This document shows, piece by piece, positions 1 through 42,894 of a DNA stretch of 42,894 nucleotides. Where the stretch lies: contig JAICOU010000006.1 in assembly GCA_025930495.1 (NCBI GenBank), positions 1 through 42,894 of the forward strand, read 5' to 3'. This stretch comes from Nitrososphaeraceae archaeon. GTDB taxonomy: Archaea > Thermoproteota > Nitrososphaeria > Nitrososphaerales > Nitrosopumilaceae. Position 1 is the first letter of the stretch. Each line of letters begins with the position of its first letter. A model generated the notes under the pieces. That model saw only the letters and a list, made by a program, of their open reading frames with translations, was not told where the DNA came from and ran no database searches. Both the position numbers and the translations under genes were made by a program.

Positions 1-42
1 TAAGGATCTTTGAATTAAATATCCCTTTTTTTAAATAGAGTT

Positions 43-300
43 ATGGAAATTCACGTATACGACACATATGTCAAAGCCAAAGATGGTCATACCATGCACT
101 TTGATGTAATCACTGGTGAAAAAAACCACGATAAAGCCCTAGTATATGGCAAAGAGTGGTTAAAATCAGTCGGTGAGGCAAACGCAACAATGACAACCAA
201 TGAATGTCAATTCTGTCATTCACAAGGTGCACCAGAGCCTGTTGAACGGGCAATTAAGGAAAAAGGTTATTTCATCCAAAAGATGGAAGGCTGTCCTTAA
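43..300 (+). CDS. DUF2024 family small protein
   Basis: An 85-residue protein whose opening MEIHVYDTYVKAKDG is typical of the DUF2024 family, small cytosolic proteins of unknown biochemical role. Residues 55-58 form a CxxC (CQFC) followed by His, and a further Cys lies near the C-terminus, so metal or redox binding is possible but unproven. No signal peptide or membrane segment is visible. An A/T-rich box (TTAAATAT, 15-22) sits about 25 nt before the ATG, so the transcript is probably leaderless. The family call rests on recalled sequence similarity; the function is unknown. Confidence 0.8.
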   Translation: MEIHVYDTYVKAKDGHTMHFDVITGEKNHDKALVYGKEWLKSVGEANATMTTNECQFCHSQGAPEPVERAIKEKGYFIQKMEGCP

Positions 301-322
301 ACATTTTCTTTTTTAATTATTT
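301..322 (+). terminator. T-rich terminator candidate after the DUF2024 gene
   Basis: Directly after the stop codon come runs of T (TTTTCTTTTTTAATTATTTT). Archaeal RNA polymerase can terminate at oligo-T tracts without a hairpin, so this is a plausible terminator. Assigned by composition only. Confidence 0.35.
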
Positions 323-360
323 TGATCTATATTTTTTAGGTCAATCATTTTCTTTAAAGT

Positions 361-543
361 ATGACAGACCAAAAATATTCAAAGTGGACAGTGGAGGGGG
401 ATAAAAAAACAAAATGGATTTGCGGTTGTTTTCAGACAGCAGATGATTATTTTAAATTCTGTGAAAAACACAATGATATTTTGAAAAAAGCAATTCAAAC
501 ACAAATAGATGAATTGGATTTGACTCTAGTAATAGAAGACTAG
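361..543 (+). CDS. small hypothetical protein
   Basis: A 60-residue acidic/basic mixed protein with a CGC motif (residues 21-23), a third Cys about 11 residues later, and a hydrophilic helical C-terminal half. I do not recognise a family. A TATA-like CTATATTT (328-335) lies about 30 nt before the ATG, which supports real expression. Its stop overlaps the stop of the convergent pyrophosphatase gene by 4 nt. Probably cytosolic; no function can be assigned. Confidence 0.6.
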   Translation: MTDQKYSKWTVEGDKKTKWICGCFQTADDYFKFCEKHNDILKKAIQTQIDELDLTLVIED

Positions 544-2579
544 AGTGCAAGTATTGCTATAAACGCAGATACAAAGACAATTGCAATTGTGTTTAGTAGT
601 TTGATTACAGTGTTTAATGCAGGACCTGCTGTATCTTTGTAAGGATCACCAATGATATCACCGACGACTGCTACTTTGTGTAATTCAGTTCCTTTGTTTC
701 CTTGCATCTCAACTAGTTTCTTTGCATTATCCCATGCACCACCAGTATTTGCCAAGTGGTATGCCAGTGGAATTCCAGTAACTACTGCACCCATTAACAA
801 ACCAGCTACAGCAGTTGGTCCTAAGAGAATACCCAAAACAATGGGAGAGATAATGGCAATTATTGCAGGCTTCCAAAGTTCTTTAATTGATGCAGCAGTT
901 GCAATATCTACACATTTTGCATAATCGGGTTTTGATGTTCCTGCAAGAATTCCAGAATCAGATTTGAATTGTCGTCTTACTTCGTCTACCATTTTTCCTG
1001 CAGCACGAGATACACCGTTGATAAGTTGTCCGGTAATAATAAATGGAATTAATCCGCCAACTAATAATCCTACAATAACAGTTACATTTGTCAAACTGTA
1101 ATTCAAATCCAAAACTCCTTCAAAGATGTGTGCGGCTTCAAATTGGAATGCCTGTATCATGGCAAGTGCAGCCAATCCAGCGCTTGCAATGGCAAATCCT
1201 TTGGTTACAGCTTTGGTGGTGTTTCCTACAGCATCAATTTCATCAGTGACTTTTCTGTTTTCTTCACCCATTCCAGTCATCTCTACAATTCCACCTGCAT
1301 TATCTGCAATTGGTCCAAATGCATCAATACTAAGAACAATTCCTGCAAGACTAAGCATAGCCATTGCAGTTAATGAAGTTCCAAATATTCCATACAATAT
1401 TGGGTCTGTGCCTTCAGGTGCAGCACTTGAAGCAATACTAAATGAGACAATAATTGCAATAATTAATGCAATCATAAATGGTCCAGTTGACTGCATTCCT
1501 TTGATAATTCCCATCAATGTAAGTGACGCATATCCCCATTTTGCAGATTCAACAATATCTTGAACAGGTTTGTATTTGTAATTTGTATATCTATCAGTAA
1601 TTTTTTGAATTACAGGTACTAGAATCACACCAATTACAGTTGTTCCAAATAATGCGTATGCTATTGCTGTTTGTCCTAGGAAATAATATGTAAATATAAA
1701 ATTCAAAATAATTGCAATTGTAGCAGAAACATAAAATGATACATTCAGAGGCTTCATAACATCAGTGATATTTTTAGAACGAACTATTACAATGCCTATA
1801 ATTGAGGCAATCATTCCAGATGTTCCAATTAAAATTGGATACATGAAAATTTCAGGAGCCCCAATAAGTGCAGCAATAAGCAATGAAGCTAGTATAGTAA
1901 CAATATAAGACTCGTAAACATCAGAACCCATTCCTGCAGCATCGCCTACATTATCACCAACATTATCTGCAATTGTTGCAGGATTTCTAGGATCATCTTC
2001 AGGAATATTGGCTTCTACTTTTCCTACCAAGTCTGCACCCATATCTGCAGCCTTTGTGAAAATTCCACCACCAATTCTTATGAATAATGCAATTAGACTT
2101 GCGCCAATGCCAACGCCGGCAATTGTGATTGGATTAGGATAAACCATGTAAAGTCCGGTAATTGCCAAGAGTGCCATTGCAGGGACTGCCAATCCAACTG
2201 TTGCTCCACCTCTAAATGCCATAGCAAATGTCTTACCTAATCCACTGCCACTTAGATGAGCAGCTCTTACTGCTGCCTTGACAGTAATTTTTAATGAAAT
2301 TAATCCTGCAACTGCTGAAAGTGTCGCACCTACAGCAAATGCCAAACCGTTTGAAAATCCTATAAAGAATCCGATAATAACTGAAAGTGCAACTGCAATA
2401 GGAATTATAATTTTCATCTCTCTTCTTAGAAATGCTGCAGCGCCAACTTTTACTGCATTTGAGATCTCCATCATCTCTTTAGTGCCTGAAGGCTGTTTTG
2501 TAATCCAAGTAACTATGCCTAGAGCAACTATGAAAGAAGCAATACCAGCACCAATAGGCAAAATTTGTTGTATATCCAT
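540..2579 (-). CDS. hppA: membrane-bound proton-translocating pyrophosphatase, K+-independent type
   Basis: A 679-residue integral membrane protein that hydrolyses pyrophosphate to pump H+ across the membrane. The catalytic loop DMGADLVGKVE near residue 180, followed by DDPRNP and DNVGDNVGD, is the hallmark of membrane pyrophosphatases. About 15 hydrophobic segments and the full length match the family. Near residue 452 the motif reads GNTTKAVTK: Lys and Thr at these positions mark the K+-independent subclass, whereas K+-dependent enzymes have Ala there. This predicts H+ rather than Na+ pumping. It likely recovers energy from biosynthetic PPi. Confidence 0.95.
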   Translation of the reverse strand: MDIQQILPIGAGIASFIVALGIVTWITKQPSGTKEMMEISNAVKVGAAAFLRREMKIIIPIAVALSVIIGFFIGFSNGLAFAVGATLSAVAGLISLKITVKAAVRAAHLSGSGLGKTFAMAFRGGATVGLAVPAMALLAITGLYMVYPNPITIAGVGIGASLIALFIRIGGGIFTKAADMGADLVGKVEANIPEDDPRNPATIADNVGDNVGDAAGMGSDVYESYIVTILASLLIAALIGAPEIFMYPILIGTSGMIASIIGIVIVRSKNITDVMKPLNVSFYVSATIAIILNFIFTYYFLGQTAIAYALFGTTVIGVILVPVIQKITDRYTNYKYKPVQDIVESAKWGYASLTLMGIIKGMQSTGPFMIALIIAIIVSFSIASSAAPEGTDPILYGIFGTSLTAMAMLSLAGIVLSIDAFGPIADNAGGIVEMTGMGEENRKVTDEIDAVGNTTKAVTKGFAIASAGLAALAMIQAFQFEAAHIFEGVLDLNYSLTNVTVIVGLLVGGLIPFIITGQLINGVSRAAGKMVDEVRRQFKSDSGILAGTSKPDYAKCVDIATAASIKELWKPAIIAIISPIVLGILLGPTAVAGLLMGAVVTGIPLAYHLANTGGAWDNAKKLVEMQGNKGTELHKVAVVGDIIGDPYKDTAGPALNTVIKLLNTIAIVFVSAFIAILAL

Positions 2580-2608
2580 GCTATAATTGGCTTGCCTGAG
2601 GCTTGGAA

Positions 2609-2616
2609 ATATAAAT
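2609..2616 (-). promoter_or_regulatory. TATA-like box for hppA
   Basis: On the minus strand this reads ATTTATAT, centred about 33 nt before the hppA ATG. That spacing predicts a transcript start only a few nucleotides before the start codon, as usual for archaeal genes. Confidence 0.45.
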
Positions 2617-2629
2617 CAATGAGGGAAAT

Positions 2630-2992
2630 TTATTTTCTTTTTTGATATGGTAAAAATGATTTTCCACGTAGTCCTTGTCTTACCAGTTTGTTGAATCGTT
2701 TACCATGTGCAAGATATGGAAATCTCATGTGGATTAATTCATGAACCAGAGTATTTTCCAAAGTTTTTTCATCAGGAATTTTTCGGATATTAATGAAAAC
2801 CAAGTTATGTTGCAAATATGAAACGCCATAGTATTTGTAAGCAGAGGTTCTCCTGCCTTCTGTCATCTCTTTTGGCATATCCAATACTTCTTTGGTAGTT
2901 AGCAGAATTTTAGGCTCAGAGATAGAAAAGCGGTTTGAGTAGATGCCAATTTTTTCTAATATTTGCAGTTTTAATTCAGGATCTAATTTCAC
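2630..2992 (-). CDS. SprT-like / YgjP-like zinc metallopeptidase domain protein
   Basis: A 120-residue protein with a zincin active site, HELIH at residues 84-88 (His84 and His88 bind Zn, Glu85 is the catalytic base), followed by an AHGKRFNKL segment whose His96 is the probable third ligand. This HExxH...H arrangement and the small size resemble SprT/WLM-type single-domain proteases. Start is GTG. No signal peptide, so it is probably cytosolic; DNA-protein crosslink or general protein turnover is a family-level guess. It stands alone between hppA and the multicopper oxidase, all on the minus strand. Confidence 0.75.
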   Translation of the reverse strand: MKLDPELKLQILEKIGIYSNRFSISEPKILLTTKEVLDMPKEMTEGRRTSAYKYYGVSYLQHNLVFINIRKIPDEKTLENTLVHELIHMRFPYLAHGKRFNKLVRQGLRGKSFLPYQKRK

Positions 2993-3082
2993 AGTAATTT
3001 GTCATATAATCTACGTTTATTCTGAAATGTCAATTCTTGTATGAGAATTGGTGTATTTTGTTTTGTGTGTTTAGATGTTTTG

Positions 3083-4453
3083 CTAATTCATTGAATGAGA
3101 CATTTCAGTTACGCTAACAGTACCTTTCATCCAAGGATGCAATGTGCAAAGATAATCATATTGGCCTGGTTTTTCAAATGTGTATTGCCAAGTTCCTCCT
3201 GCTTGTATGAATTCTGAATCAAATTTCTTTGCAGTATCAGTTACAGTATGAATCACCGTGTCATTGTTTGTCCAAGTTATAGTAGTTCCAGGATTGATTT
3301 CAACGGATATCGGGAAATATGAATCTGTAATGTCAGGATTCCAAGAATTTTCTACAATAGACACATTATTTGTTTGGATTTTTTTAGCGTCTATAATAGT
3401 TGATTCGCCTAAATTATCATATGTGATGATTTCCGGGTGTTCTAATAATTTTATCAAATCTTCTTGCCATTGTATCATGGAATAACTTCCCTTGTTGTTA
3501 CTTGGGATTTGTTTTTCTAAAAGTAATGAATCATCTTCGAGCACTTCAATTACAGCCATAGAACCACGTTCCTCTTGGATTCCATGTACATGAACAAAGT
3601 ATGTTCCAGGTTCATCCCATTTTGCCTCAAATATTGCAGTGTCACCGTTTGCGATTAGATGTGTTTGGGCAAAATATGGCTCATTCCATAAAATTCCTGA
3701 CGGATATACTTTGGCGATTGTACTATGTATATGAAATGGTGAAGGTAAGACAGTGCCAATTCCAATTACATAGAATCTAACTAATTCTCCTTTTACAACT
3801 TGGATTGGATTATCATCCATGTATTGATTGGCGTATCCGTTAAGTGGGTAGTATTTTGTAAAATATTCCATTGTATTGTTTGGATCAAATTCACTTAGTG
3901 TAAAGAAATATTCTCGTGCAGGATCCATTGGACGTATTGCAGGGTCTATAATCATGGCACCAAACATTCCCATTCTAATATGCTCAGAAGTTGGAAATGC
4001 ATGACAGTGATACATAAACAATCCCGATTCTTGAGCTACAAAATGATACGTATATTCTTCACCTGGCATTATTTGTGGTAATACTCCATCGTTTGCAGAA
4101 TCATGAGTGCCATGAAAGTGAATGGTGTGAGAATAGGGGGTCTTATTTACAAATTTGACTGTAACATCATCACCTTCTGTAAATCTCAAAGTCGGCGACG
4201 GGACTGTTCCGTTGTATGTCCACACTTTTGCAGTTACGCCTTTGGAGACTTCAATTTCTGCATCTTGGGCAATTAAAGTGTAAAAGAGTTTTTGTGGATT
4301 TTGATTTTTAAATTTTGGAAAAACATCAGATGAAGCGGCATCACTGGTTTGAATGTTGGGAGATTGCATAAATGCGACAAAGGCAATGCTAAATCCGATA
4401 ATTACTCCTACAACAATATACAAAATGCCAATTTGTTTCAAAGATATTTTCAA
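3083..4453 (-). CDS. membrane-anchored multicopper oxidase with extra C-terminal cupredoxin domain
   Basis: A 456-residue exported copper protein with an N-terminal hydrophobic anchor (residues 9-29). Domain 1 (about 60-170) has HTIHFHGTH (109-117) and MYHCHAFPTSEH with Cys150, His158 and a Met at 161-163, giving a type 1 copper plus type 2/3 His ligands. Domain 2 (about 175-305) has FHIH and HVHG but no Cys, so it supplies only trinuclear-site ligands. A third plastocyanin-like domain (about 365-450) carries HTV and CTLHPWMKG. This is a two-domain laccase/NirK-like oxidase fused to a blue-copper domain, acting outside the membrane. Substrate unknown. Start is TTG. Confidence 0.85.
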   Translation of the reverse strand: MKISLKQIGILYIVVGVIIGFSIAFVAFMQSPNIQTSDAASSDVFPKFKNQNPQKLFYTLIAQDAEIEVSKGVTAKVWTYNGTVPSPTLRFTEGDDVTVKFVNKTPYSHTIHFHGTHDSANDGVLPQIMPGEEYTYHFVAQESGLFMYHCHAFPTSEHIRMGMFGAMIIDPAIRPMDPAREYFFTLSEFDPNNTMEYFTKYYPLNGYANQYMDDNPIQVVKGELVRFYVIGIGTVLPSPFHIHSTIAKVYPSGILWNEPYFAQTHLIANGDTAIFEAKWDEPGTYFVHVHGIQEERGSMAVIEVLEDDSLLLEKQIPSNNKGSYSMIQWQEDLIKLLEHPEIITYDNLGESTIIDAKKIQTNNVSIVENSWNPDITDSYFPISVEINPGTTITWTNNDTVIHTVTDTAKKFDSEFIQAGGTWQYTFEKPGQYDYLCTLHPWMKGTVSVTEMSHSMN

Positions 4454-4605
4454 ACCGTTCCAGTATGTAATAAACCCTCAATACCGTTATCAGGAATTAC
4501 CATTGTATGAAAAAATTCAGCATTAGATGGTATGTGAATTAATAGGGTCAGAATATTTTGTAGTGTAATCACAAATCATACAGCCACCGTCTCATCATAC
4601 CCCGA

Positions 4606-5103
4606 TTATTCCATTAAATCAAGTAATCGTTGTGTTTTATTTCTAATTTCTGGAGTTATCTTGACTATAACTAATCCTTCGTTTGGCTGACCATACATGA
4701 CTAGTGAATTTTCAGGAGCATAGATACACACCGGAATTACTAAAAGGTCTTCTTCACCTGTAACAGTTAGTCTTACAGGTGTTTTTGAAACAAATGCTTT
4801 TTTGATTACATCTATACTTTGAGGAGTTATCTCAGCTGCTGGATTGTCGCAGACAAGTTCGGTGTATGTGTTGTCATTTTTTGTAGGTTCTCGTTTTATT
4901 CTTTTTTCTTGATTATCAATAATTTGCAATGAAGGAATCAAGCCAAAAGCAATCATTTTTTCAGTTGTTCTATCACCAACTGTAATTAAATACGAATTTT
5001 TTGGAATTTGTTTTTGTATGTTTGATTTGTTTACCTGATTTTCAGGGATCAAATCACCCATTGGGATTTTCAGTTGGTCTCTAAGGGAATCAGGTAATTT
5101 CAC
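4606..5103 (-). CDS. GTP-dependent dephospho-CoA kinase (DUF359 family)
   Basis: A 165-residue cytosolic protein matching the archaeal DUF359 family, shown in other archaea to phosphorylate dephospho-CoA with GTP, the last step of CoA synthesis. Visible family features are the opening LPDSLRDQLKIPMG, the YLITVGDRTTEKM block, the IDNQEKRIKRE stretch and the GEEDLLVIP segment. The length fits. It starts with GTG 8 nt after the Mrp gene stop, so the two form an operon. CoA supply is relevant to the CoA-ester-rich 3HP/4HB carbon fixation of these archaea (inference). Confidence 0.85.
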   Translation of the reverse strand: MKLPDSLRDQLKIPMGDLIPENQVNKSNIQKQIPKNSYLITVGDRTTEKMIAFGLIPSLQIIDNQEKRIKREPTKNDNTYTELVCDNPAAEITPQSIDVIKKAFVSKTPVRLTVTGEEDLLVIPVCIYAPENSLVMYGQPNEGLVIVKITPEIRNKTQRLLDLME

Positions 5104-5111
5104 GGGAATCG

Positions 5112-6212
5112 CTAGTTGGTTTGTATGGATTCATTTGTACTTTCAGATTTCATTTCTTCTTGCATTTTTGCAGCAAGAATACTACATTGTGCGGCAATAT
5201 TTTTTGCGCTTGTTCTAAATGCATTGGCGCTTGGAGAGTCAGGATTTGTAATCATGATCGGCTTGCCCAAATCAGAGCCAGACATAATTCCAGAGTTTAA
5301 TGGAATCTCACCTAGGAAAGGAATTTGAAATTGGTCACTGATTTTTTTTGCACCGCCATCGCCAAAAATATAGTGTTTGTCATTACAACTAGGACAAATA
5401 AAATGACTCATATTTTCTATAACACCTAAAATTGGAACATTTAATTTTTCAAACATTGAAACTGCTTTGACTGCAACATTACTTGCAACATCTTGTGGAG
5501 TTGTAACTACCAAAATTCCAGTAATAGGAATTGTTTGTGCAAGGGTTAATGGAATATCACCAGTTCCGGGAGGAAGATCCACTATAAGATAATCCAAGTC
5601 AGACCAATTAGTATCAACTAGAAATTGTTTTAAGATTCCAGAAATAATTGGACCACGATAAATTGCGGCTTGATTAGATTGGTCTGCAAAGAAACCAAAG
5701 GAGACGACTTTTAATCCATGAGATTCGGCAGGTTGAAGTTTGTTATCTTCTACTTCCATGTGACCGCTTTTCATTCCAAGCATCAAAGGAATACTAGGAC
5801 CGTAGATATCTGCATCAAGCAAACCGACTTTGGCACCAGCCTGCGATAATGCCAAAGCTAAATTCAAAGAGACAGTTGATTTTCCTACACCACCTTTGCC
5901 ACTTGCAACACCGATAATATTTTTGACAGTTGCCATTGCAGAATCTGCATCAAGTGAGCGACCTTCCATCACTTTTGCAGTTACTTTCATATCAAAATTT
6001 TTGAGTTCTTTTAGTTCACCAATTGCTTTTCGTACATCATCTTCAATTTCTACATTAAAGGGACATGCAGGAGTGGTAAGCTCCAAAGTAAATTTCAAAT
6101 TTCCATCAGTAAGCTCTAGGTCTTTGATCATTCCCATTGATACAATATCTTTTTTCAAATCAGGATCAATCACGGTGCTTAGTTTTTCAAGAACTTGATC
6201 GACTCCAACCAT
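5112..6212 (-). CDS. Mrp/NBP35-family Fe-S cluster carrier ATPase with N-terminal DUF59/MIP18 domain
   Basis: A 366-residue cytosolic P-loop ATPase that binds and transfers Fe-S clusters. An N-terminal MIP18-like domain (about 4-85, with Cys50 in TPACPF) precedes the deviant Walker A GKGGVGKST (105-113). DADIYGPS, DYLIVDLPPGTGD and the cluster-binding CPSC near residue 272 follow, the last in the position of the CxxC used by Mrp/ApbC dimers. Length and domain order are normal. ATG start; a minus-strand TATA-like box lies about 27 nt upstream. It leads the operon with the dephospho-CoA kinase. Confidence 0.93.
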   Translation of the reverse strand: MVGVDQVLEKLSTVIDPDLKKDIVSMGMIKDLELTDGNLKFTLELTTPACPFNVEIEDDVRKAIGELKELKNFDMKVTAKVMEGRSLDADSAMATVKNIIGVASGKGGVGKSTVSLNLALALSQAGAKVGLLDADIYGPSIPLMLGMKSGHMEVEDNKLQPAESHGLKVVSFGFFADQSNQAAIYRGPIISGILKQFLVDTNWSDLDYLIVDLPPGTGDIPLTLAQTIPITGILVVTTPQDVASNVAVKAVSMFEKLNVPILGVIENMSHFICPSCNDKHYIFGDGGAKKISDQFQIPFLGEIPLNSGIMSGSDLGKPIMITNPDSPSANAFRTSAKNIAAQCSILAAKMQEEMKSESTNESIQTN

Positions 6213-6234
6213 TGGGTCAAAAAGTCAATTTACT

Positions 6235-6243
6235 TTATTTAAA
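6235..6243 (-). promoter_or_regulatory. TATA-like box for the Mrp operon
   Basis: The minus strand reads TTTAAATAA about 27 nt before the Mrp ATG, the spacing of a leaderless archaeal promoter. It lies in the 145-nt divergent spacer shared with rpo7. Confidence 0.45.
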
Positions 6244-6357
6244 CATAGGTTAGGCAGTTAAAAAACGGCAATTACTTACAAAACATACAAAATATTACTC
6301 AAATTAAGCGTAAATTATCCAAAGATTCATAAATTCAAAATCAAGAAAATATCACAG

Positions 6358-6951
6358 TTGTTTTCTATATCTACCCTACTTGATGTTGTTAGGATTCCAC
6401 CAAGCATGTTTGGAACATCAATAAAAAAGGCAGCAACAAACATTCTCAAAGACAAGTATGAGAGCATGATTAATGCAGAATTAGGATACATCATTATGAT
6501 TTTAGATGCCAAAGTTGACGAGATGGGAAAGATGATTGCCGGAGACGGTGGAACATTTCACAAAGTTGAATTTGAAGCATTGACATTTTATCCAAAATTA
6601 CAAGAAATTGTTCAAGGAGAAATTGTAGACATTACAGACTTTGGTGCATTTGTAAGAATAGGTCCAACGGATGCATTACTACATTTATCACAAGTCATGG
6701 ATGACTATCTAAAGAGCGATGTAAAATCTGGAATGATTTTAGCTAATCAAAGTGGCAGAACATTAAAAGTTGGTTCAACACTTAGAGCAAGAATTACAGC
6801 CGTATCATTAGGCAAAGCTGCTGCAATGGGAAAAATTGGAATTACATGCAGACAGCCATTCTTAGGGGCAGATGATTGGATTGCAGAAGAGATCAAAAAA
6901 TCTGGCGGCGGCTCAGCAGATGCAAAAGAAGCTAAAGTAGAGGCAAGTTAA
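6358..6951 (+). CDS. rpo7: DNA-directed RNA polymerase subunit Rpo7 (RpoE')
   Basis: A 197-residue stalk subunit of archaeal RNA polymerase, pairing with Rpo4 and contacting nascent RNA. The N-terminal Rpb7-like half contains VRIPPSMFG (about 11-19) and the conserved FEALTFYPKLQEIVQGEI junction. The C-terminal half is an S1/OB RNA-binding domain with DITDFGAFVRIGPTDALLHLSQ. The TTG start at 6358 gives the normal short N-terminus before VRIPP. The last ~20 residues form a Gly/Ala/Lys-rich tail. Its stop abuts the spt4 ATG with no gap, so the two genes are co-transcribed. Confidence 0.95.
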   Translation: MFSISTLLDVVRIPPSMFGTSIKKAATNILKDKYESMINAELGYIIMILDAKVDEMGKMIAGDGGTFHKVEFEALTFYPKLQEIVQGEIVDITDFGAFVRIGPTDALLHLSQVMDDYLKSDVKSGMILANQSGRTLKVGSTLRARITAVSLGKAAAMGKIGITCRQPFLGADDWIAEEIKKSGGGSADAKEAKVEAS

Positions 6952-7140
6952 ATGGCGCGAGAGATGGCTTGTAGAAAATGCAAGTTTGTAACTACAGGAA
7001 AAGTATGTCCAGTTTGTAAATCATCAGACTTGACACCGGATTGGACTGGAATTGTACTAGTTGTAGACCCAACAAATTCTCAGATTTCAAAAACATTGGG
7101 AATAAAACAAAAAGGCAAGTACGCAATCAAAGTAACATAA
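6952..7140 (+). CDS. spt4: transcription elongation factor Spt4 (RpoE'')
   Basis: A 62-residue zinc-binding partner of Spt5 that clamps RNA polymerase for processive elongation. Zinc ligands are visible as Cys7, Cys10, Cys19 and Cys22. The C-terminal part (DWTGIVLVVDPTNSQISKTL) is the usual Spt4 core that contacts the Spt5 NGN domain. Full length for the family. The ATG follows rpo7's stop directly, the common rpo7-spt4 archaeal arrangement. Confidence 0.95.
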   Translation: MAREMACRKCKFVTTGKVCPVCKSSDLTPDWTGIVLVVDPTNSQISKTLGIKQKGKYAIKVT

Positions 7141-7151
7141 GTTTCTAAATC

Positions 7152-7158
7152 TTTAAAA
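7152..7158 (+). promoter_or_regulatory. TATA-like box for nadC
   Basis: TTTAAAA centred about 24 nt before the nadC ATG in the 38-nt spacer after spt4. This suggests nadC has its own leaderless transcript even though it lies in line with spt4. Confidence 0.4.
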
Positions 7159-7178
7159 TCATATTAGAGCATATCATC

Positions 7179-8000
7179 ATGTTGTCATTTAATGCTAAAA
7201 AACAATTAATGGAATTTTTATCCGAAGATATTGGCAAGGGCGATATTACAAGCGCACTTTTACCAAAAAGAAACATCTCTGCCAGAATAATATCAAGAGA
7301 GCAAGCTATTGTGGCAGGAGTAAAATATGCAAAAGATATTTTCAAATTAAAAGGCTGTAGTGTTAAAGTTGTAAAAAAAGACGGCAGTAAGGTAAAACCA
7401 AATCAAACCATAATGACTATTTCAGGAGATGCGGGAAAAATTCTAACATGTGAGAGAACCGCATTGAATTTACTCACAAGAATGAGCGGAATTGCAACTC
7501 AAACAGACCAGCTAGTTAAAAAAATTTCAAACAAAAAAACCAAATTATACGCAACAAGAAAGACAGCCCCAGGTCTAAGATATTTCGACAAGGAAGCAGT
7601 AGAGATTGGAGGTGGGGGAAAACATCGATTAAAGCTAGATGAAATGGTGATGATAAAAGATAATCACATTGCAGTATCAGATTCACTGTGGTCTTTGATA
7701 AAAAATGCAAAAAGAAGATATAAAAAATTTGAAGTCGAAGTTGAAAATACATCAGACGCAGTATTGGCTGCAAAAGAAGGAGCAACAATAATTATGTTAG
7801 ATAATTTCTCGCCAGAGCAAATTAAAAAAACAATTCAGGTTCTTAAAAATCAGAAATTACGAGATAAAGTAATGCTTGAAGCATCTGGAGGAATTAACTC
7901 AAAAAATATTGCAAAATATGGCAGTACAGGTGTGGATATTATTTCAGTAGGCAGCATAACTAATTCAGTCAAAGGAATTGACATGAGTTTAGAGATATAG
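7179..8000 (+). CDS. nadC: nicotinate-nucleotide diphosphorylase (quinolinate phosphoribosyltransferase)
   Basis: A 273-residue cytosolic enzyme converting quinolinate and PRPP to nicotinate mononucleotide, CO2 and PPi. Visible family landmarks are EDIGKGDITSALL at the N-terminus, the substrate-binding TRKTAPGLRYFDKEAVEIGGG segment split around residue 130, HRLKLDEMVMIKDNHI, EVEVEN, and the phosphate-binding EASGGIN and GVDIISVG strands. The length is normal. It converges with the TPR gene (1-nt gap) and works with nadA and the aspartate dehydrogenase gene just downstream on the other strand. Confidence 0.96.
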   Translation: MLSFNAKKQLMEFLSEDIGKGDITSALLPKRNISARIISREQAIVAGVKYAKDIFKLKGCSVKVVKKDGSKVKPNQTIMTISGDAGKILTCERTALNLLTRMSGIATQTDQLVKKISNKKTKLYATRKTAPGLRYFDKEAVEIGGGGKHRLKLDEMVMIKDNHIAVSDSLWSLIKNAKRRYKKFEVEVENTSDAVLAAKEGATIIMLDNFSPEQIKKTIQVLKNQKLRDKVMLEASGGINSKNIAKYGSTGVDIISVGSITNSVKGIDMSLEI

Positions 8001-8001
8001 A

Positions 8002-8391
8002 TTATTTTGTAGATTCAATTTTTAATAACAATTCAGATACAGATTTGTTTTTTGGATCAATTTCTTTAATTTTGTTACAGCATTGAATTGCTTGTTTATG
8101 TTCTCCAAGATAATAATGAGAGTTTGCTTTTAAGAGTAAAACTTCGGTATCAAAAGTAGCAATTTTTAGAGATTTGTCAAAATATGAAATGGCGGTTTTG
8201 TATTGGTTTTTCATATAGTGTATTCCGCCAACAATAAACAAAACATCATTTTCTTCAGGAATTTTTTGTAAAATTTCAGAGCCTATTTTCAAAGATGCAT
8301 CATACTGTTTTTGCTTTACGAGTTTTCGCAGTTCTTTCTTTTTTTGAGAAATCTGTTTTATTTCAGGATTTTTGCCAAATAATCCGACCAA
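8002..8391 (-). CDS. tetratricopeptide-repeat protein
   Basis: A 129-residue soluble helical protein. From about residue 30 to 125 it shows roughly three TPR-like units, with ALK-type small residues and Y/F at repeat positions (YKTAISYFDKSLKIA, YYLGEHKQAIQCCNKIKEIDP). TPR proteins bind other proteins; the partner is unknown. The N-terminus is Lys-rich and hydrophilic, without a signal peptide. Start is TTG. It sits downstream of nadA on the same strand, but nothing shows a role in NAD synthesis. Confidence 0.7.
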   Translation of the reverse strand: MVGLFGKNPEIKQISQKKKELRKLVKQKQYDASLKIGSEILQKIPEENDVLFIVGGIHYMKNQYKTAISYFDKSLKIATFDTEVLLLKANSHYYLGEHKQAIQCCNKIKEIDPKNKSVSELLLKIESTK

Positions 8392-8446
8392 TTCACATCA
8401 CATAGATATTATCCAAATAATATAGTTAGCAAAAAATTATCCCAGA

Positions 8447-9400
8447 TTAGCTAATTGCAAGCATTCTTTCTATTGCTAATCTAGCCTTGTCTGCAATTTC
8501 TTTTGGCACAACAACTTGATTCTTTTCTTGCACTAGAGCATCATAGACTTTTTTCAGTGTGATCATTTTCATGTATTGGCATTCTGCTTTTTCAGATGCA
8601 GGAATGAATGTTTTATCTGGATTTTGCTGTTTCATTTTGTATAAAATTCCAGTCTCAGTTGCAACAACAAAGCTCTTTGCTTTTGAATTATTTACATGAT
8701 TAAGCATCCCTTCTGTAGAAAGAATGGAAACTTTTCTATCATCAAAACTTCCTGATGCAACGTCATACATCATTGGAGTGGTACAGCTGCATTCAGGATG
8801 TATTAGAAATTCAGAATCTTGCATTGAATCTAATTTTTTTGCAATATCTTCTGGTGTAATGCCAGCGTGAACATGACACTCTCCTGCCCATATGAACATG
8901 TTCTTTCTTCCAGTAACTTTTGCAACATAAGAGCCCAAAAACATATCAGGTAAAAATAAAATTTCTTTATCAGCAGGAATTGCTTTGACTACATTTACTG
9001 CATTGGCTGAAGTGCAACAGTAATCTAGTTCAGATTTTATTTCTGCAGTTGTATTGACATAGCCAACTGTGATGGCATTTGGATGTTGTTTCTTCCAGTT
9101 TCTCAACTCTTCAACAGTAATTGAATCAGACAGTGAACATCCTGCTTGCAAGTCAGGAATCAACACTCTTTTTTCAGGACAGATAATTGCAGCAGTTTCT
9201 GCCATAAAGTGTACTCCACAAAACAGAATTGTTTTTTGAGAAACTTTGGCAGCTTGTCTTGATAATCCTAGAGAATCTCCGGTGAAATCGGCTACATCCT
9301 GAACATCTGGAATTTGGTAATTATGTGCCAAGATAACTATGTCTTTTTCTTTTTTTAGACGAAGGATTTCATTTTTGAGGCTTGTTTCTTGAACTAACAT
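8447..9400 (-). CDS. nadA: quinolinate synthase
   Basis: A cytosolic [4Fe-4S] enzyme that condenses iminoaspartate with dihydroxyacetone phosphate to quinolinate. I place the start at the ATG at 9400 (317 residues) rather than the TTG two codons upstream, because a TATA-like TTTAAAT at about 9427-9435 predicts a transcript start near 9405. The three expected cluster ligands are visible as Cys88 (QAGCSL), Cys175 (AGECHVH) and Cys274 (AECQYMK). AHNYQIPDVQDVADFTGDSL and HPECSC also match the family. Downstream of the aspartate dehydrogenase gene on the same strand. Confidence 0.95.
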   Translation of the reverse strand: MLVQETSLKNEILRLKKEKDIVILAHNYQIPDVQDVADFTGDSLGLSRQAAKVSQKTILFCGVHFMAETAAIICPEKRVLIPDLQAGCSLSDSITVEELRNWKKQHPNAITVGYVNTTAEIKSELDYCCTSANAVNVVKAIPADKEILFLPDMFLGSYVAKVTGRKNMFIWAGECHVHAGITPEDIAKKLDSMQDSEFLIHPECSCTTPMMYDVASGSFDDRKVSILSTEGMLNHVNNSKAKSFVVATETGILYKMKQQNPDKTFIPASEKAECQYMKMITLKKVYDALVQEKNQVVVPKEIADKARLAIERMLAIS

Positions 9401-9493
9401 TTGCAAACACCAATGCAGGAGTTAGTGATTTAAAGAATAAGATCAAGTCATGATTATTCTAAAAAACAGGCAATTATGGCAATTCTTGCCATA

Positions 9494-10312
9494 TTAGGTG
9501 CCAACAGAAATTCCACTGGAGCAGTATTTGCGTAGAGTTTCAATGGCAGATAGAATTGCTAGTTTGCTAGTCTTTGGATTGATTTCATCTGGGACATTTT
9601 CTATGCTAAAAGTCATCTTGCCAAATTTTCCTTGTGCTACTATGTTGTGAGTATTTTTTGTAGTGTTGGGGTCTGCAACAATTTTTACACTAGTCTTTTC
9701 GCTTCCAATTCCAGCCAAGCTGAGCAATGCTGCAACGTTGATGTTTGCAGGAAAAAGTGAAACTGCCTCTTTGGCTTTACCTTCAAAGATAATTGTGGAT
9801 GTGTTGATTTTGTCTAAATCAATATCTGATGTCTCAAAGAATTTTGCACCCTTTAGTGATCTTGGATGTTTAGTTGTAGTTAATGTTACAGAATCTAATT
9901 GGTCAGCAACTGATTTGATTGCATCCAATCCTGCAATTGCACCTGACGGTAAATAGATTGTTTTATGAAAATGCTCACATGCTTCAGATAAAATGTCATA
10001 AATAGATTCATCAAGTAAAGCACCCACACTCATAATCATCAAATCTCTTTTGTTTTGCAAAACACTGTGTGCTACATTTCTAACTGCTTCTTGTGATGCA
10101 GCTTCAACTATAATATCGACTGGATGAGAGGATAACAAATGAGGATTTTCAACAATTTCTGGTTTATTTTTTAATTTTTGCACCAGTGTAGTGGATGCAT
10201 CTTTAGAGGAATCATATACGTGAGTCAAGATACCGGGTATTTTTCCTGAATCAATTGCAAGTGCAATTTGTGTTCCAATGGCGCCACAACCTAATAGTCC
10301 TATTTTTTTCAA
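9494..10312 (-). CDS. nadX: L-aspartate dehydrogenase
   Basis: A 272-residue cytosolic NAD(P)-dependent enzyme oxidising L-aspartate to iminoaspartate, the substrate of NadA. The N-terminal Rossmann fold has GLLGCGAIGTQIA, and the substrate domain has the family's LPSGAIAGLDAIKSV and FPANINVAALLSLAGIG segments, including the catalytic-region His/Asn cluster. Length is typical. The TTG start is the only one that gives a complete Rossmann fold. Together with nadA and nadC it gives an O2-independent route to NAD, replacing the flavin aspartate oxidase NadB. Confidence 0.9.
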   Translation of the reverse strand: MKKIGLLGCGAIGTQIALAIDSGKIPGILTHVYDSSKDASTTLVQKLKNKPEIVENPHLLSSHPVDIIVEAASQEAVRNVAHSVLQNKRDLMIMSVGALLDESIYDILSEACEHFHKTIYLPSGAIAGLDAIKSVADQLDSVTLTTTKHPRSLKGAKFFETSDIDLDKINTSTIIFEGKAKEAVSLFPANINVAALLSLAGIGSEKTSVKIVADPNTTKNTHNIVAQGKFGKMTFSIENVPDEINPKTSKLAILSAIETLRKYCSSGISVGT

Positions 10313-10446
10313 GTAATCATACTAGAATCAATCACTTAATAATTCTAGTCTGAAGGAAACAAATCTGATAAAGTGTATCAAGAGCATAGTAGGATTTAGT
10401 ATGATTTATCACTAATCTATTTAAGATAAAAAATAAGAGTAAAATT

Positions 10447-11472
10447 ATGAATTTTGATTTAAAAAACAGAGTATTACTTGGAATTGTCTTATTTTTGGCA
10501 TTGACTTTGTCGTTATTTTTGGTAAACCCAGTAAATGCAGAGATAGAATCGCCAAGAAAACAGATGAAACGAGGAATTGCTGCAGAAGATGTTACTTGTA
10601 AAGCAGGTCTTAGTTTAGTGATACGAAATAATGGATTTCCAGTATGTGTCAAAGAAGATACTGCAAAGAGATTAGAAAAAAGAGCACTTGGAAAAATAGA
10701 ACACAAAACAGAAATTACTACAAATTCAGAAAATATATCAATTAAAGATTTAGAAAAAACTCTGCCAACAAAAGATTCAGTAAATATTCAAGTTCCAGCA
10801 TCAACTGGAAGTATAGTAAATTTTTACATTACAGATGATGACTTGAATTTGGCGCATAATGGAATAGAAGAAGTATCAACTGATGGATTATTTGAATTTT
10901 CAATTAATGGAATTTCAATTGATGGACCTTCAACTATGATTGAGACTGGGCCTGACACTGGACAATTTTATGTAAGATTACAATTACCAGATACCATTAA
11001 TGACATACCTTTGGATCAAAATGACATTGTTTTGATAAAATATTTGGATGCATCTAATTATTCAGGAGACACCCAAGTTGTAACAAAGTCAGTTTCATTG
11101 TCAAAATCATATGCAAATGTAGAGACTGTAGATGGTGGTTCAAGAATAGGACATGAATTCACTGTCAGAATTTATGAACCAGACGCAAATTTGGATTCCA
11201 AAGATGAAGACAAAATATCTCTGAGTCAATTAGAGTATAGAGGTGAAGGTGGAATCAGAACTACTTTGGCAAATCCTGGCTTTGATGCAAATTCTAATTA
11301 TCTGATTGAGACAGGACCAAACACCGGCATTTTTGAAGTGAAAATAGAGATTCCTCGAAGATTAGATGGCAAGGTAGTGGGTATAGGAGATTGGTACGAG
11401 ATCAGATATATTGATAGTTCAACTCCATCTGGTACTGATGAAAAAATAGTTTTGAAAGGAAAAATTGGCTAG
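10447..11472 (+). CDS. secreted protein with two tandem beta-sandwich repeats
   Basis: A 341-residue exported protein. Residues 1-31 are a clear signal peptide (charged start, hydrophobic core, cut likely near VNAE). A short charged region containing two Cys (near residues 52 and 66) leads to two similar domains of about 105-115 residues. Each has a D-x-D/N-LN or DANLDSKDED acidic turn and the phrase ETGPDTG or ETGPNTG followed by FxV. Repeats of this kind are common in thaumarchaeal surface and S-layer-like proteins. No C-terminal anchor. TATA-like CTATTTAAG lies about 26 nt before the ATG. Precise function unknown. Confidence 0.65.
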   Translation: MNFDLKNRVLLGIVLFLALTLSLFLVNPVNAEIESPRKQMKRGIAAEDVTCKAGLSLVIRNNGFPVCVKEDTAKRLEKRALGKIEHKTEITTNSENISIKDLEKTLPTKDSVNIQVPASTGSIVNFYITDDDLNLAHNGIEEVSTDGLFEFSINGISIDGPSTMIETGPDTGQFYVRLQLPDTINDIPLDQNDIVLIKYLDASNYSGDTQVVTKSVSLSKSYANVETVDGGSRIGHEFTVRIYEPDANLDSKDEDKISLSQLEYRGEGGIRTTLANPGFDANSNYLIETGPNTGIFEVKIEIPRRLDGKVVGIGDWYEIRYIDSSTPSGTDEKIVLKGKIG

Positions 11473-11547
11473 AGTTTAACTCAAGTAAAACATTAGTGAA
11501 TAATAAGTACAACCTAAAGATTTTATTCAAACCAACAAAGTATTGTT

Positions 11548-12384
11548 GTGCTAAATACAGTCTACAAGGATGCCATTATCAACAGAGAAAAGATGTTGTC
11601 TATTCTAAAGGGACCAAAATTTGAGCAAATTTTACAAAAAGCAAAGGAAAATTGGGTTGAATTTACGCCTACAAAACAAGAGGTGGTTACAGCAGGAATT
11701 GACAGTAGTTTTAACAACACAAGATTTCAGGGAATTGAGCTTTGGGCGACAACTGCGGTGTCGATAAAATCAGATGGTGAAGTTTTAGTTGATTTACATG
11801 ATTCAGGATTAGGATCAGATATTGACCTTTCAAAGATTGCAAGCAAAATGGAAATTGATGCTTGTGAAAGAACTGTGGATTTAGTAGATTTGGTGTTAAT
11901 GGATGGTTCACTCCATTCACAATTTATGACAAGACAATCATCATTAGATGCAATGGTTGTAAAAACTATGAAAAAAAGAGATAATGTAATTTTCATTGCA
12001 AAGACATCAAATACAAAAAAACAATTTGAGAATCTAGGTTCTTTGGCAGGCGATATTTTTTATTACAATCATATTACAAATGGTCCCGGATTTAGCAAAA
12101 TATTTGTCGAAAAAAAATATGGAATAGATAAAGTGATTTCATCTACATTTGTCAGATTAAGTGATTCAACGCCAATCATAAAGCTAGAATTTTTAGGAGG
12201 TCATCATGATAATGATGAAATCAAATCCACAATGAACAAACTGTATAAGAGTAGTATAGGAGGATATCCATATGCGTTAAAGCTTGCTCATAATAACTGT
12301 AAAATATCTGATAAAGAACTTGCAAAAATGGTTAGTTTGTTGGGATTAAGTAACGAAATTGGTTCACGTGAGGTTTTAGGTTGA
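11548..12384 (+). CDS. nurA: NurA 5'-3' nuclease
   Basis: A 278-residue nuclease that works with the HerA translocase to resect double-strand DNA breaks. The RNase H-like NurA active site is visible as GIDSSF (Asp52) and LVLMDGS (Asp119), with a C-terminal HNNCKIS segment in the region of the last metal ligand. Starts with GTG. Its TGA overlaps the TTG start of herA by 4 nt, indicating translational coupling. First gene of the nurA-herA-mre11-rad50 operon. Confidence 0.92.
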   Translation: MLNTVYKDAIINREKMLSILKGPKFEQILQKAKENWVEFTPTKQEVVTAGIDSSFNNTRFQGIELWATTAVSIKSDGEVLVDLHDSGLGSDIDLSKIASKMEIDACERTVDLVDLVLMDGSLHSQFMTRQSSLDAMVVKTMKKRDNVIFIAKTSNTKKQFENLGSLAGDIFYYNHITNGPGFSKIFVEKKYGIDKVISSTFVRLSDSTPIIKLEFLGGHHDNDEIKSTMNKLYKSSIGGYPYALKLAHNNCKISDKELAKMVSLLGLSNEIGSREVLG

Positions 12385-13913
12385 ACACGGGTTTTGTAAT
12401 AGGTGAATCAAAACCTACATTTGTAACTGCGATTACATCTAGACCACTCTCTGTTGGAGAATATATCAAAATTGATTCAGATGAAGGTGAAATTTTGGGA
12501 TTAGTTGAAAAATCTTCAGTTTCTAGCGCTGCATTTGCAGATGTGAAAAATTTTGACGAAGCTGCAGAGAGTACAGAAATTGCAGAAATAAACAAGAGAG
12601 ACAAAACATACACAGCACATATTGGAATTTTAGGATTTTTAGAAAATTTACGAAAAGGGCAATCAATTATACCAGCTGTACCGCCAATTCCTGGAACACC
12701 CATATCACAGCCAACAAAAGAAGATTTAGAGGCTATTTTTAGTCCACAAAAAGAAGGTTGGGTCAAAATTGGAAATTTATTAAGAGACAAAACAATTGAT
12801 GTCAAAATTAATCTAGATAAAATTGTTTCAAGACATTTAGGAATTCTAGCAATGACAGGAATGGGGAAAAGTAATCTTGTTTCTTTGATTACAAAACAAA
12901 TTGGAAAACTAAAAGGAACTGTAATAATTTTTGATTATCATAATGACTACACAACATTAAACATTCCACGGATCAATGTAATTGATGCAAAAATTAATCC
13001 AAGATTATTAGATGCAGACCAATTATCAGAAGTGTTAGAGATTAGAGATGGGGCCAATGTTCAACAGAGAGTACTAAGAATGGCATTTACAAAACATGTT
13101 AAAGAATCAAAAGAATTTTGGAAGAAATTAGAAAATGAGGTAGAGTTTATTGTAAACTCAGAAGACAAAAAGATCAAAGAGATCAGAACATCGGCATACA
13201 GAGTACAAGACATAATAGAAGAAGCTCAAAGAAGATTTGAAGATATTTTGGATCCAGATATGGGAGATCCAATAAGTTTCATTAAAGAGGGACGTACTAA
13301 CATCCTAAATATTTCAGAATTGTCAGAAAAACAAGCAAATGTTGCACTTGCATTTTATTTACAACAGTTACTTAAAGATAGAAAAGATGCAAGCATTGTA
13401 AAACATGGAAGAACAAAACGAGATAGAAGTTATAAATTCAATTCACCAATTTTTGTAATAATAGAAGAAGCACATGTCTTTATTCCAAAGGATCACGATA
13501 CCAGTGCAAAATATTGGGCAGCTAAAATTGCCAGAGAGGGAAGAAAATTCGGATTAGGGTTAGGAATAGTATCACAAAGACCTCGAAGTGTAGATCTTAA
13601 TGTTCTAAGTCAGCTTGGTTCTTTTGCAATAATGAAAATCATTCAGGAAGATGACCAACGCCAAATAGCAGCCGCCACAGAATCTACTAGTCGTGAATTG
13701 ATTGCTCAATTGACTTCTTTGAATGTAGGAGATGCAGTACTAGTAGGACAATGGACTAATTTACCATCACTTGTTCATGTTGAAGAGGTAAAAGAAAAGA
13801 TAATGGGTGCAGATCAAAGTGCAGTTAATGCATGGGCAAATGCAGAAAAGATGAACGAAATTGCAGTAGAATCAACACAAGGACTTATCCAGAAGGATTT
13901 ATTGTTAGATTAA
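12381..13913 (+). CDS. herA: HerA bipolar DNA translocase/helicase
   Basis: A 510-residue hexameric FtsK/HerA-family ATPase that drives NurA along DNA ends. The N-terminal HAS-barrel region covers about residues 1-120. The Walker A TGMGKSN lies near 160 and Walker B FVIIEEAHVF near 357, followed by AAKIAREGRKFGLGLGIVSQRP, the sensor/arginine-finger region typical of HerA. Start is TTG, overlapping nurA's stop. The stop codon abuts the mre11 ATG. Length is normal. Confidence 0.95.
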   Translation: MNTGFVIGESKPTFVTAITSRPLSVGEYIKIDSDEGEILGLVEKSSVSSAAFADVKNFDEAAESTEIAEINKRDKTYTAHIGILGFLENLRKGQSIIPAVPPIPGTPISQPTKEDLEAIFSPQKEGWVKIGNLLRDKTIDVKINLDKIVSRHLGILAMTGMGKSNLVSLITKQIGKLKGTVIIFDYHNDYTTLNIPRINVIDAKINPRLLDADQLSEVLEIRDGANVQQRVLRMAFTKHVKESKEFWKKLENEVEFIVNSEDKKIKEIRTSAYRVQDIIEEAQRRFEDILDPDMGDPISFIKEGRTNILNISELSEKQANVALAFYLQQLLKDRKDASIVKHGRTKRDRSYKFNSPIFVIIEEAHVFIPKDHDTSAKYWAAKIAREGRKFGLGLGIVSQRPRSVDLNVLSQLGSFAIMKIIQEDDQRQIAAATESTSRELIAQLTSLNVGDAVLVGQWTNLPSLVHVEEVKEKIMGADQSAVNAWANAEKMNEIAVESTQGLIQKDLLLD

Positions 13914-15068
13914 ATGTTATTTTCACATATTTCAGATACACATTTAGGATTAGTGCAATATGGATCAGAGGAACGAGAACAAGATGTGTATCATGTTTTT
14001 AATCAGGCCATAGACATATCAATTAAAGATCATGTTGATTTTGTAATATTTGCAGGAGATATTTTCCATGTTCCAAATCCAAATGGAACTGCAGTAGTTC
14101 AAATGGCTAATGCACTAAAGCGATTAAAAAAAAATAACATAGATTCATTTTTTATTTTAGGAGATCATGACATAAGTAGAATTCGAACTACACCAATTCC
14201 ATATGTATATCATAATTTAGAATTTTCAAGATATATAGGACAAGGAAATCCAATTGAGTACAAAGGAATTTTGTTAGTTGGGTTTGATAAAATAAGAAAA
14301 GCAGAAATTTCACAATTTGAAGAAAAATTCAAAGCAGTTGACAATGTTGCAAATAATCACACAGGACATAGAATTTTGGTGATGCATCAAGGGATTATAG
14401 AATTTAACAAATTTGCAGGAGAGTTACAATCTACAGATTTGCCAAAAAATTTTACATATTATGCAATGGGACATCTACATGATCATGACATTAAGAAATT
14501 CAATCATCTTAAAGGACCAATAGCATACCCAGGTTCTATTGAACTCACAACAAGTGAAGGAATCAAAGAAACAAAAAAAGGATTTCTCGAAGTAGATATT
14601 TCAGGTGAAGAAGCAAGATCGAATTGGATTGAATTAGATACAAGACAACAATTTTCATTCAAAACAGATTATGATGAATTGACAAAATCAATCGATGAGA
14701 TTTCTATAAAAATAGACAAAATGGAGCGGAAACCTATTGTAGAAATAAAAATTCAAGGTGAAAATATAGAAACAGACCAAATACAGGCACAGATTTCACG
14801 GCTACATGCACAAACATTGAGATGTTTTTGGCGAATTACTTCCAAAGAAATATCAGATTCATCAGTATTTCTAGAAAGACCAAATGCAATAGAAGATGAA
14901 ATGTTCAGATTGTCAGTTGATGCAATTGGCTCAGAGCAAATTGCAAGTTTTGCTATAAAGGAATTACTTCCACTGTTAGCTTCAAATCAGATCAAAGAGG
15001 CATCGCAAATAATAATTGAAAATTTTGAGAAATACAAAAAGGAGAAAGAAAATGATCACGTCAATTGA
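13914..15068 (+). CDS. mre11: Mre11 DNA double-strand break repair nuclease
   Basis: A 384-residue calcineurin-like Mn-dependent nuclease of the Mre11-Rad50 complex. Active-site motifs are Asp8 and His10 (SDTH), Asp49 (AGDIFH), 83-86 GDHD, His158 (VMHQG) and GHLH with His187 and His189. The third motif is usually GNHD; here Asp84 replaces the conserved metal-binding Asn. The C-terminal third (about 230-384) is the capping and Rad50-binding region. ATG directly follows the herA stop; the gene overlaps rad50 by 17 nt. Confidence 0.94.
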   Translation: MLFSHISDTHLGLVQYGSEEREQDVYHVFNQAIDISIKDHVDFVIFAGDIFHVPNPNGTAVVQMANALKRLKKNNIDSFFILGDHDISRIRTTPIPYVYHNLEFSRYIGQGNPIEYKGILLVGFDKIRKAEISQFEEKFKAVDNVANNHTGHRILVMHQGIIEFNKFAGELQSTDLPKNFTYYAMGHLHDHDIKKFNHLKGPIAYPGSIELTTSEGIKETKKGFLEVDISGEEARSNWIELDTRQQFSFKTDYDELTKSIDEISIKIDKMERKPIVEIKIQGENIETDQIQAQISRLHAQTLRCFWRITSKEISDSSVFLERPNAIEDEMFRLSVDAIGSEQIASFAIKELLPLLASNQIKEASQIIIENFEKYKKEKENDHVN

Positions 15069-17127
15069 GTTAGGAGATTTTTTATCACATTCTGAAACAA
15101 AATTAGAATTTGGAAATGGGGTAACAGTATTTGTGGGACAAAATGGTGCTGGAAAATCAAGCATCATAGATGCAATCACATTTGCATTATTTGGGCAACA
15201 TACGAGAAAATCAAATAAAGGTTTGATAAAGCGTGGAGCGAATCAAGGATTTGCCAAAGTAGAATTTAGCATAAACGGAAAGCAGTACCAAGCAGTAAGA
15301 AAAATAGATAACAAAGGTGGACTTGCTGCAAAATTCACGGAGAAAATTAACGGAGAATTTTTAGAAATTGCAGCAGGGGAAAGAAAACAATTTGGAGAAT
15401 CTATGACACATGAGATTGAGAAAACAATAGGTTTAGATTTTGAGAAATTAAAGATTGCATCCATTGTACAACAAGGGGAATTAAATGCCATAATTAAAGC
15501 AAAACCAAAAGAATTCAAAGAATTACTAAATGCAATAATTGGAATTGATAAGCTAGATGTTGCATCAGAAGCAATGAAGACAGTTAACAAAAAATTTCGT
15601 GAAAAAATAAGAGAAGATATGGGCTACGATGATACACATATTGATATTTTATTACGAGATCTACAAAAATACAAAATAGAACTTGAAGATGCAAGGCCGC
15701 AAAAAGAACAACTCAAAGTAAAACAAACACAACTACAGAAAGAAATTACAGAACTTAGAATAAAATTAGAAACAGAAACTCCAAAGATAGAAAAAATTAA
15801 TCAATTAGAATTAAGAAAAAGAGAACTACAATCATATGCAAAAGAAGCTATTCAAGAAATCCAACGTGAGATAGCCGAAAAAGAGCGTAAAATACGTGAT
15901 TGTGAGGGGTGTTTTGAGCATATAAGTCTAAAAAAAGACTTGGAATCAAAGATAGAAAAAATAGAGTTGGCAGTTGAAGGAGCTCAAAAAAAAGTACAGG
16001 AACTAACAGGTCAAATTGCATCACTTAAGGAAAAACAAGCACTTGCTGAAAAGATTCAGTTAAAGGATAATAGATGTCCTGTATGTGATTCAAAAGTTGA
16101 AAAACTAACCCCTTTATTTCAAGAAGAGCATCTAAAACAAGAAATTGTATTTCTTAAAGAACAGATGACTGCAACAGAGAAAGAGCGTACAATGTACAGT
16201 CAAAAAAGAATTGAATTTTCTCAAAAACTACAAAATGCAAGAGATGCTGAAGCAACATTAAAGGCACATTCCATAAAAGATCAAGAAGATATAAGAAAAA
16301 TTCAAGAAGAAATAAAATTAAAGAAAGGAATTCAAAAAATTCCTTTGTCTATTAATGGAAATCTATTAGAAATATCTCAAATAGATTCACATGCAAAAAC
16401 GATTTTTGAAAATATTACAAAATTGGAACAAGAAATAAAAGGATTTAATGAAAAAGAATTTTTAAATCTAAAAGAATCTATCAATGAGAAACAAACTGAT
16501 CTTTCACAAATAGATCAGAATCTAGGTGCAATAACAGAAAAAATTACAAAATATGAAGAACAAATAGAATTAATGCAAAATGCTGGTTCTAAGCTTAAAG
16601 TAGTTAAAAAATATATGAATGAATTAGATACTATTCAAATGAATATATTTAGCAGAGATGGCCCAGTTGCAACTAGTCTTAGATCATGGGCACTCAATAC
16701 TATTTCAACAAAATCTTCTGAATATCTCACATTACTTAATACAAAAATTCAAAGAATATCACTTTCAGAGAAAGTACGTGATATCTCAATCGCATGTTAT
16801 TCTAAAAATGAAATATTAGATTTAGAATCACTTAGTGGTGGAGAACAAGTTAGTGTGGCACTTGCACTAAGATTGGGAATGGCAAGCCTACTTGGGGCAT
16901 CAAATCTTAATTTAATGATACTTGACGAGCCTACAACACATTTGGATGCAGAACGTAAAAAATCACTTGTTGATGTATTGTCTCAATTATCAGACATTAC
17001 AAATGTTGGAAAGCCAATGCAATTTATCATAATTACACATGATTCAGAGATATTTGAAGACTCTAACGTAGAAAGAATATACAAATTTGAATCAACGGAA
17101 CAAGGAAGCAAAATAACTGTACTTTAA
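15052..17127 (+). CDS. rad50: Rad50 SMC-like ATPase, short coiled-coil form
   Basis: A 691-residue ABC/SMC ATPase that tethers DNA ends with Mre11. I choose the ATG at 15052 because AAGGAG sits about 8-13 nt upstream and the protein then opens MITSIELGDFLSH as in other Rad50s; an upstream in-frame start would add 12 unrelated Lys/Arg-rich residues. Walker A GQNGAGKSS is near residue 29, the zinc hook CPVC near 342, ABC signature LSGGEQ near 595 and Walker B LMILDEPTTHLD near 625. The two coiled-coil arms are shorter than in the roughly 880-residue archaeal prototypes. Confidence 0.94.
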   Translation: MITSIELGDFLSHSETKLEFGNGVTVFVGQNGAGKSSIIDAITFALFGQHTRKSNKGLIKRGANQGFAKVEFSINGKQYQAVRKIDNKGGLAAKFTEKINGEFLEIAAGERKQFGESMTHEIEKTIGLDFEKLKIASIVQQGELNAIIKAKPKEFKELLNAIIGIDKLDVASEAMKTVNKKFREKIREDMGYDDTHIDILLRDLQKYKIELEDARPQKEQLKVKQTQLQKEITELRIKLETETPKIEKINQLELRKRELQSYAKEAIQEIQREIAEKERKIRDCEGCFEHISLKKDLESKIEKIELAVEGAQKKVQELTGQIASLKEKQALAEKIQLKDNRCPVCDSKVEKLTPLFQEEHLKQEIVFLKEQMTATEKERTMYSQKRIEFSQKLQNARDAEATLKAHSIKDQEDIRKIQEEIKLKKGIQKIPLSINGNLLEISQIDSHAKTIFENITKLEQEIKGFNEKEFLNLKESINEKQTDLSQIDQNLGAITEKITKYEEQIELMQNAGSKLKVVKKYMNELDTIQMNIFSRDGPVATSLRSWALNTISTKSSEYLTLLNTKIQRISLSEKVRDISIACYSKNEILDLESLSGGEQVSVALALRLGMASLLGASNLNLMILDEPTTHLDAERKKSLVDVLSQLSDITNVGKPMQFIIITHDSEIFEDSNVERIYKFESTEQGSKITVL

Positions 17128-17134
17128 GACGATT

Positions 17135-18811
17135 TTAATTTACAATAACTTTGCCTGTCATCCAAGGATGCAACATACAATGGTAATCATATTCTCCAGA
17201 ATCAGTAAACACATGATCCCATTTTTGATCTGGCATCAACATTCCTGAATCAAAAAGACCATCATGAATCGCAGGAGAACCACTGGTTACTGTATGAGCT
17301 GCAGAATCGGTATTAATCCAAACTACTGGCTCTCCAGAGTAAATTTCAACTGTATAGGGAAGATAGCATTCGTTGGCACTTTCACATCCTGGAGCACTGG
17401 AGCCTTTTGCCATTGTAACTTCTACAGGAGTTGCTCGTTTTTCTACTGCTTCTACAGCTACGGATTCAGCAACAGTAACTTCTGATTCAACTGGGGATGG
17501 CTCTCCAACTGCAATTTCATTTACAATCATATCATGAATTTCATTTACAATAATTTCTCCAGTCATCCAAGGATGAACCATGCAAAAATAAGGATATGTC
17601 CCTGATTTATCAAATGTAAATTCAAAAGTAGTTCCTGACATAAACAAGCTAGAATCAAAGATTCCATCCATTCCATCTGTAGGAGTTCCACTGGAAACAG
17701 TATGGGCTGCAGTATCATCATTACTCCACAAAACAGTATCACCAACTTGAATCTCTAAAGAAGATGGAAGATAGCATTCGTTTGTACTCTCACATCCTGG
17801 AGCTCCTGAACCTTGTGGAATTGAAACTATATGAGTAATTGGAAGTACAGGCATTGCAGATACAGGTGGAGTTATTTTTGATTCAGCAGTTGCACTAACA
17901 GAGTAACTAACAGTAAATTGTGTAGTATTTCTGGTGTGAACAGCCAGAGCATTTCCTGAAAACTCCCAAGAGCCCATTGCATTTGCAGGATCAACTAAAT
18001 TTAGTGCATAAAGTGTTTGACCATCAGGAGTCCAAGCTGATACAGGTCTTTCTGTAGGACCTAGGGGACCTGTTAGTGTGATTAATTGAATTGGTTCTGT
18101 TGCAGAATAGGAAAGAATTCCTGAATAGATATCATCAGATGGTGCAAGAATCATTACTAGCTGATGTGATTCATGTCCAATGCCAGGGTCTTGTTCTGAT
18201 TGTAATGTTCCAGTATGAACAGATGTAGAAAATTCTTTTTCAGTATAATCTACCATATAATCAACAGTGAACGGTTCAGTCTTCTTTGTATGTACTGCTA
18301 ATGCATTGCCGGCAAACTTCCATTCTCCCTGTGCATTATCCGGAGTTACAAATGTTAATGCATATTTTGTTATTCCATCTGGAGTCCAAGTTGCCTGCCC
18401 CTTTGCTTCTCCATCTGTCAGGGGACCATGTAAAGTAATTAGCTGAATTGGCTCTGATGCAGAATAGTATAAAGTGCCAGAATAAACTTTCTCAGATAAT
18501 GGCAAAATAGTTACAGATTGATGAGATTCATGTCCAATTCCAGGATGTTGCATAGATTCCATTTGTTGCCAACCTTCTGCAAGTGGTTTAACACATTCAC
18601 CTGGATAATCAAGTTCGGTTCCTGCTGCATTTAGCGTACACATGTTACCATATGTAATACCATCAATGCCACAAATTGGAACATACTCTTTTGTACAAGC
18701 AACTGGTTTTACTGGCATTTCTGAAAGATATCCAGGATCAATTGCAATCATAACCAAACTAATTGCAACCAAAACACCAACTGCAGCAATAATTCCAAGT
18801 GTAAAATTCAT
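17135..18811 (-). CDS. exported Kazal-domain protein with two cupredoxin domains
   Basis: A 558-residue surface protein. The start is taken as the ATG at 18811, 1 nt after the HEAT-gene stop and preceded by GGTGG; a GTG three codons upstream overlaps that gene. Residues about 4-25 form a hydrophobic anchor or signal. A Kazal-like domain follows (CTKEYVPICGIDGITYG..C..Y.GEC). Two ~100-residue repeats starting PGIGHESHQ come next, then two plastocyanin-like domains, each with paired Cys (APGCES.NECYLP), AAHTVSSG or AAHTVTSG, and CMVHPWMTG or CMLHPWMTG, which give His-Cys-His-Met type 1 copper sites. Probably an extracellular electron carrier; partners unknown. Confidence 0.8.
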   Translation of the reverse strand: MNFTLGIIAAVGVLVAISLVMIAIDPGYLSEMPVKPVACTKEYVPICGIDGITYGNMCTLNAAGTELDYPGECVKPLAEGWQQMESMQHPGIGHESHQSVTILPLSEKVYSGTLYYSASEPIQLITLHGPLTDGEAKGQATWTPDGITKYALTFVTPDNAQGEWKFAGNALAVHTKKTEPFTVDYMVDYTEKEFSTSVHTGTLQSEQDPGIGHESHQLVMILAPSDDIYSGILSYSATEPIQLITLTGPLGPTERPVSAWTPDGQTLYALNLVDPANAMGSWEFSGNALAVHTRNTTQFTVSYSVSATAESKITPPVSAMPVLPITHIVSIPQGSGAPGCESTNECYLPSSLEIQVGDTVLWSNDDTAAHTVSSGTPTDGMDGIFDSSLFMSGTTFEFTFDKSGTYPYFCMVHPWMTGEIIVNEIHDMIVNEIAVGEPSPVESEVTVAESVAVEAVEKRATPVEVTMAKGSSAPGCESANECYLPYTVEIYSGEPVVWINTDSAAHTVTSGSPAIHDGLFDSGMLMPDQKWDHVFTDSGEYDYHCMLHPWMTGKVIVN

Positions 18812-18812
18812 C

Positions 18813-19301
18813 TTATCCACCTGTTAGTTTTGCAAATTTTTCATTCTTGCTTAATTTTTCCATAAATTCAATATTAGATAGTGCTATCACTGCAGATTCC
18901 ACTACGGGTCTATCAGGATCGTTTAATGCTTTTTCTAAAATAGATTTTGCCTCTTTGGAGCCAATTACACCAAGTGCAATGGCTGCCTCATGTCTTACAA
19001 ACATGCTAGGGTCATGCAACGTTGCATCAGCAAGTGCAGGTATACAACTAGAAAGACACATCTGACCTAGCGAAAATGCAGCTTCATGTCTTACAAGTTC
19101 ATTTACATCATTTTTTAGAACTTGAGCAACATGTGGAACTTTATCTTCGCCTCCAAAATCAACTAAAATGCAAGTAGCACGAGTTCTCACTACATAATCA
19201 GGATGAGTTAAAAGATTTACAAAATATGCAGTATCTTTTTTTTCATATTTTGCCTCCATTTCTGCAAAAAGATCTAATCTGCTTTGAGTTACTGCCTGCA
19301 T
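18813..19301 (-). CDS. HEAT-repeat protein
   Basis: A 162-residue soluble helical protein. Residues 35-145 contain three to four HEAT/PBS-lyase-like repeats of about 31 residues (VRHEAAFSLGQM, VRHEAAIALGVIG, VVESAVIALSNI). These repeats form protein-binding solenoids. It ends 1 nt before the likely start of the Kazal/cupredoxin gene, so the two are co-transcribed and perhaps functionally linked, for example in assembly of the exported protein (inference). ATG start. Confidence 0.8.
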   Translation of the reverse strand: MQAVTQSRLDLFAEMEAKYEKKDTAYFVNLLTHPDYVVRTRATCILVDFGGEDKVPHVAQVLKNDVNELVRHEAAFSLGQMCLSSCIPALADATLHDPSMFVRHEAAIALGVIGSKEAKSILEKALNDPDRPVVESAVIALSNIEFMEKLSKNEKFAKLTGG

Positions 19302-19370
19302 TTTGTTTTCAGATTTTTTATATCCTATATTAGGTTACCCGAAATGTTCGCAAATTTTGTATAGCGTTAT

Positions 19371-19379
19371 CTATTTAAT
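19371..19379 (+). promoter_or_regulatory. TATA-like box for the thioredoxin-fold gene
   Basis: CTATTTAAT centred about 28 nt before the ATG at 19403, the distance of a leaderless archaeal promoter. Faces away from the HEAT gene in a 101-nt divergent spacer. Confidence 0.4.
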
Positions 19380-19402
19380 GGAAAAAAAATCAACGGTACA
19401 TA

Positions 19403-20062
19403 ATGAGTGCAATAATAGGACAAAAAGCACCAAATTTTGAAGTGTCTGATTGGGTTCAAGGAGCCCCAACAAACTTTGATCAGGAAAAAGATCATATTGT
19501 TTTAGTAGAGGTATTTCAGGTGAATTGTCCTGGTTGCTTTATGCATGCACTTCCAGAAGCAATTAGCATTTACAACAAGTACAAAGATGATGGGGTACGG
19601 GTAATAGGAATCGCTACAGCATTTGAGGATTATGATAAAAATACTCTAGATAATCTAAAGATGTTAGCTGAGACAGGCGAGGTCGTAGGGGAGACAAAAA
19701 ACGCACTATCAATGTACGGGCAGTTGCAAAATGGCAAACTAGCATATAAAATTCCATTTCCTCTTGCGATGGACAAACTAGCTAAAACAGACGGCAAAGT
19801 AAGCGAGGATAAGATATTACAGTTCATTTACGGGCAAATCCCAGAATTTGATTCCCAACCAGAAGAATATAGAAAACAAATCATTCAAAGAGTTAGAGAC
19901 TATATGAAAACAAAAGAGTATTCAGCAGAGACATTTGAAAAATTTGCACTGCAGGGAACACCATCTATGATACTAGTGGACAGAAAAGGAATTCTACGAG
20001 ATGTCTCTTTTGGACAATCAGGCAATGTTGAAGCAATGATTCAAAAACTGCTAAACGAATAA
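19403..20062 (+). CDS. TlpA/AhpC-like thioredoxin-fold protein
   Basis: A 219-residue cytosolic protein with a redoxin fold. The opening IGQKAPNFEVSDW and the active-site CPGC at residues 42-45 are typical of AhpC/TlpA-type proteins, and GTPSMILVDRKGILRDVSFG near the C-terminus includes the conserved cis-Pro strand. A long insert (about 75-150) between the two halves carries most of the extra length. The CxxC suggests disulfide reductase or peroxide detoxification; the substrate cannot be told. No signal peptide. Confidence 0.8.
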   Translation: MSAIIGQKAPNFEVSDWVQGAPTNFDQEKDHIVLVEVFQVNCPGCFMHALPEAISIYNKYKDDGVRVIGIATAFEDYDKNTLDNLKMLAETGEVVGETKNALSMYGQLQNGKLAYKIPFPLAMDKLAKTDGKVSEDKILQFIYGQIPEFDSQPEEYRKQIIQRVRDYMKTKEYSAETFEKFALQGTPSMILVDRKGILRDVSFGQSGNVEAMIQKLLNE

Positions 20063-20068
20063 GATTAA

Positions 20069-20320
20069 TTATTTATTATTTTTTCCAGATTTTTTCTCTT
20101 TGAGTATCGGGGTTTTCTTTACAGTTTTTAGATGTTTGTTTTCAAGAAGATCTATTGCTTTTTGGTTTGACAATGTCCATGCTTTAAACATCTGTTGAAA
20201 GACATCATTTAGCTGTTTGTTCTCAGAAGTACCAATCTTTAACTTGTAAGATTCCCAAGCCTGAACAATAGATTTGTTGCTTTTCTTAAGAAATGCTAGT
20301 GCTTCTTTTTCTCCCAACAA
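20069..20320 (-). CDS. small hypothetical helical protein
   Basis: An 83-residue charged protein, mostly helical (KEALAFLKKSNKSIVQAWESYK, then FQQMFKAWTLSNQKAIDLLENK) with a Lys-rich tail. No recognised family. TTG start. An 18-bp perfect palindrome lies 11 nt upstream. It converges with the thioredoxin-fold gene (6-nt gap). Function unknown. Confidence 0.55.
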   Translation of the reverse strand: MLGEKEALAFLKKSNKSIVQAWESYKLKIGTSENKQLNDVFQQMFKAWTLSNQKAIDLLENKHLKTVKKTPILKEKKSGKNNK

Positions 20321-20330
20321 GTTATGGTTT

Positions 20331-20348
20331 TAAAATACTAGTATTTTA
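20331..20348. promoter_or_regulatory. 18-bp perfect palindrome
   Basis: TAAAATACTAGTATTTTA reads identically on both strands. It lies 11 nt before the 83-residue gene start and just after the stop of a 26-codon mini-ORF. It could be an operator, a core promoter or a short hairpin; the sequence alone does not decide. Confidence 0.4.
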
Positions 20349-20356
20349 GCAAATAT

Positions 20357-20437
20357 CTAGCGAAGAAAAACCAGGATCACAGATAACACTGCAACAATAC
20401 AAAAGCCACCAATTAATGCAACTTTTGCATTATTCAT
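20357..20437 (-). CDS. 26-residue single-span membrane miniprotein (candidate)
   Basis: ATG-initiated, 26 residues: MNNAKVALIG then a continuous hydrophobic stretch ending VFLR. This is one complete transmembrane helix with a positive residue at each end. A/T-rich sequence (TTTTTATTTTG on the minus strand) lies about 20-30 nt upstream. Such peptides often stabilise larger membrane complexes, but no partner is evident here. Length is too short for confident calling. Confidence 0.4.
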   Translation of the reverse strand: MNNAKVALIGGFCIVAVLSVILVFLR

Positions 20438-20484
20438 AAATCATATTTTCACAAACAAAATAAAAACAAATCTCGATTTAGGAT

Positions 20485-20580
20485 CTATTTGTTTATTATA
20501 ATTTTGTGACATGTACAAAAGCAGTTGACGTGTTTCAGATTATTGGTAATTTTAGATGCACAATCTTTTGTATGCTCCAT
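20485..20580 (-). CDS. 31-residue Cys-rich miniprotein (candidate)
   Basis: ATG-initiated, 31 residues: MEHTKDCASKITNNLKHVNC, then FCTCHK and a short basic end. Cys7, Cys20, Cys22 and Cys24 plus His residues could bind a metal ion such as Zn or Cu. A TTTAAG/TTAAAA tract lies about 24-30 nt upstream. It is one of three minus-strand mini-ORFs in this spacer. Real coding status unproven. Confidence 0.35.
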   Translation of the reverse strand: MEHTKDCASKITNNLKHVNCFCTCHKIIINK

Positions 20581-20632
20581 GAGAAAAAATACAATGAATT
20601 TTAACTTAAATTTTTATGAATTAAAATCAATA

Positions 20633-20728
20633 TTACCAAAATGAGATATTAAACAATGCCAACATTATTCCATAAAATGCCACAAGACCAACAATAATAG
20701 CTATGACGCCTTTGGTGGAATTTTTCAT
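20633..20728 (-). CDS. 31-residue single-span membrane miniprotein (candidate)
   Basis: ATG-initiated, 31 residues: a basic start (MKNSTKG), about 19 hydrophobic residues with Gly/Ala (VIAIIVGLVAFYGIMLALF) and a short polar end NISFW. One membrane helix. It resembles in size and style the 26-residue ORF 200 nt downstream on the same strand, though the sequences differ. Function unknown. Confidence 0.4.
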   Translation of the reverse strand: MKNSTKGVIAIIVGLVAFYGIMLALFNISFW

Positions 20729-20829
20729 GCGTAAAAACACATAAAATAATACAAACTTAAGGATTTAGAAATTAGTTGCATTGCAGTGCAATCGTACCAC
20801 TTAAGATTAAACTGTATAATTAACATTTT

Positions 20830-20976
20830 ATGGAGACAGCCAAAGTTACCAAATTCAGATGGGGTGAAATCTCTGAGCTTAATTCAGGCCATACTGCAAA
20901 CGAATGGGGAATGGAACAAAAGGCAAAACCAAAACAAACCACGATTATCGCATATGATATTTCGTGGAACAAGTAA
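20830..20976 (+). CDS. 48-residue hypothetical protein
   Basis: ATG-initiated ORF of 48 codons: METAKVTKFRWGEISELNSG, then a polar Gln/Lys-rich centre and a beta-like end TTIIAYDISW. The balanced composition looks more protein-like than the longer overlapping frame from 20786. It converges with the 126-residue gene (21-nt gap). No family recognised. Confidence 0.45.
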   Translation: METAKVTKFRWGEISELNSGHTANEWGMEQKAKPKQTTIIAYDISWNK

Positions 20977-20997
20977 GATGATTTATTTTTAAATTTT

Positions 20998-21378
20998 TTA
21001 AGATGTCAAACTATCTGGGAAATATCTAAATCTCCAATGCATTAGTTTGTTAAAGATCTCAAGATAGTCTTTTGATTTTGTTGTGATATGTACATGGGCA
21101 TACAAGTTCTCAAAGCAGCCCTCAAAAACTAACGTACTTTGTTTTTGAAATAGAGGTATGGTCAATCCTACTTTTTTGATGTCTGTAAATGTATAATTCT
21201 CAATTAGAATAGCATTACTTTTGATTACTATCTGCTTTTTTTCCTTATTATTTAGAGAATCATTGACTTGCTTGATTGTCAAATCACTCCATTTTGGAGT
21301 ATCAAGTGGCCAATGATGAGCATGTACTTTATCTGCCAGGAATTTAATTTCTGTGAATTTTGATTGATTGTCTGGCAA
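20998..21378 (-). CDS. hypothetical protein
   Basis: A 126-residue soluble protein without signal peptide or membrane span. It alternates beta-like segments (KQIVIKSNAILIENYTF, STLVFEGCF, AHVHITT) and ends in a helical KDYLEIFNKLMHWRFRYFP block. Several His near residues 19-22 (HAHH) could bind metal, but this is speculative. Not recognised. It stands alone between two convergent or co-directional neighbours; ATG start. Confidence 0.5.
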   Translation of the reverse strand: MPDNQSKFTEIKFLADKVHAHHWPLDTPKWSDLTIKQVNDSLNNKEKKQIVIKSNAILIENYTFTDIKKVGLTIPLFQKQSTLVFEGCFENLYAHVHITTKSKDYLEIFNKLMHWRFRYFPDSLTS

Positions 21379-21424
21379 TAATTTTATCTCTTATAATTTC
21401 AATTTAATGATTTAGAAAAAGAAT

Positions 21425-22249
21425 TTAGAATTTTTTCCTAATCCCTACAACCACAACAGCAGGAGCTACAAAATACATTCCAATGTTTAATGCAATTACA
21501 GAGAGTCCCAAACCCAATACTGTAGCTTCAGAACCGTCAGATAAGGTCATGATTGAAAACGTTGAAAGCATCGGGGTTATGGCAATCTTTACAGCCTCTT
21601 TGAATACTGGATTTTCACGTTCGTAATCAGCTATTGCAGGGCTAAATGAATAGTAAAATGCATTAAATGAACTCATAAATGATTTTCCTGATTCTGTTTG
21701 GAGCAATTGATTATCACGCAATTCTCGTAGTTGCTGCACTTGTGGAGCAAGTTCAGAACCAAATGCAGCAGTAGCAATCAGACATCCGCCTGTCTTATCT
21801 TGAGAATTTTCAACAGGCAATGGATCTTCAATCGATGTTTGATTTAGTCCCTGTAAATAATCAGTTCCAATAATTTCTATTTTATTATTACCAGAGCCTG
21901 TAAAATTTAGTGTGATAAATGAAATATTGTCATTGAGTTTTATTGTTGGAAAATATTCCTCTCCATTAATATAAAAAGTAAGATTTCCATTCAAAAGAGT
22001 TTGCGGAAGATATACCTCGCCTAGATTATTTTCAAGACTGCTAGAAACGTAAAGGGTTAAGCGTTTTTGTTCTTCATCAAACTCAAAATCCTGTATGTCA
22101 AAGTTTGCAACAGTTTCAACTTCAAATGTGTATCCACCTGTTTTTACATCTAATCTATTTACAAGTCCAGTTTGATCAGAAAGTAATTGACCAAATGTAG
22201 GTGTGACTACTAAAAGTAAAAGAAATGAAACAAATAATTTTGATTTCAA
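21425..22249 (-). CDS. exported membrane protein with CFI-box-CTERM-like domain
   Basis: A 274-residue protein with a signal peptide (residues 1-20) and a beta-rich outer part to about residue 135. From about 152 it has CLIATAAFGSELAPQVQQLR, then the family's LREXRD, FYYSFSPAIADYERENP segments. This matches the CFI-box domain (CFIATAAYGS...), which is shared by exported proteins in many bacteria and archaea. A final hydrophobic helix (about 250-270) ends in RKKF, an anchor facing the cytosol. TTG start 1 nt after the L15e stop, so it is probably co-transcribed with rpl15e. Confidence 0.7.
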   Translation of the reverse strand: MKSKLFVSFLLLLVVTPTFGQLLSDQTGLVNRLDVKTGGYTFEVETVANFDIQDFEFDEEQKRLTLYVSSSLENNLGEVYLPQTLLNGNLTFYINGEEYFPTIKLNDNISFITLNFTGSGNNKIEIIGTDYLQGLNQTSIEDPLPVENSQDKTGGCLIATAAFGSELAPQVQQLRELRDNQLLQTESGKSFMSSFNAFYYSFSPAIADYERENPVFKEAVKIAITPMLSTFSIMTLSDGSEATVLGLGLSVIALNIGMYFVAPAVVVVGIRKKF

Positions 22250-22250
22250 T

Positions 22251-22709
22251 TTATGCAGTTATCTGAGGTAATCTTTGTCGTAATTCTTTGTCTTGTGCAA
22301 TTCTTGGATGCATTGGATCTGCCAAGATAACTTCAAACCAGTAATGCATGCCGTCTTTGTAGACAAAGTATGAACCTAAAAGTTTCATGTTAGGATATCT
22401 TTGTAGTACTCTTCTTACTGCAACTGTTTTCATGTCATCGTCTGCCTTGATTCGAGTAACACCAAGATGTTTTGGTCTTCTACCAGCAACTGGTCTTTGT
22501 TTTCGCATACCACCAGTGCCTACTCTCATTCTAACAACAACTATTCCCTGTTTTGCCTTGTAGCCCAATCTTCGGGCTCTCTGCAAACGACTAGGTCTAT
22601 CTATTCGAATAACGGCATTTTCTTTACGCCATTGTACTATTCTCTCTCTGATTTCAGGAGTGTTTTCTTTCCATAGTTTGATCCAAGTTTTGTCTTGTAT
22701 GCTAGGCAT
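22251..22709 (-). CDS. rpl15e: 50S ribosomal protein L15e
   Basis: A 152-residue basic ribosomal protein of the large subunit. The KENAVIRIDRPSRLQRARRL, GYKAKQGIVVVRMRVGTGG and KQRPVAGRRPKHLGVTRI blocks are characteristic of L15e. Slightly shorter than the ~190-residue archaeal average because the C-terminus is trimmed. ATG start. Followed by the CFI-box gene with a 1-nt gap. Confidence 0.96.
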   Translation of the reverse strand: MPSIQDKTWIKLWKENTPEIRERIVQWRKENAVIRIDRPSRLQRARRLGYKAKQGIVVVRMRVGTGGMRKQRPVAGRRPKHLGVTRIKADDDMKTVAVRRVLQRYPNMKLLGSYFVYKDGMHYWFEVILADPMHPRIAQDKELRQRLPQITA

Positions 22710-22784
22710 ATCGATTTTAATAAAATCCCCTTTAATAAGCCTAAACAGTCAGATTTTAGCAGATAAAGTAGGAATCAAGAAAAA

Positions 22785-25700
22785 TCAATCTACTTTGATA
22801 ACTCCGTTATTTACCAAATATTGGATTCCATTTACAAATGTCTGATCATCAATCTCATCACTTGACCACCATTTTGCATTGTTTTTAATCCATTCCGGAA
22901 TTGTATTATCGGTATTTTCTGTTGTGGTATTTTTTTGAATAAATATTACATCATGTTGTATCAAATATTGGATTCCATTTACAAATGTCTGATCATCAAT
23001 CTCATCACTTGACCACCATTTTGCATTGTTTTTAATCCAGTCTGGAAGCGATAGTGGTAGGGCGTTGTTTTGCTCTGATGTGTATCCTGTTGTAAAGGAA
23101 TACTGTTTTGTTGCGCTACACTGATCTGCAGATATTTTCTCATAAAATTCATCTCGGTTGTCTTTTGCAACAACTGAAAATTCTGTAACATCTGATGTAA
23201 TTGGGCTGTTTATGATAATCATTCGTTTTTCATCGTTTAGATACGGTTGGACCGATGACATTCCAGCTACATTCATGTTGTTTTCTTTTCCTACAAGTAT
23301 TTTCATTGGACCACATGTAGTATCAGCTAGTATGGTGATTTGATTTGCGTCACATTTATCATAACTAATTTCATAGACTCGTAAAGATTCTCCTTGACCA
23401 AATCCGCTTTCATCACAATTATCTTTGAGAAATCCCAAGAAATGTCCTGCAGCACCAATCCCAGCTGCAGCATTTGCTGAAACACTTCCAGCTACTCCAC
23501 CTATTGCAAACTTTGAGGTGGAAGGAGTACTGGCAGTTGCAGTAAATCCTGCAGAGAAAGTAGAGATTGTAGTTGTAAGTGCTTCACTTGTCTGAAAGCT
23601 TCCGTCTCCACTGGAATCGTGGAAAATTTTAATGTCTGAACTACTAAATCCGCTGGCAGTTAACTCTGCCTGTGTAAAGTTGAATGCTACTGTACATCCC
23701 CCCGTACATGAGGCAGTAGTGAAATCCACAACAGTTCCAAGAAATGAAATGCTTGCATCAGAACTTCCCGAATTTGTTGTTACTACTGTAACATCACCCG
23801 ATATTCCAGATGGAAGTGTAAAAGAAACTTTATTGGTAGAAGGTAATGTGACTTCCAATGTACCTGCTGCAGGTAATGTTTTGGTTACGGATATTCCTGC
23901 AGTTACATTCGTTGATATGACATTTGTGAGTGTTGTCACACTATCAGAGATTCCTAAAGATTCAGAGAGTGATTGAGAAGTACATGTTGAGTTTGAGGAT
24001 GATAAATTACAATCTAGATTTGAGACAAAGACGTCATTACTTCCATTGTGTGTAGTATCATATGCACCTACAGTGGTTGGTAGATTTATTGTGGCAAGAG
24101 TGGCTATACCTGTAACGTAGATATTTCCAGAACTATCACGTGTAATACTATTTCCATAATCCTGTCCACTACCTCCAATGAGTGTAGATGCAGAAAGTGT
24201 GGTAAGATTACTGTTGAATTTGCTGACAAAGACATCATCAGAACCGCTATGTGTTTGATTATATGCTCCTACAGTAGTTGGAAAATCAGTTGCACTGTCT
24301 GCAGTTCTACCTGTAACATAGACATTTCCAGAGTTATCACGTGTAATGCCATAACCATAATCAAAACCACTACCTCCGATTAATGTAGATGCGAAAAGTG
24401 ATGTTAGGTTACCGTTAAACTTGCTAACAAATACATCGTAGGAACCATTGTGCGTTGTATCATATGCCCCTACAGTAATTGGAAACACAGTTGGATGATC
24501 ATCCGTATAACCTGTAACGTAAACATTGTCTGTGCTGTCTAGTGTGATATCATATCCCCAATCCACACTACCTCCACCAATAAACGTCGATGCAGAAAGT
24601 GTGGTAAGATTACTGTTGAATTTGCTGACAAAGACATCTGTGCTACCATTTTGTGTTGTATCATACGCACCACCCGTAGTTGGATACAGTGTGGTACTGC
24701 TATCCGTATGACCAGTGATGTATACATTACCTGAACCATCAAGTGAGATGCCTTCTCCAGCATCACCACCGTTACCCCCAATGAAAGTAGATGCATTAAG
24801 TGAAGTGAGATCACTATTGAATTTGCTGACAAAGACGTCCGGTGTTCCAATTGCACTATTATGTGTTGTATTGTATGCCCCTACAGTGGTTGGAAAATTA
24901 TTAGTAGCTGCATTAGTTTCACCAGTAATATAGATAGTTGAATTACTATCCACAGTTATTCCATAACCATAATCGTTTCCACTACCTCCGATTAATGTAG
25001 ATGCAGAAAGTGTGGTAAGATTACTGTTGAATTTGCTGACAAAGACATCAATGATACCACTATGTGTTTGATTATATGCTCCTATAGTAGTTGGATAATC
25101 TGTAATTCCATCATTAGTGGAACCTGTGATGTATACATTACCTGAACTATCGAGTGCAATGCTATATCCTGTATCTGAAGAACTTCCACCAATAAACGTC
25201 GATGCAGAAAGTGTGGTAAGATTACTGTTGAATTTGCTGACAAAGACATCTGTGCCTCCACTCTGTGTTGTATCGTATGCTCCTACAGTGGTTGGGAAAT
25301 CAACTGCAACATCATTAGTGGAACCTGTGATGTATACATTACCTGAACTATCGAGTGCAATATCTGTTCCATCATCTGCACCACTGGCTCCAATAAACGT
25401 TGATGCAATAAGCGGATCAATTACCAATGGAATGTTTGTATTGTATTTTCCAACTGAAAAACCATAAATCATTTCATCAGTTGTGTATGATACAGGTATG
25501 TTGTTTTTCTGCCCGTCAATAATTTGATAAGCAACAGGTTTTGAGAATACGGTTTTTCCTTTTTCTGTGTCAATTACCAACGAACCATTTTCATCAACAT
25601 CAAGTTTTGTTATTCCATCAAATTTGGTTTTAATATCTGATATGTTGGCACCTGGAAAAATAGTAAATATTTTTTCAATATTATTTCCATGCGCTTTAAG

Positions 25701-26126
25701 ATCAACTTGAATCAAAGGCCATACATTGCCCAAAGTTACTGTGTTGTATGTTGGAATTTCTGACTTCCAGTTATCTGAATTGCCTTTAAAATAATTTACA
25801 ACTGCATCACTTTTCTCATGTCCTGTTGGAATTAAATCCCCATCTAGAAAAATTTCTTTTGTTATCCAACTAGTGTTGTTTTGAGCATTTGATAAATATA
25901 TGATATCTTTATTTGTAACATAAATATTTCCAGCAAATGTGTTAGCATAATATTTTACTGTATCATCTTTAATCTGACCAACGTTTTCTATAAATGGAGC
26001 ATTAATTGTTGTCAATTTCTGTTTAACATTATCTAAAAAAGTAATATTGTCCGATTCAATAATTTCATTAACAGAATAAGGCATTAAAGCTAAAATCACG
26101 GTTAAAAACAAAATAGATTTTATCAA
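22785..26126 (-). CDS. giant secreted protein with seven SBBP repeats and C-terminal WIKNNAKWW modules
   Basis: A 1113-residue exported protein with signal peptide (1-20, TTG start). Residues 35-235 match the N-terminal domain that usually precedes SBBP repeats (FIENVGQIKDDTVKYYANT). About 241-708 hold seven ~67-residue repeats of the form STFIGGSGxDxGYxI.LDSSGNVYITG..T.DFPTT.GAY..T..G..DVFVSKFN, expected to close a seven-bladed beta-propeller. A beta-rich region (about 720-1000) follows. Two copies of a WIKNNAKWWSSDEIDDQTF module end the protein. Probably a cell-surface binding protein; ligand unknown. Confidence 0.75.
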   Translation of the reverse strand: MIKSILFLTVILALMPYSVNEIIESDNITFLDNVKQKLTTINAPFIENVGQIKDDTVKYYANTFAGNIYVTNKDIIYLSNAQNNTSWITKEIFLDGDLIPTGHEKSDAVVNYFKGNSDNWKSEIPTYNTVTLGNVWPLIQVDLKAHGNNIEKIFTIFPGANISDIKTKFDGITKLDVDENGSLVIDTEKGKTVFSKPVAYQIIDGQKNNIPVSYTTDEMIYGFSVGKYNTNIPLVIDPLIASTFIGASGADDGTDIALDSSGNVYITGSTNDVAVDFPTTVGAYDTTQSGGTDVFVSKFNSNLTTLSASTFIGGSSSDTGYSIALDSSGNVYITGSTNDGITDYPTTIGAYNQTHSGIIDVFVSKFNSNLTTLSASTLIGGSGNDYGYGITVDSNSTIYITGETNAATNNFPTTVGAYNTTHNSAIGTPDVFVSKFNSDLTSLNASTFIGGNGGDAGEGISLDGSGNVYITGHTDSSTTLYPTTGGAYDTTQNGSTDVFVSKFNSNLTTLSASTFIGGGSVDWGYDITLDSTDNVYVTGYTDDHPTVFPITVGAYDTTHNGSYDVFVSKFNGNLTSLFASTLIGGSGFDYGYGITRDNSGNVYVTGRTADSATDFPTTVGAYNQTHSGSDDVFVSKFNSNLTTLSASTLIGGSGQDYGNSITRDSSGNIYVTGIATLATINLPTTVGAYDTTHNGSNDVFVSNLDCNLSSSNSTCTSQSLSESLGISDSVTTLTNVISTNVTAGISVTKTLPAAGTLEVTLPSTNKVSFTLPSGISGDVTVVTTNSGSSDASISFLGTVVDFTTASCTGGCTVAFNFTQAELTASGFSSSDIKIFHDSSGDGSFQTSEALTTTISTFSAGFTATASTPSTSKFAIGGVAGSVSANAAAGIGAAGHFLGFLKDNCDESGFGQGESLRVYEISYDKCDANQITILADTTCGPMKILVGKENNMNVAGMSSVQPYLNDEKRMIIINSPITSDVTEFSVVAKDNRDEFYEKISADQCSATKQYSFTTGYTSEQNNALPLSLPDWIKNNAKWWSSDEIDDQTFVNGIQYLIQHDVIFIQKNTTTENTDNTIPEWIKNNAKWWSSDEIDDQTFVNGIQYLVNNGVIKVD
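24010..25405 (-). repeat. seven tandem ~200-bp coding repeats (SBBP propeller blades)
   Basis: Seven in-frame repeats of about 200 bp inside the propeller gene. An identical stretch of about 50 bases starting GATGCAGAAAGTGTGG occurs at about 24187, 24589, 25010 and 25201, so several blades are nearly identical in DNA as well as protein. This points to recent duplication or gene conversion between blades. Confidence 0.85.
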
Positions 26127-26175
26127 ATTAGTTTAAGGTTATTTTATGAGGATAATAAACTTAAATCACATTATT

Positions 26176-26748
26176 TTATTTTAATGATACTTGTGGATAA
26201 TCTATCCACATTTCTTTATGTACAAAAGTTTGGTTATTTTTGTTATATTCACTGATCATTCCATATCCATTGGAAGCAGTCATGGATATGTATTCAAAAT
26301 AAATTGCAACAAATAAGGTGGCATCATTGTTTAAAACATCATCCCATATTGAATTATCTACAAAAAACCAATATTCTTTTTCCATGTGTGGTAAAAGAGG
26401 CCCTAGATCAAACTCAGATAATGATTCCTTAAGAGATTCTTTACCCAAAGGTTTTGTGGAAATAAGAGACTTTGCTTTGACTCCTGATGTAGGCAAGTCG
26501 CCAAAATTTTTAATTGTGATTGAGAATTGAATATTTCCATTAATTGAATTGTCTATTCTTCTAATTCCAGATGATGGTCCAATCCAAGGTCTCAAACGAT
26601 ATTCAGTTTCTATATTGTTCTTCTTTGTTACGGCTTCCAAATGCCTGAATGTCTTAAAGAGAGCAATAGCCAGAACTACAGTTCCAATACCAGTTAACCA
26701 ATGAGCAATAGTAGTCCAAAATTCTAAAGATAATAACATTTCATCCAT
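26176..26748 (-). CDS. membrane-anchored hypothetical protein
   Basis: A 190-residue protein. Residues 12-32 form one transmembrane helix (TIAHWLTGIGTVVLAIALF). The rest is soluble, with a beta-sandwich-like segment (NGNIQFSITIKNFGDLPTSG, EKEYWFFVD, ATLFVAIYFEY) resembling a small Ig-like fold. No recognised family name. A minus-strand GTTTATAC at 26765-26772 lies close upstream. The gene is divergent from the cyclase-like gene. ATG start. Confidence 0.6.
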   Translation of the reverse strand: MDEMLLSLEFWTTIAHWLTGIGTVVLAIALFKTFRHLEAVTKKNNIETEYRLRPWIGPSSGIRRIDNSINGNIQFSITIKNFGDLPTSGVKAKSLISTKPLGKESLKESLSEFDLGPLLPHMEKEYWFFVDNSIWDDVLNNDATLFVAIYFEYISMTASNGYGMISEYNKNNQTFVHKEMWIDYPQVSLK

Positions 26749-26764
26749 AATTTTTCTAAATTTT

Positions 26765-26772
26765 GTATAAAC
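26765..26772 (-). promoter_or_regulatory. TATA-like box for the 190-residue membrane protein
   Basis: The minus strand reads GTTTATAC about 20 nt before the ATG at 26748, in the 283-nt divergent spacer shared with the cyclase-like gene. Spacing is slightly short for a leaderless start. Confidence 0.35.
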
Positions 26773-27001
26773 TTAAGTATTTACAAAAAAGATGAATTCA
26801 ATTTCTCATTTTATCAAAGTGGTGAAAATCTTTGCCAAAATGGACAAGAAAAGTCTTAGAATTTTCCAGACTACCTATATCTTTTTGATGTGTAATAATG
26901 TCATGAGCAAAGCAAAGATCCCATATATTCCAGAAGATATACTTAGAAAGTAAAGTATTTTGAGATAGAGTTTAGAATTTTCTTTTGAATATTACATATT
27001 A

Positions 27002-27010
27002 CTTTAAAAA
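27002..27010 (+). promoter_or_regulatory. TATA-like box for the cyclase-like gene
   Basis: CTTTAAAAA centred 26 nt before the ATG at 27032, consistent with leaderless transcription. Confidence 0.45.
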
Positions 27011-27031
27011 TCCAAGAATCATTTTGAAATC

Positions 27032-28234
27032 ATGGATTTTACAGCCGAGCTAAAACTAATCCATGCAAATTTCTTTTTTGTAGATATTGTAGGATTGTCA
27101 GATATTTCAATGTCAACAAAAACACAGATCAAAAAAATCGAAACATTAAACAGATGTATTTCAGAATGTCATGCTTTCAAATCAGTTCCAAAAGAATCAT
27201 TGATAATGCTTCCAACAGGAGATGGATGCTGTCTTGGGTTTTTGCAAGGGCCTGAATTGCCGCTATTATTAGCAATTGAGCTTCATCATAAACTAGATGA
27301 ATACAACAAAGCAAAGATACCAAGTGAAACTGTCAGAGTAAGAGTTGGATTACATAGTGGAAATTGTTTTCTGGTAAATGATTTACTTGGAAACAGAAAC
27401 ACTTGGGGACCTGGAATAATTTATGCAAGAAGAGTCATGGACTTTGGCGATGACGGACACATACTAGTATCACCTACAATGGCAGAGGATCTGAGAGCAT
27501 TATCAGATGAGTACAGACATATGATTCATCCAGTTCACGATGTTGTCTTAAAACACGGACAAACAATGCTATTGTATTCAGTGTATGGAGATGGTTTTGG
27601 AAACAAAAAACATCCAGAGAAAGGAGCTGCAATTAGAAGCAAATATGGTGAAGAGACTATACGTCTTCAAAAAACGACATTATACCCATCAGTTAATGTT
27701 GAATTGACTGTGATGGATCCAAAAAAAATGCTTGTCCAACATAAGAGAACATATGAAGTGGTAAACACATCAAATGAGCCAATCAAAAATGTACTACATG
27801 GAATAGCAATGGATGTAAAAAAAGAAGACATTAGTGAACTTAACATCCAAGTTTATGACGAAAAACACAGAGAGTGCAAGATCACCAGTATCAATGTAGA
27901 TAGACCTGACTGTAAGGAATTTACAACAGAGTTTAGCGAACCAATAACTAAAGACGATACTGATAGAAAATACACTTTAGTGTATGAAGTAGAAGAGCCT
28001 GAGAGATATTTTGAGAATGCATTTTTGGTGGATTGTCAGCACTATATCATGTCATTCAAATATCCAACAGGAAGCGGCATAAAACAGCCTGAGATATATG
28101 AAATTAGCCAAGAATCAGAGACAAAAACCAAATCATCCATAATTCCAACAATAGAGAAAGGAGCCAATTATGAGGTTGTAAAATGGGAGATGGAAAATCT
28201 TCTAAAAGGTAAAACATTACGAATAGAATGGTAA
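27032..28234 (+). CDS. class III nucleotide cyclase-like protein with unknown C-terminal domain
   Basis: A 400-residue soluble protein. The N-terminal half (about 8-200) is a class III adenylate/guanylate cyclase fold. It has FVDIVGLSD with metal Asp18, PTGDG with Asp64, RVGLHSG (104-110) and WGPGIIYARRVMDFGDDGHILVSP with Arg134. At residue 130, where active cyclases carry the transition-state Asn (VNLAAR), this protein has Ile. The C-terminal half (about 215-400) is beta-rich (YEVVNTSNEPIKNVLHGIAM, FTTEFSEPI, YTLVYEVEEPERYF) and I do not recognise it. It may be a weak or altered nucleotide cyclase, or a nucleotide sensor. No obvious effector is fused to it. Confidence 0.75.
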   Translation: MDFTAELKLIHANFFFVDIVGLSDISMSTKTQIKKIETLNRCISECHAFKSVPKESLIMLPTGDGCCLGFLQGPELPLLLAIELHHKLDEYNKAKIPSETVRVRVGLHSGNCFLVNDLLGNRNTWGPGIIYARRVMDFGDDGHILVSPTMAEDLRALSDEYRHMIHPVHDVVLKHGQTMLLYSVYGDGFGNKKHPEKGAAIRSKYGEETIRLQKTTLYPSVNVELTVMDPKKMLVQHKRTYEVVNTSNEPIKNVLHGIAMDVKKEDISELNIQVYDEKHRECKITSINVDRPDCKEFTTEFSEPITKDDTDRKYTLVYEVEEPERYFENAFLVDCQHYIMSFKYPTGSGIKQPEIYEISQESETKTKSSIIPTIEKGANYEVVKWEMENLLKGKTLRIEW

Positions 28235-28486
28235 GTCAATAATGTGTAATTTTTCGAACACACTAGAAATAATATATTATTTTATCTAGTAATATTTGTG
28301 AGCAAAAATTACATTCCTGCAAAAATATTAAAGAAAATATCTAAAAAATTAGATGAAGATTAATTTATTGTAATAATCATTATTTACCGTATCCAGATTA
28401 TGCATAAAATTGGGCATTAAAGGATCAAAATATTCATTCTAACTGTAAATCGTCAAATGTGGCTAAAACACTAGAGAATCAAAATG

Positions 28487-28524
28487 CTCCTTGAGTGGCG
28501 CTCACAAAGCACCCACTCAAAGAG
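28487..28524. other. inverted repeat / candidate structured RNA
   Basis: CTCCTTGAGTGG (28487-28498) pairs with CCACTCAAAGAG (28513-28524) at 11 of 12 positions around a 14-nt loop. In an AT-rich spacer such a G/C-rich stem stands out. It may be a small RNA, a processing signal or a protein-binding site. No poly-T follows on either strand, so a simple terminator is less likely. Confidence 0.45.
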
Positions 28525-28596
28525 TATCTCCGCAGAAAACTCGATAAATAAAATCACGCTTAGTCATTAAAAAGTATTCCTGAGCATAGCTTTGAG

Positions 28597-28607
28597 ATTT
28601 TTATTAA
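28597..28607 (+). promoter_or_regulatory. TATA-like box that decides the start of the next gene
   Basis: TTTTTATTAAA centred about 27 nt before the ATG at 28629. A transcript beginning there would not include the alternative GTG at 28620, so the ATG is favoured. Confidence 0.45.
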
Positions 28608-28628
28608 AGTAATCACAAAGTGACAAAG

Positions 28629-29261
28629 ATGAAAACAAGATATTCGCTTATCATGGTATTGATAATCTTTAGTGCCGCATTATTGCCAAGTGTTTACGCC
28701 ACACCAACTGTTGAAATTTTAATGGAAAAGACTACTTTTAGATACTGTGAAAAATTATTTTACACCATAAAAGTCTCAGAAGTTACAGGAGAACCTGCAA
28801 TTATCCACATCAAAGACCAAGCAGACAAATCAAGTAGTGCAATCTCAATTCCAATATCCAATCAAACAAATCCAATTCCTTCAATGATTCCTTTTGAAGC
28901 AGAAATTTTTCCACTAGGCAAATATTTCATAGATGTAGAATATGCAGGTGCAAAAGACAGCGCAGAATTTGATTTAATTGATTCAGAAAATGTCTGTATT
29001 CCTGCATTGATGAAACAAGTTGCATTTAGTTGGATTAATGACAAAATGTCAGATGGATTTTTCATAGATGCAATAAACAAATTTGTAGACAAAAACATTA
29101 TCAACATACCAGATAAAATAAATGAAAAAAATCTTGAGAGCATACACATTCCAAAATGGACAAAAAATACAGTAGGATGGTGGCTTGAAGACAAAATTTC
29201 AGATAATGAATTTTCTCAAGTAATTCAATACCTAATTAATAAAGAGATTATTGTAATTTAA
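28629..29261 (+). CDS. secreted protein with WxxDKxSDxxF modules
   Basis: A 210-residue exported protein. The start is the ATG at 28629, giving a textbook signal peptide MKTRYSLIMVLIIFSAALLP followed by SVYA. Residues 25-120 form a small beta-rich domain with two Cys. Two C-terminal modules follow: AFSWINDKMSDGFFIDAI and WTKNTVGWWLEDKISDNEF, each ending in a short Ile-rich strand (NIINI, EIIVI). They are degenerate relatives of the WIKNNAKWW modules in the giant propeller protein. Probable surface protein; ligand unknown. Confidence 0.65.
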   Translation: MKTRYSLIMVLIIFSAALLPSVYATPTVEILMEKTTFRYCEKLFYTIKVSEVTGEPAIIHIKDQADKSSSAISIPISNQTNPIPSMIPFEAEIFPLGKYFIDVEYAGAKDSAEFDLIDSENVCIPALMKQVAFSWINDKMSDGFFIDAINKFVDKNIINIPDKINEKNLESIHIPKWTKNTVGWWLEDKISDNEFSQVIQYLINKEIIVI

Positions 29262-29317
29262 AAATAACCACACTATCTAGAATAGTTTTTAATAAGAAAT
29301 TTTTTACCAAGATGAAA

Positions 29318-30139
29318 TTATTTCTTGCTCTTGCTTGCTTTGGACATTATAGCCAGGACAAGTCCAATAATACCTGCGATGATAAATGAACCAACTAGTC
29401 CAACGATTAATTGAGTTCCTAGTCCTCTAGCAGGAGCTTCAGAAGTTGGTTCAGCTACACAAACACCATCTGTTAGAACAGTGCCAGGTCCACATCTTTC
29501 ATCCAAAACACAAACATCATCTTTGAGAACTGTTCCAACACCACATTCAGTTTTTGGTGTTTCAACTGCTGGTGTCTCTTCTGGTACTTGTTCTTCAACT
29601 GCTGGTGTCTCTTCTGGTACTGGTTCTTCTATTGGTTCTTCAACTGCTGGTTCTTCAACTGGTTCAGTGACAGGTGAATAAAATTGAGAGCCAATAATTT
29701 CAACTTCTTCAGTTCCAGCAGGTAATTCAATACTTAGAGTTCTACTTTGAGGAGTTGTTTCAATTTCAGAATATGTTGGTTCATCACCATCTGCTAAAAC
29801 AATAAAGTCATCATCATCTCCTTGATAAATAGAATCAAAGAGGCTTCGTTCAAGTGTAATTTCCAAAATTCCAGGTGAACCAGAAACATCCACGCTGATA
29901 ATTAGCGAAATAAAATCAGGATCTGCATCGATTCCAGAAACAGTTACTCCAGTACCAGTATATTCAACATCATACGAAGTACCATCTACATCTACAGAAG
30001 CAGTCTCTGCATAGACAAAGGCCGAAGAAAATATTGCAACAATGATTAATCCAATTGAGATTTTGACTAGTGAACCCATACTAGGCATATTTTTCCCCAA
30101 TCTTTGAGATTGTATGGATACAGCTTGATTTTTCTGCAC
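29318..30139 (-). CDS. surface protein with Pro/Glu stalk and C-terminal anchor
   Basis: A 273-residue protein. The GTG start at 30139 is chosen because GGAGGTT precedes it by 7-8 nt; an internal ATG 17 codons later also opens before the signal peptide. A hydrophobic segment (about 26-43) precedes a beta domain to about residue 155. A Pro/Glu/Val repeat stalk (PVPEETPAVEEQVPEETPAV) follows, then two short Cys units (CGVGTVLKDDVC, CGPGTVLTDGVC), then a C-terminal membrane helix with a KASKSKK end. Layout of a stalked, membrane-anchored surface protein. Family unknown. Confidence 0.65.
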   Translation of the reverse strand: MQKNQAVSIQSQRLGKNMPSMGSLVKISIGLIIVAIFSSAFVYAETASVDVDGTSYDVEYTGTGVTVSGIDADPDFISLIISVDVSGSPGILEITLERSLFDSIYQGDDDDFIVLADGDEPTYSEIETTPQSRTLSIELPAGTEEVEIIGSQFYSPVTEPVEEPAVEEPIEEPVPEETPAVEEQVPEETPAVETPKTECGVGTVLKDDVCVLDERCGPGTVLTDGVCVAEPTSEAPARGLGTQLIVGLVGSFIIAGIIGLVLAIMSKASKSKK

Positions 30140-30146
30140 AAAGATT

Positions 30147-30153
30147 AACCTCC
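30147..30153 (-). promoter_or_regulatory. Shine-Dalgarno site deciding a GTG start
   Basis: The minus strand reads GGAGGTT 7-8 nt before the GTG at 30139. Strong ribosome-binding sites are rare in this window, so this gene probably has a leadered mRNA, unlike most neighbours. Confidence 0.55.
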
Positions 30154-30239
30154 AAATCCGTCTTAAAAAGAATGAGACGAGATTTAATCACGTATCAGTC
30201 AAGCTTTTTTGGTTATTTTTATTCGTGCAGGAAAAATAC

Positions 30240-31172
30240 TTAGATTACGCCTCGGAGTATTTGGATAATCTTTTCTCCGATTATGTTGGCTGCCAAAGAC
30301 TGAGCCTCTTTTGTTTGGGCACCAATGTGTGGGGTAAGAATCACATTATCTAGTTCTGCTAATTTGTTTCCTGTTGCAGGCTCTTTCTCAAAAACATCCA
30401 ATGCTGCACCGCCTAGATTACCATTTTTTAATGCATCATACAAAGCATCCTCATCAACTACTCCACCTCGTGAAGTGTTGATAATTTTTGCAGTCTTTTT
30501 CATAGTAGACATTTTTTGAGCATTAAGCAAATGATATGTAGAATCCAATAATGGAACGTGAATTGAAATATAATCAGAACTTTGCAACAAGGTATCTAGA
30601 TCAGCTTTCATCAATCCAACTTCTTTAGCAAATTCCTCATCAATTGGAATTACATCGTAACCAATAATATTCATGTTAAGTGCTCTTGCAAGTCGTCCCA
30701 ATCTTTTTCCAATGTTTCCCAGTCCAACAATTCCAAGATATTTGCCTCGAAGTTCAGTTCCTTTTAATTCATTTTTTAGCCACTGTCCATTTCTAATTGC
30801 TCTATCTCCTCTTGCAGTTTGTCTTGCCAATGACAACATTAATCCTAAAACTAGCTCAGCTACTGCATTCATTGCACCTTCTGCTGCATTAATTACACGG
30901 ATATTTTTTTCTTTAGCTGCCACTTGATCAACATTGTCCAGTCCAACTCCAACACGTGCAATAATTTTACACTTGTCAGCTTTTTCAATCATCTCTTTTG
31001 TAAGAGTTGTTCTGCTTCTAACAATTACAATGTTGAAATTAGAAATTTTTTCTTTGATTTGATCAGGAGTAATCTTTGGCTCATATGAAACTTTCAAGCC
31101 ATTATCTTGCAATATTTTATTTAAAACAGGATCTACTTCATCACATATCAAAACAGAATCATCAAATCCCAT
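30240..31172 (-). CDS. serA: D-3-phosphoglycerate dehydrogenase-like oxidoreductase
   Basis: A 310-residue cytosolic NAD-dependent D-2-hydroxyacid dehydrogenase. The NAD-binding GLGNIGKRLG near residue 150, the catalytic Arg in NTSRGGVVDEDAL, Glu in DVFEKEPA and His in TPHIGAQT are all present. It lacks the C-terminal ACT or ASB domain of longer SerA proteins, as is common in archaea. It probably converts 3-phosphoglycerate to 3-phosphohydroxypyruvate for serine synthesis; another 2-hydroxyacid substrate is possible. ATG start. Downstream of nirK on the same strand with a 72-nt gap. Confidence 0.85.
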   Translation of the reverse strand: MGFDDSVLICDEVDPVLNKILQDNGLKVSYEPKITPDQIKEKISNFNIVIVRSRTTLTKEMIEKADKCKIIARVGVGLDNVDQVAAKEKNIRVINAAEGAMNAVAELVLGLMLSLARQTARGDRAIRNGQWLKNELKGTELRGKYLGIVGLGNIGKRLGRLARALNMNIIGYDVIPIDEEFAKEVGLMKADLDTLLQSSDYISIHVPLLDSTYHLLNAQKMSTMKKTAKIINTSRGGVVDEDALYDALKNGNLGGAALDVFEKEPATGNKLAELDNVILTPHIGAQTKEAQSLAANIIGEKIIQILRGVI

Positions 31173-31244
31173 AGAATAAAGAAAAAATCTATAGAATATA
31201 ATTCATTAAAAATTGAAAAATAGAAAAAGATAGGGTGTTACTAC

Positions 31245-32657
31245 CTATGGTATTGGTGGTAGAGTTGGTACAATATCCCATAAGGGTAATGCACCATTTG
31301 CTATTTTCTCAGAAGCAACTTCATCAGTGTATAGACCATGAACATTGAGTGCTGGGTGTGCAATACTGTTCATTCCCATTGGTGGGACAGCGTTGCTTGG
31401 GTTGCCCAATGCATAAGCATATGATGGTACTGGTGCTGGAATAACTCCTGCATCGACCAATCTTGGGTTCAATCCAAATGGATCACCTGCTACAAATACT
31501 GTAGCGGCACCAGTGTAAATTGCTGCATAGTCGTGATTAACTGCTGCATATGCACCTGGTTCATCAAATACCAAATCAACTATCATTCCTTGTGAGCCAC
31601 CTAGCATCCATGTTTCGGTTGCTCCGGATTGTACTCTGTTACCTTGTGTAACTCTGTCTAGGATTTCTCCAACAATGTGGAAGAATACTGGTTCGTTACC
31701 TTGGTTTTCAACAAAGAGTCTCACATGTTGTCCGTTCTCAACGAACAATGGTTGTGATTGGTACTGCTTTAGTTCAAGTCCATTCCATGGTTGTGCAACA
31801 AAGATGTTCTTGTTTGCATCGCCTTTAACGAGCAAGTTGTGAACCATGTTTGGTACATAACCAAATTGCATTCCGTTAACAACTGTTGCAGTGTTATGAT
31901 GTTGGAACATTGCTCCTGCATCATAGTTGCCTTCAGGTGTAAGGTACAATTGGTTGTATTGGAGTGTGAACTCTAATGCATCTGCATCGTAGAACTGTCT
32001 GTCTAAAGATACTTTGCCGTTATTAACTGAAGTTTTCTCTACCGCTAGTTTCTTGTATCCATTGACTGGGTCAACTATTGCAATTCCGTACATGCCGGAA
32101 AGAACGTGTTGATCCATACCAATTAGGTGGACACCGGAACAATGGTATTTGAAAATACCAGCTGATTCAGCAATGTAGCAGTATTGACTTGTTTCACCCG
32201 GATTAACGGATTCAAAGTTTCCTGCTGACATTTGTGATGCATGCATGTCGTTACCGTGACCAGTAACTTCATCTGCTGGAATTGTTAGTGTCATTTTTAC
32301 GACATCACCTTGAGTGACTCTTAGTGTTGGTCCTGGGACTTCTCCACTAAAGGTCATTGCATTGTATGTCTTTCCTCCCATGATTGGAAGTGTAACACTT
32401 TCACCAGTCAAATTAAACTCGACGATATTTCGTCCAGTTTCTGCTAGTGCACCACAATCAGTTACTGCGAATGCCTCTGGCATTACAAGCTGTAAACCGC
32501 CCATTTGGTGGATTTGTTCAATTACATTGACATCCATTTTTGAGGCGTCAAGTGATTGTCCACTAATTTGGGTTTGTGTGTATGTGCTTCCGAATAGCGT
32601 TGCCCCCATTACAGCTACTGCTGCAATTGTAAAGAGCATACTGATACGCTTATTCAT
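31245..32657 (-). CDS. nirK: thaumarchaeal copper nitrite reductase NirK
   Basis: A 470-residue exported copper enzyme reducing nitrite to nitric oxide, a central nitrogen-cycle protein of ammonia-oxidising archaea. Signal peptide 1-20. All metal ligands align with bacterial NirK: type 1 copper His134, Cys173, His184 and Met189; type 2 copper His139, His172 and His375 (VNHDY). The catalytic pair is Asp137 (NDMH) and His327 (FFHIVG). A distinctive ~70-residue C-terminal extension (about 395-470, Pro/Gly-rich) is typical of the archaeal form. A TATA-like box lies about 27 nt upstream. Confidence 0.95.
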   Translation of the reverse strand: MNKRISMLFTIAAVAVMGATLFGSTYTQTQISGQSLDASKMDVNVIEQIHQMGGLQLVMPEAFAVTDCGALAETGRNIVEFNLTGESVTLPIMGGKTYNAMTFSGEVPGPTLRVTQGDVVKMTLTIPADEVTGHGNDMHASQMSAGNFESVNPGETSQYCYIAESAGIFKYHCSGVHLIGMDQHVLSGMYGIAIVDPVNGYKKLAVEKTSVNNGKVSLDRQFYDADALEFTLQYNQLYLTPEGNYDAGAMFQHHNTATVVNGMQFGYVPNMVHNLLVKGDANKNIFVAQPWNGLELKQYQSQPLFVENGQHVRLFVENQGNEPVFFHIVGEILDRVTQGNRVQSGATETWMLGGSQGMIVDLVFDEPGAYAAVNHDYAAIYTGAATVFVAGDPFGLNPRLVDAGVIPAPVPSYAYALGNPSNAVPPMGMNSIAHPALNVHGLYTDEVASEKIANGALPLWDIVPTLPPIP

Positions 32658-32680
32658 TATGCAACGTGATCAGCAGATCC

Positions 32681-32690
32681 TATATAATAA
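32681..32690 (-). promoter_or_regulatory. TATA-like box for nirK
   Basis: The minus strand reads TTATTATATA, centred about 27 nt before the nirK ATG. It is one of the cleanest TATA sequences in the window, fitting the strong expression known for this gene in related archaea. Confidence 0.55.
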
Positions 32691-32778
32691 TTCGCATTAA
32701 TTCTTAAAAGTAATAAACGTGATTTCAAAAAAATGCCAGAAAAAGAATGAATAGTGGGAAATTAAAGGCAAGATTGAT

Positions 32779-34140
32779 TTGAAATTTAGACTAGATGAAG
32801 ATTCTTTGGGAAAAGTCAAAATACCATCTGACGCATATTATGGGGCATTTACAGGAAGAGCGATTAAACAATATCATGTAACAGGAAACAAAGCACATGC
32901 TAATTTGATCAAGTCATTTGTCATGATTAAACGATCTGCTGCAATAGCAAATATGAAAACAAATTCAATAGATGCAAAACGTGGAAAGGCAATAGTTGCA
33001 GCATGTGATAAAATATTGTCTGGAAAATATGTTGAACAATTTGTAATAGATATGATCAACTCTGGTGCAGGAACCGCATTTAACATGAATACAAACGAAG
33101 TCATTGCAAATGTAGCACTTGAGATATTACACAAAAAGAAGGGCCAGTACCAGCATCTACATCCAAATGATCATGTAAACATGTCGCAATCAAGTAACGA
33201 CACATATCCAACTGCAATGCATGTTGCAATTCTGATAAATCTCAAAGATGTAATTCCTACAATCGACATACTAATAAAATCATTAACAAAAAAGGCAAAA
33301 GAATTTTCTTCGTTTAAAAAAATTGGAAGAACCCATTTGATGGATGCATTACCTGTAACTCTTGGAAGTGAATTTGCAGCCTATGCTACAGCCATTACAA
33401 AAGCACGAAGTGTAATTGTTTTGTCTCAAAAAGAATTACAAAATGTTGCATTAGGTGGAACCGCAGTTGGTACTGGTGCAAACACACCAAAAGGATATAG
33501 AAAAATTGCAATAGCAGAGCTTGCAAAGATTTCAAAGTTATCACTAATACCAGAAAAAGACATGCAACATTCATTGCAAAGTAAATTTGCAGTTGCAAAT
33601 CTTTCAGGCGCATTACGTAATTTGGCACTTGAAGTTGGCAAACTTGCAAATGACATTAGATTGATGGCATCAGGTCCAATTGCAGGATTATCAGAACTGG
33701 GAATACCTGCTGTTCATGCAGGTTCATCCATCATGCCAGGTAAGGTAAATCCATCATTAGCAGAATGTATGAACATGATTTGTTTTAATATCATTGGAAA
33801 TGATACTGCAGTATCTTATGCAGCTCAAAGTGGACAGTTTGAGCTAAATGTAATGTTACCAGGTATGCTAAAGTGTATGCTAGAATCTACAGATATGCTG
33901 AAAAATTTCTTGCCAATATTTTCTGCAAATCTAATAGACGGATTAACTGCAAACAAGGATAAACTCCGAAAGGATATAGAAAATAGCCCAGTAATTGTAA
34001 CACTCCTTACACCAAAAATTGGCTATCTAAAATCTGCAGAATTATTCAAAGAGTCTCTAAAGACTGGAAAAACCATCAGAGAATTAGTAACATCAAAGAA
34101 ATTGATGAACAATAAAGAAATTGATGCATTATTTGGGTAA
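32779..34140 (+). CDS. fumarase / aspartate ammonia-lyase superfamily enzyme
   Basis: A 453-residue cytosolic lyase of the class II fumarase/aspartase superfamily, with GRTHLMDA, HPNDHVNMSQSSNDTYPTA and the superfamily signature GSSIMPGKVNPS. Features are mixed: SSND...PTAMHVA resembles fumarase, whereas HPNDHVN, the HAGSSIMP context, AAQSGQFELNVM and the GKTIRELV end resemble aspartase. Fumarase is expected in the carbon cycle of these archaea, and aspartase would make or use aspartate. Start TTG. The gene is followed by mtaB with a 3-nt gap. Confidence 0.88.
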   Translation: MKFRLDEDSLGKVKIPSDAYYGAFTGRAIKQYHVTGNKAHANLIKSFVMIKRSAAIANMKTNSIDAKRGKAIVAACDKILSGKYVEQFVIDMINSGAGTAFNMNTNEVIANVALEILHKKKGQYQHLHPNDHVNMSQSSNDTYPTAMHVAILINLKDVIPTIDILIKSLTKKAKEFSSFKKIGRTHLMDALPVTLGSEFAAYATAITKARSVIVLSQKELQNVALGGTAVGTGANTPKGYRKIAIAELAKISKLSLIPEKDMQHSLQSKFAVANLSGALRNLALEVGKLANDIRLMASGPIAGLSELGIPAVHAGSSIMPGKVNPSLAECMNMICFNIIGNDTAVSYAAQSGQFELNVMLPGMLKCMLESTDMLKNFLPIFSANLIDGLTANKDKLRKDIENSPVIVTLLTPKIGYLKSAELFKESLKTGKTIRELVTSKKLMNNKEIDALFG

Positions 34141-34143
34141 ATC

Positions 34144-35412
34144 ATGGCAAAAATTTTTGTAGAAGCATACGGATGTTCTGCTAGCTTTGCAGATTCTGAA
34201 ATGATTTCAGGATTAATTGTAAACGGAGGTCACACTCTTGCCAAAGATTCTTCAGAATCTGATTTGAATATTGTTGTTACATGCTCTGTCAAAGATTCAA
34301 CAGCAAACAAGATGATGCATAGAATCAGGTCATTAAAATCAAAACCTCTTGTTGTTGCAGGTTGTCTTCCAAAAGCTGAGAAGAATACGGTAGAAAAAAT
34401 CACAGAGAAAGCCAGTTTGTTAGGACCAAACTCATTGGGAAAGACATTACAGGTAATAGATTCTACATTGAGAGGGATAAGACATGTAGCATTAGAAGAC
34501 TCGGATTTATCAAAAGTAGGATTGCCAAAAATAAGATTGAACCCAGTTGTAGGAATTGTAGAGATAGCCAGTGGATGTATGAGTGAATGTACTTTTTGTC
34601 AGACTAAATTATCAAAAGGAGATCTTACAAGTTACAGAATAGGAGATATTGTAAGACAAGTTGAAACTGAAATTAGTGAAGGGTGCAAAGAAATTTGGCT
34701 GACATCCACAGATAATGGATGTTATGGGTTTGACATCGATACAGATTTACCAACTTTAGTAAAAACAGTATCTGAAATCCCACAAGATTTCATGATACGT
34801 GTTGGCATGATGAATCCAATGTACATGCCAAGAATAAAAGAAGAATTGATAAAATCCTATGACAGTGACAAAGTCTACAAATTTCTCCACATACCAGTAC
34901 AAAGCGGCAGCGACAAAGTCCTAAATGATATGAAAAGAGGGCACACTGTAAAAACAGTCAGAGAAGTCATAAAAAAAGCCAAAGAGCGATTTACAGACTT
35001 TACAATATCAACAGATGTCATAGTAGGCTTTCCATCAGAGACTAGGAAAGATTTTGAGAAAACAATTGAACTCATAAATGAAATACGTCCAGATATGGTT
35101 AACCTTTCAAAATACAGTGCAAGACCAGGCACAGAAGCTGCAGAGTGGGACCAAATAGAGGCATCAGAAGTAAAAAGCAGAAGTAAAATTATCTTTGATC
35201 TGACAAACAAAATATCATTAGAAAACAACCAGAAATGGATCGGATGGAAGGGCAAAGTTTTGTTTGATGAGGAAACAAATGACGGCATCAAAGGAAGAAA
35301 CTTTGCATACAAACCTGTAGTTGTAAAAGAAGAAATTAAGATCGGCCAAACACGCACAGTCAAAATAGTAAATGCGACTACGCGTAGTATTCTAGGAAAG
35401 ATCGCAAGCTAA
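34144..35412 (+). CDS. mtaB: tRNA t6A37 methylthiotransferase (CDKAL1/MtaB type)
   Basis: A 422-residue radical-SAM enzyme adding a methylthio group to t6A37 of tRNA. It has the N-terminal UPF0004 domain with the first cluster's cysteines (about residues 11, 45 and 79: YGCSAS, TCSVKD, AGCLPK). The radical SAM CMSECTFC (Cys145, Cys149, Cys152) follows, then a C-terminal TRAM domain (about 360-422). The SCMSECTFCQTKLSKG and LTSTDNGCYGFD context matches the archaeal/eukaryotic CDKAL1 group. ATG start, 3 nt after the lyase gene. Confidence 0.93.
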   Translation: MAKIFVEAYGCSASFADSEMISGLIVNGGHTLAKDSSESDLNIVVTCSVKDSTANKMMHRIRSLKSKPLVVAGCLPKAEKNTVEKITEKASLLGPNSLGKTLQVIDSTLRGIRHVALEDSDLSKVGLPKIRLNPVVGIVEIASGCMSECTFCQTKLSKGDLTSYRIGDIVRQVETEISEGCKEIWLTSTDNGCYGFDIDTDLPTLVKTVSEIPQDFMIRVGMMNPMYMPRIKEELIKSYDSDKVYKFLHIPVQSGSDKVLNDMKRGHTVKTVREVIKKAKERFTDFTISTDVIVGFPSETRKDFEKTIELINEIRPDMVNLSKYSARPGTEAAEWDQIEASEVKSRSKIIFDLTNKISLENNQKWIGWKGKVLFDEETNDGIKGRNFAYKPVVVKEEIKIGQTRTVKIVNATTRSILGKIAS

Positions 35413-35476
35413 ATTTTTTAGATCGGAAATTTGATTAAAATAACGTAAGAAGGTTTTTTATCCAAATTATAGAATA

Positions 35477-36436
35477 ATGTTTGAAATGAGTTTTCAAGTA
35501 AAAGAACCAATTTTAGTTATAGGTTTAGGTGGAGCAGGCTCAAAATTAGCAATACAAGCAAAAGAGACACTAAACGCAGATTGTCTAATAATTAGTAATG
35601 ATCAAAAAGACCTTCAATCAGGCTGCAGTTCAATCAAGGTCTCAACTGATTCAGTCATTAATCCATCAGTTCAATTAATCAGAGGTTCAGCATACAAAGT
35701 TGCAGATCAGATAAAGTCAAAGATTTCAAATTATTCTACAATTATACTCATGACAAATCTGGCAGGAAAAACAGGGTCAGCAATATCACCAGTAGTTTCA
35801 GAAATTTGTAAAGAATCAGACAAGGGACTTGTCTCATTTGCTATAATGCCATTCAAATATGAAAAAGATAGAATTTTCAATTCAGGTATTTCACTAAAAA
35901 GAGTAAAAGCAAATTCAGAATGCACCATTGTATTAGATAATGATTCACTTTTGGAAAGTAATCCAGACTTGAGCCCAAAGACATGTTATGACATTGCAAA
36001 TAATGCCATAATGCACGTGATTGGTTCTCTAAGATCTTCAGAAATACCAAATCAAACAAATATTCTAACTACAAGTAAAGATGGACAGAATTTAGAAGAA
36101 TCATTAAGAGATTCACTCAAAATGCTCTATGAAAATGCACCACCAAACGCAGTAAAACGTTCAATGCTTTATGTCGTTGGAGGAAACAATATTCCAGTTG
36201 GAATTCTCAATTCAATTACAAATCTAACCAGTGGAATACTAAGTGAAAGTAGTGCTCAAGTAGATTTATCATCATCTTCTAAAGAATCTAAAATAGTAAT
36301 GTTATCTTCAATTCAAGGAATGACAAAATTTGAAAAATATGACCCACTTGGAATGATTCCACAAGAGGACACACTGGACTGGTCACATCCAGACTGTAGT
36401 ATTGACTATAAACTGGATTTATACCAATTAGAATAA
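35477..36436 (+). CDS. ftsZ: thaumarchaeal FtsZ homologue
   Basis: A 319-residue cytosolic tubulin/FtsZ-superfamily protein. The nucleotide-binding GLGGAGSK (16-23) is present, but the usual tubulin signature GGGTGTG is replaced by NLAGKTGSA (94-102). SFAIMPFKYE corresponds to the FtsZ V/TxPF strand. The C-terminal tail is short, without a clear FtsZ membrane-tether motif. Thaumarchaea divide with the Cdv/ESCRT system; this FtsZ was reported not to form filaments in a related species, so its role is uncertain. Alternative ATG at codon 4. Confidence 0.85.
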   Translation: MFEMSFQVKEPILVIGLGGAGSKLAIQAKETLNADCLIISNDQKDLQSGCSSIKVSTDSVINPSVQLIRGSAYKVADQIKSKISNYSTIILMTNLAGKTGSAISPVVSEICKESDKGLVSFAIMPFKYEKDRIFNSGISLKRVKANSECTIVLDNDSLLESNPDLSPKTCYDIANNAIMHVIGSLRSSEIPNQTNILTTSKDGQNLEESLRDSLKMLYENAPPNAVKRSMLYVVGGNNIPVGILNSITNLTSGILSESSAQVDLSSSSKESKIVMLSSIQGMTKFEKYDPLGMIPQEDTLDWSHPDCSIDYKLDLYQLE

Positions 36437-36467
36437 AATTATCTAGTAATTTTTAGAAATAAATTTT

Positions 36468-37088
36468 TTATTTAGATTTTTTTGGTGTTTTTTTAGTTGG
36501 AGCTTCTTTCTTTACTTCTTTAGATGGAGCTTCTTTTGATGTTTCTTTCTTTACCTCTTTAGCTGGTGTATCTTTCTTTATCTCTTTAGCTGGTGCATCT
36601 TTCTTTACTTCTTTAGCTGGTGCATCTTTCTTTACTTCTTTAGCTGGTGCTTCTTTCTTTACCTCTTTAGCTGGTGTTTCTTTCTTTACCTCTTTAGCTG
36701 GTGCATCTGGCATTACATCCTTGACAGGTGTATCTTTCTTTGAGTCTTTAGATGATTTACCTTTCTTTGAATCTTTAGATGATTTACCTTTCTTTGAATC
36801 TTTAGCTGGTGTTTCTTTAGATTCTTTTTCATCAACATATGGAGAAACTAGAATATATCCTTCATCTGTTTTACTCATTCTGACTCTAATTTTTCTTGGA
36901 GGACTTCTAACTCCTTTTGACCAAATTTGATGAGCAAGATCTTCTTCTATTTTGATTTCCTCTGTTTTCATATGATGACGAGCAAATTCCTTAATCATGT
37001 TAATGGCTCGAGGTGCACGATGTGTATCTACAGAAAGTAAAGCTTTACCCAAATTGATAGTATAGACTCTTTCTAATTCTTGAGACAA
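36468..37088 (-). CDS. rpl31e: 50S ribosomal protein L31e with Lys-rich repetitive tail
   Basis: A 206-residue protein. The first ~85 residues are a normal L31e (ERVYTINLGKAL, HRAPRAINMIKEFARHH, VRSPPRKIRVRMS). The remaining ~115 residues are a low-complexity tail made of PAKEVKKD/E and KKGKSSKDS units, about as long as the ribosomal domain itself. TTG start directly after the L39e stop, so translation is coupled. The tail is probably disordered and positively charged. Confidence 0.93.
   Translation of the reverse strand: MSQELERVYTINLGKALLSVDTHRAPRAINMIKEFARHHMKTEEIKIEEDLAHQIWSKGVRSPPRKIRVRMSKTDEGYILVSPYVDEKESKETPAKDSKKGKSSKDSKKGKSSKDSKKDTPVKDVMPDAPAKEVKKETPAKEVKKEAPAKEVKKDAPAKEVKKDAPAKEIKKDTPAKEVKKETSKEAPSKEVKKEAPTKKTPKKSK
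36480..36800. repeat. low-complexity coding repeats in the L31e tail
   Basis: Tandem imperfect units of about 27-30 bp that encode APAKEVKKD-type and DSKKGKSSK-type peptides. The near-identical units suggest recent expansion by slippage or unequal crossover. Confidence 0.8.
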
Positions 37089-37247
37089 CTATCCAACCTC
37101 CACATCTGTTGATCTCCAAGCTCTACGTTTTGGATTTGACCTAACAGTCCTCTTTGTTCTTAGAATAATCCAAGCTGGTACAGGTGAAGTCTGTCTTGTC
37201 TTTTTTAACAGACGAATTTTTCTTGGAGATGACTTGCGTGCAGCCAT
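37089..37247 (-). CDS. rpl39e: 50S ribosomal protein L39e
   Basis: A 52-residue, highly basic ribosomal protein of the exit-tunnel region. It opens MAARKSSPRKIRLLKKTRQT and contains PVPAWIILRTKR and SNPKRRAWRSTDVEVG; RRxWRxxxLK/V-type ends are usual for L39e. ATG start. It sits directly upstream of rpl31e, the common archaeal L39e-L31e pair, with no gap. Confidence 0.95.
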   Translation of the reverse strand: MAARKSSPRKIRLLKKTRQTSPVPAWIILRTKRTVRSNPKRRAWRSTDVEVG

Positions 37248-37283
37248 AATTTTCAGGCACGAAGAGCTCTTTTTAAATGAATC

Positions 37284-37832
37284 TCAGAGATTTAGGCGAT
37301 TTGCTATTTGTTTTAGGATTCTTGCAGATGCGCCCCAAATAATTTTATTTTGATATTCAAATGTATACATTTCTTGAATTCTTTGGTGAGTTGGATTTGG
37401 ATCATCTGCCATTGTTTTCAAAAAAGATTTGAGAGGTATGTGCAGTATTTTTTCCACTTCAGAATTTGCCGAAAGTGACGTAATTTCATCAACTATTGAA
37501 ACAAATGGTAAAATGGTAAAACCAGAATTGAGAGTTACAACAGGCTCTAGTTGTCCTGTCACTTGATTTTTTGAAATTCTCAAACCTATTTCTTCTCGAG
37601 TTTCACGTAATGCAGTTTCTAAAAGATCAGAATCACTTGGAACAAATTTTCCACCTGGAAATGAAATTTCCCCAGCATGTAATTTTAGATGCATTGGTTT
37701 TTCAGTCATCAGAACAATTGGATCATTACCATAAATCACAACAAGTATCGATGCAAGATTATTTGTTCCATAATGTTCCACGCCGGGATCGATTTTACTT
37801 GAAAGTAAAGATCTTAGTAATTCCAAGTCCAC
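37284..37832 (-). CDS. Nudix hydrolase, CoA pyrophosphatase-like
   Basis: A 182-residue cytosolic hydrolase. The Nudix box spans about residues 55-77 and reads GGKFVPSDSDLLETALRE, then TREEIGL. The preceding MHLKLHAGEISFPGG resembles the CoA/NADH-pyrophosphatase (NudL) subgroup. It would cleave CoA or a similar dinucleotide; the substrate is inferred from family resemblance only. GTG start. It is divergent from the MTHFR-like gene across a short AT-rich spacer. Confidence 0.85.
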   Translation of the reverse strand: MDLELLRSLLSSKIDPGVEHYGTNNLASILVVIYGNDPIVLMTEKPMHLKLHAGEISFPGGKFVPSDSDLLETALRETREEIGLRISKNQVTGQLEPVVTLNSGFTILPFVSIVDEITSLSANSEVEKILHIPLKSFLKTMADDPNPTHQRIQEMYTFEYQNKIIWGASARILKQIANRLNL

Positions 37833-37869
37833 TATGATTATAGTGATTATCTATTTTATTGAGTTTGCG

Positions 37870-37877
37870 TTTAAAGG
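37870..37877 (+). promoter_or_regulatory. TATA-like box for the MTHFR-like gene
   Basis: TTTAAAGG about 34 nt before the ATG at 37907. It supports that ATG over the in-frame TTG at 37859, which lies upstream of the box. Confidence 0.45.
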
Positions 37878-37906
37878 TTTTAACCAAGTTAAATTTGAGA
37901 TTCTTT

Positions 37907-38656
37907 ATGGCAGTCATCTACGAAATAAACCCACCAAAAATTCCAGATACCAAAACATCAATTGCCGAAATAAATTCATTATTAGCAAAACTAGTACAAA
38001 GAGTTTCAGATATCAGTACGTTATGTGACGGTATTCATGTGACAGATTCTGTTTTGGGAACCAGACGAGTTTCAGCATTAACCACAGGAAAAATGTTGAA
38101 GACAAACCATCCTAATTTACAAATTACAATAAGTATGCGTGTAAGAGACAAAGACATGGATTCTATTAAACAAATAGTGCAAGAATCAATAGATCTGAAA
38201 TTAGATGGAATCCTCGTTCTGAAAGGGGATCCATCAAAAGAGAATCCAATAGATTCAGGTTTGATTCCAAGTCATGTCGTTAAGCAACTAAACGAATTAG
38301 GTTATGGCAATAAAATGAATTTCTTTTTATCATTACCCAGTAATCCTGACTTTGAAAAAATTCAAAAAAAAATCAATGCCGCACCCAAGGGTTTTATGAC
38401 ACAGGTGATTCATTCAACAGAACAAGTACAAAGAATTTCTAACAAATTAAGAACAAGAGGATTTAGAATTATTCCATGCATTTTATTGCCTACTGAAAAA
38501 AATGAAAGTTCTGCAAAGTTTTTAGAATTAGATTGGTCAGGCTACAAAGAAAACCCTGCTAATTTTATTAGACAAATTCACGATATTGCAGGAGATGTAC
38601 TAATCACATCGCCTAATGATTTTACGTTTGCAAAAGAGACACTAAAGAAGATCTAA
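37907..38656 (+). CDS. 5,10-methylenetetrahydrofolate reductase-like protein
   Basis: A 249-residue cytosolic TIM-barrel flavoprotein of the MTHFR family, which supplies methyl-tetrahydrofolate for methionine synthesis. The ATG at 37907 is favoured: MAVIYEINPPKIPD resembles the normal MTHFR start, and a TATA-like box lies just upstream. VTDSVLGTRRVSALTTG, DGILVLKGDP and GFMTQVIHS match the folate/FAD core. It is shorter than the ~290-residue E. coli MetF. Its 3' end overlaps the convergent methionine synthase gene by 4 nt. Confidence 0.85.
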   Translation: MAVIYEINPPKIPDTKTSIAEINSLLAKLVQRVSDISTLCDGIHVTDSVLGTRRVSALTTGKMLKTNHPNLQITISMRVRDKDMDSIKQIVQESIDLKLDGILVLKGDPSKENPIDSGLIPSHVVKQLNELGYGNKMNFFLSLPSNPDFEKIQKKINAAPKGFMTQVIHSTEQVQRISNKLRTRGFRIIPCILLPTEKNESSAKFLELDWSGYKENPANFIRQIHDIAGDVLITSPNDFTFAKETLKKI

Positions 38657-41154
38657 AGTACAAAATATTGCGATTCAGGATGATGCACTACAATTGCAGC
38701 CGTTGATTGTTCTGGAATAATTTGTCCAGATTCTTGGTCTAACACCATTCCAGATTTTTCAGGCTGTAATATCTTCCAAACTTCACGATGTTGTAAGATA
38801 TCAGGGCAGCTTGGAAAACCCCAACTATATCGAAGACCTCCTTTTTCAAGTTTTAATTCAGATTTTATTTTACGATTTATCCATTCGGCTAATGCCTCAG
38901 CTACTTCAACTGCCAAACCATGCAAATAATATGCATCAGCATACTTGTCTTCTTTATTCCATTTTTCTATAACATCTGAAACTTTGTTTCCAACCGTAAC
39001 TGCTTGAAATGCAACAATGTCATCTACTCCAAAATAATCAGTAAGACAAAGATGACTAGCTTTTGAAGAGCGTGGGAAATCAAACTCTACACTTGTACCA
39101 TTTGGATTATCGACTTGTAGTTTTCCATCTTTATTGTGACATCTGAAATAACCGTAAACTATTTCGGGTTCAAATAATTTTTCTCGAATTATTCGAATCT
39201 TCCACTCATTTAGCAATGTTTCATGATCTGCTTCAGAATCAGCACCTGCTTTTCCACGTAGACCCCAAGATAATTTGAATAGAGATTTTTTGTCAATCAA
39301 TTCCCAAACTTGACCCATATTGATTTGAGCAGATTTCAATCTGATTGGCTCTCCAATTATTGGAGGAGTGGGTGGAATTACGGGTTTGATGTTACTTTTT
39401 GGGAGATTTGAAGTGTCAATGATAACAGTAGAACGCTCTTTCCAACTTTCAAGTTTCTCTTTCCATTGTGCTAAAAATTTAGGTTTTTCATTTGAAACCA
39501 GTGTATCCATTGTTTTCAGACCTTCAAACATTGTATTACAATAAAATACTCCAGATTCATAGATGCCACCATCTTTTGCAATTCTGTTGATATAATTACT
39601 ATTGATGGCAGCACCACCACATAAAATAGGAATACTCATATTGTTTTTTCTTGCATGCTCAATGAAATACTGCATCTGCTTTGATGTTGATACCAAAAGT
39701 GCAGATAGTCCAATGGCATCGGGTTTTACTTCATCTATTTTTTCTAGGAATTTTTGTAGAGGCACTTGCTTTCCCAAATCATAAACAGTGTAACCATTAT
39801 TTTGAAAGATAGTCTTTACCAAATTCTTTCCAATATCATGAACGTCTCCGTAAACGGTTCCAAGTACAAGCTTTCCTTTAGACGAGCCTTCTTCTTTAAT
39901 CAGATACTTTTCTAGTTCTCCTACTGCTGTTTTCATACATTCAGCAGATTTGAGAACAAATGGCAGAATTAATTCACCTGAGCCAAATTTATCGCCAACT
40001 TCTTTCATTGCAGGAAGTAAATCCTCATTTAGTGTTCTAATTGCACCTTCATGGGTAATTGCGGGGGAAGCATTTAGAGAAAGAACACCGTTGTGATCTT
40101 CAATAATTTCATTTTTACCTATCTTTTCTGCAATGGCAGAAACAACATCGTTTTGAATTCCATCTTTTAATCTATTTACAATTCTAAAGTTTGCACGTTT
40201 TCCAGGAGGCCAAGTTGGATCTACATCAATTTTTTTTGAGGTGTTAGTATCTTGCGCACCTGTTTTTTCAAAATAAATAATTAGTTCAGATAACGCATTT
40301 GGATGAGTATTAAAGATTAGATCTTCGGCTAGTTTTTTTTCTTTTGCATCAATTTCCCCATAAGGAATTATCTCTTTTGCATTTACAATAGCTGTATCCA
40401 GTCCAGATTTTACTGCATGATACAAAAAGATAGAGTTGAGAACTTTTCTTGCATAGGGGGCTAATCCAAAACTAATATTGCTTAATCCCAAAGTTGTAAA
40501 CGAATTTGGAAATTTGTCTTTTACAAGTCTGATACCTTCAAGAGTATTTTTTCCTGCATCTAAAAACTCATCTTCTCCAGTAGCAAGTGTAAATGTCAGA
40601 ACATCAAAAATAAATTGTTCAATTTTTAATCCATATTTTTTTCCTGTTTCATAAAGCAATTCTGCAGTGTCAACTTTTTCTTGAGGAGTTTTTGCCATAC
40701 CTTTTGGTCCAATACATAATGCAATTGCAGGCAAACCATACTTTGCCATTATTGGTGCAAGTCTTTCAAATCTACTTCCATCTCCTTCCAGATTAATAGA
40801 GTTAATTATTGGTCTTCCAGGAATTTGTTCCACAGCAGCTTCTATTACATCTGGGTCTGTAGAATCAATTACAAGTGGTGCATCAATTTCCAAGCTTAAT
40901 TTTTTAACAAGATTTACCATGAATTGACGTTCATCAGCTCGCTCAGTAGTGGCAACACAAACATCAAGACAGTGAGCACCATCTTCGGCCTGAACTCGTG
41001 CTAAATCAACTAATCCATCGTAATCGTCATTGAGTACAAGCTGTTTTGCTTTTCTAGAACCTTGTGTGTTGATTCTCTCTCCAATGATCAGAGGTGGAGG
41101 CAATTGCTTCAAGTCAACGGCTTTTAGTGCAGAGCTAACTCTAGGGATAGTCAA
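38653..41154 (-). CDS. metH: cobalamin-dependent methionine synthase lacking the homocysteine domain
   Basis: An 833-residue cytosolic enzyme transferring methyl groups from methyl-tetrahydrofolate through cobalamin. It begins with the pterin-binding domain (about 20-290: IGERINTQGSRK, DVCVATTERADER, LGLSNISFGL). The B12 cap region (about 330-420) follows, then the Rossmann cobalamin domain with DVHDIGKN (His437 region), then the SAM-activation domain (about 600-833: RYSWGFPSCPDILQH). The N-terminal homocysteine-binding/zinc domain of MetH is absent and must be supplied by another gene. TTG start. Confidence 0.93.
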   Translation of the reverse strand: MTIPRVSSALKAVDLKQLPPPLIIGERINTQGSRKAKQLVLNDDYDGLVDLARVQAEDGAHCLDVCVATTERADERQFMVNLVKKLSLEIDAPLVIDSTDPDVIEAAVEQIPGRPIINSINLEGDGSRFERLAPIMAKYGLPAIALCIGPKGMAKTPQEKVDTAELLYETGKKYGLKIEQFIFDVLTFTLATGEDEFLDAGKNTLEGIRLVKDKFPNSFTTLGLSNISFGLAPYARKVLNSIFLYHAVKSGLDTAIVNAKEIIPYGEIDAKEKKLAEDLIFNTHPNALSELIIYFEKTGAQDTNTSKKIDVDPTWPPGKRANFRIVNRLKDGIQNDVVSAIAEKIGKNEIIEDHNGVLSLNASPAITHEGAIRTLNEDLLPAMKEVGDKFGSGELILPFVLKSAECMKTAVGELEKYLIKEEGSSKGKLVLGTVYGDVHDIGKNLVKTIFQNNGYTVYDLGKQVPLQKFLEKIDEVKPDAIGLSALLVSTSKQMQYFIEHARKNNMSIPILCGGAAINSNYINRIAKDGGIYESGVFYCNTMFEGLKTMDTLVSNEKPKFLAQWKEKLESWKERSTVIIDTSNLPKSNIKPVIPPTPPIIGEPIRLKSAQINMGQVWELIDKKSLFKLSWGLRGKAGADSEADHETLLNEWKIRIIREKLFEPEIVYGYFRCHNKDGKLQVDNPNGTSVEFDFPRSSKASHLCLTDYFGVDDIVAFQAVTVGNKVSDVIEKWNKEDKYADAYYLHGLAVEVAEALAEWINRKIKSELKLEKGGLRYSWGFPSCPDILQHREVWKILQPEKSGMVLDQESGQIIPEQSTAAIVVHHPESQYFVL

Positions 41155-41411
41155 TGTGATAAATTCTCCTCAGTTTTTCTAAAAGATATTTGTTTGTAAA
41201 GTAGCTCAATCAAGTTTTGGTTAATTGACAAGATCGCAAGCCGTAAAGAAAATCAATATACATTTTTTTCTTATATTGTTTGAATTGTGCATAGGTAAGA
41301 TTTTGAAAAAAGAGCATAATCCTAATTGAAATTCACCTAAGATAAAATGTGATAAAGTTTTCTTAATTTAGGTTCTAGTTTTCTTAATTTTTGTTCTAGT
41401 AATAATCGTGT
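41155..41411. other. 257-nt AT-rich spacer with a 21-bp direct repeat
   Basis: No protein-coding frame of note. It contains the metH upstream region, including GAGGAG about 11 nt before its TTG. Near the right end is a tandem 21-bp repeat. I see no tRNA or other RNA gene. Confidence 0.5.
41357..41398. repeat. tandem 21-bp direct repeat
   Basis: Two copies of GTTTTCTTAATTTAGGTTCTA / GTTTTCTTAATTTTTGTTCTA-type sequence, 19 of 21 identical, end 13 nt after the end of the ice-binding-like gene. Possible 3' or regulatory element; no known class. Confidence 0.6.
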
Positions 41412-42894
41412 CTAGTATCTTGGCATTATGCCTAGTCTTGTTTTTGCAGAGACTGCAATTATCGATACAATTGATACTATTAAGATCATAGATGCAATAG
41501 TGCCAAACTCTGGAACTACTTTGATTACATCTGCCATTGAATATGATGGAACTGTAATTGTAACAGAAGGACCAGTAGATACGGTTCCTCCAAATGCCAA
41601 GACTCTGCCGGTAACACTTGCGCCATTGCCTATTGTGACACCTGCTGCATCAAGTATGGTTCCTGCAAAATTACTGTTTGCTCCAAGTGTTGTTGCACCA
41701 GTTGGTACCCATGATATGGTGGATGCTTGTGCGCCATTAGTTAGGGATACATTAGAATTTGCCACTGTGGTTAGTGCGCCATCAATTTTGAATATGTAAT
41801 TGCCGTTACCTGATAGTGTGATTCCGCCTGCACCAATAGATGCTGCACCTGTAATACAGTAGACACCTGGTGTGTATACTCCGCCTTGTACGAGGGATAG
41901 GTTAACTGTGGTGCCAAGATTAGCAGTACATGCTTGTGCGTTTGCAGAAGATATTGCTGAATTTTGAATGATTCCTGCTTGTTCATATGTAGAGTCTGCT
42001 ACGTGAATAATGCCATTGACTGTAGCTGCCATTGCTGGTCCTGTGGTGTATCCAAGGTCTCCTGAAATTGTAGTTCCTGCTGCAGTGTTTGTATATGTAC
42101 TGGCAAGAATACCAAAGTTGCCTGAAATTACATCAGCCATTGTCTTTGCTGGGCCCATACCGTTAATATCAGAATTAGCTCCAATTGTAATTGGTGCTCC
42201 AGTTACAGTTCCAATTAGGTGACTGTTTGCTCCAATTGTTGTTGCACCAGTTGGTATCCATGTTACACCGGATGCTTGTGCGCCATTAGATAAAATGACA
42301 TCAGTGTTTGCTGCTTGGTTTAATGCGCCGTTAATCTTGAATATGTGGGCTCCGTTACCTGTAAGTGTGATTGGACCTGAACCGATGTTTAGTGCGCCGT
42401 TAGTTAGCATTACGTTTGATTTTGCTACGGTAGTTAATGCACCGTTAATCTTAAAAATATAAATTCCGTTACCAGATAGTGTGATTCCATTTGTGCCAAT
42501 AGATGCTGCTCCTGTTGTACAGTAGACACCTGGTGTGTATACTCCGCCATTAACTAGAGATAGGTTAACTGTGGTGCCGAGATTAGCAGTACACACTTGA
42601 GAGTTTGCAGAAGATGTTGCTGCGTTTTGTGAAATTCCTGCTTGTGAATAAACAGAGTTAGCTACATGAGTAAGGCCAGAAATAATAGGTAGTACTGCTG
42701 GTCTTGTGGTATATCCAAGGTCTCCTGAAATTGTAGTTCCTGCTGCTGTATTTGTATATGTACTGGCAAGAATGCCAAAGTTACCTGCAATTGCAGCTGC
42801 CATTGTTTTTGGACCTACACCGTTAATATCAGAATTAGCTCCAATTGTAATTGGTGCTCCAGTTACAGTTCCAATTAGGTGACTGTTTGCTCCA
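41412..42894 (-). CDS. surface protein of tandem DUF3494 (ice-binding-like) domains with PEFG-CTERM anchor, 5' end outside window
   Basis: The 3' part of a long gene, open to the window edge, with no credible start inside the window (the frame continues to 42894). It shows two full ~221-residue repeats plus the start of a third, each with GNFGILASTYTNTAAGTTISG, a GGVYTPGVYC segment and SGNGxYIFKINGAL. This is the DUF3494 ice-binding-like beta-helical fold. The C-terminus (VPEFGTIASMILIVSIVSII, then a basic end) matches the PEFG-CTERM sorting signal recognised by archaeosortase. Likely an adhesin or ice-interacting surface protein. Confidence 0.85.
   Translation of the reverse strand, partial: GANSHLIGTVTGAPITIGANSDINGVGPKTMAAAIAGNFGILASTYTNTAAGTTISGDLGYTTRPAVLPIISGLTHVANSVYSQAGISQNAATSSANSQVCTANLGTTVNLSLVNGGVYTPGVYCTTGAASIGTNGITLSGNGIYIFKINGALTTVAKSNVMLTNGALNIGSGPITLTGNGAHIFKINGALNQAANTDVILSNGAQASGVTWIPTGATTIGANSHLIGTVTGAPITIGANSDINGMGPAKTMADVISGNFGILASTYTNTAAGTTISGDLGYTTGPAMAATVNGIIHVADSTYEQAGIIQNSAISSANAQACTANLGTTVNLSLVQGGVYTPGVYCITGAASIGAGGITLSGNGNYIFKIDGALTTVANSNVSLTNGAQASTISWVPTGATTLGANSNFAGTILDAAGVTIGNGASVTGRVLAFGGTVSTGPSVTITVPSYSMADVIKVVPEFGTIASMILIVSIVSIIAVSAKTRLGIMPRY
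42141..42894 (-). repeat. 663-bp tandem coding repeat, nearly identical units
   Basis: The right-edge 91 bases (42804-42894) repeat 42141-42231 almost exactly, offset by 663 bp (221 codons). The unit from 42140 down is a third related copy. More units may lie beyond the window. Confidence 0.85.

Follow-up and report, generated by a model that had tools for sequence, protein, structure and literature searches.

Very small proteins of several kinds have been described in archaea. In Methanosarcina mazei, 314 unannotated small ORFs are predicted from Ribo-seq to be translated (PMC11456600), and the 49-aa protein MtrR of the same species is located at the membrane and acts on a larger membrane complex (PMC13370731). 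Haloferax volcanii possesses zinc-finger micro-proteins with two C(P)XCG motifs (PMC11241148, PMC10716476, PMC6562870), and the archaeal ammonia monooxygenase includes the small helical proteins AmoX, AmoY and AmoZ (PMC10030591); the descriptions used here are those given in excerpts of these publications. Within the topics searched, no survey of small proteins in ammonia-oxidising archaea was found in the open-licence literature. Nitrosopumilaceae rank among the most abundant archaea, and it is in a Nitrosarchaeum-type genome of this family that we analysed a 42,894-nt stretch of DNA (hereafter, the window), which corresponds to contig C30 in a draft assembly of 1.4 Mb.

A first-pass annotation of the window had proposed that one apparently empty spacer harbors overlooked small proteins, namely three minus-strand, ATG-started mini-ORFs of 26, 31 and 31 codons and one plus-strand ORF of 48 codons, all of which were found in place. 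TMa (20357-20437, minus strand, ATG start) encodes a 26-aa single-helix membrane protein, MNNAKVALIGGFCIVAVLSVILVFLR; the Cys peptide (20485-20580, minus strand, ATG start) is 31 aa long and carries the four cysteines attributed to it; TMb (20633-20728, minus strand) is a single-helix membrane protein of 31 aa when read from the ATG at 20728, or of 35 aa when its frame is read from a GTG (20633-20740), its relatives being about 28-33 aa long; and ORF48 (20830-20976, plus strand, ATG start) encodes a soluble 48-aa protein with the motif KFxW...NSGHTxxEWG...AYxxxW. The mean hydropathy over the best 19 residues of TMa and TMb, 2.95 and 2.78, bears out the membrane helices ascribed to these two peptides.

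Short open frames in A/T-rich DNA are unremarkable by themselves, since 14 ORFs of at least 20 aa overlap this region, and it is their conservation that exceeds what chance provides. Pairwise codon counts among genomes of the genus yielded pN/pS ratios of 0.33 for TMa (15 genomes), 0.26 for the Cys peptide (8 genomes), 0.37 for TMb (15 genomes) and 0.21 for ORF48 (9 genomes), next to 0.24 for C83, a longer neighbouring gene (13 genomes); matches with less than 60 nt upstream from a contig end were excluded from these sets and from the comparison of start codons. Shuffling of alignment columns gave median values of 0.70-0.76 versus the 0.21-0.37 observed for the four frames, and none of 200 shuffles was as low as the observed ratio for any of the four or for C83. 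In the seven Nitrosarchaeum relatives with the same spacer, start and frame are kept in 7/7 for both the Cys peptide and TMb, while TMa keeps its start in all seven and is open through residue 25 in all seven (its automatic score of 5/7 reflects stops that fall one codon earlier and shift the end of the alignment); start and frame of ORF48 are likewise kept in the relatives of the genus comparison. Of four other ORFs of the spacer, used as controls, one retains its start and frame in a single relative of the seven and the other three in none. That the frames are merely chance products of A/T-rich intergenic DNA, as the ease with which such frames arise might suggest, is next to impossible in light of this purifying selection, of the decay of the control frames, and of the persistence of related frames elsewhere in the genomes of other genera. 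A second alternative, in which the conservation reflects RNAs or promoter DNA and not proteins, finds some backing in the promoter-like boxes conserved in the spacer and in a perfect 18-bp palindrome at 20331-20348; we nonetheless deem it highly improbable, as differences concentrate at third codon positions (in ORF48, for example, 232/177/571 for the three positions), ATG and GTG replace each other as the start at the same codon in TMa, the Cys peptide and TMb, and no Rfam family was matched in the window. A tRNA scan of the window was negative as well. In the aligned spacer (window and seven relatives), the three minus-strand frames have an identity to the window of 0.84-0.86, compared with 0.73 and 0.78 for the two gaps that separate them and 0.56 for the region upstream of TMb. 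With the exception of the final TMa codon, insertions and deletions fall between the frames. A point against this contrast is the 36-nt stretch separating TMa from C83, which matches the frames in conservation (0.88). Because selection, fixed starts and decayed control frames all speak for proteins and not for chance, the spacer almost certainly contains four real, separately evolving small-protein genes. The first-pass annotation had offered a synonymous/nonsynonymous comparison of each frame as its check and a lack of conservation in close relatives as what would tell against it; the former came out as coding for all four, and the latter was not what we found.

Profile searches across class-wide samples of genomes (counted at E<=0.001) detected the Cys peptide in 72 of 250 genomes and 7 of 62 genera, ORF48 in 48 of 250 genomes and again 7 of 62 genera, TMa in 54 of 200 genomes and 4 of 56 genera, and TMb in 32 of 200 genomes and 4 of 56 genera. 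Looser searches (E<=1) reached 137/200 genomes for TMa and 145/200 for the Cys peptide but have a long chance tail and were not used for counts. Among the matches listed in these samples, all four families are found in Nitrosopumilaceae only. Within the 18 genomes of the genus, TMb is present in 15 and absent from three, and ORF48 has no match in five and only weak and diverged ones in three more. Searches of Pfam and NCBIfam revealed no family that fits any of the four proteins at its cut-off, PHROGs and PADLOC no family, and the PDB no significant match to a solved structure. Weak matches to Holin_BlyA, PsbX, 15-PGDH and a ribonuclease were regarded as chance and dropped. AlphaFold models were weak for both ORF48 (pLDDT 65) and the Cys peptide (pLDDT 67).

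In genera g4 and g18, TMb and TMa lie next to P274 (21425-22249, minus strand, in the window), a CFI-box-CTERM protein (81 bits, cut-off 40) and the probable partner of TMb. Of eight loci from these two genera that were read for gene order, seven show L15e-P274-TMb-TMa-convergent redoxin, and the eighth ends with its contig; in the window, the ribosomal protein L15e gene lies upstream of P274 (22251-22709, minus strand) and the AhpC/TSA-type redoxin gene (19403-20062, plus strand) closes the conserved block. In all nine g4 and g18 loci in which the junction was examined, the start of TMb falls within the P274 stop codon (NTGA, as ATGA or TTGA). According to excerpts of the respective reports, coupled genes are most often spaced by a -4 overlap (PMC12548453), and the subunits of heteromeric complexes show an enrichment of short gene overlaps (PMC10666635). 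The location of the TMb start within the P274 stop codon in two genera is suggestive of TMb being a small subunit translated together with P274; the two would be made together through the NTGA overlap, as subunits of one complex. The partnership is not universal, since TMb has left the P274 stop codon in Nitrosarchaeum (0/7 loci, with the stop 35-267 nt upstream) and is located elsewhere in Nitrosopumilus. In the window, ORF48 and C126 are inserted between P274 and TMb. C126, a 126-aa protein without family (20998-21378, minus strand), lies between ORF48 and P274, and a relative of it also adjoins ORF48 in genomes G075 and G069. TMa follows TMb or P274 in many of the genomes examined, from which we infer, with less assurance than for TMb, that it would join the same membrane assembly as a second one-helix protein; in G046, redoxin, TMa, P274 and L15e stand side by side. 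In Nitrosopumilus, the stop codon of the gene before TMa begins 5-38 nt ahead of it (nine loci with a readable upstream gene, 11 tried); in five of these nine that gene encodes a hydrophobic C-terminal tail, and in four it is a different gene.

Two other roles may be considered for these helices. One is that of the small hydrophobic toxins in type I toxin-antitoxin systems, which TMa and TMb would fit on general grounds by their length and single helix. As such toxins they would hardly be expected to keep fixed neighbours across several genera or, in the case of TMb, a start that overlaps P274, and PADLOC gave no match; we hold this reading to be improbable. For an antisense RNA antitoxin, the Rfam scan of the window, which covers known Rfam families only, gave no match. 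They might instead be accessory subunits of respiratory or ammonia-oxidising complexes and not of P274, a proposal that draws on the small helical AmoX, AmoY and AmoZ of archaeal ammonia monooxygenase but that we consider rather unlikely: AmoY and AmoZ measure 9.6 and 12.8 kDa in the excerpted account (PMC10030591), TMa and TMb are confined to Nitrosopumilaceae among the matches listed in the searched genomes, and their neighbours in the loci examined are L15e, P274 and the redoxin. Association with P274 remains the reading that we prefer.

In the Cys peptide, H3, C7, H17, C20, C22, C24, H25, K26 and I27 are invariant across 12 aligned rows from Nitrosarchaeum, Nitrosopumilus and g18. This invariant Cys/His pattern suggests a metal-binding protein, which would be a tiny zinc- or copper-binding one with ligands among C7, H17, C20, C22, C24 and H25. 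Two C(P)XCG motifs are not found in the sequences of the window and its relatives, which read CFCTCH and have no CPXCG. Residues 5-26 matched the CYCXC family (seleno)protein NF041379 (E 0.0069, 16.4 bits, cut-off 90 bits), a candidate that was rejected; the longer Nitrosopumilus members of the Cys family have no NF041379 match. The genome of the window holds a second copy (G000:C55:6530-6649), flanked by families F2 and F7 as in the Nitrosarchaeum genome G032, and the same block holds the Nitrosopumilus copy. Because the C55 copy keeps these shared neighbours and the Nitrosopumilus-type block, the copy in the window looks like a Nitrosarchaeum duplicate.

ORF48 is preceded on the plus strand (20777-20789) by TGCANTGC operator-like boxes, TGCATTGC (20777-20784) and TGCAGTGC (20782-20789), at 53 and 48 nt before its ATG. 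A TGCANTGY box occurs upstream of 34 of the 36 distinct ORF48-family genes, about 47 nt (46-49) before the start when later start codons are allowed for and identical proteins are counted once, as opposed to a mean of 0.2 and a maximum of 2 in composition shuffles; the two genes without it (L008 and L009) have GCAGTGCA, which differs from it by a single base. The box is also found, frequently in tandem, ahead of the gene of a 109-110 aa winged-helix protein with weak HTH matches in 22 of 25 loci (shuffles, maximum 1), five of 30 loci having been left unscored as their start was not found by motif. The winged-helix gene of the window's genome (G000:C110:28911-29237) also has the box upstream. 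In 12 Nitrosotenuis genomes, ORF48 and the winged-helix gene are divergent and 101-113 nt apart; these pairs come from 14 g17 genomes with an ORF48 match, of which G070 and G094 (partial or broken ORF48) were left out. Boxes near ORF starts numbered 68 at 44-52 nt, and four control ranges of distance gave 67, 24, 28 and 26; since single boxes thus occur near starts by chance, our argument is built on repeated, fixed placement. An extended form of the pattern, used to look for further linked genes in the window's genome, has one exact site only there.

Both promoters thus share a box at a fixed distance and, given that this box precedes a winged-helix gene divergent to ORF48 in Nitrosotenuis, ORF48 is probably a target of the winged-helix regulator. 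The regulator would bind the TGCANTGC boxes of two promoters, its own and the one that drives ORF48, and the small soluble ORF48 protein would be produced under its control; that ORF48 in turn feeds back on the regulator is a guess. ORF48 stands between families F10 and F11 in four Nitrosopumilus regions; these families adjoin without it in the Nitrosarchaeum genomes G000 and G032, indicating that the gene has moved and, judging from its conserved upstream region, that its promoter moved along with it. In one Nitrosarchaeum locus (L159), the winged-helix gene (5474, minus strand) and a gene for a universal stress protein (5569, plus strand) are arranged divergently, with TGCAN repeats between the two. 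F24, an 80-aa putative membrane protein encoded near ORF48 in Nitrosopumilus (L138, L164, L165, L168, L172 and L178), likewise has a TGCANTGC box, located 48-52 nt ahead of the start. A longer relative of ORF48 (L190; G011:C23, about 50750-51010) continues beyond its ORF48-like part into a Cys-rich tail resembling a small zinc ribbon.

The spacer contains further promoter-like elements. TATA-like CTTAAG sequences lie about 28 nt before the ATG of ORF48 (20800-20805, plus strand) and upstream of TMb (20756-20761, minus strand), the latter kept with small variants in a surrounding upstream region that is 56% identical. Among 148 ORFs of at least 150 aa, TTAAG was matched seven times at -30 to -21 and as often, seven times, at -50 to -41, for which reason only the conservation of these elements beside TMb and ORF48 is claimed. 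The next gene after TMa is C83 (20069-20320, minus strand), which encodes an 83-aa protein from a TTG start, is present in 13 of the 18 genus genomes and went unlisted in the first-pass annotation. The palindrome noted above, TAAAATACTAGTATTTTA, lies between the stop of TMa and the start of C83, is kept with small changes in seven relatives and may be a C83 operator.

Taken as a whole, an explanation that combines four small-protein genes with a TMb/TMa-P274 assembly, a metal-binding Cys peptide and a regulator-controlled ORF48 appears moderately probable from these comparisons. With somewhat more doubt than confidence, we also propose that two new modules may be represented: a membrane assembly in which a CFI-box protein would be co-produced with one-helix proteins of 26-33 aa, either one or two of them, and a self-controlled winged-helix switch whose output is ORF48, the two genes having stayed linked through TGCANTGC after they moved apart. 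The start-stop overlap of P274 and TMb and the box shared by ORF48 and the regulator make two of the small proteins directly testable. At 26 aa, TMa, which has been kept across several genera, falls under the size limit of common gene finders; the four families indicate that spacers of these compact genomes hide conserved proteins that can be found by comparison alone.

Conserved, overlooked small proteins are a kind known from archaea, of which the four families appear to be new members. TMa and TMb resemble MtrR of M. mazei as described in the excerpted report (PMC13370731) in being tiny archaeal membrane proteins put in relation with a larger membrane complex; unlike MtrR (49 aa), they are 26 and 31 aa long and have a putative partner, the likeness being one of description. 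In the same descriptive sense they recall AmoX, AmoY and AmoZ (PMC10030591, in excerpt) as small helical membrane proteins of ammonia-oxidising archaea, although AmoY and AmoZ exceed them in size and are linked to amo genes. The weak CYCXC match of the Cys peptide (NF041379) stays far under the cut-off of that family. The Cys peptide can also be set beside the H. volcanii zinc-finger micro-proteins (PMC11241148, PMC10716476, PMC6562870), as the excerpts of these studies present them: like them, it is archaeal, very small, equipped with several cysteines and probably metal-holding, but where they carry two C(P)XCG motifs it displays its own arrangement, C-x12-C-x-C-x-C-H, with no CPXCG.
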